This document shows positions 1 through 64,000 of a DNA stretch of 64,000 bases, in pieces (the first letter of the stretch is position 1; each line of letters starts with the position of its first letter). The position numbers were made by a program, and so were the translations under genes. Origin of the DNA: an uncultured Bacteroidales bacterium (GTDB taxonomy: Bacteria; Bacteroidota; Bacteroidia; Bacteroidales; Paludibacteraceae); the NCBI GenBank assembly GCA_900318245.1, contig ONJT01000002.1:1-64000 (forward strand). Direction: 5' to 3'. The notes beneath the pieces were generated by a model, which was not told the origin of the DNA, did no database searches, and saw only the letters and a list, made by a program, of their open reading frames with translations.

Positions 1-441
1 ATCTTCACGACGATGACCCCTGCCCTCGCCTATCTGAAGGCGCACGCAGCCGACCTCGGTTTCACCCACGCATGGCAGTTCTATTACTCGACCGGTGCGC
101 TCTCTGCGTTCCTCGATAACACGCCGACAGCGGTTGCATTCCACGGTGTAGCTTCCGGCCTGCCGGAATCGCTTGCTGCCGCTCAAGCCGGTGTCGTAAC
201 AGGCCTGTTCGAAGGTACGCCTTTCGTAGCCGGTATTCCGGAGATACTGCTCAAAGCCATCTCCATCGCGGCTGTGATGTTCGGCTCACTGACCTATATC
301 GGCAACGGACCTAACTTCATGGTGAAAGCTATCGCAGAGGAAAGCGGAATCAAGATGCCGTCGTTCTTCGGCTATATGATTAAGTTCAGCTTGATCATAC
401 TCTTGCCGGTTTATATCATCGTTCAATTGATTTTCATCTAA
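1..441 (+). CDS. Ion transporter / Na+:H+ antiporter-like, C-terminal part
   Basis: The gene runs in from before the window; the frame is open from base 1, and the first ATG (13) is internal. The visible 147 residues hold hydrophobic helices and two blocks typical of the ion-transporter superfamily used by sodium:proton antiporters of Bacteroidota: FLDNTPTAV in a re-entrant-loop context, and GPNFMVKAIAEESG before the last helix. It should be an inner-membrane cation or anion exchanger; the ion cannot be read from this fragment. Its stop codon abuts the dedA start with no spacer, so the two are co-transcribed and probably translationally coupled. The subfamily call is tentative. Confidence 0.7.
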   Translation: MFTTMTPALAYLKAHAADLGFTHAWQFYYSTGALSAFLDNTPTAVAFHGVASGLPESLAAAQAGVVTGLFEGTPFVAGIPEILLKAISIAAVMFGSLTYIGNGPNFMVKAIAEESGIKMPSFFGYMIKFSLIILLPVYIIVQLIFI

Positions 442-1095
442 ATGACGATTGTTGATAATATTATCGCGTGGTACTCGGCGCATATGAATTATGCGTCGAT
501 TACTGCGTTGATGGCGGTGGAGAGTTCCTTCATCCCCTTCCCGAGTGAGGTGGTTATCCCTCCTGCAGCCTTCGTAGCCGGTCAACCGGATAGCGTGCTC
601 TGCGCGACGGGCAATTATCTGGTGGACGTAGCGATTATTGTGCTTTTCGGCACGCTCGGCGCAATGATAGGCGCGATCATCAACTACGGCCTCTCCGTGT
701 GGTTAGGGCGCATCATCATCTATAAGTTCGCCGATAGCAAACTCGGACACCTGTGTCTGCTGTCGAGCGAGAAGATCCAGAAGGCAGAGGAGTATTTCCG
801 CGAGAAAGGCAATGTCTCGACCTTCATCGGTCGGTTTATTCCGGGTATCCGCCAGTTGATCTCTATCCCTGCGGGTCTGAGCCGCATGCATTTCGGTGCG
901 TTCCTCTGGTGGACTTTCCTCGGCGCTTTCTGCTGGAATTGCGTGCTGGCGGCGGTAGGCTATGTAGCAGCCGGTCAAATGGACCTCATAAAAGAATATA
1001 GCCACGAATTATCCGTGGCCATACTCATTCTCTTGGGAGTAGCAGTACTCTATTTCGTAGTGAAACGCCTTATTGTTTCAGCCAAGAAGCAATAA
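442..1095 (+). CDS. DedA family membrane protein
   Basis: This 217-residue protein has the DedA/SNARE-associated (VTT) layout: an N-terminal segment with an ESSFIPFPSEV re-entrant motif near residues 27-37, then the GR-containing block FIGRFIPGIRQL near residues 128-139, then C-terminal helices. Members are inner-membrane proteins linked to undecaprenyl-phosphate or phospholipid flipping and envelope homeostasis. The ATG directly follows the stop of the upstream transporter. The last 26 bases overlap the 3' end of the convergent Wzz-like gene. The family call is secure; the substrate is unknown. Confidence 0.9.
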   Translation: MTIVDNIIAWYSAHMNYASITALMAVESSFIPFPSEVVIPPAAFVAGQPDSVLCATGNYLVDVAIIVLFGTLGAMIGAIINYGLSVWLGRIIIYKFADSKLGHLCLLSSEKIQKAEEYFREKGNVSTFIGRFIPGIRQLISIPAGLSRMHFGAFLWWTFLGAFCWNCVLAAVGYVAAGQMDLIKEYSHELSVAILILLGVAVLYFVVKRLIVSAKKQ

Positions 1096-2020
1096 GCTTA
1101 CGCTGGTCGATGATCTCGGCGATGAGGCAACCGAAAGCCCATCCGAGGACCAAGAACAGCAGCGCATATTTCAGGCGACCGTTCACGGGTTTCGGATCCG
1201 CTGTAAAGTGGTTCTCGAGTACTACGGGAGCGGTCGCTAACTGTATCCGGTAGTCGCCCTGCTGCAGGTGTTTCTGCTGCTCGTAAATCTGGTCGAGGAA
1301 CAGACGGATCTTGCGGTCGCCGTAGAAATTGACGCCATTACCGCTGTAGTTCATCGGCTGTGCGCTGGAGGCGTTGTAGAAATAGTACGCGCTCGTGAGG
1401 CTGTCCAGTTTCTGCGCCTGAGCATGGTTAAAGCGCACTTCTTCGCGCAGGTTCGTCAGATAGACGCCATACGACTGCTGCATCGCTTCATTGCTGTTCA
1501 GATAGTCCAGAAGCCCCTGCTCTATCGCCGGCAGTTGCGCTAAGTCGCGCGCTTTGAGACGGAATTGCAGGCACAGACGATCATTCATTTGGACGTTCAG
1601 CGTGTCGTAGGGTTTGGACTTATGCTTGAAATCAATAAAGTCAGCATTGCCGTCGTGCAGACAGTCTATCACGCGATAGGTGGTGAAGGCCTTGGCGGTC
1701 TTCTCTCTCACAAACGACGTGATAGCGGCGTCCTCGGGCAACAGACGACCCGAACGCAGCGGTGCGTAGGCCTGCTCAAACTGCTGAATAGACGGTCCGT
1801 TGAGCAATGCCACCGCATTCAGTTTATACGTCAGGTTCTCGCAGCGCGTGTAGTAGAGCGCGGCAGCAAGCGCCAACACGATGCAGGTGATCACTACCCA
1901 CCAATAACGATAGGTCAAGCGCACCATGCGCGCCAAGAGGCGACCGAAGGCCTTGCAGCCATCCGCTATCGCACGCCCGCACGCTACGCATAAATCAATA
2001 AAGGTCATATCTTTTTCCAT
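1070..2020 (-). CDS. Wzz-like two-helix membrane protein
   Basis: The 316-residue protein has one transmembrane helix near residues 38-58, a large extracytoplasmic part predicted as helical, and a second helix near residues 283-303. This is the topology of chain-length determinant (Wzz) and related polysaccharide co-polymerase proteins. No kinase domain is present. It follows ftsZ with only a short tandem spacer between and may be read through from the division cluster. Its 3' end overlaps dedA by 26 bases, tail to tail. The Wzz relation is inferred from topology and general sequence character, so the specific role is uncertain. Confidence 0.55.
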   Translation of the reverse strand: MEKDMTFIDLCVACGRAIADGCKAFGRLLARMVRLTYRYWWVVITCIVLALAAALYYTRCENLTYKLNAVALLNGPSIQQFEQAYAPLRSGRLLPEDAAITSFVREKTAKAFTTYRVIDCLHDGNADFIDFKHKSKPYDTLNVQMNDRLCLQFRLKARDLAQLPAIEQGLLDYLNSNEAMQQSYGVYLTNLREEVRFNHAQAQKLDSLTSAYYFYNASSAQPMNYSGNGVNFYGDRKIRLFLDQIYEQQKHLQQGDYRIQLATAPVVLENHFTADPKPVNGRLKYALLFLVLGWAFGCLIAEIIDQRKLIASWLKQ

Positions 2021-2042
2021 AATTCACTAATTCACTAACTCA
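2021..2042. repeat. Short tandem spacer, ATTCACTA unit
   Basis: The whole gap between ftsZ and the Wzz-like gene is a degenerate tandem of ATTCACTA (two exact units and a third, varied unit). Similar spacers built on other 7-9 base units sit at many gene junctions in this window (for example 41510, 57153, 28494). Confidence 0.8.
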
Positions 2043-3302
2043 TTACTTCCTTCGAATCCATCCGAAGGGACGACGGGGTTCTTCTTTTTCCTCCACTTTC
2101 TTTTCCTCTTTCGGTTGTTCCTCTTCGATGGTGATGACTACGTCATCAGCCGAAGTAGAAGCGGCATGCTCACGCGGCTGGCGCGGTGCGGTCTCAAAGC
2201 CTTCGGCAAAGAGCGTCTCACTCAGGTCGATGAGTTGCGGATTCTCGTCCTCCATCGGTTTCGGGGTCTGCGGCGGGTAATTCGCCTCAATCGCTTCGGA
2301 GATGGTTTTCTTGCCTTCCTCCTCTTCTTCCGAAGGAAGACCATCCACCTTATAGCCCGTAGCGATGACTGTCACGCGCACTTCATCACCCAGACTCTCG
2401 TCGATAGACGCGCCCCACTGTACCTCGATATCGTCGCCCACTTCCTGCACGAAGTCATTGATCTGGTCGATCTCTTCCATCACGATCGCGTGCTCCGTTG
2501 AACAGTAGAACTGCAGCAATATCCGCTCAGCGCCGTGAACGTCATTCGTGTTGACGAGCGGCGAGTTCAGGGCGTCGTTGATGGCATTCGTGATACGCTT
2601 CTCGCCCGAAGCATGACCGATATTCATGATCGCTACACCACCCTTGCGCAGCGTGTTGCGCACATCGGCGAAGTCCGTGTTGATATAGCCCGGCACGGTG
2701 ATGATCTCGGCGATCGCACGCGCCGCATTCGCGACTACGTCATCCGACTTACTGAAGGCATTGAGCAGGTTGAGTTCCGGGTAGATTTGTTTCAGTTTCT
2801 CATTATTAATAATGAGAAGGGCGTCTACATGTTTGGCCAGACGCGCCACACCCGTCATCGCCTTCTCGATCTTCTTCTTGCCCTCAAAAGCAAAAGGAAT
2901 AGTGACGATACCTACGGTCAGAATTCCCATCTCTTGCGCTACTTCGGCGACGATGGACGAAGCGCCTGTACCCGTACCACCACCCATACCGGCGGTGATG
3001 AACAACATTTGCGTACCATCATTCAGCGCCTCGCGGATATGCTCGCGGCTCTCCTCGGCGTACTGACGCGCGGTCTCAGGATCGCCGCCCGCACCTAAAC
3101 CCGGGCCTAACTGTAACTTACTGGGCACCGAACTCTTGATGAGCACTTGGCGGTCGGTGTTGCATACGAGGAACGAGACGTCGCTCAGTCCCTGACGAAA
3201 CATGTAGTTCACGGCGTTGCAGCCGCCACCACCTACTCCGATCACCTTGATGATACTGTCTTCTGTCAATCCTTCCAGCGGAAGGGTGAAATTGTCTTCC
3301 AT
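2043..3302 (-). CDS. ftsZ: Cell division protein FtsZ
   Basis: The tubulin-like GTPase that polymerises into the Z ring. The nucleotide-binding glycines GVGGGGCNAV lie near residues 22-31 and the tubulin signature GGGTGTG at 107-113. After about residue 330 comes an acidic, low-complexity linker, and the basic end RRPFGWIRRK is the usual C-terminal peptide for FtsA and other partners. I chose the ATG at 3302 (419 aa); an upstream in-frame TTG at 3320 would overlap ftsA and adds residues not typical of the family. The start lies four bases after the ftsA stop, so translation is probably coupled to it. Last of the murC-ftsQ-ftsA-ftsZ run. Confidence 0.97.
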   Translation of the reverse strand: MEDNFTLPLEGLTEDSIIKVIGVGGGGCNAVNYMFRQGLSDVSFLVCNTDRQVLIKSSVPSKLQLGPGLGAGGDPETARQYAEESREHIREALNDGTQMLFITAGMGGGTGTGASSIVAEVAQEMGILTVGIVTIPFAFEGKKKIEKAMTGVARLAKHVDALLIINNEKLKQIYPELNLLNAFSKSDDVVANAARAIAEIITVPGYINTDFADVRNTLRKGGVAIMNIGHASGEKRITNAINDALNSPLVNTNDVHGAERILLQFYCSTEHAIVMEEIDQINDFVQEVGDDIEVQWGASIDESLGDEVRVTVIATGYKVDGLPSEEEEEGKKTISEAIEANYPPQTPKPMEDENPQLIDLSETLFAEGFETAPRQPREHAASTSADDVVITIEEEQPKEEKKVEEKEEPRRPFGWIRRK

Positions 3303-3306
3303 ATAA

Positions 3307-4590
3307 TTACTCGCTTTCAATGAACATATCTAATGTGGACTCTTTGACGCGGTCGAAGAATCCGGGTTTGCGAACCAACTGGTCCTTATGGCTGTCGCGG
3401 TAGTCCTGTCCCAAGAGGATGGTGCCCACCAGCGAAGTATACAGCGGCGAGAGGTATTTCTCTTCCGTATCGCGGTGCAGCAGGTAGTTATGCGCGCCGT
3501 AGCATACGTGTACCGGGGTCTGCTCTTGCAGGTAGGCATCGAGGCCCTGCAGCATACTTGCGCCGCCGGTGATATAGATGGTCTTGATACGACTCTCCAC
3601 CTTCTTTAACTCGTCCAAGAGCGGCGCCAGGATCTCCTGTAGCTTAATCTCTATCGCTCCCGCTAACTCTTGCGAAGTGATGACGATGTCGCCGCCTATC
3701 TCCGGCACGGCCGGCACTCGCAGACGTACGTTCTTCTCCACGAACTGCGGGGCAGCGCATCCGAACTGTTTCTTCAGTACCTCGGCGGTATTAAAACTCA
3801 GGCCTTGCTGTTCGAGCATGCGCGTGATGTGATAGCCGCCTTTCGGCACTACTTTGTTGAGTAAGTACTGCCCACCCTTATATACCGTCAGCGTGGTTGT
3901 CTGCGCGCCGAAATCCAAGACTGCACAGCCCTCCGTCAGCACTTGGTTGCCGTCACAGGTTGCAAAGGCCGAGAGCAGCGCTTCCGGGCGCACGAACGAC
4001 TGCTCGATACTACGACCAGCTTGCGAGAAAGCTTTCTGTAACTGCGTGTCGAGTGCTTTACGACCGCAGAAAGCGATATAATAGGCTTCTACCAGCGCTG
4101 CGCGCTGCTCGGGCGTAGGGGTGTCGTCTTGCTCTACGCCGTCGAGTTTGAAATAACTCGGCACAAGGCCCAACACCGCTACCTCAGGATTGCGCACCTC
4201 GATCTTCTCTTTGCACTCGCGCTCCATCTCGTCCAGCAGTGTCTGACTAACCTCCTTGCGGCGCGCCTGGTCACGGCGGGAATGTACCGCTACGATCTGC
4301 ATCGAGTAACCACCGATAGCCAAGAAAGCCGTAGGCAGTTCGTCCACACCGATACGATTCGCCAGCAGTTTGAGCACCTCGGCGATGACATAGCCGGCGT
4401 TGCTCGACTGCGTCACCACGCCCTGCTCCACGCATATATTGCCCAACTTCTGCGGGCGCTCCTCCACTCCTAAGATCTGGAAGAAATCCGCCGACAGACG
4501 CCGAGCGGCCATCGCGCGCACACTGTCGCTGCCTAAGTCAATCGCCACCAGCGGCAGGCTGTCTGCTTTTTGTATCTGTTTTCTTGCCAT
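3307..4590 (-). CDS. ftsA: Cell division protein FtsA
   Basis: An actin-like ATPase of 427 residues that tethers FtsZ to the membrane and recruits later divisome proteins. The N-terminal phosphate-1 motif VAIDLGSDSVR is at about residues 14-24, and the adenosine-binding strand IYITGGASMLQG is near residue 340. The C-terminus ends with a helix (VKESTLDMFIESE), less amphipathic than the classical membrane-targeting sequence. It begins two bases after the ftsQ stop and ends four bases before the ftsZ start. Confidence 0.96.
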   Translation of the reverse strand: MARKQIQKADSLPLVAIDLGSDSVRAMAARRLSADFFQILGVEERPQKLGNICVEQGVVTQSSNAGYVIAEVLKLLANRIGVDELPTAFLAIGGYSMQIVAVHSRRDQARRKEVSQTLLDEMERECKEKIEVRNPEVAVLGLVPSYFKLDGVEQDDTPTPEQRAALVEAYYIAFCGRKALDTQLQKAFSQAGRSIEQSFVRPEALLSAFATCDGNQVLTEGCAVLDFGAQTTTLTVYKGGQYLLNKVVPKGGYHITRMLEQQGLSFNTAEVLKKQFGCAAPQFVEKNVRLRVPAVPEIGGDIVITSQELAGAIEIKLQEILAPLLDELKKVESRIKTIYITGGASMLQGLDAYLQEQTPVHVCYGAHNYLLHRDTEEKYLSPLYTSLVGTILLGQDYRDSHKDQLVRKPGFFDRVKESTLDMFIESE

Positions 4591-4592
4591 AA

Positions 4593-5336
4593 CTAATTCC
4601 GTCCTACTATTTGTCCTCTAAATCGCAGGTCGAGTTCTCGATAGTGCTTGTCCTTCAGTGCCTCTTTTCCGTCCTCCATGAACACACGCAGTTTGTTCAG
4701 TTTCTGCTCATATCCGCGCATCGGACCAAGCACCACGCGCGGCATCGCTTCGCCTCGCAGGTACAGATAGACCAGCTGCGGGTTTTGCACCTGGATGTGG
4801 TGAATGCGCGCGCGCCAGTAGTCGTTCTTTTGCAACCAGAGCGCGAAGTCCGCCAGCGCATGCGAAGCCATCGTCACGCCTACATTGCCCGTCACTACCG
4901 GCACTTTATCCCGCACCAACTCGCGATACTCCATCACGCGGCGGTCGCTGTCGATGAAATAGAGTTCTATCGCCGTCTGCACGCGGAGGATCGGCACGCG
5001 CTGTGTGATACGTATCCGCATCTCACCGCGCGGGGTGATGTAGCACTGCGCCGTGCGAACCATCGGATGCTGCGCGATGGTCTTCTCGATGCGATGCAGC
5101 GTCGTCGGCGCTACTACGCGGTTCACCGGATACAGATCCTTCGCCCGTAAGAGCTGCGTCAACTCTATCTCCGTCAGGTACAACCGGTCTTCCCGATCTT
5201 CGATCATATAGCGCAACGAACGGCACTCCTGCTCCGCCGGGCGGGCCTTGTACCCGCTCACCACAGCAGCTATCAGCAGTCCCGCCATGACCGCCACTCC
5301 CACACTCTGTAATATGATCTTTACCGTGCTGTTCAT
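4593..5336 (-). CDS. ftsQ: Cell division protein FtsQ
   Basis: A 247-residue bitopic protein: a short cytoplasmic end, one transmembrane helix near residues 7-29, then a periplasmic POTRA-like region. It links early and late divisome proteins. Identification rests on topology, size and position between murC and ftsA, the conserved place of ftsQ in Bacteroidota, together with the ARPAEQECRSLRY block after the helix. Its ATG overlaps the murC stop by four bases (ATGA). Confidence 0.9.
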   Translation of the reverse strand: MNSTVKIILQSVGVAVMAGLLIAAVVSGYKARPAEQECRSLRYMIEDREDRLYLTEIELTQLLRAKDLYPVNRVVAPTTLHRIEKTIAQHPMVRTAQCYITPRGEMRIRITQRVPILRVQTAIELYFIDSDRRVMEYRELVRDKVPVVTGNVGVTMASHALADFALWLQKNDYWRARIHHIQVQNPQLVYLYLRGEAMPRVVLGPMRGYEQKLNKLRVFMEDGKEALKDKHYRELDLRFRGQIVGRN

Positions 5337-6688
5337 CCTAATGCTTTTGCGACTTCAGGTACGAGGCGATCGATGTCTCCTGCGCCAACGGTCAGTACTA
5401 CTACGGGTTCTTTGCTCTCAGCTACGCGCCGTTGTAGTTCTGCTACGAGCTCCGCTTTCTGCACTACCTGCCCGCCAAGCATCTCACTCGTCACACCCGG
5501 TATCGGTTCTTCCCGCGCCGGGTAGATCGGCAGCAAGATACACTCGTCAAGCGTACTCAGCACGCGCCGGAAGCCGTCCGCAAAATCCCGCGTGCGGGTA
5601 TAGAGGTGCGGCTGGAACACGCCGATCAGTTTGCGCTCCGGATAGAGTTTGCGTATCGAGTCAATCGCCGTAGCGATCTCCTGCGGATGGTGGGCATAGT
5701 CGTCTATATACGCCACTTTCGGGGTATTCACGTGGATATTAAACCGCCGCCATACGCCCTTGAACGATGCGATGCGCTCCCGCACTTGCTCGACAGGCGT
5801 TCCTATCGTCAGAGCTACCGCCGCTGCTGCTACCGCATTCTCTATATTCACCCATACCGGCACACCGAGTTGCAGATCGTTTATCGTGCCTTTCGGCGTC
5901 ACGAGATCAAAGCGTATCTCGCCATTCGCGATACGTATGTTAGCCGCATGGTAATCACCATCCTCTATACCATAGGTGTAGCATTTCACTCCCGGTTGCA
6001 ACCTCGGCTGCAATGCAATGCCGTGTTTCATGACAAGTGCGCCGGTGATCAGACTTGTGTAGTGCGCAAAGGCCTCGCGATAGGCTTCTTCCGTGCCGTA
6101 TATATCCAAGTGGTCGGCATCGACCGCCGTCACGACGGAGATATAGGGCCGCAGGTGATGAAACGAGCGGTCGTATTCATCCGCCTCCACCACCACGTAC
6201 TCGCTCTCTTTGTCCAGCAGCAGGTTCGTGTGGTAATTCATGCTGATACCTCCGAGGAAGGCATTGACGGGCTGCATCAGGTGCGCGATCATCGTGCTGG
6301 TCGTCGTCTTGCCGTGCGTACCTGCTACGCAGAGCGCTTTCATTTGTTTCGTCACGAGCCCTAACACTTCCGCGCGCTTGAGGATCTCATACCCCTGTTC
6401 GCGGAAATAGGTATATATCGCATTCTCTTCCGGTACTGCCGGTGTCCGAACGACTAAAGTATGCTGCGGATCACCAATCTCAAATCTACAATCTTCAATC
6501 TTCAATCGATCGTCTCCAAAGACGATCTCCATTCCCTCTTCTTCCAACTCTTTCGTCAGCGCCGAAGGCGTGCGGTCATAGCCACATACGCGGTACCCGC
6601 GGCTATGAAAATACCGCGCCAGCGCACTCATTCCGATACCTCCGATACCGAGAAAAAAGATTGTTTGTATATCCTCTTGTTTCATCAT
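5333..6688 (-). CDS. murC: UDP-N-acetylmuramate-L-alanine ligase MurC
   Basis: Cytoplasmic Mur ligase that adds L-Ala to UDP-MurNAc. The Rossmann motif GIGGIGMSALARYF is at about residues 14-27 and the ATP loop GTHGKTTT at 123-130; VVVEADEYDRSF and DDYAHHP follow in the central and C-terminal domains. I chose the ATG at 6688 (451 aa); a TTG lies one codon upstream and another ATG one codon downstream. In many Bacteroidota murG precedes murC; here an accessory region lies upstream, so the cluster is cut or rearranged. About 18 residues near position 57-75 are encoded by a tandem-plus-palindrome insert (see 6472-6527). A promoter lies just upstream. Confidence 0.96.
   Translation of the reverse strand: MMKQEDIQTIFFLGIGGIGMSALARYFHSRGYRVCGYDRTPSALTKELEEEGMEIVFGDDRLKIEDCRFEIGDPQHTLVVRTPAVPEENAIYTYFREQGYEILKRAEVLGLVTKQMKALCVAGTHGKTTTSTMIAHLMQPVNAFLGGISMNYHTNLLLDKESEYVVVEADEYDRSFHHLRPYISVVTAVDADHLDIYGTEEAYREAFAHYTSLITGALVMKHGIALQPRLQPGVKCYTYGIEDGDYHAANIRIANGEIRFDLVTPKGTINDLQLGVPVWVNIENAVAAAAVALTIGTPVEQVRERIASFKGVWRRFNIHVNTPKVAYIDDYAHHPQEIATAIDSIRKLYPERKLIGVFQPHLYTRTRDFADGFRRVLSTLDECILLPIYPAREEPIPGVTSEMLGGQVVQKAELVAELQRRVAESKEPVVVLTVGAGDIDRLVPEVAKALG
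6472..6527. repeat. In-frame tandem and palindrome insert inside murC
   Basis: Within murC a run of degenerate CAATCT/TTCAAT units (6472-6507) is followed directly by a perfect hairpin, GATCGTCT-CCAA-AGACGATC (6508-6527). The reading frame stays open and encodes GDDRLKIEDCRFEIGD in a part of the first domain that is variable in MurC. The same combination of tandem units plus palindrome is seen in the dehydrogenase at 9716. Confidence 0.7.
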
Positions 6689-6713
6689 CAAGCCGTTTTA
6701 CGCAATTTGGGTG

Positions 6714-6745
6714 CAAAGATACTACAAAAATTGCATATATGCAAG
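6714..6745 (-). promoter_or_regulatory. Promoter of murC operon
   Basis: Read on the minus strand, a -33 box that is a perfect palindrome (TTGCATATATGCAA, 6731-6744) is followed by the -7 box TATCTTTG (6721-6714). The ATG lies about 25 bases further on. Confidence 0.8.
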
Positions 6746-6824
6746 TTTTTGAGCATTTTTTTTGCAGTGCGGTGTTCTTCTCCGTGGTGTTGGTGGGCGG
6801 CGCGCGATTTTTTTTCGCTTTTCC

Positions 6825-6867
6825 TTGCATATGTCAAATATTTTCCGTACCTTTGCAGCCGCAAAGG
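6825..6867 (+). promoter_or_regulatory. Promoter of the MNT/HEPN module with inverted repeat at -7
   Basis: The -33 box is TTGCATATGTCAA (6825-6837) and the -7 box TACCTTTG (6848-6855). The end of the -7 box forms the left arm of CCTTTGC-AGCC-GCAAAGG (6850-6867), a perfect inverted repeat across the expected transcription start. Bases 6848-6870 are the same as those before the DUF3791 gene at 22152-22174. Confidence 0.8.
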
Positions 6868-6886
6868 TTAAAACAACGCCACTAAT

Positions 6887-7207
6887 ATGACGAACAATAG
6901 TAACATATTAACGCAAATCCAGACTCTTGGGAAGAAAGTTCTTCCGAAGGGAAGTAGTTTGCTGCTGTATGGCTCTCGGGCGCGCGGAGACAACCGCGAG
7001 GACTCCGATTATGATTTGGTTGTGTTGGTGGACAAGGACAAGCAACAATTGCAGGATTTTACTGATTATGCTTATCCTTTCATGGAAATGGGTTGGGAAT
7101 TAGGCGCAGAGATTAACCCTATGCTTTATACGCGTAAAGAATGGAATCAACGCCATTTTACGCCGTTCTATAAGAATGTTGAACACGACAAAATAGTTTT
7201 AGTATGA
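6887..7207 (+). CDS. MNT-type nucleotidyltransferase (antitoxin-like)
   Basis: A 106-residue minimal nucleotidyltransferase. GSRARGDNREDSDYDLVVLV near residues 29-48 carries the GS and DxD metal and nucleotide motifs of the pol-beta superfamily. In MNT-HEPN pairs this protein neutralises the HEPN RNase by adding AMP to it. The next gene is the expected HEPN partner but is reduced to its C-terminal part, so this unit is probably decaying or has been repurposed. AT-rich compared with the murC cluster. A strong-looking promoter lies 30 bases upstream. Confidence 0.85.
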   Translation: MTNNSNILTQIQTLGKKVLPKGSSLLLYGSRARGDNREDSDYDLVVLVDKDKQQLQDFTDYAYPFMEMGWELGAEINPMLYTRKEWNQRHFTPFYKNVEHDKIVLV

Positions 7208-7344
7208 GTCTTGCAGTCATGGAAAACATGCGCGAAAAAGCAGATTACGATGTTATCTATGACGTATCACGAGAAGATCTTGAGGCTCTGAAACCTGTAG
7301 CGTATGAGCTCTTGACCATCATTGAACAGTTATTAAAGCAATAA
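7204..7344 (+). pseudogene. Remnant of HEPN partner protein (internal deletion)
   Basis: An open frame of 46 residues starts with ATGA overlap on the MNT stop. After MSLAVMEN it continues as REKADYDVIYDVSRED and an amphipathic helix, which matches only the last third of a HEPN domain (usually about 120-130 residues, with a conserved R-x-KADY block near the end). The first two helices and the usual RNase Rx4-6H motif are absent. The simplest reading is an in-frame internal deletion of about 80 codons. It may still be translated. Confidence 0.7.
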
Positions 7345-7349
7345 TATAT

Positions 7350-7380
7350 CGCTGGCCTTGACAGCGTTAAAAAGCAAGGG
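7350..7380 (+). ncRNA. Conserved H-type pseudoknot, copy 1
   Basis: Stem 1 is CGCTG (7350-7354) with CAGCG (7362-7366). The loop bases CCTTG (7356-7360) pair with CAAGG (7375-7379) to make stem 2, and the A-rich connector TTAAAAAG lies between. Copies occur at 23106 (+) and 47140 (-); in the former, stem 2 is CACCG/CGGTG, so three of five pairs changed together. It begins five bases after the HEPN remnant's stop and is followed 30 bases later by a long hairpin. The topology recalls small pseudoknot riboswitches, but no known class is matched. Confidence 0.65.
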
Positions 7381-7410
7381 CATAATAAAGTATAGCGTAA
7401 TAAGCCCAAC

Positions 7411-7547
7411 TTGATTGTTTGAAAACTGGACACTTTCAACAATTCATTGTTAACTCAAGTCATGGTTTATGCACGCTCACGTATCAGCGTGAGTTTTCCG
7501 TGCGTAAATTTGAGTTAACAAGGTTGTCCAGAACCTCAAACAATCAA
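7411..7547 (+). ncRNA. Long nested hairpin in leader, copy 1
   Basis: A 137-base segment folds on itself in five successive perfect or near-perfect stems: 7411-7422/7536-7547 (12 bp), 7426-7432/7525-7531 (7 bp), 7447-7458/7510-7521 (12 bp), 7466-7475/7499-7508 (10 bp with one G-U) and 7476-7481/7488-7493 (6 bp), closing on the loop TATCAG. No T-run follows, so it is not a simple terminator. The lipoprotein gene starts 62 bases downstream. Confidence 0.8.
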
Positions 7548-7609
7548 ATGAAGCGACCGAAAAACGCACGCTTTTTATTGTATGTTACTAACTAAAAATT
7601 TATAATAGT

Positions 7610-7972
7610 ATGAAGAAAAGATTTTTATTATTTGTCCTATGTGCCTTAGTGGCAGGAACGTTCTGTTCGTGTAATGATACGTTCTCAAAAAATTACCCCA
7701 TCCTCTATGTGGTAAATGGAACTGACTATTCTGTAGAAGTGTATTGCGACAATCACTTAGTCGCGACAGCTGGCGCACATAATAATAGTGGGAAAGTGGA
7801 GTTAAATAACACTTCTATCAACTTGCCTGTGCTTGTTGAAGCAGAGTTTTATGATAATAAGGGGAAACGTGTTGGTGGATACAAATGGAGCTCTTATCAT
7901 TTTAGTTGGAACAAATCGTATAAAATGACATTAACAACTTCATCTTCTTCAAGTTCTCTTAAAGAATTGTAA
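7610..7972 (+). CDS. Small predicted lipoprotein
   Basis: A 120-residue protein with a basic N-terminus, a hydrophobic stretch and cysteines at the end of LVAGTFCSC, which fits a lipoprotein signal. The mature part is rich in beta-type residues and ends in a serine run. I do not recognise a family. It is AT-rich, stands alone, is preceded by the pseudoknot and long hairpin and followed by a clear terminator. No promoter of the usual type is visible between the HEPN remnant and this gene, so it may be expressed from the MNT promoter through the structured leader. Confidence 0.7.
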   Translation: MKKRFLLFVLCALVAGTFCSCNDTFSKNYPILYVVNGTDYSVEVYCDNHLVATAGAHNNSGKVELNNTSINLPVLVEAEFYDNKGKRVGGYKWSSYHFSWNKSYKMTLTTSSSSSSLKEL

Positions 7973-8003
7973 CAATACACAGATAGGATGTGAATAATCA
8001 TTT

Positions 8004-8030
8004 AGCCCGAGCTGATTACTCGGGCTTTTT
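8004..8030 (+). terminator. Rho-independent terminator after lipoprotein
   Basis: Stem AGCCCGAG (8004-8011) with CTCGGGCT (8019-8026), a seven-base loop, and T8026-8030. Confidence 0.9.
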
Positions 8031-8060
8031 GTGCAAATATGCATTTCTTATGGCTAAAAA

Positions 8061-8092
8061 TTTGCATGTTTCAAAAAGTTTTTGTACCTTTG
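8061..8092 (+). promoter_or_regulatory. Promoter of the gene at 8359
   Basis: -33 TTTGCATGTTTCAA (8061-8074) and -7 TACCTTTG (8085-8092). Here the bases after -7 do not form the inverted repeat seen at other accessory promoters. Confidence 0.75.
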
Positions 8093-8358
8093 CAGCGGAT
8101 TAAAATTTTAAGGCACGCGAATTTGCTTGTAAATTGCTGAATATTATGCAGTTAGAAGGATTTTGGAATGAATAAAGTCTAGGATTCATAGTATCCAGTC
8201 TGTTTCAGGGGAGTGTATAGGCCTTATTTTAAGGCAAAAGAGATAGTACCGGCCCCTAAAATATAGAAAAAAGCAATAAAAAAGAAAGCAAAACCAGAAA
8301 GGACGCGAGTTGCCGCGAATACGCGACAAAAAATGAAAAGAGAAAAAGAGAAATAACG
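8093..8358 (+). other. Long structured 5' leader
   Basis: About 266 bases separate the promoter from the next start codon. It holds a possible nine-codon reading frame (8146-8175), the motif CTAGGATTCATAG (8180-8192), and an outer stem AGGGG/CCCCT (8207-8211 with 8253-8257) that encloses the perfect hairpin GCCTTA-TTT-TAAGGC (8221-8235). The last 80 bases are purine-rich and A-rich. The function is unknown; attenuation or ligand sensing are possible. Confidence 0.45.
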
Positions 8359-9249
8359 ATGGGAAAACACTTAAAGACACAGGTAATTGAGGGGTTGAAG
8401 AGTGCCGGATTTGTGTTCGAGGCTCTTCCAAAGGGTTCCACACCTCATAAGAGGGGTGTGCACTATTGCCGTATCTTTGCTGGCGCGAAATGTGTTGTGG
8501 GAGCTATGGATTATGAGAAAGAGGGGCAGAAATATAAGAAACGGATCGTGGTTCGTCAGTCGCGTTTTCGGGACGGGCTGTTTGAGTTGTATACGTACCA
8601 TTTTCCGAAGCATTGGTCCGCGGCATGCGTGGAAAACAGGGAGCTGATTAAGGAGGCGCAGCGGCGGGCGCATGCGTTAGAGAAAGACTGTACACCGGAA
8701 GGGTTGGAATGGCGGATCCGGTTCTTTGAGCACTATTTCCGGGTGTTCAACAGAAAAGAGAAGCCGGAAGAAGGTATGAAGGCCTATTCGCGGTTTTATC
8801 AATATACGTATGTAGCGATTTATCGGCAGTTGAAGGCGGCGGCGCAAAAGGCGAAGGAGGAAGAAATATTTCAAAATTCGGAGGTCTCTCTCTTGCACCC
8901 CCTTTCCTCTGCTTCGCTTCGTTCCCCCGTTCCGTCGGGGGACATCACCTTCGAGCCGATTGATTTTCGGCCGAGATTGCAAGCGTTTTCGAGTCCGCTA
9001 AGGAGGGCATACAACAGTTATCGGGAAGCCGGAATATCCGGAAGATCCGGACCGCTGGGCTACTCTGGAGGAAAGGCGCGGGATACTTGTCTATGGTCGG
9101 AGCATCGCTCCCCGCGGCTCCTTCCGTTCGGATTGCCAAGTCAAGGCAATCCTCCATCGCACAATGAACAAAGCCAAATAACACCGCAGGTAAACAGCCC
9201 GCTACACCCACATTGGGCCCGAAGCGGGCGGGGCGACGCGGCCGGCTAA
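8359..9249 (+). CDS. Unrecognised basic protein with repeat-derived C-terminus
   Basis: A 296-residue product. The first 165 residues look like a real folded, basic domain (VHYCRIFAGAKCVVGAMDYE, then a helical region to KAAAQKAKEEE), but I do not recognise it. From about residue 175 on, the DNA is made of hairpins and repeats: CCCCCG/CGGGGG around 8924-8941, GGATTGCC/GGCAATCC at 9130-9152, and from 9183 a stretch homologous to the palindrome island at 47340-47400. The C-terminal 120 residues are therefore probably read-through of inserted repeats, and the stop codon lies in the repeat. The true gene may have been longer or ended earlier. Confidence 0.55.
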   Translation: MGKHLKTQVIEGLKSAGFVFEALPKGSTPHKRGVHYCRIFAGAKCVVGAMDYEKEGQKYKKRIVVRQSRFRDGLFELYTYHFPKHWSAACVENRELIKEAQRRAHALEKDCTPEGLEWRIRFFEHYFRVFNRKEKPEEGMKAYSRFYQYTYVAIYRQLKAAAQKAKEEEIFQNSEVSLLHPLSSASLRSPVPSGDITFEPIDFRPRLQAFSSPLRRAYNSYREAGISGRSGPLGYSGGKARDTCLWSEHRSPRLLPFGLPSQGNPPSHNEQSQITPQVNSPLHPHWARSGRGDAAG

Positions 9250-9450
9250 GCCCGAATGACATTCGGGATAATAGACGACGCGGCGGACGCGAGGGCGAAT
9301 GACATTCGGGATAATAGACGACGCGGCGGACGCGAGGGCGAATATGGCGACTAGTGCCGGCATAAAATGCCGGATCAATAGACGAAACTCCCCCTTAAAC
9401 AGCAAAAAAAAGAAATAGCACCGCAGGTAAACCGCCTACACCGCGAGTAT
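9183..9450. repeat. Palindromic repeat island 1
   Basis: Holds perfect palindromes of the form arm-AT-NNN-AT-arm: CCCGAATGACATTCGGG (9251-9267), a second copy of its core at 9296-9310, and CCGGCATAAAATGCCGG (9357-9373). Each is followed by the tail AATAGACGA. Bases 9253-9338 are two exact 43-base tandem copies. GGTAAACCGCC-type sequence near 9426 also occurs in the islands at 24172 and 47205. Confidence 0.85.
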
Positions 9451-9456
9451 AGAAGA

Positions 9457-9519
9457 GACAAAAAGGGCAAAAAGAGAAAAAGGACAACAAGGACAAAAAG
9501 GGCAAAAAGAGAAAAAGAA
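9457..9519. repeat. A-rich direct repeat, period 35
   Basis: A 28-base segment of GACAAAAAGGGC and AAAAAGAGAAAAAG character is present twice, at 9457 and 9492. It lies between the palindrome island and the promoter of the dehydrogenase. Nothing else is visible in the gap 9250-9573. Confidence 0.8.
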
Positions 9520-9573
9520 CATATCAGAAATATAGGAAATATTGCAAAAATTTTAGAAAAGTGGCATACACTC

Positions 9574-9616
9574 TTGTGTATGTCATAAAAAAGTTGTACC
9601 TTTGCAGCGACAAAGG
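9574..9616 (+). promoter_or_regulatory. Promoter of 2-hydroxyacid dehydrogenase
   Basis: -33 TTGTGTATGTC (9574-9584), -7 TACCTTTG (9597-9604). The inverted repeat CCTTTG-CAGCGA-CAAAGG spans 9599-9616. Confidence 0.8.
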
Positions 9617-9637
9617 TTAGGGCCTTTTCCCTGTAGC

Positions 9638-9662
9638 GGTTTTCCCGCTTAACGGGAACACC
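9638..9662 (+). promoter_or_regulatory. Leader hairpin shared with der
   Basis: TTCCCG-CTTAA-CGGGAA (9642-9658) followed by CACC. The der leader has TCCCCG-CCTAA-CGGGGA then CACC at 51637-51657. The stem differs by a compensated T-A to C-G change, which suggests a selected structure in two unrelated 5' leaders. Confidence 0.55.
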
Positions 9663-9715
9663 TAGTAGCGCAAAAGTGTGTGGGCATAAAAAAACCGTAG
9701 CACAAAGGTGTGGAT

Positions 9716-10711
9716 ATGAGAATCGCATTTACGACAGCATTGCCGAAAGAAGGGTTTGGGCGCCTCGTAGAACGAGGCATTGGTGATTTGTCATTGGTAA
9801 TTGGTCATTGCCCGGAAGAAACCTATAAAAAGGCTGATATCCTTGTAAGCACCTTTGATTATAAGGTGTCGCGGGAGATGATAGAGGGGATGCCGAACTT
9901 GCGGTTGATTGCTAACTTCGGCGCGGGATACAATAATATCGACCTGGAGGTTTGTCGCGAGCGCGGGATACGCGTGACGAACACCCCGCAACCGGTGATA
10001 GAGCCGACGGCAGAGTTGGCCTTTGCGCTGATGATCGATGTAGCAAGGCGGGTGAGCGAGTTCGACCGTATGTTGCGGTCTCACTCTAATGGTGAGAATG
10101 GTGACGCGCTAAAAGCGCTTAATGGTGTGTTCGGCGTGATGAATAACCTTAGTCACTCGTTGTACGGAAAGACCTTAGGTATACTGGGTATGGGTCGTAT
10201 CGGTCAGGCGCTCGCGAGACGAGCTGCTGCCAGCGGGATGCGGATTATCTATCATAACAGGAACGAGATTAATGGTGACGCGCTGAAAGCGCTTAATGGT
10301 GGGAATGATGAAATGGTGAAGTATGTGGATTTTCAGACTTTGCTGCAGGATAGCGACTATTTGAGTTTGAACCTACCCTATACGCCTCAAGTGCATCATA
10401 TCATCGGCAAGCCGGAGTTGGGAATGATGAAACGCAGCGCGTACCTCATCAATACCGCACGCGGAGCGCATGTAGATGAAGCGGCGCTGGTAGAAGCACT
10501 CAAGAGCGGTATCATCGCCGGCGCAGCACTCGACGTATATGAGTTTGAGCCGCAGATAAGTCCGGAACTGCTGAAACTGCCGAACGTGGTTCTCTCGCCG
10601 CACACAGGCACCGGAACTTGGGAAGGACGTATCGCGATGTGCGAGAACGTATGTGACAACATACTTGCCTTTGCCGAGGGCAGGATAGACGATATGAATA
10701 TCGTCGTGTAA
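9716..10711 (+). CDS. D-isomer specific 2-hydroxyacid dehydrogenase
   Basis: A 331-residue NAD-dependent oxidoreductase of the glyoxylate/hydroxypyruvate/D-lactate reductase type. The NAD motif GILGMGRIGQALA lies near residues 157-169; the catalytic Arg, Glu and His sit in NTARGAHVDEAAL, DVYEFEPQ and LSPHTGTGT. I chose the ATG at 9716; a GTG two codons upstream is less likely. Two copies of a 31-base element (10097-10127, 10271-10301) are inserted in the same frame and both encode NGDALKALNG; a third insert of ATTGGT units lies at 9782-9810. The exact substrate is unknown. Confidence 0.92.
   Translation: MRIAFTTALPKEGFGRLVERGIGDLSLVIGHCPEETYKKADILVSTFDYKVSREMIEGMPNLRLIANFGAGYNNIDLEVCRERGIRVTNTPQPVIEPTAELAFALMIDVARRVSEFDRMLRSHSNGENGDALKALNGVFGVMNNLSHSLYGKTLGILGMGRIGQALARRAAASGMRIIYHNRNEINGDALKALNGGNDEMVKYVDFQTLLQDSDYLSLNLPYTPQVHHIIGKPELGMMKRSAYLINTARGAHVDEAALVEALKSGIIAGAALDVYEFEPQISPELLKLPNVVLSPHTGTGTWEGRIAMCENVCDNILAFAEGRIDDMNIVV
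10088..10127 (+). repeat. In-frame palindromic insert, copy 1
   Basis: AATGGTG direct repeats (10088, 10097, 10121) flank the hairpin GCGCT-AAA-AGCGC (10106-10118). Bases 10097-10127 match copy 2 with a single silent difference and encode NGDALKALNG between the catalytic-domain helix and the NAD domain. Confidence 0.85.
10271..10301 (+). repeat. In-frame palindromic insert, copy 2
   Basis: The second copy of the 31-base element lies in the surface loop after the NAD-domain strand IIYHNRN. It is in the same frame as copy 1 and gives the same peptide; the only base change is CTA to CTG (Leu). Confidence 0.85.
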
Positions 10712-10753
10712 GGTGTAAGGTGTAAAGTGTACAAAATTTAAAATTTAGATAAT

Positions 10754-11281
10754 ATGAAAAAGATCATTCTTTTTGCAACCGCCATCATGATGGCAAGTTG
10801 CGGATTCATGCAGAACAGCACGAGTAACAACACCAGTAGTCAAGCAACCGCCAGCACACAGCAGACGACCGTTCAGAACAGTAATGCTGCTAACAGTGCC
10901 GGTCAAGGAGCAGGCAACGCGCTCCAGGCACTGTACGCACAGTACAAAGCTGACGGCAAGTACGACTACAAGAACATGCAGAACGTGCTCAACACAGTGA
11001 CGCTCGTTGCTAACTGCGAGGGACTGAAAGACAACTACAAAGACAAAACGTATCTGAAGGAGTTCGGTAAGGGTATGATCGCTTCGTCGCTTGGTCTGGT
11101 GACGCAGAACAACGTGCAGACCGTGACGAACAGCCTCGTCGAGATGGTGAAGAGCAACGAGAACGTACAGAACGCGACGACCAAAGTGCAGGAAGGCGCA
11201 AGTTCCGCTGCTTCGTACGCTAACACCGCTGCACAGTACGCTTCGTCTATCAGTTCGCTTCTCTCTTTGTTTGGAAAGTAA
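10754..11281 (+). CDS. Alanine/serine/asparagine-rich lipoprotein
   Basis: A 175-residue protein with a lipoprotein signal ending in MMASCG (Cys16), a low-complexity Ser/Thr/Asn/Gln region to about residue 55, then a helical domain (LQALYAQYKADGKYDYKNMQ, then a region rich in Val, Thr and Asn) and an Ala/Ser-rich tail. It resembles the many small DUF lipoproteins of Bacteroidales, but I cannot name a family. Upstream is a GTGTAAG tandem spacer (10711-10735); downstream a palindrome separates it from pepT. Confidence 0.7.
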   Translation: MKKIILFATAIMMASCGFMQNSTSNNTSSQATASTQQTTVQNSNAANSAGQGAGNALQALYAQYKADGKYDYKNMQNVLNTVTLVANCEGLKDNYKDKTYLKEFGKGMIASSLGLVTQNNVQTVTNSLVEMVKSNENVQNATTKVQEGASSAASYANTAAQYASSISSLLSLFGK

Positions 11282-11296
11282 CCGGATAGCATCCGG
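11282..11296 (+). promoter_or_regulatory. Palindrome at the pepT ribosome-binding region
   Basis: CCGGAT-AGC-ATCCGG is a member of the arm-AT-NNN-AT-arm family. Its right arm runs straight into AGG, so a GGAGG-like Shine-Dalgarno sequence (11295-11299) partly lies in the stem. It starts one base after the preceding stop codon. Confidence 0.6.
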
Positions 11297-11313
11297 AGGC
11301 AAACATACGCAGT

Positions 11314-12477
11314 ATGAACATAGTTGAACGATTCTTAAAATATGTCTCCTTCTGCACGACGAGCGATGAGAATACCGGCATGACGCCGTCCACGCCCGGA
11401 CAGTTGGAGTTTGCCCGCTACTTGGCTGACGAACTGAAGACCATCGGTCTGAAGGACGTGACGCTGGACGAGAACGGCTATATCATGGCCACTTTGCCGG
11501 CAACCGCAGAAGGGCGACCCGTCATCGGGTTTATTGCCCATATGGACACCTCGCCTGACGCGAGCGGAAGACATGTGAAGGCGAGTATCGTGCAGGCCGA
11601 AGAGCGCGAGTATATCGACAAACGTTATGCGGGGCAGGACGTCATCGTGACGGACACGACTACCCTACTCGGCGCAGACGATAAAGCCGGTATTGCGGAG
11701 ATTGTCACGGCTTGCGAGTACCTCATTCAACACCCCGAGATTGCGCACGGCAAAGTGCGTATCGGCTTTACGCCCGACGAAGAGATTGGTCAGGGCGCGG
11801 ATCATTTCGACGTGAAAGCCTTCGGCGCAGACTTCGCCTATACGATGGACGGCGGCGCGATCGGAGAGTTGGAGTTTGAGAACTTCAACGCCGCGGCATG
11901 TAAGATTAAGATTCACGGACTGAATGTCCACCCGGGATACGGCTATCATAAGATGGTCAACTCGATGCGTATCGCGTACCAGTTGGCAGTGATGCTGCCG
12001 CGCTGGGAGACGCCGGAGCACACGCAAGGCTACGAGGGATTCTATCACCTGGTAGGCATGAACGGCACGGTGGAAGAGACGACGCTCAGTTATATCATCC
12101 GCGACCACGACCGCGCGCGCTTCGAGAGCCGCAAACGCGAGTTGGAGCACCTCGTACGTAAGGTCAACCGCGAGTTCGGAGAAGGCACCGTGGAGATCGA
12201 GATACGCGATCAGTATTATAACATGCGCGAGAAGATCGAACCCGTGATGCATATCGTGGATCTCGCCAAAGAAGCCATGACGGCCGTAGGTGTGACGCCG
12301 AACGTGAAGCCAATCCGCGGCGGCACAGACGGAGCGCGGCTTTCGTTCGAAGGTCTGCCCTGCCCGAATATCTTCGCCGGCGGAGAGAACTTCCACAGCC
12401 GCTATGAGTATCTTCCGATCCCGAGCCTCGAAAAGGCGAAAGACGTCGTATTAGAAATCATTAAAAGAGTACAATAA
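11314..12477 (+). CDS. pepT: Tripeptide aminopeptidase PepT
   Basis: Cytoplasmic M20B zinc peptidase of 387 residues that removes N-terminal residues from tripeptides. Zinc ligands and catalytic residues are visible in [48 protein letters not shown] and [11 protein letters not shown]; the dimerisation lid domain lies between. The length matches the family. It is followed by gcvT after one base. Confidence 0.96.
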
Positions 12478-12478
12478 T

Positions 12479-13564
12479 ATGTTAAAAACAACCCCGTTTA
12501 CAGACATCCATATTGCGTTAGGCGCAAAGATGGCAGAGTTCGCAGGCTTTAACATGCCGATTCAATACCCTACGGGTATTAACCAGGAGCACATGATTGT
12601 TCGTGAAGGCGTAGGTGTGTTCGACGTGAGCCATATGGGCGAGTTCTGGGTAAAAGGTGAGAACGCCTTGGATTTTCTGCAATACATCACTACCAACGAC
12701 CTGTCGGTCATTGCTGCCGGTAAGGCGCAGTACACCTGCATGCCCAACGGCAAAGGCGGTATCGTAGATGATTTAATCATCTATAAATACTCCACGACGA
12801 AGTACCTCATGGTGGTCAATGCCGGCAATATCGACAAAGACTGGGCTTGGGTAAACAAGATCAAAGACGAGAAGTTCCCCAACACCGATTTGAAGCTCGA
12901 GAACGCGAGTGAGCGCTACGGACAATTGGCCGTTCAGGGACCGAAAGCGGTGGAACTTTTGCAACTGCTCACCGACGCCGATTTGAAGTCAATTGACTAC
13001 TATGCCTTCCGCGAATGGAGTTTTGCGGGTGTTCCGGGTGTTATTCTCAGTAATACAGGCTACACCGGCGCAGGTGGATTTGAGCTGTATTTCCCTGCCG
13101 ACAAAGGCAAACAAATCTGGGATGCGCTGTTCGAAGTAGGCAAACCTTTCGGTCTCGCGCCGATAGGTCTGGGAGCACGCGACAGCTTGCGTCTGGAGAA
13201 ATGGTACTGCCTGTACGGCCATGACATCGACGATACGACTTCGCCGCTCGAGGCGGGTCTAGGATGGATTACCAAACTGGATGCCAAGGACTTCATCGAC
13301 CGCGATTTTCTCAAGCAACAGAAAGCGGAAGGCGTGAAGCGCAAACTGGTGCATTTCGAGTGCCTGGAGCGCGCGATCCCGCGTAATGGCTATGAGATAT
13401 GCGACGAAGCCGGTAACACCATCGGTAACGTCACTTCTGGTATCATGCTGCCGAACACGAAAGTCGGCATCGGTATGGGATACGTGAAGACCGAGTTCGC
13501 AAAGAAAGAGAATATTATCTATATTAAGATTCGCGAGAAATTGCAACCCGCAAAAATAGTGTAA
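12479..13564 (+). CDS. gcvT: Glycine cleavage system T protein (aminomethyltransferase)
   Basis: A 361-residue folate-dependent enzyme that takes the aminomethyl group from H-protein to form methylene-THF and ammonia. It has the N-terminal [17 protein letters not shown] block, [11 protein letters not shown], and the folate-site segment [33 protein letters not shown] follows. No gcvP or gcvH is in the window. One base separates it from pepT, so the two probably share a transcript. Confidence 0.96.
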
Positions 13565-13577
13565 GGTGTAAGGTGTA

Positions 13578-14504
13578 ATGGGTAAGAACGTAGCATTGGT
13601 TCTGGGTTCGGGCGGTGCGCGCGGTTTAGCGCATATCGGATCGATAGAAGCCCTCGAGGAACGAGGTTATACGATCACCAGTATAGCCGGTTGCTCGATG
13701 GGGTCGATCATCGCCGGCATGTACGCCGCGGGGCAGCTCAAAGAAGCCAAGGAGTGGTTCCTTAGTGTCGATAAGCAGTTGATACTCCGCATGATGGACA
13801 TCAATCTGCTGAGCGGCAACAGCCTCGTCAAAGGAGAACGCATCATCAAGGAGTTGGAAAAAGTAGTGCCGGACAGACCGATAGAGGACTTGAACATCCC
13901 CTGCTCCATCGTCGCGACGGATATGGTTCACTCCGACGAGGTGATTTTCCGCACCGGTAGCCTCTTTGAGGCGGTGCGCGCTTCGATTAGTATTCCGCTG
14001 TTCTTCAAGCCCGTGCAGATAGGTGCGCGCTTGCTGATAGACGGCGGTATTCTGAATCCGCTACCGCTGCACGTGATAGAGCGCACACCCGGGGACATCC
14101 TCGTAGCAGCCGACATCAGCGGCAAAGACAGCATGCCGGTGGAGGAAGTATATGAACCGATAGACGTGGACGGCAAACTGGCGGAACTGAAGAAAAGCGG
14201 TATTCCTGTGCCCAAAGCCTGGGAACAGCAAATCCGGTCTTTGGGCAAGCGTGTCGATAGCATCTTAGAGCAACGCGCGAAAGACTTAGGCCGTAAGGTC
14301 AGTTTCGTCTCGCTGCTCGACCGCATGAGCGACATCCAGATTCAGCAGAACACCCTTCTCTCGCTGCGTCTCACCCCACCCGACGTACACGCCGTGATGC
14401 GGCAGTACGCATATAACACCTTCGACTTCGACAAAGCCGAACAGATCATTGCCGACGGCAAGCGGATCATGAACGAGGCTTTGGATAAGTACGAAAAACA
14501 ATGA
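13578..14504 (+). CDS. Patatin-like phospholipase (RssA type)
   Basis: A 308-residue Ser/Asp-dyad hydrolase. The oxyanion loop GSGGARG is at residues 10-16, the nucleophile elbow GCSMG has Ser40, and the catalytic Asp is in LLIDGGILN near residue 155. Proteins of this class are cytoplasmic or membrane-associated lipid hydrolases; the substrate is unknown. The start follows a GTGTAAG tandem spacer (13561-13576). The neighbouring acyl-CoA ligases are a plausible functional partner for the freed fatty acids. Confidence 0.92.
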   Translation: MGKNVALVLGSGGARGLAHIGSIEALEERGYTITSIAGCSMGSIIAGMYAAGQLKEAKEWFLSVDKQLILRMMDINLLSGNSLVKGERIIKELEKVVPDRPIEDLNIPCSIVATDMVHSDEVIFRTGSLFEAVRASISIPLFFKPVQIGARLLIDGGILNPLPLHVIERTPGDILVAADISGKDSMPVEEVYEPIDVDGKLAELKKSGIPVPKAWEQQIRSLGKRVDSILEQRAKDLGRKVSFVSLLDRMSDIQIQQNTLLSLRLTPPDVHAVMRQYAYNTFDFDKAEQIIADGKRIMNEALDKYEKQ

Positions 14505-14545
14505 TGATGATTAATAACAGTTGATTTAAAGTATTGATAAACAAA

Positions 14546-16186
14546 ATGGCAACAAAACATTACTTGTCTTATTTACAAGACACGATGCATTCGAACTGGG
14601 ATAGTCTGGCTATGGCCGATATCGACGGCGAGAACAAGTACACATATGCAGAACTGGCTGCAGCGATTGCAAAACTGCATGTGACCTGGCGTGAATGCGG
14701 TATCAAAGAGGGCGACAAGATTGCGCTCTGCGGTCGTAACTGCGCCAACTGGGGATTGCTTTTCCTGGCGGCTGAGAGCTATAAAGCCGTGGTGGTATCC
14801 ATCCTTCCGGACTTCACAGCAGAAGGTATCTACTCGCTGGTGGACCACTCGGAGGCGACCCTGCTCTACGTAGGACCGAACGTGCTGAAGAAGATTGATC
14901 CGAAGAAGATGAAGGGACTGAGAGCGACGATCTTCATGGACAACATGTCGCTCGTAGAGGCGGATGAGAAGTTCCGTAAGGCCTTCGAGGGCGCTGACGC
15001 GGCATTCAAGAAGGCATACCCGAAGGGCGTACAACTGAGCGACGTCAACTACCCGATCGACAACTACGACGATTTGGCGATCATCAACTATACCTCCGGT
15101 TCGACGGGTAACCCCAAAGGCGTGATGCTGACCCACCTGAACCTGAGCGGAAACGTGGAGTTCGCGCACACCCGTATCCCGCACAAGAAAGGCGACAAAG
15201 TGCTGTCGATGCTTCCGATCGCCCATATGTTCGGACTGATGTTCGAGTTCATCTATCAGGTCTGCGAGGGTGCAGAGGTACATTTCCTCACGCAAGCTCC
15301 GACGCCGAGTGTGCTGATGAAAGCTTTCGCGCAGGTAAAACCGTTCATGATCCTGACCGTACCTCTGGTGGTGGAGAAAATCATCAAGAAAGGCGTGCTG
15401 CCGAAAATCAGCAGTCCGGCAGCGAAGATCATGTGGAAGACGCCGCTCCTCAATAAAGTTATCCGCGGAAAAGTCAAAGAAGGACTGGATAAGACCTTCG
15501 GCGGCCAGTTACGCTACCTGATCATCGGCGGCGCAGCGCTCAACGGCGAAGTGGAGCAAGTGCTGCATGATATCAAGTTCCAGTACTGCGTAGGCTACGG
15601 TATGACCGAGTGCGGCCCGCTGATCAGTTACGAAGACTGGTGGGCATATGCCTTCCACAGCTGCGGAAAAGAGCTACCGCAATGCCACGTTCGTATCGAC
15701 TCCGAAGACCCGACCTCCAAAGATGGTGAGATCCAGGTAAAGGGTATCAACGTGATGAAGGGTTATTATAAGAACGAAGAGGCGACGAAAGCCGTCTTCA
15801 CAGAAGACGGATGGATGCGTACGGGTGACCTCGGCGTACTTGACAAAGACGGAAACATCTATATCCACGGTCGTTCGAAGAACATGATTCTCGGTCCTTC
15901 GGGCCAGAACATCTACCCCGAAGAGCTGGAGGATAAGTTGAACTCGATGCCGGGGGTGGTAGAGTCGATCATCGTCGATCGCGACCATAAACTCGTAGCA
16001 CTCGTTTACCCGGATCCCTCTGCAGAGATGATGAGCGCCAAGACGCTGAGCCAGCTGATGGAAGAGAACCGCCTCGCGGTCAACAAGAACCTTCCGCAGT
16101 ATAGTCAGATCAGCAGTGTAGAGCTTGTTGCGCAGGAGTTCGAGAAGACGCCGAAACGTTCGATTAAACGCTATTTATATCAATAA
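14546..16186 (+). CDS. AMP-dependent acyl-CoA ligase 1
   Basis: A 546-residue adenylate-forming enzyme that activates a carboxylic acid, probably a fatty acid, to its CoA ester. The P-loop-like motif YTSGSTGNPKGVMLTH is near residue 185, then GYGMTECGPLI, and the hinge motif GWMRTGDLGVLDKDGNIYI. I chose the ATG at 14546; an upstream TTG adds MINK only. Three bases separate it from a close paralogue. Confidence 0.93.
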   Translation: MATKHYLSYLQDTMHSNWDSLAMADIDGENKYTYAELAAAIAKLHVTWRECGIKEGDKIALCGRNCANWGLLFLAAESYKAVVVSILPDFTAEGIYSLVDHSEATLLYVGPNVLKKIDPKKMKGLRATIFMDNMSLVEADEKFRKAFEGADAAFKKAYPKGVQLSDVNYPIDNYDDLAIINYTSGSTGNPKGVMLTHLNLSGNVEFAHTRIPHKKGDKVLSMLPIAHMFGLMFEFIYQVCEGAEVHFLTQAPTPSVLMKAFAQVKPFMILTVPLVVEKIIKKGVLPKISSPAAKIMWKTPLLNKVIRGKVKEGLDKTFGGQLRYLIIGGAALNGEVEQVLHDIKFQYCVGYGMTECGPLISYEDWWAYAFHSCGKELPQCHVRIDSEDPTSKDGEIQVKGINVMKGYYKNEEATKAVFTEDGWMRTGDLGVLDKDGNIYIHGRSKNMILGPSGQNIYPEELEDKLNSMPGVVESIIVDRDHKLVALVYPDPSAEMMSAKTLSQLMEENRLAVNKNLPQYSQISSVELVAQEFEKTPKRSIKRYLYQ

Positions 16187-16188
16187 GA

Positions 16189-17841
16189 ATGCAGAAACAT
16201 TATCTACATTACCTCACCGACGTCATGTCGCATCAATGGAATGATGCGGCATTGACGGATTATGGTGAGGAACACGAGTACACCTTTGGAGAACTGGCCG
16301 CCGAGATGCTTCGCCTTCATGCGCTCTTTGAGCAATTAGGTTTGAAACGCGGCGATAAGGTCGCTCTGGCAGGCCGTAACTGCGCCAACTGGGCGGTAGC
16401 GTACCTCGCTATCGCGGCGTACGAGGGCGTGTGCGTATCGATCCTGCAGGACTTCACGGCAGAGGACATCGCGCACTTGCTCGACCACTCCGACAGTGAC
16501 CTGCTGTTCGTCGGTCCGTATGTATGGAAAGAGTTGCAAAACCAGACGCTGCCCAAACGTCTCAAGGCTGCTCTTTCACTGGAAGACTGGCGTATCTTGT
16601 ACCGAGGTAAGGACTTAAAGGACATCACCGACGAGGCCTTCACAGCCAATTGGGATAAAGCCTTCAAGGCTAAGTATCCCCATGGCATCAAACCCGAAGA
16701 CATTCATTTTTCGGCAGACGAGAACAACCTCGCGCTCATCAACTATACTTCCGGCTCGACCGGCAGTCCGAAGGGCGTCATGCTCAATGGACGTTCGATA
16801 AGCAATAATATCGAGGTGGGCATGAAAATGCTGCCCGTAGATCCGGGTCAACGTCTCGTATCCATGTTGCCTCTGGCTCACATGTTCGGTCAAGTATGCG
16901 AACTGCTCTACCCGCTCTGCAGCGGCACGCATATCTATTTCCTGACCAAGAGCCCGACGCCGTCTATTCTGCTCAAAGCGCTAAGCGACGTGCAGCCGTA
17001 CCTGGTGGTCACCGTGCCGCTTGTCATAGAGAAGATTTACAAGAAGAACCTCGACCCGCTGCTCAGCAAACGGATTATTCGCATGTTCTGGCATACACCG
17101 ATCATCAGCACAATCCTCAAGAGTCGCGTCAAGAAAGGTCTGCGGAGCGCCTTCGGCGGCAAGTTGCGGTATTTCATCTGCGGCGGTGCGGCGATGAACC
17201 CCATCGTGGAGAAATGTCTCATGGATATCCATTTCCCCCTCTCTATCGGCTATGGAATGACGGAATGCGGGCCGCTTATCGGAGGTAACCCACCGAGGTA
17301 CTTCAAGGCCCGTACGGGAGGTGTTCCGGTGATGAACATGGAAGTCAAGATCGATCAGCCTAACTCTGCCGGAATAGGCGAGATTCTTGTCAAAGGCGAG
17401 AATGTCATGCTCGGCTACTACAAGAACCCGGAGGCTACAAACGCTGCTTTTACGGAAGATGGCTGGATGCGTACCGGCGACTTGGGACGTCTGGATAAGA
17501 AGAAGAATATCTACATCAAGGGACGCTGTAAGACCATGTTCCTCGGTGCGTCGGGCCAGAATATCTACCCCGAGGAGATCGAGGACAAGCTGAATAACCA
17601 ACAGGCGGTCGGTGAGTCTTTGATTGTAGAGCGCGAAGGCAAACTCGTCGCCCTTGTCTTCCCGGATGAGACGCTCACGAAGCGAATGACGCTGGAGGAG
17701 GTACAGAAGATCATGAAAGAGAACCTCGAGAAACTCAACCACCTCATCCCGTCCTACAGCAAGGTCTCGAATATTGAGGTGCAGGACAAACCCTTCGAGC
17801 ACACCCCGAAGAAATCCATTAAGCGATTCTTGTATAAGTGA
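16189..17841 (+). CDS. AMP-dependent acyl-CoA ligase 2
   Basis: A 550-residue paralogue of the preceding enzyme with the same motif order (YTSGSTGSPKGVMLNG, GYGMTECGPLIGG, GWMRTGDLGRLDKKKNIYI). Both proteins begin with an (H)YL-YL-(D) block and end in RSIKRYLYQ / KSIKRFLYK, so this is a tandem duplication that has since diverged. Different chain-length preference is likely. A bidirectional terminator follows. Confidence 0.93.
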   Translation: MQKHYLHYLTDVMSHQWNDAALTDYGEEHEYTFGELAAEMLRLHALFEQLGLKRGDKVALAGRNCANWAVAYLAIAAYEGVCVSILQDFTAEDIAHLLDHSDSDLLFVGPYVWKELQNQTLPKRLKAALSLEDWRILYRGKDLKDITDEAFTANWDKAFKAKYPHGIKPEDIHFSADENNLALINYTSGSTGSPKGVMLNGRSISNNIEVGMKMLPVDPGQRLVSMLPLAHMFGQVCELLYPLCSGTHIYFLTKSPTPSILLKALSDVQPYLVVTVPLVIEKIYKKNLDPLLSKRIIRMFWHTPIISTILKSRVKKGLRSAFGGKLRYFICGGAAMNPIVEKCLMDIHFPLSIGYGMTECGPLIGGNPPRYFKARTGGVPVMNMEVKIDQPNSAGIGEILVKGENVMLGYYKNPEATNAAFTEDGWMRTGDLGRLDKKKNIYIKGRCKTMFLGASGQNIYPEEIEDKLNNQQAVGESLIVEREGKLVALVFPDETLTKRMTLEEVQKIMKENLEKLNHLIPSYSKVSNIEVQDKPFEHTPKKSIKRFLYK

Positions 17842-17856
17842 TGCGTGTAGGCGCAT

Positions 17857-17889
17857 AAAAAAAGCGGAGCTCCAAGCCCCGCTTTTTTT
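17857..17889. terminator. Bidirectional terminator
   Basis: A-run (17857-17863), stem GCGG with CCGC, T-run (17883-17889). It serves the acyl-CoA ligase operon on the plus strand and murA on the minus strand. Confidence 0.9.
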
Positions 17890-19195
17890 ATTCCTCTCGC
17901 TTAATCTTGGCCCCGATGGCATTGAGACGGTGCTCGATGTCTTCGTAACCGCGGTCAATCTGGTCGATATGATCAATCTTGCTGGTGCCTTCGGCACTCA
18001 TGGCAGCGATAAGCATGGCGATACCTGCACGGATATCAGGGCTGGTCATGTTATTGGGTTTGAGCTGTCGCTGATGGTCATGGCCGACTACCACTGCCCT
18101 GTGCGGGTCGCAGAGGATGATTTGCGCACCCATATCGATCAGTTTGTCCACGAAGAACAGACGCGACTCGAACATCTTCTGGTGAATCAGCACGGTGCCT
18201 TTGGCTTGCGTAGCCACGACCAGCAGCACAGACAGCAAGTCCGGCGTGAGTCCGGGCCACGGAGCATCTGCAACCGTGAGGATGGAACCGTCGAGGAAGG
18301 ACTCTATCTGGTAGTGTTCCTGGGCAGGGATGATGATGTCATCGCCGTCCACGTCAATGCGGATACCAAGCCGACGGAAGGCGTCCGGGATGATACCGAG
18401 GTCGCGATATCCGACATTCCGGATACGCAGTTCAGAGCCGGTGATGGCAGCCATGCCGATAAATGAACCCACTTCAATCATATCCGGCAGGAGCGTGTGT
18501 TGCGCACCGTGGAGTTCACGTACGCCTTCTATCGTCAGGAGGTTAGACCCTACTCCACTAATCTTCGCGCCCATGTTATTGAGCAACTTGCACAGTTGCT
18601 GCAGGTACGGTTCGCAGGCAGCATTGTAGATCGTCGTTGTTCCTTCGGCAAGTACAGACGCCATGATGATATTCGCTGTTCCGGTCACAGACGCCTCGTC
18701 AAGGAGCATATACGTGCCTTTGAGTTGCTTGCCCTCAAAACGGTATGCCAACAACTCTTGATCATACTTAAAGGTTGCACCGAGGTTCACCATTCCCTGA
18801 AAATGGGTATCGAGACGACGGCGGCCGATCTTGTCTCCGCCGGGTTTGGCATAGGTCACCTCGCCCAGACGCGCCAAAAGCGGACCAATGAGCATGACCG
18901 AGCCGCGCAGCTTATTGCACTTAGCGAGGAAATCCTTGCTGCGCAGATACGCCGTGTCGAGGTTGCGGGCGGTGAAGGCGTACTTGCCTTTCGCGAGTTT
19001 CTCTACCGTCACGCCGATAGACGCGAGCAAGTCGATGAGGTTATTGACATCAAGGATGTCAGGCAGGTTGTTGATGACTACCGTCTCCTTGGTGAGCAAC
19101 ACGGCGCAGAGCACTTGAAGTGCTTCGTTCTTCGCGCCTTGCGGGGTGATGGAACCATGCAGTTTATGTCCTCCTTCGATTACAAATGTAGCCAT
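17888..19195 (-). CDS. murA: UDP-GlcNAc 1-carboxyvinyltransferase MurA
   Basis: A 435-residue enolpyruvyl transferase for the first committed step of peptidoglycan synthesis. GAKNEALQVLCAVLL is at residues 20-34 and the catalytic loop reads PGGDKIGRRRLDTH: the residue at the place of the classical active-site Cys (E. coli Cys115) is Asp121. That substitution is known in mycobacteria and chlamydiae and makes the enzyme insensitive to fosfomycin. I chose the ATG at 19195; the frame is open further upstream into murB, but that extension is not MurA-like. One base separates it from the murB stop. Confidence 0.96.
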   Translation of the reverse strand: MATFVIEGGHKLHGSITPQGAKNEALQVLCAVLLTKETVVINNLPDILDVNNLIDLLASIGVTVEKLAKGKYAFTARNLDTAYLRSKDFLAKCNKLRGSVMLIGPLLARLGEVTYAKPGGDKIGRRRLDTHFQGMVNLGATFKYDQELLAYRFEGKQLKGTYMLLDEASVTGTANIIMASVLAEGTTTIYNAACEPYLQQLCKLLNNMGAKISGVGSNLLTIEGVRELHGAQHTLLPDMIEVGSFIGMAAITGSELRIRNVGYRDLGIIPDAFRRLGIRIDVDGDDIIIPAQEHYQIESFLDGSILTVADAPWPGLTPDLLSVLLVVATQAKGTVLIHQKMFESRLFFVDKLIDMGAQIILCDPHRAVVVGHDHQRQLKPNNMTSPDIRAGIAMLIAAMSAEGTSKIDHIDQIDRGYEDIEHRLNAIGAKIKREE

Positions 19196-19196
19196 A

Positions 19197-20126
19197 TTAG
19201 ATGTAGTTAACTTCGGGGTTAATGGTGATATTGAATTTCTCTTTAACGCTCGCGCTGACGGCTGCCGCGAGGTCGATGATGTCTTGTGCGGTAGCATTGT
19301 TCGCATTGACGATGACCAGCGGTTGCTTAGACCATACCTGCGCGCCGCCGAGCGTCTTGCCTTTCCATCCGCATTGCTCGATGAGCCATGCAGCAGGAAT
19401 CTTCACGCCTTGCGGTGTCTCGAAATGCGGCATGTCGGGATAGAGTTTGAGCAGTTCGTTCGCTTGCTCTTCCGGCACAAAGGGATTCATGAAGAACGAA
19501 CCCGCCGACCCCACTTCGCCGACTTTCGGCAACTTGCCGTTACGGGTCTCAATAATCTCTTCGCGGGTCTTGGTCGCATCGCCGGGCTTCACTCTATACA
19601 CCACCGACGTGACGATATATTTGCCTTTGAGTTCGTGTTTGAAGGCGCTGTCGCGGTAGCCGAACTTACACTCCTCATTCGTAAAGACGCGCTCCTCGAG
19701 CGTCTCCACATCCAGCGTATAGACGCGCTCTATCACATCTTTGGCCTCGCAACCATACGCGCCGACATTCTGAACGGCCGACGCACCCACTTCGCCCGGG
19801 ATGAGACTCAGTTTTTCCATGCCGCTGTAGTTCATGTCGGTCAGTTGGGCAATGAGGTCGTCCAATCTTAGACCATTCTGCGCCTCTACCGTCTCGTCAT
19901 CTAGGAACTTCGCCCGCGCCATGCCGGAATGCAGAATAACTCCGTCGAAGTCCTTGGTAAACAGCAAGTTAGAACCCTGCCCGATATGCAGAATCCGTTC
20001 ACCTTTATGCTCCTTCAGCACTTGACGCAACTCATCCAACGAGTAGTACTCGATGAACAACCGCGCCTTGGCGTCGATGCCGAAGGTATTATAAGGCAGC
20101 AAAGATATGTTAGATACAGCACGCAT
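19197..20126 (-). CDS. murB: UDP-N-acetylenolpyruvoylglucosamine reductase MurB
   Basis: A 309-residue FAD enzyme that reduces the MurA product to UDP-MurNAc. The N-terminus SNISLLPYNTFGIDAKARLF is typical; the FAD-binding block IGQGSNLLF, the region VGASAVQNVGAYGCE, and the catalytic serine and asparagine in GSAGSFFMNPFV are visible. I chose the ATG at 20126, inside the end of nadE (17-base overlap). nadE-murB-murA form one transcript. Confidence 0.95.
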   Translation of the reverse strand: MRAVSNISLLPYNTFGIDAKARLFIEYYSLDELRQVLKEHKGERILHIGQGSNLLFTKDFDGVILHSGMARAKFLDDETVEAQNGLRLDDLIAQLTDMNYSGMEKLSLIPGEVGASAVQNVGAYGCEAKDVIERVYTLDVETLEERVFTNEECKFGYRDSAFKHELKGKYIVTSVVYRVKPGDATKTREEIIETRNGKLPKVGEVGSAGSFFMNPFVPEEQANELLKLYPDMPHFETPQGVKIPAAWLIEQCGWKGKTLGGAQVWSKQPLVIVNANNATAQDIIDLAAAVSASVKEKFNITINPEVNYI

Positions 20127-22041
20127 CGCTTGGCATTCTCCAGTCCCCGCGGGGAGATAATGAAACAGAAACAACTTTCGGCCCGTCGGGCATACAACTG
20201 CGCTTGAACTGCTGGGTGCAGAAACGGCGCATGAAGGTGTTCAACCACTTATCGATGGTTGCCTCGTCGTATTGGTCTTCGAAGGCCTGGCAAGCCATAT
20301 AACGGATCTTCTCACGGGTGAAACCGTAGCGCAGGAAATAATAGATGAAGAAATCATGCAGGTCGTACGGGCCTACTTTGTCCTCGGTTTTCTGCGCTAT
20401 CTCGCCGTGATCATCCGTCGGCAGCAGTTCCGGCGATACCGGTGTATCCACGATATCCAACAGGATCTCGCGAAGCGGTTCGCTATACATATTCTCCGCC
20501 GCATAACCGACAAGGAAACGCACGAGGGTCTTGGGAATACCGGTATTGATGCCGTACATCGACATCTGGTCGCCGTTGTAAGTACACCATCCGAGGGCTA
20601 ACTCACTCAGGTCACCGGTGCCGACCACGAGTCCGTTCAACTCATTGGCGAGGTCCATAAGGATTAAGGTACGTATACGCGCCTGCGCGTTCTCATAGGT
20701 CACGTCATGGACATCCATGTTATGCGCTATGTCGTTGAGGTGTTGCGTTGTGACGTCGCAGATAGAGATCTCGCGATGGGTGATGCCCAACTCGCTCATA
20801 AGGTGCAACGCGTTCTGGTATGTGCGGTCGCTTGTTCCGAAGCCGGGCATCGTCACGCCGACGATGCGCTCGCGGTCATAGCCTAAAAGATCCGCTGTCT
20901 GAACGCATACCAACAAGGCCAGCGTACTGTCCAAGCCGCCGGAGATACCCAGCACAAGGGTCTTTGCGTGCGTGTGTTCCCAACGACGAGCCAAGCCGTT
21001 CGTCTGGATAGAGAAAGTGTCCAGGCAGTACTGGTCTTCCTCTCCTTTATTTGGCAGGAACGGCAACGCCGAGAAATGACGGTGTAGCGGCTCGGTCATC
21101 TGCTCTTCGCGCTCTATCGGAGCCACGTTGATATGACGGTAGTGACCGGATTTATCTTTGGTAAAGTTCGTGTTGCGCTGACGGTCGGTACGCAAACGCT
21201 CGACATCTATCTCCTGGATATTCATCGTGCTCTCACGCTGGAAACGCTCGCCCTCGCAAAGCATCGTGCCGTTCTCGGCGATGTAGGTACTGCCGGAGAA
21301 AACGACATCTGTCGTGGACTCGCCTACGCCCGAAGAAGTGTATATATAGCCGCAATGAACACGGGCACTCTGCTGTGTGATCATCTGACGACGGAAAGCG
21401 TGCTTGCCAACGATGCAGTTGCTGCTCGACAGGTTAAAGACCAGCTCCGCGCCTTGGATGGCCAATTGGGTCGAAGGAGGTAACGGCGACCACAGGTCTT
21501 CACATATCTCCACGCCGAAAGTGTAGTTACGGGTGGTGAAAAGCAAATCTGTGCCAAAAGGTACTTCTCCACTCCATATCTCTATCTTCGGAATACGCGG
21601 AGCAATACCGCCGGGTGTGAACTCACGGGCTGCACGCCCCGATGTGAACCAGCGTTTCTCGTAGAACTCACCCGTGTTCGGGAGGTTCACTTTCGGAACA
21701 ACACCCATCACTTCGCCGTCCGTCATCACGAAGGCGCAGTTGAAGAGATCGTTGTCCACTTTCAGCGGAGCACCGACAAGCACGATGATTGCCTTGCCGC
21801 GCGTGTAGTCGCAAAGACTTTCCAACTCGCGCAGCGCGCTATGTTGCAGGGCTTGCGTGAAGAAAAGGTCCGCGCAGGTATAGCCTGTTATACTCAATTC
21901 CGGGAAGCATATTACTTCCACGCCTTCAGCGATTGCTTCGTCAATCTGCAAACGAATCTGCTCAGCGTTGAACTTACAATCCGCTACACGCATAGTCGGC
22001 ACTGCCGCCGCCACACGCACAAATCCCAAATTGGTTTCCAT
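20110..22041 (-). CDS. nadE: Glutamine-dependent NAD+ synthetase
   Basis: A 643-residue two-domain enzyme. The N-terminal nitrilase-like glutaminase has its Glu in FPELSITGYTCADLFF and its Cys in NLSSSNCIVGKHAFRR; the C-terminal ATP-dependent synthetase has the pyrophosphatase loop LGISGGLDSTLAL near residue 370. Ammonia made in the first domain amidates deamido-NAD in the second. The start METNLGFVRVAAAVPTMRVA is chosen at 22041, 20 bases after the promoter's -7 box. Confidence 0.96.
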   Translation of the reverse strand: METNLGFVRVAAAVPTMRVADCKFNAEQIRLQIDEAIAEGVEVICFPELSITGYTCADLFFTQALQHSALRELESLCDYTRGKAIIVLVGAPLKVDNDLFNCAFVMTDGEVMGVVPKVNLPNTGEFYEKRWFTSGRAAREFTPGGIAPRIPKIEIWSGEVPFGTDLLFTTRNYTFGVEICEDLWSPLPPSTQLAIQGAELVFNLSSSNCIVGKHAFRRQMITQQSARVHCGYIYTSSGVGESTTDVVFSGSTYIAENGTMLCEGERFQRESTMNIQEIDVERLRTDRQRNTNFTKDKSGHYRHINVAPIEREEQMTEPLHRHFSALPFLPNKGEEDQYCLDTFSIQTNGLARRWEHTHAKTLVLGISGGLDSTLALLVCVQTADLLGYDRERIVGVTMPGFGTSDRTYQNALHLMSELGITHREISICDVTTQHLNDIAHNMDVHDVTYENAQARIRTLILMDLANELNGLVVGTGDLSELALGWCTYNGDQMSMYGINTGIPKTLVRFLVGYAAENMYSEPLREILLDIVDTPVSPELLPTDDHGEIAQKTEDKVGPYDLHDFFIYYFLRYGFTREKIRYMACQAFEDQYDEATIDKWLNTFMRRFCTQQFKRSCMPDGPKVVSVSLSPRGDWRMPSDACCI

Positions 22042-22049
22042 ATTCAAAC

Positions 22050-22092
22050 AATTTTGCGGCGCAAAATTACACAAAAAAAATGATATATGCAA
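22050..22092 (-). promoter_or_regulatory. Promoter of nadE-murB-murA
   Basis: On the minus strand: -33 TTGCATATATCA (22092-22081) and -7 TAATTTTG (22069-22062). The -7 box is one arm of AATTTTGC-GGC-GCAAAATT (22050-22068). Confidence 0.8.
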
Positions 22093-22127
22093 ATGTTTTG
22101 CATTTTTGCGACAATTTTTCACTTTTA

Positions 22128-22171
22128 TTTGCATATATAAAAAATTTTCTGTACCTTTGCAGCCGCAAAGG
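22128..22171 (+). promoter_or_regulatory. Promoter of the DUF3791/DUF3990 module
   Basis: -33 TTTGCATATA (22128-22137), -7 TACCTTTG (22152-22159), inverted repeat CCTTTGC-AGCC-GCAAAGG (22154-22171). Bases 22152-22174 are identical to the MNT promoter region at 6848-6870. Confidence 0.8.
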
Positions 22172-22186
22172 TTAAACAATACCATT

Positions 22187-22402
22187 ATGAGCAAGTATGA
22201 AATTCCATTTTTGACGAGTGCGATACAGGCGTTTGCGAACAGGTTTGCCATGACACGGCAAGCTGCCTTCCGCTATTTGCAACAATACAAAGCACTTGCA
22301 TTCTTGATGGAGTTCTACGACGTAGAGCATCTGCAATCGATGGACGACACCATTGATGATATGCTCATCGTCTGTCGCAAAAACGGGGGAACACTGGCAT
22401 GA
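22187..22402 (+). CDS. DUF3791 family small protein
   Basis: A 71-residue protein with the DUF3791 character: an N-terminal helix, YLQQYKALAFLMEFYDVEH, then QSMDDTIDDMLIVCRKNGG. Proteins of this family are found beside DUF3990 genes. First gene of a three-gene unit; its stop overlaps the next ATG by four bases. It could be an antitoxin or accessory factor, which is inferred from context only. A second member starts at 63892. Confidence 0.75.
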   Translation: MSKYEIPFLTSAIQAFANRFAMTRQAAFRYLQQYKALAFLMEFYDVEHLQSMDDTIDDMLIVCRKNGGTLA

Positions 22403-22887
22403 TACTTTTCCACGGCACGAATACAGACATAGAGAAGATAGATCTTTCTCGCAGCCTAAATCATAAGGACTTCGGCAAAGGTTTCTACCTCACGGATTCG
22501 CGTGATACGGCCATTCGTATGGCTACCAAGAAAGCGCATCTTTTCGGTGGCAAAGCAACGCTTATCAGTTATGAGTTCGATGAATCGGCTTTGCATTCGG
22601 ACTTAAAAGTCAAAGCCTTTCCAGAGAGAGCAAGTGTAGAATGGTTTGTCTTTGTGGATGCCAACCGCGATCGCGCTAACACATTGCCGATACACGATTA
22701 TGATATTATTGTCGGACCGATTGCTGATGATGGTGTAGTTCTGCAAATTACTCGTTATCGGGAAAATATCTACTCCGCTGAGGAGGCCGCAAAAGGTCTT
22801 CAAGACAAATTCCTTGACCAGCAATATTATTTCGGCACAGAAAAAGCTTTGCACTATCTCAAAAAATCAAAAGTACAAATACTATGA
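22399..22887 (+). CDS. DUF3990 protein, ADP-ribosyltransferase-like
   Basis: A 162-residue protein that begins LFHGTNTDIEKIDL, followed by DFGKGFYLTDSRDTA and later FPERASVEWFVFV. The order His (HGT), Tyr (GFYLT) and Glu fits an H-Y-E type ADP-ribosyltransferase fold as in DUF3990/DUF3990-like toxins. The family is annotated as a domain of unknown function; toxin activity is inferred from the fold signature and the tight three-gene unit with ATGA overlaps on both sides. Confidence 0.75.
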   Translation: MILFHGTNTDIEKIDLSRSLNHKDFGKGFYLTDSRDTAIRMATKKAHLFGGKATLISYEFDESALHSDLKVKAFPERASVEWFVFVDANRDRANTLPIHDYDIIVGPIADDGVVLQITRYRENIYSAEEAAKGLQDKFLDQQYYFGTEKALHYLKKSKVQIL

Positions 22888-23099
22888 TGCAGGCAAATCA
22901 TCATCAAATAGCGACTTACTTGACCGACTATGCCTTGAGCGAGTTGGTTCGTTACGTCATGGAGGATACCGGCTGCAATCTGGAGCAAGCCATGGAGCGA
23001 GTTTATAACTCCTCGCTGATGCCTGCATTACAAGATGAAGAAAACGAACTCTATGTTCAAAGTCCTGCATATCTCTATGAGATGATGAAAGGACAATAA
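22884..23099 (+). CDS. Small protein of DUF3791/DUF3990 module
   Basis: A 71-residue acidic helical protein; the pattern ending YVQSPAYLYEMMKGQ is common in short proteins coded directly after DUF3990 genes in Bacteroidales and Firmicutes. No named domain is known to me. It overlaps the DUF3990 stop by four bases. The pseudoknot element begins six bases after its stop. A regulatory or antitoxin role is possible. Confidence 0.65.
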   Translation: MMQANHHQIATYLTDYALSELVRYVMEDTGCNLEQAMERVYNSSLMPALQDEENELYVQSPAYLYEMMKGQ

Positions 23100-23105
23100 A
23101 AATAC

Positions 23106-23135
23106 TGCTGGCACCGACAGCGTAAAAAAGCGGTG
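23106..23135 (+). ncRNA. Conserved H-type pseudoknot, copy 2
   Basis: Stem 1 GCTG (23107-23110) with CAGC (23118-23121), extendable by a T-G pair; stem 2 CACCG (23112-23116) with CGGTG (23131-23135); A-rich connector TAAAAAAG (23123-23130). Relative to copies 1 and 3, stem 2 has changed in three pairs with complementarity kept, while the connector and stem 1 are conserved. Confidence 0.65.
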
Positions 23136-23169
23136 ACATATTGAATATTCGCGTTTGCGATTTATTCGG

Positions 23170-23279
23170 TAATCCAAAATGTGAGAAGTTTTGAGAATAC
23201 TACACTGATAAATCGGCAAGTGCCCACATAGTGGGCGTTGCTTGTTTGTAGTATAGGCCTTTCTCACAGCCTTGGATTA
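23170..23279 (+). ncRNA. Long nested hairpin in leader, copy 2
   Basis: Stems: TAATCCAA/TTGGATTA (23170-23177 with 23272-23279), TGTGAGAA/TTCTCACA (23180-23187 with 23261-23268), ATACTACA/TGTAGTAT (23197-23204 with 23247-23254), CAAG/CTTG (23217-23220 with 23241-23244) and GCCCAC-ATA-GTGGGC (23222-23236). No sequence similarity to copy 1, but the same architecture. The next ATG is 49 bases downstream. Confidence 0.8.
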
Positions 23280-23328
23280 AATAAGGAACGTCCATTTTTT
23301 TTGTATAACCATTAAATAATTAATCATT

Positions 23329-23961
23329 ATGAAAAAATCTATCTTTGTTATCGCAGCCCTCTTTGCTGCCACATTTGCTGATGCACAGATTACTTTACTC
23401 CATGTTTGGGAAGGTCAAGCATCGGTAACTGTCAACCCTTATGCCAGTTTATATGGCTATGACTTTGAAGCTCCTTATCTCTATGATATGCAAGCAACTA
23501 ACGGCATCGTAAGATTATATAATAAGGATGACTTCTCCCTGTACAAAGCCGTTCAAACACCTCATACTGAGAGAGGCTTTGAGTGTTACCTTGTATCCAG
23601 AAACATTTTGACCACGGATAATAAGGTTTGTTTCGCGTTGGTAGATCAAGGAACAGGAACAAGTAATTCTATTTTCATTTATAATGAAGACGGACAATTA
23701 GTAACCACTCTTACAGGACAAACGCCTTTTTTAATAATGCTTAACGACACTTATTATCTACTCACTTATTCCTACTATTATAATGGGGGTGAAACAAAAT
23801 ATGAGACTCGCGTCTATTCTGTACCCGGTAATGGCGAATCCGGTCAAGACATATCTACTCCGGTAGCACCGCGCAACTCGCGTAAAGTCCTCAAAAAGGA
23901 CCAAGTTCTTGTTGAGAATGCAGACAAAACCTATACACTCCAGGGACAGGAGGTAAAGTAA
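23329..23961 (+). CDS. Exported protein with Bacteroidales C-terminal motif
   Basis: A 210-residue protein with a signal peptide (MKKSIFVIAALFAATFADAQ), a beta-rich middle with repeated short strands, and the tail RKVLKKDQVLVENADKTYTL followed by QGQEVK. That tail matches a short C-terminal motif found on many Bacteroidales secreted proteins (K-x-nGq-x-I-x-k-x-G-K-x-Y-x-x-x-G-Q). No enzymatic domain is recognised. The gene is AT-rich, follows the structured leader, and is closed by a terminator. Confidence 0.7.
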   Translation: MKKSIFVIAALFAATFADAQITLLHVWEGQASVTVNPYASLYGYDFEAPYLYDMQATNGIVRLYNKDDFSLYKAVQTPHTERGFECYLVSRNILTTDNKVCFALVDQGTGTSNSIFIYNEDGQLVTTLTGQTPFLIMLNDTYYLLTYSYYYNGGETKYETRVYSVPGNGESGQDISTPVAPRNSRKVLKKDQVLVENADKTYTLQGQEVK

Positions 23962-24008
23962 GAGCGCGGTCAAACAAATTGACCTGAATAATCCAAAAAC
24001 TTAATTTT

Positions 24009-24052
24009 AATGACATTTCCGAAGGCAAAAATTTGGAAATGTCATTTTTTTT
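24009..24052 (+). terminator. Terminator overlapping the next promoter
   Basis: Stem AATGACATTTCC (24009-24020) with GGAAATGTCATT (24035-24046), 12 bp, loop of 14, T-run to 24052. Confidence 0.85.
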
Positions 24053-24063
24053 GTGTACCTTTG
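24033..24063 (+). promoter_or_regulatory. Promoter inside a terminator arm
   Basis: TTGGAAATGTCA (24033-24044) resembles the -33 boxes of this window (TTGnnnATGTCA), with -7 TACCTTTG at 24056-24063. The right arm of the terminator supplies the -33 box. No complete gene is visible downstream until prfB, which has its own promoter. Confidence 0.6.
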
Positions 24064-24105
24064 CACTCGATTTCGGAATACACTGAGGCCCAACTAAAAG
24101 AGAAA

Positions 24106-24171
24106 ATGTGCGACTACGTGCGGCACGAGGTGAGCGAGATGCTAAAACGCGGCGAAGAAATTAAGCCGTAG
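24106..24171 (+). other. Possible gene remnant (21 codons)
   Basis: An ATG-started frame encodes MCDYVRHEVSEMLKRGEEIK and Pro; the frame is open backwards to the promoter without another ATG. It looks like the tail of a helical protein that lost its front. Weak evidence. Confidence 0.25.
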
Positions 24172-24196
24172 AAGAATAGAGATTAGCGTGTGGTTA

Positions 24197-24230
24197 GGGT
24201 GATCTTAGGCTGAGGAGCCTTTGATCACCC
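24197..24230. repeat. Perfect 34-base hairpin
   Basis: GGGTGATC-TT-AGGCT-GAGG-AGCCT-TT-GATCACCC. The outer 8 bp and inner 5 bp stems are separated by a symmetric TT/TT internal loop. It stands in the gap 23962-24805 just before palindrome island 2. Confidence 0.8.
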
Positions 24231-24287
24231 TTTCAGCACCCATTGAGCACCCTTTGGAACAAGGCGGAAACCTGCTGGAGAGGAGGA

Positions 24288-24718
24288 CGCGGATAGCATC
24301 CGCGACAACAAACAAAATAAAACGCGGGATATAATCCCGCATCAATAGACGAAACTCCCCTTAATAGTCAAAAAAAACAGAAACAGCACCGCAGGTAAAC
24401 GCCAATGCTACACTACGCATGGCTACACCCGCATTGAGCGCCTCGCGGGTGGGGCGGCATCTTTCGCGGCCTTAAGCAATAAGACGCTAATATGACGGAC
24501 GCGAGGGGCGAACATGGCGCAGCGGAGGAAAACAGCGAGGACTTTAGGCGACGGGAAGCGAGGGAGCGCCAACGAGGCGGTAATCCGCCTACACCGCAGT
24601 TCCAAAAACGGCCGTAAAATGCGACCGAAATGCACTATGTTCCGTGCCCGTTTATGCCCTCCGTGTGCAAGCACCCGAGTGCGCAACCGTACCCGTAACA
24701 ATAGAATAAAATTCTATT
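24288..24718. repeat. Palindromic repeat island 2
   Basis: Members of the arm-AT-NNN-AT-arm family: CGCGGATAGCATCCGCG (24288-24304), GCGGGATATAATCCCGC (24324-24340, followed by ATCAATAGACGAAACTCCCC) and AATAGAATAAAATTCTATT (24700-24718). Between them lie GGTAAACGCC, ACACCCGCATTGAGC and ACGCGAGG-type segments shared with islands 1 and 3, and GGCGGTAATCCGCC near 24575. No gene is supported in this stretch. Confidence 0.85.
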
Positions 24719-24743
24719 TTGCCAAAATTTTTCGCTCTAAAAC

Positions 24744-24774
24744 TTGCGTATGTGCAATTTTTGTTGTACCTTTG
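24744..24774 (+). promoter_or_regulatory. Promoter of prfB
   Basis: -33 TTGCGTATGTGCAA (24744-24757), -7 TACCTTTG (24767-24774); the ATG lies 31 bases downstream. Confidence 0.8.
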
Positions 24775-24805
24775 CACCCGATTTAAATTGGCTAATTATA
24801 GACTT

Positions 24806-25912
24806 ATGATCACGATAGAGCAATTAAAAGATGTTCAGCAGCGGGCGGACAAGCTCAAAGCCTACCTTCAGATCGATGAGAAGCGCATCCAACTGGAGGA
24901 GGAAGAGTTGCACACCCAAGCCCCCGGGTTCTGGGACGACGCCAAAGCGGCTGAGGTACAGATGCGCAAGGTCAAAGGGATCAAGCGCTGGATTGAAGGT
25001 TACGAAGGAGTGCGTGCGGCAGTAGAAGAACTCGCCCTCGCCTTCGACTATTACAAAGAGGAGTTGGTGACCGAAGAAGAGGTGGATGCCGCGTACGCAC
25101 ACGCCCTCTCGGAGGTTGAAGACCTGGAGATGAAGAACATGCTATCGCATGAGGAAGACCAGATGCCGGCGGTACTAAAGATCGTCTCCGGAGCAGGAGG
25201 AACGGAAGCCCAAGATTGGGCCGAGCAGTTGATGCGTATGTATATGCGTTACTGCGAGAAACATGACTACAAGGTCACCATCGAAAACCTGCAGGAAGGC
25301 GATGAGGCGGGTATCAAGACCGTGACCTTTAATATCGAAGGTGAGATGGCGTACGGTTATCTCAAGTCCGAGAACGGCGTTCACCGCCTCGTACGCGTCA
25401 GTCCGTACAACGCGCAGGGCAAACGAATGACGTCGTTTGCATCAGTATTCGTAGTGCCGCTCATCGACGACACCATCGAAGTGGAAGTCAACCCCGCCGG
25501 CATCAGTTGGGACACCTTCCGCAGTTCCGGCGCAGGAGGACAGAACGTCAACAAAGTCGAGTCCGGCGTGCGGTTGCACTATAAGTTCATCAACCCGCTT
25601 ACGAACCAACCCGACGAGATCGTGATCGAGAACACCGAGACGCGCGACCAGCCGAAGAACCGCGAAAATGCACTCCGACACCTCCGTTCGCAGCTCTACG
25701 AACTCGAACTCGAGAAACGTCGGCAGGCGCAAGCAAAGGTAGAGGCAGGCAAGAAGAAGATCGAATGGGGTTCGCAGATACGGTCTTACGTGTTCGACGA
25801 CCGCCGCGTGAAAGACCACCGCACCAACTACCAGACGAGCAACGTCAACGCCGTCATGGACGGAGACATCGATGCGTTCATCAAAGCATACTTAATGGAA
25901 TTCCCCGATTAA
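24806..25912 (+). CDS. prfB: Peptide chain release factor 2
   Basis: A 368-residue class I release factor for UGA/UAA. The GGQ motif that triggers peptidyl-tRNA hydrolysis is at residues 244-246 (SGAGGQNVNKV). The recognition tripeptide is SPY (RVSPYNAQGKRM) where E. coli has SPF. The frame is continuous from the ATG at 24806, so the programmed +1 frameshift known in many prfB genes is not used here. The frame extends upstream into the promoter, but that part is not RF2-like. Confidence 0.95.
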   Translation: MITIEQLKDVQQRADKLKAYLQIDEKRIQLEEEELHTQAPGFWDDAKAAEVQMRKVKGIKRWIEGYEGVRAAVEELALAFDYYKEELVTEEEVDAAYAHALSEVEDLEMKNMLSHEEDQMPAVLKIVSGAGGTEAQDWAEQLMRMYMRYCEKHDYKVTIENLQEGDEAGIKTVTFNIEGEMAYGYLKSENGVHRLVRVSPYNAQGKRMTSFASVFVVPLIDDTIEVEVNPAGISWDTFRSSGAGGQNVNKVESGVRLHYKFINPLTNQPDEIVIENTETRDQPKNRENALRHLRSQLYELELEKRRQAQAKVEAGKKKIEWGSQIRSYVFDDRRVKDHRTNYQTSNVNAVMDGDIDAFIKAYLMEFPD

Positions 25913-25929
25913 AGTTGAAAGTTGAAAGA

Positions 25930-27141
25930 ATGAAAGAGTTAATGATCACAGCCGCTCTGGCGGTAAGTTTAAGCGCGTTTGCGCAGAGTGATACCACGCA
26001 AGTAAAGAAAGACAGCGTGGAAGGTTGGCAATTTACGACGGTGGATAGCGTACCTATCACGCGGGTGAAGGATCAACACCGCAGTGGAACCTGTTGGGCG
26101 TTCTCGACGCTCGGATTCCTCGAGTCGGAAGTGCTGCGTATCAAGGGCAAAGAGGTAGAACTGAGTCCGATGTTTGTCGTCAGCAAGACGCTTATCGACC
26201 GCGCGACCTATTGCGTGCGTCTGTATAACGAGCCTCGATTTGCCGAAGGCGGATCGGCCTACGACGTGATATATTGCATGCAGCACTACGGTCTCGTTCC
26301 GAAGAGCGCGATGCCCGGTATCCGCTACGGATGGACCGAAGCCGATACACTACCCGTCTTCAGCGAGTTGACGGCCGTGGCAAGCGGTTACCTGAGTGGA
26401 CTGAAGAAGCAGAAGAAACTGTCGCCTGTGTGGCGCGAAGGTCTGCAGGCGATCTACGACACCTACCTCGGACCGTGTCCTACGGAGTTCGAATACGAAG
26501 GCAAGAAATACACACCGGAGTCGTTTGTGAAGAGTTTAGGTCTGAATGCCGAGGACTATGTGTCGATCACCTCTTATACGCATCATCCTTTCTACGAGCG
26601 CTTTGCGCTGGAAGTGCCGGATAACTGGCGCATGGACCAGATGTACAACGTGCCCATGGAGGATATGATGCGCATCATCGACAACGCTATCGCCAACGGT
26701 TACACACTCGCTTGGGGAGCGGATGTGAGCGAGATAGGTTTCACCCGCAAAGGTATAGGTGTCGTTCCCGATGCCGACCACGGCGCTGACCTCACCGGCA
26801 GCGACATGCAGAAATGGGTAGGCATGACCAAAGACAAACAGAAAGAGGAACTGACCAAGAAACCTTTGCCGGAGAAAACCATCACCCAACAGATGCGTCA
26901 GGATGCCTTCGACAACTGGGAGACAACAGACGATCACGGCATGCAGATCTTCGGAACCGCCAAAGACCAGAACGGCAAACGCTATTACATGGTGAAAAAC
27001 TCCTGGGGTACGCTCCGCTCGGATTACAAAGGCATCTGGTACATCAGCGAGGCGTTCATGCAATACAAGACCAATGACGTGCTGGTTCACAAGAACGCTA
27101 TTCCGAAAGACATACTAAAGAAATTGAAAATTGAAAAGTGA
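25930..27141 (+). CDS. Exported C1-family cysteine peptidase (aminopeptidase C / bleomycin hydrolase type)
   Basis: A 403-residue protein with a signal peptide (MKELMITAALAVSLSAFAQ). The papain-type triad is present: Cys55 in RSGTCWAFST, His336 in DDHGMQIFG, and Asn357 in VKNSWGT. The insertions between Cys and His and the length fit the C1B bleomycin hydrolase family, here exported to the periplasm or beyond. Start ATG 25930 follows an AAGTTGA tandem spacer. The C-terminal LKKLKIEK is encoded partly by a GAAAATT tandem. Confidence 0.9.
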   Translation: MKELMITAALAVSLSAFAQSDTTQVKKDSVEGWQFTTVDSVPITRVKDQHRSGTCWAFSTLGFLESEVLRIKGKEVELSPMFVVSKTLIDRATYCVRLYNEPRFAEGGSAYDVIYCMQHYGLVPKSAMPGIRYGWTEADTLPVFSELTAVASGYLSGLKKQKKLSPVWREGLQAIYDTYLGPCPTEFEYEGKKYTPESFVKSLGLNAEDYVSITSYTHHPFYERFALEVPDNWRMDQMYNVPMEDMMRIIDNAIANGYTLAWGADVSEIGFTRKGIGVVPDADHGADLTGSDMQKWVGMTKDKQKEELTKKPLPEKTITQQMRQDAFDNWETTDDHGMQIFGTAKDQNGKRYYMVKNSWGTLRSDYKGIWYISEAFMQYKTNDVLVHKNAIPKDILKKLKIEK

Positions 27142-27150
27142 AAATTGAAA
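27122..27150. repeat. Tandem spacer, AAATTGA-type unit
   Basis: Degenerate units of GAAAATT/AAATTGAAA cover the end of the C1 peptidase gene, its stop (27139-27141) and the gap to the next start. Other members of this class: 25912-25929 and 28485-28519. Confidence 0.75.
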
Positions 27151-27151
27151 G

Positions 27152-27511
27152 GTGGCAGCAGAGGGCATCTATAAGGATCGCGGGAGTAAGTTCTTAGGGT
27201 TCGCGGAACCCATTACGGACGAGGAGCAAGCGAAAGCGCGGGTGGCATGGTACAAGAAGAAATACCATGATGCGCGGCATGTATGCTATGCCTATCGTCT
27301 GGGACCGAACTTATGGCGCACCAAGGATGACGGCGAGCCTCACGGCACTGCCGGTGCTCCTATTCTGCGCTCCATCGATGCCCGCAATTTAGATAATATC
27401 CTGGTAGTCGTAGTGCGCTATTTCGGCGGCACATTACTCGGCACAGGAGGTTTAATGGTCGCTTATCGAGAAGCAAGCAAAGCAGCATTGGATAATTATG
27501 GATCAGTTTAA
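27152..27511 (+). CDS. YigZ/IMPACT family protein, short form
   Basis: A 119-residue protein covering the N-terminal UPF0029 domain: EGIYKDRGSKFLGFAEPI, RHVCYAYRLG, DDGEPHGTAGAPIL and VVVVRYFGGTLLGTGGL. Full-length YigZ proteins are near 200 residues with a C-terminal ferredoxin-like domain, which is missing. No ATG is available: an in-frame stop at 27146 leaves GTG at 27152. The N-terminus may have been shortened when the upstream tandem expanded. Its end overlaps the next gene by 14 bases. Confidence 0.85.
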   Translation: MAAEGIYKDRGSKFLGFAEPITDEEQAKARVAWYKKKYHDARHVCYAYRLGPNLWRTKDDGEPHGTAGAPILRSIDARNLDNILVVVVRYFGGTLLGTGGLMVAYREASKAALDNYGSV

Positions 27512-28496
27512 AGACATACGTGCGTACCGTGTAGGATGGCTCCTACCCTTTACGGATTTTCTGCTCGCCTTCCCGCTGCTCGGAATATGGGCATGGCGGA
27601 CGACAAAGGGAATCCGTCTGGACTATTCAGGCGACCGCAAACAGATAGAACGCGACATCAAGAAGGGCGCTTTCTTCATCACCAACCACCGAGACATCAT
27701 CCTCGACGCCTCATGGCTATCCCTCCTGTTGCGTTGCCGCTATTTTATCCGTCCGTACATGGGAATAGGCAATAATCTCTTTGCAAAGAAATGGATTGAA
27801 CACCTGGTTCGTTTTAACCGCTGTTTTGTAGTCAAACGCGGCGCCGGTGCCCATGCACAATTGGAGAACGCCAAACAGTTATCCGCTTACATCCGCGAGT
27901 TGCGCGAGCGAGGCAAGTCTATCTGGTTAGCTCAACGCGAAGGCCGCGCTAAAGACAGCAACGACCTCACACAAGTCAGCGTATTACACATGCTGACAAT
28001 GAATAATGATGACATCTTTGAAGCCGTAAAGGCCCTAAATATCTGTCCGGTAAGTATCACCTACGAGTACGATCCTTGCGACTATCTCAAAGCCCGCGAG
28101 ATGCAACTCAAGCGTGACAACCCCAAGTGGAGGAAGCGCGCGAAGGATGATGTTGAGTCGATGGTTACCGGCATTCGTGGCGAAAAAGGGCGCGTTGTTT
28201 TTCGTCTGACGCCGAGTATCAATCCGGAGATTGACGCCATGTTAGCGGCGCATCCTGAATACCGTGAGTTACCTCAACATGACCAGTTGCAGCATATATG
28301 CAACATCATCGACCGCCACATTCATCAAGGCTACGAGATCTATGAGCGTGGCACGGATTTTGATGCCTACATAGAGAGCCGATTGGCGAAGATAGAACTG
28401 CCAAACAAAGACGAGGCGTTCCTCCGCGAGCGACTGTACGAAATGTATAATAACCCGGTGATCAATCACCGAAAGAGTTTAAAGTTGAAAGTTTAA
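27498..28496 (+). CDS. Glycerol acyltransferase-like protein
   Basis: A 332-residue protein of the lysophosphatidic-acid acyltransferase superfamily. The block FFITNHRDIILDASWL near residues 55-70 stands for the catalytic His-Asp motif (with the H-R-D and ILD spacing found in Bacteroidetes members), and IWLAQREGRAKD is the acceptor-binding motif corresponding to EGTR. It should acylate a glycerolipid or related acceptor at the inner membrane. The last residues (SLKLKV) are encoded by a tandem spacer. Confidence 0.85.
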   Translation: MDQFKDIRAYRVGWLLPFTDFLLAFPLLGIWAWRTTKGIRLDYSGDRKQIERDIKKGAFFITNHRDIILDASWLSLLLRCRYFIRPYMGIGNNLFAKKWIEHLVRFNRCFVVKRGAGAHAQLENAKQLSAYIRELRERGKSIWLAQREGRAKDSNDLTQVSVLHMLTMNNDDIFEAVKALNICPVSITYEYDPCDYLKAREMQLKRDNPKWRKRAKDDVESMVTGIRGEKGRVVFRLTPSINPEIDAMLAAHPEYRELPQHDQLQHICNIIDRHIHQGYEIYERGTDFDAYIESRLAKIELPNKDEAFLRERLYEMYNNPVINHRKSLKLKV

Positions 28497-28519
28497 TGTT
28501 TAATGTTTAATGTTTAGTG
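28485..28519. repeat. Tandem spacer, TTTAATG unit
   Basis: AAAGTTGAAAG followed by four TTTAATG/TTTAGTG units fills the junction between the acyltransferase and coaD. Confidence 0.8.
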
Positions 28520-28523
28520 TATC

Positions 28524-28973
28524 ATGAAAAGAGCAATATTCCCGGGGTCCTTTGACCCGTTTACAGTAGGCCATTTTGACATCGTGAAGCGTGGCCTGGA
28601 GATTTTCGATGAGATCATCATCGGTATCGGTCGTAACAGTACGAAGAAAGAGACCTTCCCTATTCGCGAGCGTGAGGAAGCGATTCGTAAGATTTTTGCC
28701 GAAGAGCCGCGCGTGAAGGTAGCCATCTACGACTGCCTGACAGTGGATTTTGCACAAGAGCAAGGGGCACAGTTCATCTTACGCGGCATGCGTTGCATCG
28801 GCGACTTCGAGTACGAGCGTAACATGGCAGAGGCCAACAAGCAGTTAGGCGGCGTGGAAACTATCATTCTCTATACCCGTCCCGAGTACGCGCATATCTC
28901 GTCCACCCTCGTTCGTGATTTATATGCATATGGAAAAGATGTTAGTGAATTTGTCCCGAATCATCTGCGTTAA
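28524..28973 (+). CDS. coaD: Phosphopantetheine adenylyltransferase
   Basis: A 149-residue nucleotidyltransferase for the penultimate step of CoA synthesis. GSFDPFTVGHFDIVKRG carries the T/HxGH motif; the C-terminal ISSTLVRDLY is the ISSTxxR motif. Length is slightly below the usual 155-165. The S41 protease gene begins inside its 3' end. Confidence 0.95.
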   Translation: MKRAIFPGSFDPFTVGHFDIVKRGLEIFDEIIIGIGRNSTKKETFPIREREEAIRKIFAEEPRVKVAIYDCLTVDFAQEQGAQFILRGMRCIGDFEYERNMAEANKQLGGVETIILYTRPEYAHISSTLVRDLYAYGKDVSEFVPNHLR

Positions 28974-30564
28974 TCTCCTTCTGTGCTTACTGCCTCTGGC
29001 AGTAGTAGCTCAAGAGCGGCAAGAGACGGCGCGGGCGGAGGAATGCATCAGCATCTTCAATGACGTGCTGCGTCAGGTGGACGTTAACTACGTGGACACC
29101 CTTAACTACGAGGATCTGACGGAGACGGCCATCAACGCCATGCTCCATAAGATAGACCCCTACACCGTCTATTATCCCAAGAAGAACGACCGCGAGTTGC
29201 GCATGATGACCACCGGCAAGTACGGCGGTATCGGTAGTATTATTCAGCAGCGTCCTCGTCCCGACAGAACGGGAAAGAAGCAACCCAAAGACAGTCTTTG
29301 GACCTATGCTGTGAACCCCTACGAGGGCAAACCAGCACAAAGGGCAGGCATGCAGGCCGGCGACCGTATTCTCTCCATCGACGGCAAGACCACCAAGGGA
29401 CTGACCGTAAGTGAGGTAAGTAACAACCTTCGCGGTGTGCCGGGTACGACGGTCATGGTAGAGATCGAGCGCGAAGGAGTTGCCAAACCTATGAAGTTGG
29501 AGATCGTTCGCGAGGACATTCACCTAGACGCCGTCAGTTATTATACCAGCATAGAGGCAGATAGCCTATCTACACCAGTAGGTTATATCGCGTTCCGGGA
29601 GTTTACGGAAGGCTCCGCACAGGCGTTCTCGAATGCCTTGGACGAACTCTATTACACCAAAGGCGCGCGCAAACTGATCATCGACCTGCGCGGGAACGGC
29701 GGAGGTATCGTCGATGAAGCGCTGCAGATCGTGAATCTCTTCGTAGACGAAGGCCAGAAAGTGGTAGAGACGAAGGGAAAGACATCGCGCAGCAATTATG
29801 TCTATCAGACGCGTAATAAACCGCGCTACAAAGACCTGCCGCTGGTTATTTTAGTAGATAAGAACTCTGCATCGGCAAGCGAGATCGTCTCTGGTGCGCT
29901 GCAAGACCTGCATCGCGCGACACTCATCGGTCAACGCACCTTCGGTAAAGGCCTTGTGCAGAACGTACGTCCTATCATCTACGGCGGACATATCAAGGTA
30001 ACGACCAGCAAGTACTACCTACCCTCCGGGCGTTGCATCCAAGCGATTGACTACAGCGAGCGGCAGAAAGGACATGAACTCAAGCGCGACACGGCGGGCG
30101 GTATCCTACCGGATATCGTGCTGAACGACAGCGCGAAGGTGGATATATGCTATACGTTATACCTCAATCATTATTTCTTTGACTACGCGACGCGCTACCA
30201 CCGCCTGCACGACAGCATTGCCGCGCCGCAGGAATATACGGTCACAGACGCCGATATCGAAGACTTCTGCCGCTTCCTCGATGAGCGGAAATTCAAATAC
30301 GAGACGGAGACCGGTAAGTTCTTTGCCGACATGATCAAGATGGCGAAGCACGAAGACATCGACTCCACGACGCTCGCGCAGTTAGAAGCGCTCGAACCGA
30401 TGCTCACGCCGGATTTCCGCGAAGCTATCGAGCGCAATAAGGACGAAGTGAAAGAGATGCTGGGTTCCGAGATCGTATTGCGCTATTATTACGAAAAAGG
30501 CCTAGCCGCATATAACCTGCGCTTCGACGACGAGCTCAAGCGCGCGTTAAGTGAACTGAAATAA
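28930..30564 (+). CDS. Exported S41 (C-terminal processing) peptidase with PDZ domain
   Basis: A 544-residue protein beginning MEKMLVNLSRIICVNLLLCL (signal sequence ending before QERQ). A PDZ domain spans roughly residues 85-190 (AGDRILSIDGKTTKGL), and the tail protease has RGNGGGIVDEALQ, the nucleophile region KNSASASEIVSGAL and the Lys in TFGKGLVQ, the Ser-Lys dyad of CtpA/Prc proteases. I chose the ATG at 28930, 44 bases inside coaD in another frame; ATGs at 28924 and 28939 are also possible. Confidence 0.92.
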   Translation: MEKMLVNLSRIICVNLLLCLLPLAVVAQERQETARAEECISIFNDVLRQVDVNYVDTLNYEDLTETAINAMLHKIDPYTVYYPKKNDRELRMMTTGKYGGIGSIIQQRPRPDRTGKKQPKDSLWTYAVNPYEGKPAQRAGMQAGDRILSIDGKTTKGLTVSEVSNNLRGVPGTTVMVEIEREGVAKPMKLEIVREDIHLDAVSYYTSIEADSLSTPVGYIAFREFTEGSAQAFSNALDELYYTKGARKLIIDLRGNGGGIVDEALQIVNLFVDEGQKVVETKGKTSRSNYVYQTRNKPRYKDLPLVILVDKNSASASEIVSGALQDLHRATLIGQRTFGKGLVQNVRPIIYGGHIKVTTSKYYLPSGRCIQAIDYSERQKGHELKRDTAGGILPDIVLNDSAKVDICYTLYLNHYFFDYATRYHRLHDSIAAPQEYTVTDADIEDFCRFLDERKFKYETETGKFFADMIKMAKHEDIDSTTLAQLEALEPMLTPDFREAIERNKDEVKEMLGSEIVLRYYYEKGLAAYNLRFDDELKRALSELK

Positions 30565-30591
30565 AAAAAAGAGGCGCGGGCCTCTTTTTTT
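30563..30591. terminator. Bidirectional terminator
   Basis: A-run 30563-30570, stem GAGGC-GCGG-GCCTC (30571-30584), T-run 30585-30591. It separates the convergent S41 protease and SDR genes and overlaps the SDR stop codon. Confidence 0.9.
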
Positions 30592-31417
30592 AGTGCATAA
30601 ACTGCGCCAGTTTCTTCTGAGCCAAGAAAAGCATCCAGTCCGGTGTGTGTTTCAGCAGCGGCGTACAGAGCCAGTTGATCACTCCCGGGGTGTCGGCTTT
30701 CTTGTTTCGGAACATTTTCCGTAACGCGCGCTTCACTAATTTCTCCGGTGGAATCGAGACCGTTAAGGCTACCGCTAACTTACGGAGATTCGGCGCGAGA
30801 CCGAACAAACCCGTATCTACTGCTCCCGGCGCCATGACAGTAATACCGACATTCTGCGGCTTGAGTTCGTACCAGATAGACTTCGAGAAGTTATAGATGA
30901 AGGCCTTCGTGGCGTTATAGGTTTGAATACCCGGCATCGCCATCCATGCCGACATCGAACTCATATTTAATATATATCCGCGCATGCGCTTGTGCCCGCA
31001 TATGCGTTGTTTGGCCTCTTCTTCCGTCAATTCGCGCTGGCACATGTCCGCTGCAAAGAGACGTGTCAGTTTGGCCACCGTGATCATGTGCAGTTGCAGC
31101 ATCAACTCGATGCGTTTCATCGAGGTCTCGCAGTACTTGTTAAAGAAGAACACACCGGCGTTATTCACCAGCACATCTACCACGTACTTGTTCTCTACGC
31201 ACCAGTCATGCAGCGTCTCGGCCGCATCGGGCAGACTGAGATCCGCATAACGCGCGATTGTCTTCACGCCGTATTGCGCCGCGAGGTCCTTCGCTACTTG
31301 CTCTAACTCTTTCTCCTGATTGCTGACGAGCAACAGGTCGCTATGATAGTCGCGCGCGAGCTGCGTCGCGTACTGCAAGCCTATACCACTACTTGCTCCG
31401 GTTACTAAGCTCAGCAT
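30590..31417 (-). CDS. Short-chain dehydrogenase/reductase
   Basis: A 275-residue classical SDR: cofactor motif TGASSGIG near residues 6-13, NNAGVFFF, catalytic Ser in LNMSSMSAW and the Y-x3-K in YNATKAF. The C-terminal extension with GVINWLCTPLL suits a membrane-near enzyme like the hydroxysteroid/3-ketoacyl-CoA reductase group. It is the last gene of an operon with an OYE reductase (29-base overlap) and a steroid 5-alpha-reductase, so a hydroxysteroid dehydrogenase role is an attractive inference. Confidence 0.88.
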   Translation of the reverse strand: MLSLVTGASSGIGLQYATQLARDYHSDLLLVSNQEKELEQVAKDLAAQYGVKTIARYADLSLPDAAETLHDWCVENKYVVDVLVNNAGVFFFNKYCETSMKRIELMLQLHMITVAKLTRLFAADMCQRELTEEEAKQRICGHKRMRGYILNMSSMSAWMAMPGIQTYNATKAFIYNFSKSIWYELKPQNVGITVMAPGAVDTGLFGLAPNLRKLAVALTVSIPPEKLVKRALRKMFRNKKADTPGVINWLCTPLLKHTPDWMLFLAQKKLAQFMH

Positions 31418-32696
31418 CTTTCTCCAGTTTAGCTATTTCCCGTTGAATACGCGGTGCGATCTGCTCGCCGTCACGCTCTACGCACTCATGGCACTTCATA
31501 TTCTTCGAGTACATACGTCCTACGCAGTAGTTCGAGCGCTTACAGCCCGCATGGTAGTGCGGATTCTCCTGTACATGCTTTACGAAGTCCGGATCTTTGA
31601 TCAGCACGTGTGCGATCTGGAAGAGTTCGAAGCCCTCGTCCATGATCTGCTGGCAGTTATCGCCGCTCTGCACGCCGCCGACATAGATCAGCGGTATATT
31701 CGTGTCTTTGAGCGCCTCCTGGAAGATCTTTGCTTTATCCATGAAGTACAACTCCTTGAACGGCACCGTAGGCGTCATGATAGAGCCTACAAACGGTATA
31801 TTGAGCGCGGCCTTGAGCCACCAGAGGTCTTTCATCGACATGTAATGTGCGAGCGTCTTGATAGGCATCGCGCCGCCGAGGATCGTCATCGGGCTACGGC
31901 TCACCGTTCCGCCGGAGAGCACGATACCGTGTACCTTATGCTTCGCGATCTCTTTCGCTACCTGAATACCCTCTTCGAGGCTTACGCCTTGCCAGCAGTC
32001 GTCCCACATGTTGGTCTTTACGATCACCGCGATATCCTTTCCGGCATGCGCCATCACTTCATCCAACACCTCGTTCATGAAACGGGCGCGGTTCTCGAAA
32101 GAGCCGCCGTATTCATCGTGACGGTGGTTCGTGCGGCGCGCAAGAAACTGCGAGAGCAGATACGCGTGACCGGCATGGATCTCTACGCAGTCAAAGCCAC
32201 ACTCACGGGCGAAATCCACTGCCTCACCGAAATGCTTGACGATGGTCTTGATCTCCGCTACTTTCAGGCGACGGTGAATCGTCGGACTATAGAGGTTGAA
32301 CCATGTATCGGCGCTGACGGGAATACAATGGCAGGTGCTCATATGCGTCATGTTGCCGCAGTGGCCCAACTGGATGCTAGCTTTGGCGCCCTCCGCATGA
32401 ATCGCATCGGTCATCTTCTTCATATCCGGGATAATCTCCGGGCGCACGTATAGCTGACCATCGAACGATACACCAGTTTGGTCTACCGCGCAGTAAGCTA
32501 CCGTCGTCATACCTACGCCGCCGCGCGCTACACTCACGTGGTAATCCTGCAGCTCCTTCGTCGGCGCATTGGCGCGCGCCATGTTCTCAAAAGCAGCGCT
32601 GCGGATAATACGGTTCCGCAGCGTAATAGGACCTAATTGGAAGGGCGTGAAGAGCTTCGACTCATTAGCCGGCTCTTTAGTCTTTTTTGTTGCCAT
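31389..32696 (-). CDS. Old-yellow-enzyme type NADH:flavin oxidoreductase
   Basis: A 435-residue FMN TIM barrel: NRIIRSAAFENMA at the FMN site, QLGHCGNMTH, CVEIHAGHAYLLSQFLARRTN (with the HxxH-like pair), and a cysteine cluster near the end (GCKRSNYC and KCHEC) as in Fe-S members of the 2,4-dienoyl-CoA reductase/BaiCD group. The C-terminal FAD/NAD domain of BaiCD-type enzymes is missing. It would reduce an activated C=C bond; in this operon a delta-4 steroid or bile-acid double bond is plausible. The three-base gap to the 5-alpha-reductase suggests one transcript. Confidence 0.88.
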   Translation of the reverse strand: MATKKTKEPANESKLFTPFQLGPITLRNRIIRSAAFENMARANAPTKELQDYHVSVARGGVGMTTVAYCAVDQTGVSFDGQLYVRPEIIPDMKKMTDAIHAEGAKASIQLGHCGNMTHMSTCHCIPVSADTWFNLYSPTIHRRLKVAEIKTIVKHFGEAVDFARECGFDCVEIHAGHAYLLSQFLARRTNHRHDEYGGSFENRARFMNEVLDEVMAHAGKDIAVIVKTNMWDDCWQGVSLEEGIQVAKEIAKHKVHGIVLSGGTVSRSPMTILGGAMPIKTLAHYMSMKDLWWLKAALNIPFVGSIMTPTVPFKELYFMDKAKIFQEALKDTNIPLIYVGGVQSGDNCQQIMDEGFELFQIAHVLIKDPDFVKHVQENPHYHAGCKRSNYCVGRMYSKNMKCHECVERDGEQIAPRIQREIAKLEKDAELSNRSK

Positions 32697-32698
32697 TA

Positions 32699-33508
32699 TT
32701 AATAAATGAACGGAATAATACGTTTTAACTTCTTTCGGTCGAATTCATCGGGGAATTCTTCCTCATATTTCTTGTAGATCGCGTTGCTGCGCGGCACGAG
32801 GTTGCAGCAGCTGAACCAGAAGAACAGCAGACCCGCCAACGACCACGTCAGGATAGCAAATCCGAGCCACTCGGTGACCTCACCAAAGTAGTTCGCGCTG
32901 GTCACATACTTGTACAGACCTTTCTTCGGCAGGTAATGGTTCGTATCGCCCGGTTTGCGCAAGTGGCGAATCACATGATCGGAATGCATGTTGATGATCC
33001 AACCCGTAAAGAAGATGACCGTACCAATGATGAACTGCGGCGTGCTCACCCATGTCGGGGTATACAACTCCGGATAGTACTGCGGCGCAAGATGGAAAAG
33101 CCAGAAACCCTGGATATACCCGTTGATTAAGTTCCATGCTACGGAAAGCAACATGATAATCAGCGGCATCTTACTCTTTCCCTTCAGCAAGAAGGGGAAG
33201 ACGAATGAGCGCTGGAAATAATGGAACTCAAAGAACAGGAAGAACAACCAGTACGGCGCCTGCTTCGTCACACCGCCGTAGAGCGGGAAGGACTTGAAAT
33301 ACAAGTACAGCATCACGAAGAACACCGGGCACTCCATGAGCAGCCATCCTACCTTGTTACTAATCGCCGGGCCCCACTTCTCAGAGCGCATCTTTCCGTA
33401 GCCGGCATCTACAAAATACAACGACACAAATACCACCAGTCCCACCAGGAACATGATGTACAGCAAGTCGTAAAAGAAATCAATAGAGTAAATGTTTTCT
33501 ATTGGCAT
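32699..33508 (-). CDS. Steroid 5-alpha-reductase family protein
   Basis: A 269-residue polytopic membrane protein. The C-terminal half is close to eukaryotic SRD5A: MHSDHVIRHLRKPGDTNHY, YKYVTSANYFGEVTEWLGFA and the end KRIIPFIY, which hold the NADPH and catalytic residues. It reduces a 3-oxo-delta-4 steroid (or similar enone) to the 5-alpha form. First gene of the operon with the OYE reductase and SDR, behind its own promoter. Homologues with neighbouring HSDH and OYE genes are known from gut Bacteroidales that make allo bile acids. Confidence 0.92.
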   Translation of the reverse strand: MPIENIYSIDFFYDLLYIMFLVGLVVFVSLYFVDAGYGKMRSEKWGPAISNKVGWLLMECPVFFVMLYLYFKSFPLYGGVTKQAPYWLFFLFFEFHYFQRSFVFPFLLKGKSKMPLIIMLLSVAWNLINGYIQGFWLFHLAPQYYPELYTPTWVSTPQFIIGTVIFFTGWIINMHSDHVIRHLRKPGDTNHYLPKKGLYKYVTSANYFGEVTEWLGFAILTWSLAGLLFFWFSCCNLVPRSNAIYKKYEEEFPDEFDRKKLKRIIPFIY

Positions 33509-33533
33509 GATATTGTTTGTTATAAATAGCTCG

Positions 33534-33564
33534 CAAAATTACGAAATTTATTTCGTGTATGCAA
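33534..33564 (-). promoter_or_regulatory. Promoter of the steroid-reductase operon
   Basis: On the minus strand: -33 TTGCATACAC (33564-33555), -7 TAATTTTG (33541-33534). CGAAATAAATTTCG between the boxes is a near palindrome. Confidence 0.7.
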
Positions 33565-33596
33565 AGAATCTTAATAATCGTATATTTTTTCTTATA

Positions 33597-34532
33597 TTAT
33601 TGTGCTTCTTTTTTCTGACAAACGAAAAGTCCGATAATGATCAGCGCCATGCCGATCCACTTGCCGATAGGCAAATGTTCGCCGAAAAAGAGGAACATCC
33701 AAAGGGCCGTAAAGGCCGGGCGGATATTGTTGAACGCATTCGCCTGCGTCACGCCTACCTTACGCAGCGCAAAGCAGAACAATATAAACGCAATCACGCT
33801 CGCAAACACCGTCAGGTATGCCACGCAACCTAACGCAACAAAAAGTTGCGATTTGTCAATTTCAAATTGTAAATTGTATATTGCCTCCGGTCCTTCTTTC
33901 CAGAACCACAAAGGAATAAAGAACAGCAGACTCACGCATTGCGCGTAGAAAATAAAGGTGAGCGAGGTGTATTTGACGGGTACCTTACGCATCATGATTG
34001 AGTCGATGACAGCGGCAGAAACGGCCAAAAATGCCAATAAGATGCCCCAGTAATTTCCGATGGAATAGTCCTTACTTTCGATGAGCGACAGCGCGAACAC
34101 GCCGGCTGTAGAAACAAGGATACCCAAAATATTGTATTTCGTCACTCGTTCGCGCAGAATAATGGCCGCAAAAATCGGACTCAACAACGGACTCGTAGAC
34201 AGCAGCGTCTCCGCGATCGTCGGGCTATGCAGCGCGTCATATGTAAAAGTCTCCAAAAGGTAATAGAGGAAAGGCTGGCAGAAACCCGCTATTAAAAATA
34301 GCGGCCAGTCTTGACGGTCAATCTTCTGCAACGCAAAAAGGCTGCTCTTGCGGCATATAAGACCGATAATCAGCATCAACAGTACCGAAGGTACAAAGCG
34401 CAGCACGATCATCGTAAACGGCGGTAACACGGCTAAGGCATGCTTGATCGCAATACCGCTCACCGACCATATGATCATCGACACGATGAGCGCCGTGATG
34501 GCCACAAATTCTTCGCTATTCTTTTTTGCCAT
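33597..34532 (-). CDS. EamA/DMT family transporter
   Basis: A 311-residue inner-membrane protein with about ten helices in two EamA repeats (first repeat SMIIWSVSGIAIKHAL; second YWGILLAFLAVSAAVIDS). A drug/metabolite exporter of unknown substrate. I chose the ATG at 34532. A 12-residue stretch (IYNLQFEIDKSQ, bases about 33850-33885) is encoded by degenerate CAAATTG units and looks like an in-frame insert in a loop. Divergent from dnaE. Confidence 0.88.
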   Translation of the reverse strand: MAKKNSEEFVAITALIVSMIIWSVSGIAIKHALAVLPPFTMIVLRFVPSVLLMLIIGLICRKSSLFALQKIDRQDWPLFLIAGFCQPFLYYLLETFTYDALHSPTIAETLLSTSPLLSPIFAAIILRERVTKYNILGILVSTAGVFALSLIESKDYSIGNYWGILLAFLAVSAAVIDSIMMRKVPVKYTSLTFIFYAQCVSLLFFIPLWFWKEGPEAIYNLQFEIDKSQLFVALGCVAYLTVFASVIAFILFCFALRKVGVTQANAFNNIRPAFTALWMFLFFGEHLPIGKWIGMALIIIGLFVCQKKEAQ

Positions 34533-34557
34533 TCTGTGCCAAATTACAAATCGGGGA

Positions 34558-34587
34558 CAAAGGTACAAAAAAATTTGCACATGTCAA
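34558..34587 (-). promoter_or_regulatory. Promoter of eamA sharing -33 with dnaE
   Basis: On the minus strand: -33 TTGACATGTGCAA (34587-34575), -7 TACCTTTG (34565-34558). The same bases, read forward, are the -33 box of dnaE. Confidence 0.75.
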
Positions 34588-34605
34588 AATAATTTTGTAA
34601 TTTTG
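34574..34605 (+). promoter_or_regulatory. Promoter of dnaE
   Basis: -33 TTTGCACATGTC (34574-34585), -7 TAATTTTG (34598-34605). The ATG at 34623 follows after 17 bases. Confidence 0.8.
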
Positions 34606-34622
34606 CGGCAAATTTGGCAATT

Positions 34623-37600
34623 ATGACTTTTACGCATTTACATGTGCACTCCCACTACTCGCTCTTAGACGGATTGTCGAAGGTAGAAGAGATCGTGGAT
34701 AAATGTCTGGAGACTGGTATGCCGGCGGTGGCCTTAACCGACCACGGCAACATGTACGGCATCAAGGAGCTCTTGGATTACTGCAAGAAGATCAACAAGA
34801 ACCGTAAGGCGGCCTGTGCGGCTTCCGGCGAGGAATTCGTGCCCTTCAAGCCTATTGTAGGTGTGGAGGCGTATTGCGCGCGGCGCGGACGTCTTTCAAA
34901 GAAAGACGATAAAGCGGTAAATGGAGAGGGACGTTCGTTCTTCATCGACCGCTCCGGCTGGCACCTCATCCTGCTGGCCAAGAACATGGTGGGTTACCAC
35001 AACCTCTGCCGTATTGTCTCGCAGGGTTACATGTCCGATGCGTATTACTACACGCCGCGTATCGACCGCGAGTTACTTGAGAAATACCACGAAGGTATTA
35101 TCTGCTCCTCCGCTTGTCTCGGAGGTGAGTTACCCCAGAAAATCCTCGATGGAATCGCCAAAGGTGGGGATTTCAGCGAAGCGGAAGAGACCGTACAATG
35201 GTTCAAGAATCTCTTTGGCGAGGACTATTATATCGAGCTCCAGCGCCATGAGACCCAGAAACCCGGTGCGGATGTAGAGGTCTATGAGCGCCAGAAACAG
35301 GTCAACCCTATTCTTATCGACCTGGCCCGCAAGTACGGCGTGAAGGTCATTGCGACCAATGACTCGCACTTCGTGAACGAAGAAGATGCGGAGGCGCATG
35401 ACCGCCTTATATGCTTGAGTACCAACCACTTCGTGAATGATGTCAACCGCATGCACTACACGAAGCAGGAGTGGCTCAAGACACCGGAAGAGATGGCTCA
35501 GATCTTCAGCGACATCCCCGAAGCACTTGCTAACACCCAGGAAATAGTCGATAAAATCGAGCTATATGACATCGACCACGGACCTATCATGCCGAAATTC
35601 GACATCCCTGCGTCCTTTGGTAAAGAAGAAGATTATCCGGATCGTCTGGCTTTCGAATCGGCGTACTTGCGCCACTTGACGATGGAAGGTGCGCTGGAGC
35701 GCTACGGCAAAGAGCGGCTTGAGAAAGACGAAGTGCTCAAGGAGCGTATCGAATTTGAGCTCAATACCATCATCTCGATGGGTTTCCCGGGCTACTTCCT
35801 TATCGTCATGGATTTTATCCGCGCGGCGCGCGAGGAACTCGATGTGTCCGTAGGACCAGGGCGTGGTTCGGCCGCCGGTTCGGTGGTCGCTTACTGCCTG
35901 AAAATCACAGACTTAGACCCGCTGGAGTACGACTTACTATTTGAGCGTTTCCTCAACCCTGACCGTATCTCCCTACCCGATATCGATACCGACTTCGAGG
36001 ATTGCGGTCGCGGCAAAGTGCTGGATTACGTGAGCCGTAAATACGGTGAGACGCACGTGGCGCATATCGTGACCTATGGTAAGATGGCAACCAAGTCCGC
36101 CCTCGCGGATGTAGGACGCGTACAACAGATTCCGCTCTCGCGCGTCAACGAACTGAAAGGACTCATCCCCGATCGCGAATTTCCCGGAAACATCAAGGAT
36201 GAGAAGGGTAAGTCACCAAAGGTGAACCTCAAAAACTGCTACAAATATATCGACGAACTCAAGCGCGAGTACGAGCAGGGCGATCCCAATACCCGCTCGA
36301 TGCTCGAGTACGCAGCGCGTCTCGAAGGCACGATTCGTCAAGTAGGTGTACACGCTTGCGGCGTGATCATCGGAGCCGATGATTTGACCAATTTTGCCCC
36401 GTTGAGTTCAGTAGAAGATAAGAATAGCAAGAAGCGCGTGCTTGTCACCGAATACGACGGACACGTGGTAGAATCCGTAGGACTGATCAAGATGGACTTC
36501 CTCGGTCTCATTACCCTGACGATTATCAAGGAGTGCCTCCGGAATATCAAGAAGGCCCGCGGCATAGACATCGACATCGACCATATTCCTATTGACGACG
36601 AACTGACCTATAAGCTCTTCCAGGAAGGCCGAACGGTTGCGGTGTTCCAATTCGAGTCGGCAGGTATGCAGAAATACCTGCGGGAACTGAAACCGACCGT
36701 CATCGGCGACCTCATCGCCATGAACGCCCTCTACCGACCGGGTCCAATGGATTATATCCCGCAGTTCATCAAGCGCAAACAAGGTATCGAACCCGTGACG
36801 TACGACATCCCCGTCATGGAGAAATACCTTAAGGACACCTACGGTGTCACCGTCTATCAGGAGCAAGTCATGCTGCTCAGTCGTCTATTAGCGAACTTCA
36901 CCCGCGGCGAGAGCGACAAACTGCGTAAGGCGATGGGTAAGAAGCAGATGGACGTGCTGGCCTCGCTGCAAGATAAGTTCATGGAAGGCGGAAAGGCCAA
37001 CGGACATGACGTCAAGATTCTCACGAAGATCTGGGAGGACTGGAAGAAATTTGCATCCTATGCCTTCAATAAGTCGCACGCCGCTTGTTACTCCTGGGTA
37101 GCATACCAGACGGGTTATCTCAAGGCCCATTATCCTGCGGAATTCATGGCGGCCAACCTCACCGTTCATAAGGACGATATCAAAGAGGTAACCAAACTGA
37201 TGGACGAGTGTAACGCACTGAAAGTGAGCGTGTTAGAACCCGATGTCAACGAGTCTGAACTCTCCTTTACCGTCAACCAGAAAGGCGATATACGCTTCGG
37301 TTTGGGTGGTATCAAGGGTGTCGGCGAAGGCGCCGCAGAAGCCATCATCTCCGAGCGCGAGAAGCACGGCAAATACAAAGATATCTTCGACTTCCTTGAG
37401 CGTGTCAACCTGCAGAGTTGCAACCGTAAGACGATTGAGAATCTGGCGCAAGCAGGCGCATTCGAATGCTTTAGCGACATCTACCGCGAGCAGTTCTTTG
37501 GTACCGATGAAAACGGCAATAGTGGGCTGGATCTGCTGATGAACTACGGTAATAAATGGCAGGCCGACAAGGAGAATAACGCCAACTCCCTCTTCGGCGA

Positions 37601-38456
37601 TCTGGACACGGCGATAGAGGTGAAGCACCCCGACCTGCCGCAAGTGCCGCGTTGGGACACCATCGAGCGCCTTAACAAGGAGAAAGACCTCATTGGCATC
37701 TATCTCTCTGCGCACCCGCTGGACGAGTATGCGTTCGAAGTCAGAGAGTTGTGTAATACCACCGCCAATGAGCTGACACTCTTCGAGAACTGGCGCAAAC
37801 CGGAGCAACGCAAGGATGCAGAGAACCTGCTGCGTGCCGCGAAAGCGGAGCAACCGGAAGAGGCTATTCTCCTACCCTCTGAGTTCCTGGCGGCCCATAA
37901 GAACCAAGCGTGCCTGCTGGGCGGTATCATTACCGAGGCGGAGCAGAAAATAAGCCAGAAAGGCAATCCTTACGGCCGATATACGATCGCCGATTATAGC
38001 GGTACCTATCAGCTCGTGCTCTTCGGCAATGCCTACTCGCAGTTTGCGCACCTGATGCTTAAAGACCTGTATGTGCTTGTCACGGGTGTGGTACAGCAGA
38101 AGAACGCAGGTCAACGGTGGTTCAAAGAAGCGCCGGATGAGGAAGCGGAGTTTGAGTTTGTAGTACAGCGCGTCGATATGTTGAACGAGGTGCAAAACCA
38201 ACGTACAGAGGGACTCAATATCCGTCTGTCGCTTGATACCATCACGCCGGAAATCATCGATGAACTCGTGGAGCAAACGACCAAGAATCCGGGTCAAGTA
38301 CGGCTTCACGTGACGGTATATAACCCGATGAATAGGCAACATGTTGTATTGACGAGTCGTTCGCAATCTATTCATGTTACCCCGCAGTTCTACCACTGGC
38401 TCTGCGAGCAGCGCGCCGACGGCGTCCTTGATTTCTCAGTCAAGACAAACGAATGA
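34623..38456 (+). CDS. dnaE: DNA polymerase III alpha subunit
   Basis: A 1277-residue replicative polymerase. It has an N-terminal PHP domain (THLHVHSHYSLLDG; ATNDSHFV), the palm with SVGPGRGSAAGSVVAYC and the catalytic aspartates in LPDIDTDFED, the FQFESAGMQKYLRELKP block, tandem HhH, and a C-terminal OB domain (GGIITEAEQKISQKGNPYGR). I chose the ATG at 34623 over an in-frame TTG at 34614. Its stop overlaps nadD by four bases. Confidence 0.97.
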   Translation: MTFTHLHVHSHYSLLDGLSKVEEIVDKCLETGMPAVALTDHGNMYGIKELLDYCKKINKNRKAACAASGEEFVPFKPIVGVEAYCARRGRLSKKDDKAVNGEGRSFFIDRSGWHLILLAKNMVGYHNLCRIVSQGYMSDAYYYTPRIDRELLEKYHEGIICSSACLGGELPQKILDGIAKGGDFSEAEETVQWFKNLFGEDYYIELQRHETQKPGADVEVYERQKQVNPILIDLARKYGVKVIATNDSHFVNEEDAEAHDRLICLSTNHFVNDVNRMHYTKQEWLKTPEEMAQIFSDIPEALANTQEIVDKIELYDIDHGPIMPKFDIPASFGKEEDYPDRLAFESAYLRHLTMEGALERYGKERLEKDEVLKERIEFELNTIISMGFPGYFLIVMDFIRAAREELDVSVGPGRGSAAGSVVAYCLKITDLDPLEYDLLFERFLNPDRISLPDIDTDFEDCGRGKVLDYVSRKYGETHVAHIVTYGKMATKSALADVGRVQQIPLSRVNELKGLIPDREFPGNIKDEKGKSPKVNLKNCYKYIDELKREYEQGDPNTRSMLEYAARLEGTIRQVGVHACGVIIGADDLTNFAPLSSVEDKNSKKRVLVTEYDGHVVESVGLIKMDFLGLITLTIIKECLRNIKKARGIDIDIDHIPIDDELTYKLFQEGRTVAVFQFESAGMQKYLRELKPTVIGDLIAMNALYRPGPMDYIPQFIKRKQGIEPVTYDIPVMEKYLKDTYGVTVYQEQVMLLSRLLANFTRGESDKLRKAMGKKQMDVLASLQDKFMEGGKANGHDVKILTKIWEDWKKFASYAFNKSHAACYSWVAYQTGYLKAHYPAEFMAANLTVHKDDIKEVTKLMDECNALKVSVLEPDVNESELSFTVNQKGDIRFGLGGIKGVGEGAAEAIISEREKHGKYKDIFDFLERVNLQSCNRKTIENLAQAGAFECFSDIYREQFFGTDENGNSGLDLLMNYGNKWQADKENNANSLFGDLDTAIEVKHPDLPQVPRWDTIERLNKEKDLIGIYLSAHPLDEYAFEVRELCNTTANELTLFENWRKPEQRKDAENLLRAAKAEQPEEAILLPSEFLAAHKNQACLLGGIITEAEQKISQKGNPYGRYTIADYSGTYQLVLFGNAYSQFAHLMLKDLYVLVTGVVQQKNAGQRWFKEAPDEEAEFEFVVQRVDMLNEVQNQRTEGLNIRLSLDTITPEIIDELVEQTTKNPGQVRLHVTVYNPMNRQHVVLTSRSQSIHVTPQFYHWLCEQRADGVLDFSVKTNE

Positions 38457-38977
38457 AAATAGGTATTTACGGAGGTAGTTTCAATCCCGTGCATTTCGGG
38501 CATGTGGGTTTGGCCAAGTGGATCATCGAGCATACTGACCTCGATGAGGTTTGGTTGCTTGTAAGCCCGAATAACCCGTTGAAAGCGGCAGGAATACTGG
38601 CTCCGGAAGAAGAACGACTGGAGGCGGTGCGCGAGGCAATAAAAGATATTAAGGGCCTTAAAGCTTCCGATTTTGAGTTCTCGCTTCCCCGCCCTTCGTA
38701 TACCGCCAACACCCTTCGGGCGCTGCGCAAAGCCTACCCGGAACATGAGTTCACGCTCGTCATCGGTGAAGATAACTTAGCGATCTTCACGCAGTGGCGG
38801 GAATACGAGTATATTCTGGAGAACTATCGGATATTCGTTTATCCGAGAAATCTGAGTACTCCGAATGCTCCGAATTCTCCGATTCTTCCGAATAATCCGA
38901 ATATTGTTTATCTCAAAGACGCCCCTCTTTTCGATATCTCATCAACTGCCATCCGTTCTTCTCTTGGACGTCGATGA
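38453..38977 (+). CDS. nadD: Nicotinate-nucleotide adenylyltransferase
   Basis: A 174-residue nucleotidyltransferase that makes deamido-NAD, the substrate of the NadE in this window. GGSFNPVHFGHVGLAKW holds the HxGH motif and DISSTAIRSSL the ISSTxxR motif. Between them PRNLSTPNAPNSPILPNNPN is encoded by degenerate TCCGAAT units (38851-38905), an in-frame expansion. The last 65 bases, including the ISSTxxR codons, overlap prmA on the opposite strand. Confidence 0.93.
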   Translation: MKIGIYGGSFNPVHFGHVGLAKWIIEHTDLDEVWLLVSPNNPLKAAGILAPEEERLEAVREAIKDIKGLKASDFEFSLPRPSYTANTLRALRKAYPEHEFTLVIGEDNLAIFTQWREYEYILENYRIFVYPRNLSTPNAPNSPILPNNPNIVYLKDAPLFDISSTAIRSSLGRR

Positions 38978-39686
38978 GCGTCAGGCCTTGGTGTTCTGCT
39001 GCTTCTTGCAACGCAGGACAGTCTTCGGCATAAAATCCGCTAATCCATAACTCGCCGCCTGCATGCATATGCTTTGCATATGATGCCATGTTTGCGAGGA
39101 GGATATTGCGGTGAATATTCGCGAGAATCAAGTCGTAGTTTTCTTCCGGCACAGTGCTCCCGAGCCGCACGTCAATCGTTTCTCCATTGAGCGCCGCATT
39201 CTCTATCGCATTCGCTACACTCTTATCGTCGATATCGACGGCTACTACGGATGCTGCACCCAGACGTTTGGCAAAAATCGCTAAAACACCGGTGCCTGTT
39301 CCGTGATCCAGCACATTTTTCCCCGATAGATGCGAACGAACTAACGTGTTGATAATCATCGAGGTCGTCTCGTGATGTCCGGCGCCGAACGCGCAATGTG
39401 GGATAATCTTCACGCCGAGAGGCAATTCCTGTATCGGATGTTCGGCCTCCCATGCGGCATTCCAGTTCTCGTCGGGACATTGCGCTGCGCCCTCAAATGT
39501 CACGCCTTCGGTAGCCGTGCACAAAGCCTCGATCTCATCGGCATTTTCTGCCCATAGTTCCGAAGGAATATAGTAGTCCGCATCGTCAATCGTATCCACG
39601 CCTAACTCACAGATTTGCTGGTTAAACACATCCGCCTGCCATTCCTCGGCAAAGTCCGTCTTTATATGTAACACATTATACTTCAT
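38913..39686 (-). CDS. prmA: Ribosomal protein L11 methyltransferase
   Basis: A 257-residue SAM-dependent methyltransferase. NVLDHGTGTGVLAIFAKRLG is motif I (DxGTGTG), VAVDIDDKSVANAIENA motif II, and NIHRNIL the NPPY-like substrate site. The start overlaps the end of folC by 11 bases. The end, with EKNGWQLMRYRKEG, runs 65 bases into nadD tail to tail. Confidence 0.94.
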   Translation of the reverse strand: MKYNVLHIKTDFAEEWQADVFNQQICELGVDTIDDADYYIPSELWAENADEIEALCTATEGVTFEGAAQCPDENWNAAWEAEHPIQELPLGVKIIPHCAFGAGHHETTSMIINTLVRSHLSGKNVLDHGTGTGVLAIFAKRLGAASVVAVDIDDKSVANAIENAALNGETIDVRLGSTVPEENYDLILANIHRNILLANMASYAKHMHAGGELWISGFYAEDCPALQEAAEHQGLTLIDVQEKNGWQLMRYRKEGRL

Positions 39687-40959
39687 AACTCGTTATTGCG
39701 TCTCCTACTAAGTAATTACTGCCGCCGATAAAGATGGCGTCTTCCGGCGCGGCATGCTGTTGCGCATAGCGAATCGCCTCTTTCGGATCATCCATCGCAA
39801 TGCCTTCTCTGCCCCAAAGCGCCAGCATCTCTTGGGCACTACGGGCGCGGTGGGTGTTGGGTGTGGTGAAGATATAGTGATAGCGCTCGCCGGCGGGCAA
39901 AAGGCGCATCACGACGTCGGTGTCTTTGTCGTTCACCATGCCGAAAACTATCCAAATGTGCGGGTTCTTCAACTCTTTGAGTTGACGCGCGACGTATTGC
40001 AGGCCATGACTGTTATGCCCCGTGTCGCAAATCGTCAGGGGTTGTTCGCTTAATGTCTCCCATCGTCCGCGCAAACCGGTCAGCGAACAGACATGCGCAA
40101 AACCCTCGTTAATCGCAGAGGTCGGAACATGAAGAGAGGTATAGTTACGCAGCACTTGCAGCGCCACATAGGCTGTTTGGAGATTCTGTTCCTGGTACAG
40201 TCCTTTGAGTTCGCATTCCGGCGCTTCGCGGAGACGGCGGGAGCGCATGTAGCCGCACTGGTCGGCAAACCATATACGGCAGTCGGTGGTCTCTAATCCT
40301 TCTCCTATGATACCGCATTCGCGCGCACGGTCGAGAAACACATTCATTGTCTGCGGGTGCGTCTCGCCAATGACGCAAGGTACGTGCGGTTTGATGATAC
40401 CTGCTTTCTCTTGCGCGATCTGCTTTAGGGTGTTACCCAGAAACTCTGTGTGGTCCAATCCTATATTGGTGATCACAGATAGAACGGGCGTAAGTACATT
40501 CGTGCTGTCCAAGCGACCGCCCAGCCCTACTTCTATCACCGCGACATCCACTTTCTGCTTCACGAAATACGCAAAAGCGAGGGCGGTCATGGTCTCGAAG
40601 AACGAAGGTTGAAGCGCATCCAAGAAGTCTTTGTTCTGCCCGATGAAACCGGCTATTTCTTGTTCTTCGATAGGCGTCCCGTTGATGCGTATCCGCTCCG
40701 TCAGGCTCACTAAATGCGGGCTGGTGAAGAGGCCTACTTTGAGCCCCGAAGCTTGCAAGGCCGCGGCGATAAGATGGGAGGTCGAACCTTTACCGTTCGT
40801 TCCGGCTACGTGGATGGCGCGGAGCTGTTCGTGCGGATTGCCCACATGCGCCATCAGCCGGAGCGTGTTCTCCAAGCCCGGTTTATAAGCCGACGCGCCC
40901 ACCATATGAAATGGCGGGCGAGCGTTATACAAGTAGTCTATGGATTCGTTATAAGTCAT
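39676..40959 (-). CDS. folC: Folylpolyglutamate synthase / dihydrofolate synthase
   Basis: A 427-residue Mur-ligase-family enzyme that adds glutamate to folates. ATP loop HVAGTNGKGSTSHL near residues 50-63; GLFTSPHLVSLTERIRING, VIEVGLGGRLDSTNV and DTGHNSHGLQ follow. I chose the ATG at 40959, 11 bases inside the gmk stop region. A translational coupling chain gmk-folC-prmA is likely. Confidence 0.95.
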   Translation of the reverse strand: MTYNESIDYLYNARPPFHMVGASAYKPGLENTLRLMAHVGNPHEQLRAIHVAGTNGKGSTSHLIAAALQASGLKVGLFTSPHLVSLTERIRINGTPIEEQEIAGFIGQNKDFLDALQPSFFETMTALAFAYFVKQKVDVAVIEVGLGGRLDSTNVLTPVLSVITNIGLDHTEFLGNTLKQIAQEKAGIIKPHVPCVIGETHPQTMNVFLDRARECGIIGEGLETTDCRIWFADQCGYMRSRRLREAPECELKGLYQEQNLQTAYVALQVLRNYTSLHVPTSAINEGFAHVCSLTGLRGRWETLSEQPLTICDTGHNSHGLQYVARQLKELKNPHIWIVFGMVNDKDTDVVMRLLPAGERYHYIFTTPNTHRARSAQEMLALWGREGIAMDDPKEAIRYAQQHAAPEDAIFIGGSNYLVGDAITSYEV

Positions 40960-41509
40960 CGTTCTCGTCGATGATGGCATCGAGTTGCTCGAAAGCATGG
41001 TTTAAGTCGTCATTTACGATGATTCGGTCGAAATAGGGTTTGTAGGACAGTTCTTCCTCCGCTTTTGCGAGGCGTTTCTCAATCATCTCGGGGCTGGTGT
41101 CTCCGCGGCCTTCGAGACGACGACGTAACTCTTCGATGGACGGCGGGCAGATAAAGATCGACACCGCTTTGTCGCCGAGGATACGCTTGAGGTTCAATCC
41201 TCCCTTCACATCGACGTCAAAGAGTACCTGCCGGCCGGCGGACTCGATGCGGTCGATTTCCTCTTTGAGGGTACCGTAATAAAGGCCTTCATAGACCTGC
41301 TCGAACTCGATGAAATCGTCGTTTTCTATACGTTTCTGGAATTCCTCCACCGTGATGAAGTAGTACTCTTTGCCGTGCACTTCCTGTCCGCGCGGAGGAC
41401 GCGTAGTACAAGATACGGAGAGTTCAAACAGATCCGGGTGCTTGGTGAGCAGGTGCTTCACCATGGTCGATTTGCCGCTACCTGACGGCGCACAGAAAAT
41501 ATAAATCAT
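40949..41509 (-). CDS. gmk: Guanylate kinase
   Basis: A 186-residue GMP kinase. P-loop APSGSGKSTMVKHLL at residues 7-21; GMP-binding SCTTRPPRGQEVHGKEYYF; the lid region RRRLEGRGDTSPEMIEKRL. Preceded by an AATTACC/AATTAGC tandem spacer and the yicC gene; the whole set mnmE-yicC-gmk-folC-prmA may be one transcript. Confidence 0.96.
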   Translation of the reverse strand: MIYIFCAPSGSGKSTMVKHLLTKHPDLFELSVSCTTRPPRGQEVHGKEYYFITVEEFQKRIENDDFIEFEQVYEGLYYGTLKEEIDRIESAGRQVLFDVDVKGGLNLKRILGDKAVSIFICPPSIEELRRRLEGRGDTSPEMIEKRLAKAEEELSYKPYFDRIIVNDDLNHAFEQLDAIIDENDDL

Positions 41510-41533
41510 AAATTACCAATTAGCAATTACCAA
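41510..41533. repeat. Tandem spacer, CAATTANC unit
   Basis: Three CAATTAC/CAATTAG units form the complete gap between yicC and gmk. The same unit type appears inside yicC at 42187-42214. Confidence 0.8.
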
Positions 41534-42424
41534 TTAGAGCACATTAAGGACCTGCTCCTTAATTTGCTCCAGTATATCTTTCATCTTGACAACGATGATT
41601 TGCATCTCCGACTGGTTGGATTTGGAGCCGAGGGTATTGATCTCGCGGCCCATCTCTTGGGCAATGAAGCCGAGTTTCTTCCCTACTCCGCTACCTTCGG
41701 TAGCCATCGTCTCGCGGAAGTATTTGATGTGGTTCGTGAGACGCACTTTCTCTTCGGTGATATCGAGTTTTTCGAGATAATAGATCATCTCTTGCTCGAG
41801 GCGGTTGCGGTCTATCTGCGCCTGTGTCTCGGCGGAGAGTTGCGCGAGGTTTTGCTCCAGGCGCTCTTTGATCTTCGCTACGCGGCCTTTCTCGAACGGC
41901 TCTACTTGCGCCAACAAATCTGCGATTCCATCGAGTTTTTCCGTGAACATCGCTTGGAGCGCAGCGCCTTCCTGCGTTCGGAAAGCGATAAAGGCATCGA
42001 GCGCTTTGTTAAGCGTTGCTTGGATGTTGCTCCACTCCTCGTCGGTAAGGTCCGACGTGTCTTCCTGTTGTTTGAGCACATCGGGGAAGCGAAGGATAGA
42101 CGCCATCACTTCCGGGGAAACGGGTGCGCCGAACTGCTCGGCATACTGCCGCGCGTACTCTTTGGCGGCCAACCAGTTCACAGAACTAATTGCTAATTGC
42201 TGATTGCTAATTGCAGACTCTTCATTTATGAAGAGGTCCACTTTTCCGCGCTCGAGGCGCTGACTAACGATCGTGCGTATGTCGAGTTCACGAGCCCGCA
42301 GCGCAGGTGTCATTCGGATAGAGAGATCCATCGTCTTTGAGTTGAGAGAGCGAATCTCACAGATCAATTTGTGTGTCCGGAAAATTGTTTCGGCCTTTCC
42401 GTAGCCGGTCATAGATAGTATCAT
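41534..42424 (-). CDS. YicC family endoribonuclease
   Basis: A 296-residue YicC/YloC protein: the N-terminal [25 protein letters not shown], and the C-terminal [20 protein letters not shown] are diagnostic. The family is reported to cleave RNA. Residues [15 protein letters not shown] are encoded by a TAATTGC tandem (42187-42214), an in-frame insert. The ATG overlaps the mnmE stop. Confidence 0.93.
42187..42214. repeat. In-frame TAATTGC tandem in yicC
   Basis: Four units TAATTGC/TGATTGC lie inside yicC and encode [10 protein letters not shown] without breaking the frame. Confidence 0.8.
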
Positions 42425-43737
42425 TTGCCTATACAGAATTTGCTGAATATATTCGACAGTACTTCGGCGTTGGTGATCTGGCCTGTCACTTCTCCGAGGG
42501 CGGAGAGGCAGTCCTGCAGGTCCATCGAGAGCAGTTCTCCGGAGAGGCCTTGTGCCATGCCCTCTTGTACACGCACTATCGCTTCGTGTGCACGATTTAT
42601 CGCGTCGTAATGGCGAGCGTTGGAGAGCATCACGGCGGAAGTCTGCAGAGACGCCCTTGCGATGCGAACTAACTCCCTTTTCAACGGCTCAATATCGTTG
42701 TTCTTGGCGGAAATCAGAATTCCTTCACCCTTTACGCCTAAGTCGGATTTATTGAGGACGTTGATAACCGTGCCCTTCACCGTTTCACCATTGAGAAGCA
42801 TAGCTTCGCTCATTTCATCATTGTCACGAACGTGCACGATAATCTGTGCGCGTTCGATGGCTTTACGCGATCGCTCGACGCCTAATTGTTCGATAGTATC
42901 GCTCGTTTCGCGTATACCGGCAGTGTCGATGAGGCGGAAGAGGATGCCGTCGATCACGAGCGTGTCTTCTATCGTGTCGCGCGTGGTACCTTGTATATCG
43001 CTTACGATCGCGCGTTGTTCGCCGAGCAGCGCATTGAGCAATGTCGATTTACCTACGTTCGGCGCACCGATGATCGCGACGGGTATTCCGTTTCGGATGG
43101 CGTTGCCCGTGCGGAAAGACGCAAGGAGTTCCGCTAATTTCTTCTCGATTTCATCGGCTAATTGGCTCAGTTCCGTGCGATCGGCAAACTCCAACTCTTC
43201 GTGGTCCGCGAAATCGAGTTCCAACTCGATGAGGGAAGTGAAATGCAGCAGCCTTTCGCGGAGCGAAGCGAGTTCATTGGACACGGAGCCGCGTAACTGA
43301 CTCAGCGCCAGGTCTTTCTCTGCTTTGGATTGCGCGGCGATGAGGTCCGCTACGGCTTCGGCTTGGGTGAGGTCCATCTTGCCGTTCAGGAATGCACGGC
43401 GGGTGAACTCTCCGGGTTCGGCAGCCTTACAGCCCGCGTCGATAAGCCATCGGAGCAACTCCTGCTGGATATACAGGCTCCCGTGACACGCGATCTCTAC
43501 CGTGTCTTCGCCCGTAAAGGAATGCGGCGCACGGAATACGGAACAAAGAACCTCATCCAACACCTCATTTCCCCGTTGAATACGGCCGAAATGAATGGTA
43601 TTGGCAGCCGCATCGCACAAACGTACACGCCCGACAAAGAGGCTATCTACTATCGAGATAGCTTGCTCGCCTGACACGCGGATAACGGCTATTCCGCCCG
43701 CGCCATAGGCCGTTGATATCGCACAAATCGTTGCCAT
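42421..43737 (-). CDS. mnmE: tRNA uridine 5-carboxymethylaminomethyl modification GTPase MnmE
   Basis: A 438-residue protein: N-terminal folate-binding domain ([20 protein letters not shown]), helical domain, and inserted G domain with [15 protein letters not shown] (G1), the G2 GTTRD, DTAG (G3) and NKSD (G4). The C-terminal FCIGK is the conserved CxGK that takes part in wobble uridine modification. I chose the ATG at 43737, only about 13 bases behind the expected transcription start, so the leader is very short. Confidence 0.97.
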
Positions 43738-43742
43738 AAAAA

Positions 43743-43786
43743 ACTTTTGCGAGTGCAAAAGTACTGCTTTTTTTTGACATGTGCAA
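43743..43786 (-). promoter_or_regulatory. Promoter of mnmE
   Basis: On the minus strand: -33 TTGCACATGTCAA (43786-43774), -7 TACTTTTG (43763-43756). Inverted repeat ACTTTTGC-GAGT-GCAAAAGT at 43743-43762. Confidence 0.8.
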
Positions 43787-43882
43787 ATTTATTTAAAGGA
43801 AAACGCGCGGAGCGCAAGAAAACCAAGAAGAAAACGAACCGAAAACATTATTTAAGGAAAAATATAAAGAAAATACCATTAC

Positions 43883-44017
43883 ATGCTATAATTCGGAATG
43901 ATGGCCTAGGCGGCCTTGCGGTATAGCGTATACCTGCCCACTTGTATGCGAGCATCCAGATGTGCAGCTATCCGCTATCCATCACAACAAAGTTGTGCTA
44001 TTCCCAAATTATAGCAT
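43883..44017. ncRNA. Branched long hairpin without pseudoknot
   Basis: Outer stem ATGCTATAATT (43883-43893) with AATTATAGCAT (44007-44017), then GGAAT/ATTCC (43895-43899 with 44000-44004). Inside are a branch closed by GGTATAGCG/CGCTATCC (43920-43928 with 43973-43980, one bulge), and the small hairpin CACAAC-AAA-GTTGTG (43983-43997). It resembles the long hairpins at 7411, 23170 and 46935, but the conserved pseudoknot is not next to it. It lies between the SGNH gene and the mnmE promoter. Confidence 0.65.
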
Positions 44018-44448
44018 TTAATGGAGAAAATATCAAAAATAATTTTCCCTCTAGTTGCCTGGCTCATATGAAATAACTTTGTCAATTTGTCAATTTGTCA
44101 CGGCAAAATTTTAGCGAAACAGGACGTTGTTCTCGGGACTTTCTCGGGACATGATCCCGTGATGATAAGGACTAAAGTCTAGGATTACCCCGTAAATGGA
44201 AGGTAATTGACAGGTTGACAACAGGTAAATATCAGGTAAATGACAGGTAGTTGTAAGGGTAATAACTAACCAATATCTAAGGAATAATTAACTAATAACT
44301 AACTGCGCTTACGCTAAAGCCCTGTATGATTCGCGATAAAATCGCTCAAAATAGATGAAAAAATGCACAGAGAAAACGGCAATCTAATTGCCGAGAAATG
44401 GACGGAGGGAAATGTCAGAATGCGATTCCGACGTAATGGACAAAGGGA
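44018..44448. other. Gap with small repeats and palindromes
   Basis: No gene is supported. Visible are TTGTCAA tandems (44080-44100), two TCTCGGGAC units, CTAGGATTACC with the 14-base word shared with 8175-8188, a CAGGTAAAT tandem (44200-44255), and palindromes GCGATAAAATCGC (44333-44345) and CGGCAATCTAATTGCCG (44377-44393) of the arm-AT-NNN-AT-arm family. Confidence 0.6.
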
Positions 44449-45381
44449 CTATTGAATGGAAATGTATTCGTCCAAGATCTTTGTAAGTTTGGTTGCTCCT
44501 TCTGTTGCCAAATGGTCGGAATCGTGAAAGTCATCCTCTACAAATCGGGAATCTTTGAATAAATTCAAATATCGCACATGCTCGTATTGGTTGTCCATAT
44601 GTTCGCATGTTTCAATCATCAATGCATATTGAGCGGAATCTACGCATTCGTAATATGTGCTACAGACAGGTGTCGTAATTATTAACACTTTCACCTGTTT
44701 TTCAGCGCAAGTCTTTATAATTGACTCTATGTAGCCAATATTCTCTTTAATAATAGGCTGTGATTTGGCTAGGTCTTTTGTATGGTATTTTGCTCTTTGT
44801 GGACCATCCATATACCAACCCTCTCCACGATGCTCTTTTGAATAACCCAGATCTAAACCCAAAGAATCACAACTATTATCGTCCACTCCTTTTATCCAAT
44901 ATCTGCCGACTCGTTTGATTTGTTTGTACAAAGAAAGCGGATTTCCAACTACTTCAATATTATATTTTGGTTCCCATTGGTGGTATGGACAATCGTAATA
45001 TATGCAGTAGTTCTTTATTCTCCACCATTCCTCTCCATCTTCCATCTTACTCGTGAGCGTAAAGTACGAGACAGGTAGAACTATCCATTCCAAAGAATCC
45101 GCTCCACCAATAAATTTATCAAATATAAAAGCGTCGTATTTCAACGGTTGTGAGACATGTGCAGAGTTGAATGCTGGTTTAGAGAAATATCGTGGACTTA
45201 TACCATAAAGACCATGTGACGAGCCAAACGTCCAAATACGTACGTGACTTATATTCTCTGTTAGCCATTTATTCTTAAAGGTATAATCATTCGGTACACT
45301 TCTCATACCAATTTCAAGTGCTAATACTCCCAAGAATATTGGCAAGAAAAAGCAAAATATCGTTTTTGCGAATCGTTTCAT
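44449..45381 (-). CDS. SGNH-type O-acyltransferase/esterase partner of MBOAT
   Basis: A 310-residue protein with one N-terminal membrane anchor and a periplasmic domain. TFGSSHGLYG near residue 50 is the SGNH block I (Ser nucleophile), and DDFHDSDHLATEGATKL near the end is the block V DxxH. The preceding gene encodes an MBOAT, so this protein most likely moves acyl groups to a polysaccharide outside the membrane, as AlgJ/AlgX or PatB do. Strongly AT-rich compared with mnmE and lptD, which suggests acquisition by transfer. Confidence 0.8.
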   Translation of the reverse strand: MKRFAKTIFCFFLPIFLGVLALEIGMRSVPNDYTFKNKWLTENISHVRIWTFGSSHGLYGISPRYFSKPAFNSAHVSQPLKYDAFIFDKFIGGADSLEWIVLPVSYFTLTSKMEDGEEWWRIKNYCIYYDCPYHQWEPKYNIEVVGNPLSLYKQIKRVGRYWIKGVDDNSCDSLGLDLGYSKEHRGEGWYMDGPQRAKYHTKDLAKSQPIIKENIGYIESIIKTCAEKQVKVLIITTPVCSTYYECVDSAQYALMIETCEHMDNQYEHVRYLNLFKDSRFVEDDFHDSDHLATEGATKLTKILDEYISIQ

Positions 45382-45384
45382 AGT

Positions 45385-46914
45385 TTAGAATTGGAAATAA
45401 ATAAAGGTTTGTTCTGTTCCTGCATTTTGAATAATCATCCACACAAGCACATAATAGAAAGCTATTCGAATCCATTTGTATTTGCTTGCGTTTAGGACCT
45501 CAAGTCCATGTTGCTTATTGCGTTGTATCCATTCAACAACAATCATTACTATAATATACAAGTTTGTCGGATACACAATATATGCGTTCAGTAAAAAGAA
45601 ACGATAACTTGCACGTAGTGTGCCAAATTGCATCATTCCGCAGATGTAGTCCCATGCTTGCGTGATTGTTTCGGCGCGGAAGATGATCCAGCCTAGAACG
45701 GCAAGGAAAAAGGTAATGAGAATTTGCAGAGCTTCGCGCCATGTGGGTAAGAGGCGGAGGTGCTCGACGCCGGAAGCGTCTGTATAGGTGCCAACCTGGT
45801 TGGTATATTTGCGGTTTTGACCGAGGAGGATGAGGGGTAAAAAGAGGAGAGCATGGTATGCGCCCCAAACTATAAAAGTCCAATTGGCTCCGTGCCAAAA
45901 GCCGGAAAGAAGGAAGATGACAAAAGTGTTGCGGATGATGATGAGTTTTTTGTACCGGTCGGGGTTTTGAATGTGCGCAGGAACTTCAGGACGTGAACCA
46001 CCTAACGGGATATAAACATAATCGCGGAACCAAGTGGTGAGGGAGATGTGCCAACGACGCCAGAACTCGGCTATGTCACGCGAAAAATAAGGGTTGTTGA
46101 AGTTGCGCATGAGTTTGATGCCAAAGAGTTTGGCGGTTCCGATAGCTATGTCCGAATAACCGGAGAAGTCTCCGTAGATCTGGAAAGTAAAGAGAATTGC
46201 AGCAAGAAGCAAAGTACTACCTTTTTGAGTGTCATAGGTTGCCCAAACTTGATCCACATAAGTCGCGCAGTTGTCAGCAACTACTATCTTTTTGAACAAG
46301 CCCCACAAGATTTGGCGCATTCCGTCCACGGCTTGGTCGTAATTGAATTTGCGGTTGGCTTGGAATTGCGGCAAGAGGTTCGTGGCGCGTTCAATAGGAC
46401 CTGCGACAAGTTGCGGGAAGAATGCTACGTACGCAAAGAAGGCAACGATATCACTTGTTGGTTCTATCTTCTTGCGATAGACGTCGATGGAATAACTGAG
46501 TGCTTGGAAAGTATAGAAAGAAATGCCGACAGGAAGGATGATTCGAAGCAAAAGGCAGTCTGTGGAGATGCCAAAGAGTTGTCCGAACTCGCGTACAAAG
46601 AAATCGTAGTACTTGAAGACTGCGAGAATGGCGAGATTGAGAGCTATATTAGCAGCTGTCCATACTTTCGCGTTTTGGGGAGTTTGCGATTTTGCAATGA
46701 GTAATCCGCTGCCCCATGAGCAGAACGATGTAAACGCGATGAGTAATAAGAAGCGCCAATCCCACCAGCCGTAGAAGACGTAACTGGCGATGACAACAAA
46801 CGCGTTTTGTAGCCGCAGTTTGAGAGTATCATTTATGTGTGAGTACCCGATTGCCCAGTAAATGAGGAATACAATGGGCAAAAATATAGCAAATTCGATT
46901 GAGTTGAATAACAT
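45385..46914 (-). CDS. MBOAT family O-acyltransferase (AlgI/PatA-like)
   Basis: A 509-residue protein with many transmembrane helices; the conserved block FLLSGFWHGANWTFIVWGAY carries the catalytic His, and PQLVAGPIERATNLLPQ and WHISLTTWFRDYVYIPLGG are typical of AlgI. It carries acyl groups, usually acetyl, across the inner membrane for exopolysaccharide or wall modification. Its ATG lies 20 bases after a long structured leader hairpin. Three bases separate it from the SGNH gene. Confidence 0.93.
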   Translation of the reverse strand: MLFNSIEFAIFLPIVFLIYWAIGYSHINDTLKLRLQNAFVVIASYVFYGWWDWRFLLLIAFTSFCSWGSGLLIAKSQTPQNAKVWTAANIALNLAILAVFKYYDFFVREFGQLFGISTDCLLLRIILPVGISFYTFQALSYSIDVYRKKIEPTSDIVAFFAYVAFFPQLVAGPIERATNLLPQFQANRKFNYDQAVDGMRQILWGLFKKIVVADNCATYVDQVWATYDTQKGSTLLLAAILFTFQIYGDFSGYSDIAIGTAKLFGIKLMRNFNNPYFSRDIAEFWRRWHISLTTWFRDYVYIPLGGSRPEVPAHIQNPDRYKKLIIIRNTFVIFLLSGFWHGANWTFIVWGAYHALLFLPLILLGQNRKYTNQVGTYTDASGVEHLRLLPTWREALQILITFFLAVLGWIIFRAETITQAWDYICGMMQFGTLRASYRFFLLNAYIVYPTNLYIIVMIVVEWIQRNKQHGLEVLNASKYKWIRIAFYYVLVWMIIQNAGTEQTFIYFQF

Positions 46915-46934
46915 AAAAAGTGTGAACTTCTTAT

Positions 46935-47082
46935 GCGTTTACCGAGGTGCTTAGGAAACCTCCACCAAATATAAGAAGCCCACACTTTATGTGTGAACAT
47001 TACTTGCATTTTTGGTGTTGATTCCTATGAATCCCCAGTATTATCTCGGATTTAAGAAAGGTTCCTAAGCTTCGGTAAACGC
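46935..47082 (-). ncRNA. Long branched hairpin in leader, copy 3
   Basis: Outer stems GCGTTTACCGA/TCGGTAAACGC (46935-46945 with 47072-47082) and GCTTAGGAA/TTCCTAAGC (46949-46957 with 47062-47070). Inside, on the minus strand, are GATTC-ATAG-GAATC, CACCAAA/TTTGGTG (46963-46969 with 47011-47017) and CACAC/GTGTG (46981-46995). It sits between the pseudoknot and the MBOAT start. Confidence 0.75.
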
Positions 47083-47108
47083 GAAATAATAGTAATGTTT
47101 GTTAATAT

Positions 47109-47140
47109 GTCCTTGCTTTTTAACGCTGTCAAGGCCAGCG
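47109..47140 (-). ncRNA. Conserved H-type pseudoknot, copy 3
   Basis: On the minus strand the first 30 bases from 47140 are identical to copy 1: stem 1 CGCTG/CAGCG, stem 2 CCTTG/CAAGG, and the A-rich connector GTTAAAAAG. It starts about 17 bases after the -7 box of the MBOAT promoter, so it would be at the very 5' end of that transcript. Confidence 0.7.
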
Positions 47141-47145
47141 ATTTG

Positions 47146-47187
47146 ATTTTGCGGTGCAAAATTACAACAAAAAAATGACATACGCAA
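47146..47187 (-). promoter_or_regulatory. Promoter of MBOAT-SGNH operon
   Basis: On the minus strand: -33 TTGCGTATGTCA (47187-47176), -7 TAATTTTG (47164-47157). Inverted repeat ATTTTGC-GGT-GCAAAAT at 47146-47162. Confidence 0.8.
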
Positions 47188-47204
47188 ATAAAAATAAAAA
47201 AAAT

Positions 47205-47770
47205 ATCCGCGGAATAGCATTCCGCACAACAGAAGACGTAAACCGGAATAAAATTCCGATTCAATAGACGAAACTCCCCCTAATAACCACAAATGGTACC
47301 ACATGCCGGATAATATCCGGCGTAAACAACAAACGCTACACTCCGCAGGGGCTACACCCGCATTGAGCCCGAAGCGGGCGGGGCGGCGCTGGCGGCTAAG
47401 CCCGAATAATATTCGGGAGAATAGACGACGCGGCGGACGCGAGGGCGAACATGGCGCAGCGAAGGGATACAGGGAGGCAGCGCCAACGAAGCGGTAAACC
47501 GCCTATACCGCGAGTAAAAAAACGGCCGCAAATATGCGACAAAAATGCAAATGAAAGCGCCGGATAATATCCGGCGTAAACAACAAACGCTACACTCCGC
47601 AGGGGCTACACCCGCGAGTAAAAAACGGCCACAAAAATGTGACCGAAATGCAAATGAAAGCGCCGGATAATATCCGGCGTAAACAACAAACGCTACACTC
47701 CGCAGGGGCTACACCCGCGAGTAAAAAACGGCCGCAAAAATGTGACCGGAATGCACAATAATAGCAAAAA
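47205..47770. repeat. Palindromic repeat island 3
   Basis: Members of the arm-AT-NNN-AT-arm family: GCGGAATAGCATTCCGC (47209-47225), CGGAATAAAATTCCG (47244-47258, then TCAATAGACGAAACTCCCCC), GCCGGATAATATCCGGC at 47305, 47559 and 47662, and CCCGAATAATATTCGGG (47401-47417, then AATAGACGACGCGGCGG as in island 1). No gene is supported here. Confidence 0.85.
47544..47749. repeat. Tandem repeat of 103 bases, two copies
   Basis: Copies at 47544-47646 and 47647-47749, with the beginning of a third at 47750 and an older partial copy near 47308-47361. Each unit contains GCCGGATAATATCCGGC, ACACTCCGCAGGGGC and a CGGCC(A/G)CAAAAATGTGACCG segment. Confidence 0.85.
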
Positions 47771-47793
47771 AACGCGCAAAAACGCGGGCGCGC

Positions 47794-47969
47794 TTGCGTA
47801 TGTCATTTTTTTGTTGTACCTTCGGACTCCGCCTTGGCTCTGCCAATTCCCCCGAAATTAGTTCTTAGCCGCAAGGGCACGATTATCTCGCACTTTCGTG
47901 CAAACACAATCTTTTTAGCAAACAAAATCACGCTTAAGCGAGCTTAGACTACTTTTTTTGCTAAAAATC
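47794..47969 (+). other. Decayed promoter and hairpins before lptD
   Basis: A -33 box TTGCGTATGTCA (47794) is followed by TACCTTCG (47817-47824), one base off the -7 consensus; it is probably a broken promoter. Then come GCAC-TTTC-GTGC (47890-47901) and an 11 bp stem TTTTTAGCAAA/TTTGCTAAAAA (47912-47922 with 47957-47967) enclosing the palindrome CGCTTAAGCG (47931-47940). Confidence 0.5.
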
Positions 47970-48000
47970 TTGCAAATTTGAAAAATTTGTAGTAATTTTG
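47970..48000 (+). promoter_or_regulatory. Promoter of lptD
   Basis: -33 TTGCAAATTTG (47970-47980), -7 TAATTTTG (47993-48000). Leader of about 80 bases with a GGAA Shine-Dalgarno-like sequence at 48083. Confidence 0.75.
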
Positions 48001-48086
48001 CGGCCGATTTTATTTTGGCGTATTGTGTGCATACATGTACGCGAGTGAGACGAAAGAACCATAATGACCAGGAATCCCAGTAGGAA

Positions 48087-50954
48087 ATGAACTTGAGATT
48101 CGGACATATTACCTTGCTTCTTCTACTCTGCTCGGTGGCAGTGTGGGGACAGAAGTTGCGGCCTACGCAGAACACTGCGGGAGGTGGCTTAGGCGGGTTG
48201 ATGTCCGGGATGTCGAGCAGTTCCGAGTCACACGATCACGGGCATGATCACGAGGATGAAACGACATACACGCCGCGAGACAGTGCCGAACGCGCACAAG
48301 ACAGTATACGCTGGTCGCAAGTTCGTACGAAGAAAGACTTCGAGGCACCCGTTCGCTACCAAGCCAATGACTCGATGGTGATGACGCAAGGCGGAAACGC
48401 GTTCCTGCACGGCAAAGGCGAGTTGCGCTATCAGTCGATGAACCTGACGTCCGACTACATCCGCATGAACATCGACAGCAGCCAGATCTATGCGCGGGGC
48501 GTATATGACAGCCTGAATTACGAATGGACGGGCAAGCCGGTCTTCGACGACGGAAAAGACAAATACGAGACGAACGAGATCACGTATAACATCAAGACCC
48601 AGAAGGGTTATATCCGCCATGCCGTGACCGCGCAGGGCGAGGGATATATCATCTCCGACAAGACGAAGAAACTGAGCAATAACGAGATGATGATGGCCGG
48701 TGGCCAGTACACGACCTGCGACGACCATGAGCACCCGCATTTCTACCTGAAGATGACGAAAGCGAAAGTGAAGCCGGGTCATTACATCGCCACAGGACCG
48801 GCGTATATGGTAGTGGGCGATGTGCCGCTGCCTCTGGCTATCCCGTTCGGTTTCTTCCCCTTTACGAACAAATACTCAAGCGGACTGATCATGCCGAATT
48901 TCGGCGATGACTACCGCCGCGGATTATATGTCAACGGCCTCGGATACTACTTCGCTATCTGCGACTACCTGGATCTCGAGTTGACGGGCGACATTTACAC
49001 GCGCGGTACATGGGCCATCCGCGGTAACATGAAGTATATATGGCGGTACCACTTCTCGGGCAACCTGAACATCAGTTACCGCAACGATGTGACGAGTGAA
49101 GCCGGACTGCCGGATTATCAAGCGAATCGTAACTTCCAGATTCAATGGACGCATTCGCAAGACGCGAAGTTCAATCCCTACTCCACTTTCTCTGCGAGCG
49201 TCAACTTCTCAACGAGCGGTTACAGCCGCAGTAACATCAACAGTTACTACAACCCCGAGTTGATGGCCGAGAACACCAAGAGCAGTACGATCAGTTATAC
49301 CCAGCGTTTTCCGGATAGTCCTTGGAGTCTGAGCATGACAGCCAGCTTGACGCAACGCACGCGTGACTCGACGATCTCGCTCACGGCGCCGCAGTTGAAC
49401 GTCAACCTCAGCAGTGTGTATCCGTTCAAGGAATGGCGCCAGGCGACGCTCAAGCGCAAAGGACTCGTAGGAGCCGGCAAAGAGAAATGGTATGAGAAGA
49501 TCAAGATGAGTTACTCGATGGACGGCCGTATTTCCGCCAACGATATGAAGGAGAACTATATCCTTCGGTCGAACTTCCTCAAGGATTGGCAAATGGGTAT
49601 GCGGCATACCTTACCTATCAACGCGAGTTTCATGCTCTTCAAGTACCTGAGTATCACGCCGAACATCAACATGACCGACCGTATGTATTTCCAGCGTATC
49701 GACCGCACATGGAACGAGGCGGAGAACAAACTGCAGATGGATACCACAACCGGTTTCTATAACGTGTTCGACTTCAACGTCGGCGTCTCGATGAGTACGA
49801 AGATATACGGATTCTACACGCCGCTGAAGAAGCTGTTCCCGCATAGCAAGGTGGAGAAATTCCGGCATATCATCACACCGCGCGTGAGCATGAGTTACCA
49901 CCCGGACTTCAGTACGCCGGGTTGGGGCTACTACGGGCGCTACGAGCAACCGGTGGTTTCCGGCGGCGACACGACGTATATCGAGCAAGTCTATTCGCGC
50001 TTCCCGAACGGCATGTACGGCAATGCGCCAAAAGGAACATCCGCGACGATGAGTTTCGGCGTGTCGAACAACCTGGAGATGAAAGTTGTAAACAAAGAAG
50101 ACACGACGGGCACCAATCCGTTCAAGGTGGTGAGCCTGATTGATAACTTCAGCATCGACGGAGGATATAACTTTGCCGCGGACTCCATGAACTGGAGTCT
50201 GTTCCAGGTCAACCTGCGTCTGAAGTTCCCGAAGTTGAACAACTACAGCCTCAACCTCTCTACGGCGCTCGACCCGTATATGTACCAACTGAGTCCTACG
50301 GGTGCGCCCGTTCGAACGAACAAACAGTACTGGCATAACGGCCGCTTCCCGCACTGGAGCGGTCTGAGATGGAGTTTTAACTACACCATCACCAACCAGA
50401 CCATCAAGAAATGGAAAGAGGCGATCGAGAAACGGCAAGGCAAGCGCACGCAGAACAGCAGTTCGGATTCTTCCGGAGGCGACGCAGACCTTTCGGCGAT
50501 TGAGCGCAACGGCGACGGAACTGATAAGAACGCCAAGACCAACAGCAAGAAAGCGGAGAAAGTGGACGACGGCTACGTGTGGACCGAGCTCCCGTGGAGC
50601 ATCACGCTTAACTACTCGCTGGCGTACACCGCGGGAAATACGTTCGACTACGAGAAGATGTACTATAAGATGGTGTTCACCAACAACCTCAGTCTGAGCG
50701 GAACGCTTGGTCTGGGCAAGGGCTGGAAAGTGAGTGCGTCGATGAGTTATGATTTCGATAACATGCGCGTGTCGAGTTGCGTGATTAACATCAGCCGCGA
50801 CCTGCACTGCTGGAACATGTCGGCGAGCATCAACCCGATCGGACCGTACAAGAGCTACACCTTCCACATCGGTGTGAACGCATCGATATTAAGCGACCTG
50901 AAATACGATAAGAACAGTAACCAATCGACCAATGGTCGCGTAGATTGGTGGTAG
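48087..50954 (+). CDS. lptD: LPS-assembly outer-membrane protein LptD
   Basis: A 955-residue protein with a signal peptide ending AVWGQ, a His/Asp-rich linker (ESHDHGHDHEDE near residues 47-58), an OstA/LptA-like N-terminal jellyroll (residues about 90-240, MVMTQGGNAFLHGKGELRY), and a long outer-membrane beta barrel of alternating aromatic strands. It inserts lipopolysaccharide into the outer leaflet. The His-rich linker is unusual and could bind metal. Alone under its promoter. The Bacteroidetes LptD call rests on domain order and size. Confidence 0.85.
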   Translation: MNLRFGHITLLLLLCSVAVWGQKLRPTQNTAGGGLGGLMSGMSSSSESHDHGHDHEDETTYTPRDSAERAQDSIRWSQVRTKKDFEAPVRYQANDSMVMTQGGNAFLHGKGELRYQSMNLTSDYIRMNIDSSQIYARGVYDSLNYEWTGKPVFDDGKDKYETNEITYNIKTQKGYIRHAVTAQGEGYIISDKTKKLSNNEMMMAGGQYTTCDDHEHPHFYLKMTKAKVKPGHYIATGPAYMVVGDVPLPLAIPFGFFPFTNKYSSGLIMPNFGDDYRRGLYVNGLGYYFAICDYLDLELTGDIYTRGTWAIRGNMKYIWRYHFSGNLNISYRNDVTSEAGLPDYQANRNFQIQWTHSQDAKFNPYSTFSASVNFSTSGYSRSNINSYYNPELMAENTKSSTISYTQRFPDSPWSLSMTASLTQRTRDSTISLTAPQLNVNLSSVYPFKEWRQATLKRKGLVGAGKEKWYEKIKMSYSMDGRISANDMKENYILRSNFLKDWQMGMRHTLPINASFMLFKYLSITPNINMTDRMYFQRIDRTWNEAENKLQMDTTTGFYNVFDFNVGVSMSTKIYGFYTPLKKLFPHSKVEKFRHIITPRVSMSYHPDFSTPGWGYYGRYEQPVVSGGDTTYIEQVYSRFPNGMYGNAPKGTSATMSFGVSNNLEMKVVNKEDTTGTNPFKVVSLIDNFSIDGGYNFAADSMNWSLFQVNLRLKFPKLNNYSLNLSTALDPYMYQLSPTGAPVRTNKQYWHNGRFPHWSGLRWSFNYTITNQTIKKWKEAIEKRQGKRTQNSSSDSSGGDADLSAIERNGDGTDKNAKTNSKKAEKVDDGYVWTELPWSITLNYSLAYTAGNTFDYEKMYYKMVFTNNLSLSGTLGLGKGWKVSASMSYDFDNMRVSSCVINISRDLHCWNMSASINPIGPYKSYTFHIGVNASILSDLKYDKNSNQSTNGRVDWW

Positions 50955-51008
50955 GCGCACGCATTTTAACGTTATATGCTCACTAGAAAAAAGCAAAAAA
51001 CACAATAT

Positions 51009-51581
51009 ATGAAAATTGAGAACTTAAAAGTAGTGAAAGCCACGTACGCCTTGTATATCAAGGGCGAAGGTGGAAAAGAAGAATTGATGGAGCAAGCAAC
51101 GGAAGAGGCTCCGTTAGTGTGGTGCCAAGGCGAAGGGATGATGCTTCCGACCTTTGAGGCGCAGATGGCAGGCAAAGAGGTCGGCGACAGTTTCGATTTC
51201 GAGCTGAAGGCTGCGGACGCCTACGGCGAGTATTTCCAAGAAGGCTTGCAGGAGTTGCCGAAGAAGATGTTCTTCAACGGCGACGGCGAGTTCGACGAGG
51301 AGCGCGTGTATGTCGGCGCGATCGTACCGATGAACACCATCGACGGACAGATCGTCAAGGCGCAGGTGTGCGAGGTGACGGATACGACCGTGACCATCGA
51401 CCTCAACCACCCGTACGCCGGAGAGGACTTGCATTTCACCGGCAAGATACTCGACATCCGCGACGTGACGGAAGGCGAGCTCAAGGCAATACGAAACCCG
51501 CACGGGTGCGGCGGTTGCCACGGGCACTGCGGCCAGGACTCCTGCGAGGACTGTAACAAAGAGTGTAATAATTGCAAATAG
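51009..51581 (+). CDS. slyD: FKBP-type peptidyl-prolyl isomerase, SlyD-like
   Basis: A 190-residue protein: FKBP half-domains (VVKATYALYIKGEGG; GMMLPTFEAQMAGKEVGD), the insert-in-flap chaperone domain, then a metal-binding tail with a dense Cys/His cluster (GCGGCHGHCGQDSCEDC). It is a prolyl isomerase and chaperone that may handle Ni or Zn. I chose the ATG at 51009; another ATG at 50976 lies in a TTATATGCTC word that is repeated at 53148, and would add 11 non-conserved residues. Confidence 0.9.
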   Translation: MKIENLKVVKATYALYIKGEGGKEELMEQATEEAPLVWCQGEGMMLPTFEAQMAGKEVGDSFDFELKAADAYGEYFQEGLQELPKKMFFNGDGEFDEERVYVGAIVPMNTIDGQIVKAQVCEVTDTTVTIDLNHPYAGEDLHFTGKILDIRDVTEGELKAIRNPHGCGGCHGHCGQDSCEDCNKECNNCK

Positions 51582-51632
51582 CTCAGTATGCTACTCTTCG
51601 GGGTACCGGCCCCCATGACCCCTTCCGTCTAG

Positions 51633-51657
51633 GGTTTCCCCGCCTAACGGGGACACC
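51633..51657 (+). promoter_or_regulatory. Leader hairpin of der
   Basis: TCCCCG-CCTAA-CGGGGA (51637-51653) then CACC; covaries with the hairpin at 9642-9658. Confidence 0.55.
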
Positions 51658-51715
51658 GTCATGACAAAACATGCCCCCTCAGAGTACATACTTCGCATAA
51701 ATAAATAAAAAAACT

Positions 51716-53032
51716 ATGGCAAATATCGTAGCGATAGTGGGTCGTCCCAACGTTGGGAAATCGACCCTGTTTAACCGCCTGACGGGAACACGTCGGGCGA
51801 TAGTGAATAATACGGCAGGTACGACGCGTGACCGTCAGTACGGCAAAGCCGAATGGTGCGGACGCGAGTTCTCGGTGATCGACACCGGAGGATGGGTTGT
51901 GAACAGCGATGACACCTTCGAATCCGAGATCAACCGTCAGGTGGACCTGGCTATCCGCGAAGCGGATGTAGTGCTGCTGGTGGTCGATGTGAATGAAGGT
52001 GTGACGCAGTTTGACACCGAAGTGGCGCACCTGCTGCGTCAGGCTAAGAAACCGACGATCCTGGCGGTCAACAAAGTCGATACCTTCGAGAACCAATACG
52101 GCGCGGCGGAGTTCTATAAACTCGGTCTTGGCGAGCCGTTTATCGTGTCGGCGGAGAACGGTTTAGGTACCGGCGACCTGTTGGACGAAGTAGTGGGTCG
52201 TTTCCGTAAGGAAGACAACAGCGACGAGGACCTCGAGGAATTACCGCGCTTTGCGATCGTAGGTCGTCCGAATGCCGGCAAGTCGAGTATCCTCAACGCG
52301 TTTATCGGTGAGGAGCGCACCATCGTGACCGACATCGCCGGAACGACGCGCGACAGCATCTACACGCGGTACAATAAATTCGGCAAAGATTTCTATCTCG
52401 TCGACACCGCCGGTATCCGTAAGAAAGCGAAAGTGACGGAGGACCTGGAGTACTACTCTGTAGTACGTTCCATCCGCGCGATAGAAAATTCGGACGTATG
52501 TATCCTGATGATCGATGCAACACGCGGTATCGAGGCGCAAGACCTCAATATCTACTCGCTGATTCAGAAAAACAAGAAGGGTTTGGTGGTCTGCGTTAAT
52601 AAGTGGGATTTGATAGAAAGCAAGACGAATCAGGATATAAAAGCATTCGAAAGTGCCATTCGCGAGCGCTTGGCGCCGTTTACAGACTTCCCGATCATCT
52701 TCACGAGTGCGGTCACCAAACAGCGTATCTTCAAGGTCGTAGAGACGGCTATTCATGTGTACGAGAACAAAAACAAGAAGATCCCGACGGCCCAACTGAA
52801 CGACAAGTTCCTTCCGCTGATCGAGAACTATCCCCCACCCGCATGGAAAGGCAAGTACATCAAGATCAAGTACTGCACGCAGTTGCCGAATACGCAGATC
52901 CCGACCTTCGTGTTCTTCGCGAACCTGCCGCAGTATGTCAAAGAGCCGTATAGGCGGTTCCTCGAGAATAAGCTGCGCGAGTGGTGGGACTTCGAGGGTA
53001 CGCCCGTGCAACTGTTTATACGTGCTAAGTAG
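51716..53032 (+). CDS. der: Ribosome-associated GTPase Der (EngA)
   Basis: A 438-residue protein with two G domains: G1 [12 protein letters not shown] (residue 8 on) and [12 protein letters not shown] (residue 183 on), each with GTTRD, DTGG/DTAG and NKVD/NKWD, and a C-terminal KH-like domain. It is needed for assembly of the 50S subunit. Stands alone with a 130-base leader; no clear promoter box of the usual type is seen there. Confidence 0.97.
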
Positions 53033-53226
53033 TTCGTGTATGCAGTTCCTCGGGGTACCGACAAGCGCTCGCATATTAACCCTTCGAAGGAATTCGCCCC
53101 CTGCTCAATGACTCTCGCGGCCCCCAACCGCTCGAGACACCTTCGAGAGGGTTATATGCTCGCTAACAAAACAGGCTTGCTATATATGAATGATTTTTAA
53201 GAAAAAGTGTCCAATTTGCATTTTTA
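53033..53226 (+). other. Gap after der with shared words
   Basis: No gene. Contains TATGC-N4-CCTCGGGGTACCG (53040-53060; similar to 51588-51607), a CTTCGAAGG palindrome, a CTCGAG-centred hairpin (53130-53146) and TTATATGCTCGCTA (53148-53161; similar to 50972-50985). Confidence 0.5.
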
Positions 53227-53258
53227 TTTGCATATATGCAAAAAAAATCGTAAATTTG
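53227..53258 (+). promoter_or_regulatory. Promoter of FAH-like gene and porU
   Basis: -33 TTTGCATATATGCAAA (53227-53242, palindrome), -7 TAAATTTG (53251-53258). ATG at 53275. Confidence 0.75.
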
Positions 53259-53274
53259 CGCCCGATTTTTGCGA

Positions 53275-53802
53275 ATGAAGATTATCGGCTTTATATATCG
53301 AGGGGAAGAAAGCGAGATGGTGCTCAAGGGCGACTCCTGTCTGCTGAACGGTCGCAAGCCGCTATTCATGCCGGAATGGACGAAGGAATTGGGGGTGACA
53401 GAATGCATGATTTTGCGCGTGAGCCGTTTGGGAAAAGAGATCGCTCCTAAGTTCGCTGACCGTTACTACGACGCTGTAGCTCCCGGAGCGGACTTCATCG
53501 CGATGGACTTGGCGCGAGAGGCAGAGAAAGCCGGTCGGCCTTGGACAGAAGCCCTGGCATTCGACTACTCGCTGGCGATTGGAGAATGGCTGGATGGACT
53601 GAAAGAGTTAAAGAATGAAGGAGTGAAAGAATGGCTGATGACGCCTCAAGAGGCGATTGCGAGAGCCAGTAAGGTGATGACCATTCGGCAAGGGGATTTG
53701 ATTTATATCCAAGCCAAACAGGCACCGAGGCCGGTAGCAAAAGAAGAGATCATCCGCGTAGAAATCGACGGAGAAGAGAAATTATATTGCAAAATTAAAT
53801 GA
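53275..53802 (+). CDS. Divergent fumarylacetoacetate hydrolase family protein
   Basis: A 175-residue protein that aligns with the compact FAH proteins of Bacteroidetes: KPLFMPEWTKELGVTE, LRVSRLGKEIAPKFADRYYD, GADFIAMDLAREAEKAGRPW and GDLIYIQ. The metal-binding ExE of the family is not intact (VTECMILRV), and the N-terminal FGxNY loop is replaced by IGFIYRGEES, so hydrolase activity is doubtful. KELKNEGVKEW is encoded by a GAAAGAAT-type tandem (53601-53632). It overlaps porU by four bases, a link worth noting. Confidence 0.75.
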   Translation: MKIIGFIYRGEESEMVLKGDSCLLNGRKPLFMPEWTKELGVTECMILRVSRLGKEIAPKFADRYYDAVAPGADFIAMDLAREAEKAGRPWTEALAFDYSLAIGEWLDGLKELKNEGVKEWLMTPQEAIARASKVMTIRQGDLIYIQAKQAPRPVAKEEIIRVEIDGEEKLYCKIK

Positions 53803-56800
53803 GAAAGATTCTATCTATAGTACTTTTCGTGGCGGTGTGCCTTCCGCTGATGGCGGGTATTCACTCGTACACCAATGAGTCGGTTTTGGCGAACGGGCAT
53901 TGGGTGAAAATCCGCGTGAGCGAGAGCGGCGTATGTCGTATGTCGTTCAGTCAATTACGCAGCGCAGGTATTGAGCCTACGCAGTTGCGCGTGTATGGCT
54001 ACGGCGGCGCGATGCTGGTACAAGACTTCTCGAAAACCAAGATAGATGATCTTCCGCAAGTGCCGGTATATGTAGGCGATGACTATGTGCTCTTCTGGGT
54101 ACAAGGTCCTATACGTTGGACATTCGACGGTTCGCGCTTCACGCATACCCGCAATACCTATTCCGACTACGGATACTATTTTCTGAGCGACGATGCCGGC
54201 GAGCTGCTGGCGCCTACGATGGCAGAACCGATAGCCGATTATGATGCGATCGATATCTACCAATATCCGAACTACCAGGTACACGAGAAAGACTCGCTGA
54301 ACCTGATTGACCGCAGCGGTGTATCGGGCGGCGGACGCGAGTTCTACGGCGAGCAGTTCAATGCGAACCAGAAACGTACGATCTCTTTCTCCACACCGAA
54401 TGCGATCGAGGGCGAGTCGAGTCGTGCGTATATCGATGTAGCCGGTTATTCGAAGATCAACTCGACTTTCCGCTGTAACTTCAACGGCAAAACCGGCTCT
54501 ATCTCTATCAAACCCTACCCGGATTTCTATACCTTCGCGTGTGTGGGTTCGCTGAGCATGGTAGCGACCACCGCGGCGGACAAGCAGCAGGTACAACTGA
54601 CTTTCTCCAATAGTACCGCGGGTGCTTTAGGATGGCTCAACTATATCGAGATGACGACTCCGACGGAGCTGAAGATGCGCGGCAGCTGGATGCCGGTTCG
54701 CACGAACAGCAACTACCGTTCCTACGAACCAGTTCGCTTCCACCTCAATAACGCTACTTCTGCCATGCAGATCTGGGATATCACGGACTTGGCGCACATA
54801 CAACGTATGCCGACCACGATGGTGAACGACACGATGCTGTGGGTTGGTTCGCAAGAAAAGGGCGTACGCGAGTACGTAGCCGTTGATCCGCAAGGCAATT
54901 CGTGGGTAAGTGCACAGGTTGTGGGCAATGTGTCTAATCAGAACCTGCACGCGCTGAAGAATATAGACTACGTCATCATTTGCCCGGAAGGCTACGAAGC
55001 GGTATCGACCGACTTGGCGAAAGCACACGAGCAGAAACAAGGTATCACTTGGGCGGTAGTGACCGACCAACAGGTATATAACGAGTTCTCTTCGGGTACC
55101 CCGGATGCAACCGCTTACCGCTGGCTGATGAAGATGCTGTATGACCGTGCAGACGGGAATGGCATCGCCAAGCCGCGGTGGTTATTGCTGATGGGTCACG
55201 GTACGTTCGACAACCGCAAGCTGTTGCCCAACTCGGGTACTTCGCTTTTGCTGACCTATGAGGCAAAGAACTCCGTGAACGAGGTGAACGCCTATGCGAC
55301 CGATGACTATTTCGGTTTTCTCGAGGATAAAGAAGGCGAGAACGACAACACCGGTACGATGGAGATCGGCGTAGGCCGTCTGCCGATAAACAACCTTACC
55401 GAAGCCCGTGAGGTGGTAGACAAACTCATTCGTTATATGAACAATGAGCAGGCGGGAAAATGGAAGACGCAGTTGATGTATCTGGCGGACGACGGAGAAG
55501 GCGGCACGCATACCGAGACATCGGAGATAAGTGCCGAGATGATTCGTCTGGCGAACCCGGACTTCGTGATTCATAAGATTTTCCTGGATGCCTACCCGCA
55601 AGAGGTGAACGCTAACGGCGAGAGTTATCCGCTGGCCAAGAACCGCGTGGAGAACTTGCTCAAGAGCGGTGTGCTCTTCTTCGACTACTCCGGTCACGGC
55701 GGTTATAACGCCATCACCAACGAGTCCATCTTGAACCTCAAGGATATCGAGAACATGCGTAATACGAACCTCGGTTTCTGGCTGTTCGCGACTTGTAACT
55801 TCGCGCAGTTTGACTCCGGTCGCCGCTGTGCCGCCGAAGCCTCGGTGCTGAATCCGAACGGCGGTGCGGTAGGTATTCTGGCTGCTACACGTACCGTGTA
55901 TGCAACGCAGAACAACGAGATCAACCGGGCGGTGTGCGCCGAGTTGTTCAAGCACGAGACGCCGTTCCATTATGACGCAACGCTCGGCGAGGCGATCGCT
56001 GCCGGTAAGAATAAGCGGGCAGCCAAAAGCGAAATGAACCGCTTGCCGTATGTGCTGTTAGGTGATCCGGCTTTGCGACTGAACTTCCCCACAGAGTATC
56101 AGATACAAACCGAAACGAATATCGACACCCTCAACGCGCTCAGCGTACAACAGGTGAAGGGAAGTATCGTAGATGAGGACCAATTGATAGTAGAAGACTT
56201 CAACGGTGAAGTGGATATCGCCGTATATGATAAGATCCAAGACATCCCGACGCGCGACAACGACAATACCGGCGGCGAGCCGAAAGTAGTGAGCTACAAG
56301 GACTATCCGAACATGCTCTTCTCCGGTTCTACAGCCGTGAAAGACGGGCGCTTCGAGTACACGTTCATGGTACCCAAGGATATCCGCTATAACTACGGCA
56401 ACGGCCGCATCGTCTATTATGCCCGTACGGCGGATGAGACGGAGACCGTTGAGGCGGTAGGTCATTTCGAGGACTTCACCATCGGCGGAACAGGTTCGTA
56501 TCTGATACAGGACACCGTAGGTCCGCAGATGCACATCTATCTGAACACGCCTGTCTTCAAGGACGGCGATAAGACCTATGAGACGCCGCGGTTCTTTGCC
56601 GACCTATACGACGAGAATGGTATCAACACCGCGGGCGCAGGTATCGGACATGACTTGATGCTGATCATCGATGACAACGCGAAGCAGACCTACACGCTTA
56701 ACGAGTATTTCACAGCGGCAAACAACAGTTACCAAGCCGGACAAGTCAGTTACCTGATGGAGACCCTACCGAATGGTCCGCACAGCCTGATGTTCCGCGC

Positions 56801-57152
56801 ATGGGACCTGCTGAACAACAGTACGACGCAGGTGTTGAACTTCATCGTAGAAGCCGGCTTAGACCCGTCTATCTACTCCATCACCACCTACCCCAACCCG
56901 GTTCAGGCAGCAGGCGTACTCAACTTAGTAGTCAACTACGACCAGCCGGATGAGTTGCTGCAGACGGAAGTCTATCTGTATAACACGAGCGGGCAAATGA
57001 TTTGGAGTCATACCCAACAGAATCCGGATCGCGTACAGATCAATCTGGCCGATTTAGGCCTGACGGCAGGCGTATACGTATATAGCGTGCGTATCAAGTC
57101 CGCAAGCAGCGGATACAGCGCTTCCTCTGGAAAAATTATTGTAACAAGATAA
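53799..57152 (+). CDS. porU: Type IX secretion sortase PorU (C25 peptidase)
   Basis: A 1117-residue exported protein with a signal peptide (MRKILSIVLFVAVCLPLMA), an N-terminal beta region, and a gingipain-like C25 domain in the middle: His633 in FDYSGHGGYN and Cys666 in FATCNFAQF form the dyad. PorU cuts off the C-terminal sorting domain of type IX cargo and joins the cargo to A-LPS at the cell surface. A C-terminal Ig-like domain with YPNPVQAAGVLNLVV, as in cargo sorting domains, ends the protein. It is followed by its partner porV. Confidence 0.94.
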   Translation: MRKILSIVLFVAVCLPLMAGIHSYTNESVLANGHWVKIRVSESGVCRMSFSQLRSAGIEPTQLRVYGYGGAMLVQDFSKTKIDDLPQVPVYVGDDYVLFWVQGPIRWTFDGSRFTHTRNTYSDYGYYFLSDDAGELLAPTMAEPIADYDAIDIYQYPNYQVHEKDSLNLIDRSGVSGGGREFYGEQFNANQKRTISFSTPNAIEGESSRAYIDVAGYSKINSTFRCNFNGKTGSISIKPYPDFYTFACVGSLSMVATTAADKQQVQLTFSNSTAGALGWLNYIEMTTPTELKMRGSWMPVRTNSNYRSYEPVRFHLNNATSAMQIWDITDLAHIQRMPTTMVNDTMLWVGSQEKGVREYVAVDPQGNSWVSAQVVGNVSNQNLHALKNIDYVIICPEGYEAVSTDLAKAHEQKQGITWAVVTDQQVYNEFSSGTPDATAYRWLMKMLYDRADGNGIAKPRWLLLMGHGTFDNRKLLPNSGTSLLLTYEAKNSVNEVNAYATDDYFGFLEDKEGENDNTGTMEIGVGRLPINNLTEAREVVDKLIRYMNNEQAGKWKTQLMYLADDGEGGTHTETSEISAEMIRLANPDFVIHKIFLDAYPQEVNANGESYPLAKNRVENLLKSGVLFFDYSGHGGYNAITNESILNLKDIENMRNTNLGFWLFATCNFAQFDSGRRCAAEASVLNPNGGAVGILAATRTVYATQNNEINRAVCAELFKHETPFHYDATLGEAIAAGKNKRAAKSEMNRLPYVLLGDPALRLNFPTEYQIQTETNIDTLNALSVQQVKGSIVDEDQLIVEDFNGEVDIAVYDKIQDIPTRDNDNTGGEPKVVSYKDYPNMLFSGSTAVKDGRFEYTFMVPKDIRYNYGNGRIVYYARTADETETVEAVGHFEDFTIGGTGSYLIQDTVGPQMHIYLNTPVFKDGDKTYETPRFFADLYDENGINTAGAGIGHDLMLIIDDNAKQTYTLNEYFTAANNSYQAGQVSYLMETLPNGPHSLMFRAWDLLNNSTTQVLNFIVEAGLDPSIYSITTYPNPVQAAGVLNLVVNYDQPDELLQTEVYLYNTSGQMIWSHTQQNPDRVQINLADLGLTAGVYVYSVRIKSASSGYSASSGKIIVTR

Positions 57153-57185
57153 CGAATTAGTGAATTAACGAATTAGTGAATGAGT
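57153..57185. repeat. Tandem spacer, GAATTAGT unit
   Basis: GAATTAGT/GAATTAAC units (four, degenerate) begin directly at the porU stop. Confidence 0.8.
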
Positions 57186-57217
57186 GAGCCTATGAAGCAA
57201 ATCGCTGAAAATTAATA

Positions 57218-57250
57218 TAGGATTACCTAGGTCGACCTAGGACTACATAG
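57218..57250 (+). promoter_or_regulatory. Palindrome in the porV leader
   Basis: CCTAGGTCGACCTAGG (57226-57241) is a perfect 16-base palindrome. It is embedded in two direct copies of the word TAGGAYTACMTAG (57219 and 57238), a word that also occurs at 8181 and, in part, at 44178. Possible operator; no regulator is known. Confidence 0.5.
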
Positions 57251-57279
57251 AATACAAACAAACAACAACATAACAACAA

Positions 57280-58524
57280 ATGAAAAAAACAATTCTTTCA
57301 ATCGCAGCCTTGGTGTGCGCCATGACGATGAGTGCCCAGACTGCAGATGACACGATGAACCCGTTGATCACGGCGATGCCGTCTCTGTCTATTGCTCCGG
57401 ATGCTCGTTCGGCCGGACAAGGTGATGTCGGTGTGGCGACGGAGGCTGATTTTAACGCGCAGTACTGGAACCCCGCCAAGTATGCGTACATGTACTCGAA
57501 GGGTGGTATCACCGCTAACTACACGCCGTGGTTGCGTAAACTGGTAGGTGACATCGACCTCGCTTACCTGGCAGGTTTCTATAACTTCGGTGACCTCGGT
57601 GGCGGTATCGGCGCGAGCTTCACGTATTTCTCGATGGGTGATGTAGCATTGACAGATCCCAGCGGAGAAGTGATTCAGAACGTACGTCCGAATGAGTGGT
57701 CGCTCGATCTGAGTTATTTCCGTAAGTTGCATGAGTATGTCTCAATGTCTGTCGCTATCCGCGTACTGTACTCGGACCTCAACAACGGCGTGAATGCGCA
57801 GAGCAGTTCGATTGACCTGCACCCGGCTGTAACGGCTGCTGCAGACATCGCGCTGTACTATCGTCAGCCGATTGAGTTGCCGATGGGTACGAGTCATTTC
57901 GGCTTAGGTTTCACTTTGAAGAACTTAGGCGGTAAGATGTCTTATGCAGATGACCGCAGTAACTTCATCCCGGCCAGCATGAACCTCGGTATCAGCTATG
58001 AGTTGCCGTGCGATAAGTATAACTTCCTGACCTTTACCCTCGAGACCAACAAGATGTTGGTACCGACCCGCTACTCCAGGAAGACGACCAAAGAGACGGC
58101 TGCCAATCCGGAACTGTGGAATGACGACGGTACGCCGATTGACCCGTCCAATGTAGAGACTTGGAAGATGAGCGAAGGTGCTTACTCGAATATCTCTTCG
58201 GCCCGCGGTTGGTTCCAGTCTTTCGCAGACGCTCCGGGCGGTGCACGTGAGGAGTTCAACGAGGTTCGTTGGGGCGCAGGTATCGAGTATAGCTACAACA
58301 AGCAGTTCTTTGCACGTGCCGGTTACAGCTACGAAAACTACTACAAAGGTAACCGTAACTACATCACCTTTGGTGCGGGTTTCCACCTCTCGATCGTAAC
58401 GCTCGATGTATCCTACTGCGTAGGTCTGGCTTCTACCAACCCGCTGGATCAGACGATGCGCTTCACGCTGGGCTTCGACCTCGCAGGCATCAAAGATCTT
58501 GTGGATAACAGAAAGAAAAAATAA
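57280..58524 (+). CDS. porV: Type IX secretion outer-membrane protein PorV (LptO)
   Basis: A 414-residue beta barrel of the FadL-like family with a signal peptide (MKKTILSIAALVCAMTMSAQ). SLSIAPDARSAGQGDVGVAT near residue 35 is the PorV N-terminal motif. PorV takes folded cargo from the SprA translocon to PorU. Its position after porU and before ispF agrees with the order known in Porphyromonas. Confidence 0.95.
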   Translation: MKKTILSIAALVCAMTMSAQTADDTMNPLITAMPSLSIAPDARSAGQGDVGVATEADFNAQYWNPAKYAYMYSKGGITANYTPWLRKLVGDIDLAYLAGFYNFGDLGGGIGASFTYFSMGDVALTDPSGEVIQNVRPNEWSLDLSYFRKLHEYVSMSVAIRVLYSDLNNGVNAQSSSIDLHPAVTAAADIALYYRQPIELPMGTSHFGLGFTLKNLGGKMSYADDRSNFIPASMNLGISYELPCDKYNFLTFTLETNKMLVPTRYSRKTTKETAANPELWNDDGTPIDPSNVETWKMSEGAYSNISSARGWFQSFADAPGGAREEFNEVRWGAGIEYSYNKQFFARAGYSYENYYKGNRNYITFGAGFHLSIVTLDVSYCVGLASTNPLDQTMRFTLGFDLAGIKDLVDNRKKK

Positions 58525-58529
58525 TATCC

Positions 58530-59000
58530 ATGCGCATAGGTTTTGGATATGACGTTCATCAATTTTCCCCTGACCGCAAATTGTGGTTAGGGGGAATTGA
58601 GGTGCCGTGCGAGCGCGGTTTGCTCGGTCATTCCGATGCCGATGTGGTCATTCACGCGCTATGCGACGCCCTCTTGGGCGCTGCCGCCATGCGGGATATC
58701 GGCTATCATTTCCCGGATACGAAGGGTAACGAATACGAGGGTATTGACTCGAAGATTCTTCTTCGCCGCGTGATGGCTATGCTCCGCGAAGCGGGCTATG
58801 AATTGGGGAATTGCGACATCACGATCTGTGCGCAGGCTCCGAAACTCAATCCCTATATCGACGCCATGCAGGCTTGTCTTGCGGAAGTTATGTGTGTACA
58901 ACCTAATCAAGTAAGCCTCAAAGCGACGACTACCGAGCACTTGGGATTTGTCGGTCGTGAAGAAGGTATCGCGGCATATGCCGTCGCATTGATTCAATGA
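58530..59000 (+). CDS. ispF: 2-C-methyl-D-erythritol 2,4-cyclodiphosphate synthase
   Basis: A 156-residue trimeric zinc enzyme of the MEP isoprenoid pathway. GFGYDVHQF holds the Asp-x-His metal pair; LLGHSDADVVIHALCDALLG and ATTTEHLGFVGREEGI are signature blocks. Five bases separate it from porV. Confidence 0.97.
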   Translation: MRIGFGYDVHQFSPDRKLWLGGIEVPCERGLLGHSDADVVIHALCDALLGAAAMRDIGYHFPDTKGNEYEGIDSKILLRRVMAMLREAGYELGNCDITICAQAPKLNPYIDAMQACLAEVMCVQPNQVSLKATTTEHLGFVGREEGIAAYAVALIQ

Positions 59001-59326
59001 GAACGCTCATTCTCGCAATAGAATTTTTTGCGTTACTCACCGATTTAATTCAATTAGGTGAGAGTCCGCACGTGGTGTACAAAGACGGCTCGTACGAGCG
59101 CATCGCGTTAACAGACAGTACGCAAATGGAGGTGTACAACGGGGCGGATACTATCCTGGTCGTTCTCACGGCCTGCGCACCGCAGTGTTCTTCATGCGCG
59201 CGCGTTTATAATAAGGAAGGGCAACTCATCGCCATTCCGCAATCTCCTACCCCGTCCATCTTTCCGCTGGCGACCATCGAGAACGGCCGGATCGTATGGA
59301 AAGACAATGATAACTGGGAATACTGA
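58997..59326 (+). CDS. Small conserved-looking protein, function unknown
   Basis: A 109-residue protein with an N-terminal hydrophobic stretch (TLILAIEFFALLTDLIQLG) that could be a signal or anchor, then a short beta domain with a CxPQCSSC cluster (TACAPQCSSCARVYN), perhaps a redox or metal site. I do not recognise a family. ATGA overlap with ispF and TGATG overlap with aroK show tight coupling. Confidence 0.65.
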   Translation: MRTLILAIEFFALLTDLIQLGESPHVVYKDGSYERIALTDSTQMEVYNGADTILVVLTACAPQCSSCARVYNKEGQLIAIPQSPTPSIFPLATIENGRIVWKDNDNWEY

Positions 59327-59871
59327 TGGAACTTCCGATCTATTTAGTAGGTTATATGGGTGCCGGCAAGACTACAGCCGGCCGTCTGCTGGCCGATAAA
59401 CTCGGCTGGCGCTTCGTGGATTTGGACGATGCCTTCGAGCAGATTCACGGTTATAGTACTGCGGAGTATATCCGTCGTTTCGGATTAGAGGAGTTTCGCA
59501 AGAAAGAGAAATATGTAGTCGAAGACCTTGCGGATCAGATTCCGTTCGAGCATATCATCTATGCGACGGGCGGCGGCTATCCGTGTTGGGAAGATAACAT
59601 GGAGTGTCTGCGCGAGTTAGGCACGAGTATCTATATCCGTTGGAAACCCGAGCACCTAGCCAAGCGCCTGAGTCTGACGGACTTAAGCGAGCGCCCGGTG
59701 TTACAAGGGCGCACAGAAGAAGAGTTGCTGGCGTTCATCGCGCCGCAACTGGAAGCGCGCGAGCCTTTCTATAGCCAGGCTCATCATATTCTTGATGTAA
59801 CAATATGCGATGAAAAATCCGATGAACGGATCGCAGAGGAGTTATTTCGCTTGATACGCGAGCGCGTATAG
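59326..59871 (+). CDS. aroK: Shikimate kinase
   Basis: A 181-residue P-loop kinase. GYMGAGKTTAGRLLA at residues 8-22; VDLDDAFEQ holds the shikimate Asp; FRKKEKYVVEDL has the binding Arg; IYATGGGYPCWEDN is the GGG(x)P variant; RPVLQGRTEEEL the lid. The last 30 bases overlap the convergent sufE gene. Confidence 0.94.
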   Translation: MELPIYLVGYMGAGKTTAGRLLADKLGWRFVDLDDAFEQIHGYSTAEYIRRFGLEEFRKKEKYVVEDLADQIPFEHIIYATGGGYPCWEDNMECLRELGTSIYIRWKPEHLAKRLSLTDLSERPVLQGRTEEELLAFIAPQLEAREPFYSQAHHILDVTICDEKSDERIAEELFRLIRERV

Positions 59872-60270
59872 TTTTATCTGCTTGAGCATCGCGGCTATGC
59901 CGTTACTACGCGTGGGACTAAGGTGCTCACGCAAGCCTATCCGTTCGATAAAATAGAGGTCAGCCTTGATGATTTCCTCAGGCGTGTGGTCGTTCAGCAC
60001 GTGCAGCAAAAGGGCTACGATACCTTTCACCAAGATGGCATCCGCATCACCTTTCATCATCAACTTTCCGTCTTTGAGTTCGCAGGTAAACCACACGATA
60101 GACTGACATCCGTCAATCTTATTGCGGTCGTTCTTATCGGCCTCTGGAAGCGGATTTTTCTCCAGCTCTTTGGCATAATCGACCAGGAGCTGATAGCGCT
60201 CAAGCCAGTTCTCAAAGAGTTCGAACTCCTCGATCACCTCATCTTGTATCTCATTGATGGATTTCGCCAT
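59842..60270 (-). CDS. sufE: Sulfur acceptor protein SufE
   Basis: A 142-residue protein that takes persulfide sulfur from SufS. The acceptor Cys is in KIDGCQSIVWF near residue 52. The start [20 protein letters not shown] at 60270 lies 20 bases inside the end of ftsE. No other suf gene is in view. Confidence 0.92.
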   Translation of the reverse strand: MAKSINEIQDEVIEEFELFENWLERYQLLVDYAKELEKNPLPEADKNDRNKIDGCQSIVWFTCELKDGKLMMKGDADAILVKGIVALLLHVLNDHTPEEIIKADLYFIERIGLREHLSPTRSNGIAAMLKQIKLYALAYQAK

Positions 60271-60913
60271 TCTCAAAGAGCCATTTACGGCCCGGGTATA
60301 ACTCCGGCCAGTTGATATTATGCGTGGACATGAGGACCGTGATGCCGGCCTGACTGATGGAATAGAGCAAGTCCATGATCTCGCGGCCCGTCTCGCCATC
60401 CAGGTTTCCCGTCGGTTCATCAGCGAGGATGATCTCCGGCGTGTTGAGGAGCGCACGGGCAATGACGACACGCTGCTGCTCACCTCCGGATAACTCATGC
60501 GGTTTCTTATAGGCCTTGGTCTCCATGCCTACTTGTTTGAGCACTTCAAAGACATGATCGTGCATGAGCTGTTTGTTCTTCCAACCCGTCGCACGCAGCA
60601 CAAAGAGCAGGTTCTCCTCCACGGAGCGGTCCGTGAGCAGTTTATAATCCTGGAAGATGATGCCTAAGCGGCGACGGAGGTACGGCAGTTTGCGGCGGCG
60701 GATATGCACGATGTCATAATCCAGCACGCGCGCCTCGCCGGCTGCGATAGGCAGGGCGCCGTAGATAGTCTTCATCAGCGAAGACTTACCGCTACCAACC
60801 TTACCGAGCAGATAGATCATCTCGCCGTTTTGCACGTGGAGATTGACATTGCGCAACACGACTTGCTCCGCCTGACGAATCTCTACGTTGGTATATGTGA
60901 TCAGTTCAGCCAT
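60251..60913 (-). CDS. ftsE: Cell-division ABC ATPase FtsE
   Basis: A 220-residue ABC ATP-binding protein: Walker [19 protein letters not shown]-loop FQDYKLL, signature [16 protein letters not shown], Walker [14 protein letters not shown]-loop STHN. The [19 protein letters not shown] block is typical of FtsE. FtsE works with the membrane protein FtsX to activate septal hydrolases; ftsX is not adjacent. Confidence 0.9.
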
Positions 60914-62181
60914 TATTTCTCCTCTAGACGTTTGTTGATATCGTCGAGTTGCTTCTTGAGCTCATTGATCTTCGACTGCAGACCGTCGACTAACTTATTG
61001 GCCGTCTTTGATTTGGCAGTAAAGAAGAGGATATTGTTCTCTGCTACCTTGATCTCCTGACGCAGGCGCTCGCGGATGCGAAGCAGTTGGTCCTCGGTCT
61101 TGGCGATGCGTTGCTCTGCGCGTTGCTCCGCACGGGCCTTGCGCTGCTCTTCGCGTGCTTTGCGTTGTTCTTCACGCGCTTTGCGCTGCTCTGCTCGGGC
61201 CTTCCACTCCTCACGACGGGTCTTGAAATACGCATTCTTCGCCTGGAAGAACTCGTCGCATAAGGTACGGTACTGGTCGTAGATAGACTGGTTGAATTTC
61301 TTCGGGGCAAAACCGATCTTACGCCATTCAGCCTGAATCTCTTGCACCTGCTTAGTGGTCTCTTCCCACACTTTCGCGCCTTCTTGCTTTGCTTGCTCTG
61401 TCGCGTTGTTCAGGAGTTCGGTGAGTTGGGCTACCAGCGCTTGCTTGCGCTCGAGGTTCTCTTTCTCTTTGGCGTGGATATTATCGAAATAAGCCTGATG
61501 TTTCTTATTGATGACCGACGAAGCGGTCTTGAAGCGATTCCAGATCTCCTCGCGCAACTCACGGGCAACAGGTCCTATCTCTGCCCACTCGTCGTGGAGC
61601 TGCTGCAAGGCGCGGGAAGCCTCAACGATGTTCTCGTTGTTCTGCAGTTTCTCGGCTGCCTCGCACAATTTGGTCTTCAACTCGAGGTTCTTCTTGAAAT
61701 CGAGGTCGCGCAACTCAATATTGATCTTCACCAGGTCGTAGAACTGCTCTTGGCAGCGCTGGTATACTTTACGGATGTTTTGCGCCTCGGTAGCAGGAAC
61801 GGCTCCGATAGTTTTCCACTCCGCCTGCAGCGCTTTCATGCGCTCCGTAGCTGCTTTCCATTCTCCGTTCTCCAGGCCTGACTCACCGGATTCGACGATC
61901 GCCTTCATCTGCTCGAGGATGGCATTCTTGCGCTCCAGGTTCGCCTGCAGCTCCTGCGTAGCCTTTGCGGTGATCTCCGCCTTGCGCGTCTTATACTCCG
62001 TCAACAATTCTTTGAATTGCTGCTCCAAGGCTTCCTCTGCCTCTTTCGCTTCTTCTTCGACTTCTCCGGCCTCTTTGTAGAAGCGATTCTTGAGTTGATC
62101 CACTTGTTCTTTAATCTCCGTTACGTCTTGCGTCAAGAGGTTTTGGAGCTCCTCGATAATCTGTTGTCTGGTGCTTGCCAT
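60913..62181 (-). CDS. DUF349 coiled-coil protein
   Basis: A 422-residue, highly charged helical protein with several DUF349 repeats (each with W-x-x-I/A-G near the middle, e.g. LQAEWKTIGAVP, LHDEWAEIGPVA, IQAEWRKIGFAP). QRKAREEQRKAREEQRKARA near residue 345 comes from a DNA tandem. The function of DUF349 proteins is not settled. The stop overlaps the ftsE start by one base (TAATG). Confidence 0.9.
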   Translation of the reverse strand: MASTRQQIIEELQNLLTQDVTEIKEQVDQLKNRFYKEAGEVEEEAKEAEEALEQQFKELLTEYKTRKAEITAKATQELQANLERKNAILEQMKAIVESGESGLENGEWKAATERMKALQAEWKTIGAVPATEAQNIRKVYQRCQEQFYDLVKINIELRDLDFKKNLELKTKLCEAAEKLQNNENIVEASRALQQLHDEWAEIGPVARELREEIWNRFKTASSVINKKHQAYFDNIHAKEKENLERKQALVAQLTELLNNATEQAKQEGAKVWEETTKQVQEIQAEWRKIGFAPKKFNQSIYDQYRTLCDEFFQAKNAYFKTRREEWKARAEQRKAREEQRKAREEQRKARAEQRAEQRIAKTEDQLLRIRERLRQEIKVAENNILFFTAKSKTANKLVDGLQSKINELKKQLDDINKRLEEK

Positions 62182-62192
62182 AATTTCAAAAC

Positions 62193-62234
62193 ATTTTGCG
62201 CAGCAAAATTACAACAATTTTTTCACATGCGCAA
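62193..62234 (-). promoter_or_regulatory. Promoter of DUF349-ftsE-sufE
   Basis: On the minus strand: -33 TTGCGCATGTGA (62234-62223), -7 TAATTTTG (62211-62204). Inverted repeat ATTTTGC-GCA-GCAAAAT (62193-62209). Confidence 0.8.
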
Positions 62235-62259
62235 ATATTTTGACGAAAATTTACATTTT

Positions 62260-63570
62260 TTATAAAAATAGGACTAATCGAAGCGGACGAGACTCGTCAT
62301 CAGCCTTTTTGAATTGCAGGAGTATGGGGTCATCGGGTTTCGGCAGGCGCACACCTACCAACTCCGTCCAAGGAGAGAAGGTATCGGCTGCTTTCCGTTT
62401 GCGTTGAATAGCGCGTGTCGTCTCATTTTTACGTTTATGGTTCACGTTCGGCTGGAACGCTTCAATGATATGTTGCTGCTCCGCCAAGACGATCTGTTCG
62501 GCAGAGGCGACCAACAAAGCCTCGTTGGCTGCCCGGCTGCAATATTCGGCAAAACGGGTACGATCGGACTTACTCATGCCGAGTGCCACACTCTTGGACC
62601 GCTCCGGCGGATCTTTCTGCATCATCTTCCGCCACAGCGCACATTCGACCTCTTCCGAGATATAATACGGCTGCTCGGCCGGCACATAGACAAACCGCAG
62701 TTTCTTACCATGGATTCGAACCGAACGAGTAAGCGGCGGTTCTTCTTGGACCACTTGCAGCATCGGATCGTTCGGAAGAGTTAGGGCCACTCGAAAACCG
62801 ATATACTCCGTAGCAGTCTCCGGCGTGTACCAACGGCGCACAGAGATATGACTGTTTGCCACGCACTCATCATAACTACCGCCGCGTACAATACGATAAC
62901 TGCCAGTATCGGCGCCGCAGGGATTCGGCTGCGTGCTGAGCGTATAAGGACCGTAGAGATCCTGGCACCACTCCGACACATTGCCCGTCATATCGTACAA
63001 TCCTATTTCGTTCGCGTGCTTACTCCCTACCGCGTGCTTCCAGTTGCCGGAACAGGAGTAAGTCCACCCTACGCTATCCGGTTCATTCCCGCCGGCAAAA
63101 CGATAGGCTTTGCTCTTCTCGCCGCCCCGCGCCGCATATTCCCATTCAGCCTCGGTTGGCAAGCGGAACGGCAGGCCCGTGATGCTGTCCAAGCGCCGAA
63201 CGAACTCCTGGCAGTCGTACCATGAGACATATGAGACAGGCACCGTCGGATAACCGTTCGGCACGATGACCTCGCGCTCCGGCATCACCGCACGCCATAA
63301 CTGCACAGTCACTTCCGTGGTAGCAATATAATAAGGAGAAAGAAAAACAAGATGCGCCGGTTTGTCGCTGTATAAGTCTCTGTCCGTCTGGTCCAGCGTA
63401 GCACCCATCATAAACGAACCGCCTTCGATGCGTTGCATCGTAAGACCGATACCATTAACGTCTATTTCCAAGCGCTGCAACGAATCAGGTACAATCGGTT
63501 TATGCTTCCGCGCCATCACCGGCAGCACGGAAAGAAGGGAGAGAACAAATATGACGGCTCTTACACGCAC
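62260..63570 (-). CDS. Exported SUMF1/formylglycine-generating-enzyme domain protein
   Basis: A 436-residue protein with a signal peptide (VRAVIFVLSLLSVLPVMA). The SUMF1 fold spans residues 45-260: RIEGGSFMMGATLDQTDRDL, FRLPTEAEWEYAARGG, GLYDMTGNVSEWCQDLYGP, RIVRGGSYDE, YIGFRVAL. The catalytic cysteines of true FGE are not evident, so it is more like GldJ/GldK-type or non-enzymatic members. The C-terminal third is basic. The start is GTG at 63570; no ATG precedes the signal sequence. Confidence 0.85.
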   Translation of the reverse strand: MRVRAVIFVLSLLSVLPVMARKHKPIVPDSLQRLEIDVNGIGLTMQRIEGGSFMMGATLDQTDRDLYSDKPAHLVFLSPYYIATTEVTVQLWRAVMPEREVIVPNGYPTVPVSYVSWYDCQEFVRRLDSITGLPFRLPTEAEWEYAARGGEKSKAYRFAGGNEPDSVGWTYSCSGNWKHAVGSKHANEIGLYDMTGNVSEWCQDLYGPYTLSTQPNPCGADTGSYRIVRGGSYDECVANSHISVRRWYTPETATEYIGFRVALTLPNDPMLQVVQEEPPLTRSVRIHGKKLRFVYVPAEQPYYISEEVECALWRKMMQKDPPERSKSVALGMSKSDRTRFAEYCSRAANEALLVASAEQIVLAEQQHIIEAFQPNVNHKRKNETTRAIQRKRKAADTFSPWTELVGVRLPKPDDPILLQFKKADDESRPLRLVLFL

Positions 63571-63834
63571 GCCCTGGACTCAACAAATACTATGCCAAAG
63601 CGAGGGATTCGCCCCCCCGGTTCTCCTATAAGCCTTTTTGGTGCTGTTTTCTGCTCCTGAACAGCGGGTTAATATTTCAACACTTTTCTTCAAAATAATT
63701 TCATTTTTAATCAGTACACACCATTTCCAAACTTTTTCCAAAATTATTCCAACATTTAGAAAACCTATACAATTTCCAAAATAGAGGATTTTAAATGCAA
63801 ATTTAACAAATTCCGAAGATTCTTGCCCAAAAAC
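63571..63834. other. Gap between divergent SUMF1 and DUF3791 genes
   Basis: No gene. Read on the minus strand it contains GCTGTT/AACAGC (a hairpin around 63643-63665), a GC-rich stretch with GGGGGGGCG and a CGAATCCCTCG word that recalls a tRNA T-arm but has no tRNA around it, and TTTGGAAA-type repeats near 63725-63780. No promoter of the usual form for the SUMF1 gene is evident. Confidence 0.5.
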
Positions 63835-63883
63835 TTGCATATCTCGAAAAAAAGCTGTAACTTTGCAGCCAAAAGTTGCAAAG
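63835..63883 (+). promoter_or_regulatory. Promoter of the second DUF3791 gene
   Basis: -33 TTGCATATCTC (63835-63845), -7 TAACTTTG (63858-63865); CTTTGCA (63861-63867) pairs with TGCAAAG (63877-63883). Confidence 0.8.
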
Positions 63884-63891
63884 AGTTAGTT

Positions 63892-64000
63892 ATATGGACT
63901 TTAAAATACTGAATTTCACTATCTTTTGCGTCAATAATGTAGCATCGTTTTTGAACAAAAGTGCAAAAGACGTTTATCACGCTATGCAGAATGCAGGTAT
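63892..64000 (+). CDS. DUF3791 family protein, N-terminal part
   Basis: The frame is cut by the window end after 36 residues. ILNFTIFCVNNVASFLNKSA then KDVYHAMQNAG fits the start of DUF3791 proteins (FxxFCxExVA...S..EVY..l...G). It is probably the first gene of another toxin-like unit, as at 22187. Confidence 0.7.

Follow-up and report, generated by a model that had tools for sequence, protein, structure and literature searches.

A candidate attenuator leader RNA and a separate pseudoknot border ahead of surface and restriction genes in Paludibacteraceae

We analyzed a stretch of 64,000 nucleotides (the window) from an uncultured bacterium of the Paludibacteraceae. A preliminary description of this DNA reported the same pseudoknot-forming sequence, which we call PK1, at 7350 (+), 23106 (+), and 47140 (-), and a pattern scan bore this out. 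With up to three mismatches allowed, the scan found three copies of PK1 and nothing else, each with zero mismatches: copy 1 at 7350-7379 (+), copy 2 at 23106-23135 (+), and copy 3 at 47140-47111 (-). (Shuffled windows gave 0.35 matches on average, and three matches were reached in 1 of 100 shuffles.) PK1 is predicted to fold as an H-type pseudoknot: CGCTG/CAGCG form stem 1 (copy 2 has TGCTG), stem 2 lies in the loop, and loop 3 is A-rich. All 30 nt are the same in copies 1 and 3. Their stem 2 is CCTTG/CAAGG, versus CACCG/CGGTG in copy 2, a change on both strands. As the preliminary description had it, each copy is followed by a spacer, a long hairpin, and a start codon. The downstream genes encode a protein with a lipoprotein-like N-terminus (7610..7972, +), a protein with a secreted-like N-terminus (23329..23961, +; both assigned by eye), and an MBOAT acyltransferase (45385..46914, -; Pfam).

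Ahead of copy 1, a promoter -7-type box that fits TAnnTTTGC, the promoter consensus for Bacteroidota, lies within a palindrome at 6848..6856 (+). Two genes stand between this promoter and PK1: a nucleotidyltransferase gene (6887-7207, +; Pfam NTP_transf_2) and a gene of 46 amino acids (7204-7344, +) whose product we take to be a HEPN-like remnant. The stop codon of the second gene is 5 nt ahead of PK1 and 6 nt ahead of its GCTG core. The genes ahead of copy 2 are a DUF3990 gene (22399-22887, +; Pfam) and a gene of 71 amino acids (22884-23099, +). Copy 3 has a promoter-type box directly ahead of it (box start 47164, minus strand). A palindrome of the form TTTGC-N2..4-GCAAA occurs at window positions 6852, 22053, 22156, 43746, 47148, and 62195, where it covers the -7 box and the likely start site; its arms covary by eye. 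We rejected this palindrome as the end of a cassette, because three of its six sites in the window are at ordinary genes away from PK1.

The preliminary description suggested looking for further copies of PK1 in related genomes, and these are common. The bacterium's own genome has 9 matches to the PK1 pattern, versus 0 for the reversed pattern, and a slightly looser pattern is found in 80 of 178 genomes from the genus (own genome included), with 0 control matches throughout. A wider scan of contigs identified 111 stretches with PK1; nearly all of the 80 that were listed are titled as MAGs of Paludibacteraceae or Bacteroidales. The pattern is also present in two viral contigs. The loci that we fetched contain 133 distinct copies, of which we kept 131; PK1-like matches in Rheinheimera (L045) and in a viral sequence (L152) look like chance and were excluded from later counts. 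Other pseudoknot types, such as one that starts with CGTC, occur in tandem with PK1 or in its place.

Stem 2 covaries among these copies. It is fully paired in 47 of the 68 distinct 34-mers, while shuffling gave a mean of 22.3 and a maximum of 34 in 5,000 shuffles. Counted by copy, all five stem-2 positions are paired in 95 of 127. In the other 32 of 127, pairing of stem 2 is incomplete.

We classified the context of PK1 by simple rules, with ORF ends counted within 120 nt. The 131 copies lie after a co-oriented gene (68), after a promoter-type box (53), or after neither (10). Among the 68 copies that follow a gene, 35 are within 12 nt of the stop codon, and in 23 of these direct cases, the distance from the stop codon to GCTG is 6 or 7 nt. 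The other 33 are farther away (21 with another hairpin first, and 12 with neither). Some copies have no recognized leader and stand directly ahead of another gene or promoter. To see what kinds of genes end at PK1, we reduced 60 upstream genes to 39 representatives and searched these against Pfam one by one. More than half (22 of 39) belong to toxin-type or phage- or nuclease-type families. The ten toxin-type genes are YoeB/ParE (5), HepT (2), AbiEii, PIN, and Zeta, and the 12 phage- or nuclease-type genes are RhuM (3), Bro-N (2), ORF6N (2), KilA-N (2), YhcG (2), and a polyvalent kinase. The remaining representatives are DUF2442 (4), other families (3), or have no family over the cut-off (10).

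A few arrangements around PK1 were seen at single loci. In the bacterium's own genome, one array (L001, 644-2500) comprises a RhuM-type gene, PK1, a stretch of small genes with its own promoter box, PK1 again, and a leader. At L150, a tRNA-Ala(GGC) gene (3167-3241, -) lies between PK1 and the leader-type sequence that follows. At L018, L088, and L143, a further pseudoknot-like sequence, CCGATG..CGATGGGATATAA, was noticed by eye about 10 nt ahead of start codons.

Comparison to relatives shows that genes were inserted ahead of copy 2. Window positions 20001-22169 align at about 90% identity to a related locus (L097), and this alignment ends 8 nt ahead of the GCTG of that locus's PK1; it restarts at window position 23104, which is 3 nt ahead of GCTG. 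The 934 bp in between (22170..23103, +) contain a short ORF and the two genes named above, and are absent from three relatives (L097, L088, and L099), with the same left and right edges in each comparison. PK1 with the stem type of copy 2 is already present in the empty sites, so PK1 copy 2 belonged to the acceptor. Nothing similar to copy 2 was found in collections of plasmids and phages.

A screen of all copies identified 6 filled/empty pairs at two loci. One locus is copy 2 of the window, and the other is L064 versus L124, where the insert carries its own CGTC-type pseudoknot and coaE adjoins (by eye). A third pair, at the rimP locus (L008 versus L027), has the same insertion position; it did not pass the screen, and its left flank aligns in short pieces, with a promoter piece of 46 nt at 85% identity. 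At all three loci, an insert of 0.5-1.1 kb lies between the start site and PK1. PK1 looks like a border at which genes resembling toxin-antitoxin genes are inserted downstream of a promoter. The preliminary description had suggested the end of a mobile unit, which came close to the mark, as PK1 borders the inserted genes.

It is conceivable, although we rate it as rather less than probable, that these stretches are swapped by homologous exchange, with the promoter and PK1 as short conserved arms, and that PK1 has a role in the mRNA, such as the protection against 3' exonucleases that REP elements provide. Both ends of the swapped stretches are sequences that are conserved at many loci, and an mRNA role would fit with PK1 being found so often directly past stop codons. 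However, the arms are just 30-45 nt or so.

The sequences of the three long hairpins in the window are unrelated, as was originally described, but they share one architecture. Each has an outer stem, a GAA-type strand that faces (A)RCC, and an inner stem, then an apex that varies and a 3' element followed by a U-run. We call these hairpins leader RNAs. Leader 1 (7411..7576, +) has the core stems, with the apex 3' arm at 7486-7505 and the 3' element and U-run at 7558-7576. Leader 2 (23149..23302, +) belongs to class I and has its apex 3' arm at 23231-23248 and its 3' element and U-run at 23281-23302. Leader 3 (46915..47082, -) has its core at 47082-46916, its apex 3' arm at 46986-46971, and its 3' element and U-run at 46934-46915; this U-run touches the start codon of the MBOAT gene. 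When we scanned both strands of the 64 kb for this architecture, blind to PK1, we found these three leaders alone (+7411-7575, +23170-23298, and -46916-47082). A scan of five shuffled single strands found 0. Because we derived the rule from leaders linked to PK1, these three among them, scanning the window tests specificity and not discovery; it may also miss weaker leaders. Across the related loci, enough sequence is available 3' of 126 PK1 copies. The core rule is matched there in 73 of them, compared to 1 of 126 with shuffled sequence, and the other 53 have no recognized leader. Two contigs of the bacterium's own genome (C7 and C8) both terminate in a near-identical leader and gene.

The pairing of the class I leaders is conserved. 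Across 25 of them, 96.9% of cells are paired versus 87.2% when shuffled (0 of 500 shuffles), although the finder that selected the members requires both core stems, which biases this value upwards. Also, 114 cells are changed on both sides of a pair, compared to 34.5 when shuffled (0 of 500). In the outer stem, 7 of 8 pairs are changed on both sides. Counted by pair, the signal is smaller: 14 of 38 pairs are changed on both sides, which 18 of 500 shuffles reached, and the 35 pair types are below the shuffled mean of 38.5. The terminator helix has 3 double changes, which are 3 cells, apparently all from L095. Overall, the core pairing and the covariation of stem 2 in PK1 make a cis-acting structured RNA, as was first proposed, very likely. 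We also observed that the outer stem (columns 33-41 and 150-157) is very variable and yet 99.5% of its cells are complementary, in part because of how members were selected, while its neighbors are conserved.

A model of the class I leaders matches 129 of the 178 genomes from the genus. In the order, it matches 28 of 295 genomes, from 23 of 183 genera (own genus included). (Model R1 scores 131.8 bits at 23149-23299 of the window, but this copy belongs to the model.) The preliminary description could not name a known class for this RNA, and Rfam agrees. We found no family for PK1 or the leader at the gathering threshold in the whole window, and no match at threshold in permissive searches of a 601-base stretch and 8 loci. 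A permissive search of 23080-23330 (251 bases) gave weak, sub-threshold models only, with DUF805 and DUF805b unlisted at E values of up to 10. A literature search with partial coverage found no title or opening of an abstract that names this RNA. The leader looks like an RNA family from gut bacteria that has not been catalogued. HMP2_4205 and related candidates in Bacteroidetes (Fremin and Bhatt 2021, PMC8040213) are long, palindromic, and terminator-like, and by their description alone they resemble the leader in this form.

In 11 loci from across the order, Rfam's DUF805 and DUF805b models (RF03081 and RF02914) do match, along with some miRNA models below threshold. Like PK1 and the leader, these are small structured RNAs upstream of genes; they are beside the leader at two of the 11 loci, and the DUF805b match can be drawn, by eye, as a small pseudoknot. 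They differ from PK1 in that they come after the leader (at L240 and L242) and PK1 comes before it. The DUF805b and DUF805 elements at 1605-1641 and 1733-1797 of L240 and at 1432-1467 of L242 suggest composite leaders.

The preliminary description noted that all three downstream genes encode membrane or exported proteins. This holds in the window (for MBOAT by Pfam, and for the other two by eye), and by a simple hydropathy rule, 41 of 59 downstream genes look exported, as compared to 59 of 247 control ORFs. It is not the whole picture, however, as DNA methylases and restriction genes are among the targets as well. Based on 65 of 79 representatives (in which L236 is on the wrong strand and L235 is not the first gene), the downstream families include BspA-type leucine-rich repeats (8), lipocalin-like proteins (4), MBOAT (2), EcoRI methylase (2), MmeI, and a type III methylase.

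The 3' end of the leader is matched to its interior. For 27 divergent leaders, which share under 30% of their 6-mers, we computed the pairing of the 14 nt before the U-run with the interior of each leader. The average energy was -15.2 kcal/mol with the leader's own interior and -10.6 kcal/mol with swapped interiors (0 of 5,000 permutations). A leader's own interior came first in 8 of the 27 rankings, was among the best five in 18, and came 12th or lower in 4. In two leaders (L016 and L019), the strongest duplex forms away from the apex 3' arm. The matched arm also pairs with its own upstream 45 nt (-12.9 versus -10.0 kcal/mol when swapped; 0 of 5,000). So, the arm usually has two partners, one of which ends at the U-run. 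In leader 3 of the window, the duplex runs unbroken through the 14 nt examined (-19.0 kcal/mol). At the order loci outside the genus, own pairing was stronger in 10 of 11 (-14.6 versus -11.3 kcal/mol; 0 of 5,000), but there the U-run was chosen by its own energy, with no matching control, and one locus was left unparsed (L241) and another looks mis-picked (L239). A run of at least 4 T occurs within 75 nt of all 73 cores, and a run of at least 5 T in 59 of 73. In contrast, 455 of 1,460 random 75-nt stretches have a run of at least 4, which strengthens the attenuator reading. The two conserved pairings and the U-run make up an attenuator-like layout, with exceptions among the leaders. Both pairings might form at once, as a pseudoknot; we infer that they are alternatives.

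The long hairpin might instead be a constitutive terminator, or a stable structure in the untranslated region, that does not switch. A constitutive terminator would account for the T-run after every core, and a promoter-type box lies between the U-run and the start codon in 6 of 59 leaders, as at the rimP locus. But the other 53 of 59 genes have no such box after the U-run, and neither the two partners of the apex arm nor the recurrence of the core in several genera is needed for a plain terminator, so we consider this explanation to be unlikely. Like known attenuation leaders and riboswitches, these RNAs are 5' leaders in which one arm can pair in two ways and a U-run precedes the gene; unlike those, they have no match at threshold in Rfam, and their targets are surface, acyltransferase, and restriction genes. 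Antitermination of the UpxY/LoaP type, in which the expression of surface operons depends on a leader, is similar in this respect. We did not find a specialized NusG paralog: there is one match to PF02357 in the bacterium's own genome, which is 92% complete.

The preliminary description treated the pseudoknot and the hairpin as one element, and this did not hold up. We examined the best 30 class I loci from the 129 genomes, chosen blind to PK1, and called pseudoknot types by regular expression. PK1 was present at 8 loci, the CGTC type at 7, a looser match at 4, and none at 11, so an insulator is not obligatory. We also inspected the 9 best MBOAT loci from relatives and the own genome, of which 7 could be parsed. 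By eye, the leader is retained with MBOAT in 6 of these 7 (closely in 3 and diverged in 3), and at L154, the leader class was switched. The stretch from the promoter to the leader varies among these loci: it holds PK1, a variant pseudoknot, or a gene (four different ones were seen) whose border is of another kind. The leader keeps its place ahead of the downstream gene, whereas what lies between it and the promoter (PK1, other pseudoknots, simple hairpins, or a gene and its border) is exchanged. PK1 also occurs without a recognized leader. These results point to two separable modules, a switch-like leader and a PK1 border.

On balance, we lean towards a joint reading of these modules, with functions predicted from sequence: an attenuator leader and, ahead of it, PK1 as a separate insulating border. 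The long hairpin would be a cis-acting leader that acts as a transcription attenuator. Pairing of the apex 3' arm with the apex 5' arm would give an antiterminator fold, and pairing of the same arm with the 3' element that abuts the U-run would give an intrinsic terminator. With one fold, RNA polymerase would go on into the downstream gene, be it for a surface protein, an acyltransferase, or restriction-modification; with the other, it would stop. Some signal would presumably shift the balance. PK1, which typically stands 6-7 nt past a stop codon or shortly after a start site, would separate the leader from whatever lies upstream. Small toxin-antitoxin or phage-type genes may be gained between the promoter and PK1, where they would use the existing promoter, and PK1 may keep ribosomes on those genes, or the folding of their RNA, off the leader. 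The insertion position at the three loci is observed directly; the insulating role is our interpretation of it.

A more speculative explanation, and one that we doubt, is that PK1 is a site of recombination or transposition, as folded DNA or RNA, at which some recombinase places cassettes behind promoters, as in an integron. Three loci have inserts past the start site and ahead of PK1, and PK1 copies occur as co-oriented pairs and triplets that are 0.5-1.5 kb apart. Loop types of PK1 agree within genomes more often than expected by chance (0.48 versus 0.23; 0 of 5,000; 117 copies in 36 genomes, among the matches listed, with relatedness uncorrected), and this homogeneity is not something that an insulator alone requires. 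Also, of 54 pairs of loci with over 150 nt of upstream homology, 24 have homology ending at PK1 (+25..+50). This last point is weak on its own, because PK1 itself is conserved, and 11 of the 54 end beyond +120 and 11 before -100. Moreover, PK1 is already present in the empty sites, no extra pseudoknot arrives with the insert at two of the three loci, and the copies are scattered rather than in one array.

Integron cassettes are small genes, many of toxin type, behind a promoter and with a structured 3' border (attC), and the three filled/empty loci do show insertion of genes past a promoter and always at the same site. In contrast to integrons, the border here is a 30-nt pseudoknot that the empty sites already contain, at scattered loci. 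The attC core box motif is AAC/GTT, and by eye, the listed PK1 copies do not show attC folding with such boxes; the long hairpin has no conserved box either, so we rejected it as an attC site. The integron integrase (TIGR02249) was over the cut-off in 0 of 178 genomes, with weaker matches in 177 of them and also in 14 of 14 control genomes. REP elements, which are linked to RAYT transposases, are dispersed, structured, and often next to stop codons, as is PK1, but PK1 is a pseudoknot and not a hairpin. The Y1 transposase domain (PF01797) is found in 68 of the 178 genomes at E = 0.001 (48 over the cut-off), and not in the window's own genome, which has 9 copies of PK1. Another candidate, that PK1 is the antitoxin RNA of a type III toxin-antitoxin system (ToxI-like), is very improbable: such RNAs are short H-type pseudoknots, at times in tandem, near toxin-like genes, but ToxN (PF13958) was over the cut-off in 0 of 178 genomes, with one weak match, and PK1 is flanked by toxin and phage genes of other kinds. 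In short, profile searches did not support readings based on an integron integrase, RAYT, ToxN, or a NusG paralog.

The attenuator leader with an insulating PK1 border thus remains our preferred reading. If it is correct, then a switch-like RNA that is found in 23 of 183 sampled genera would be a common control point for the genes that phages and hosts meet first, although we infer this link of the leader to phage-facing genes. A bolder idea, which we put forward as a long shot, is that PK1 serves as the structure that an undescribed system of gene capture recognizes. The promoter, the insertion point, and the pseudoknot would then form an acceptor platform for toxin-antitoxin and phage-defense genes, which would enter in the reading direction. 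Downstream of this platform, a Bacteroidales-wide switch RNA would govern surface and restriction genes. In that case, defense genes and phage-facing genes would share one regulated transcript. More broadly, the capture of toxin-type and phage-type genes at the PK1 border makes it testable how genes settle behind promoters without a known integrase.
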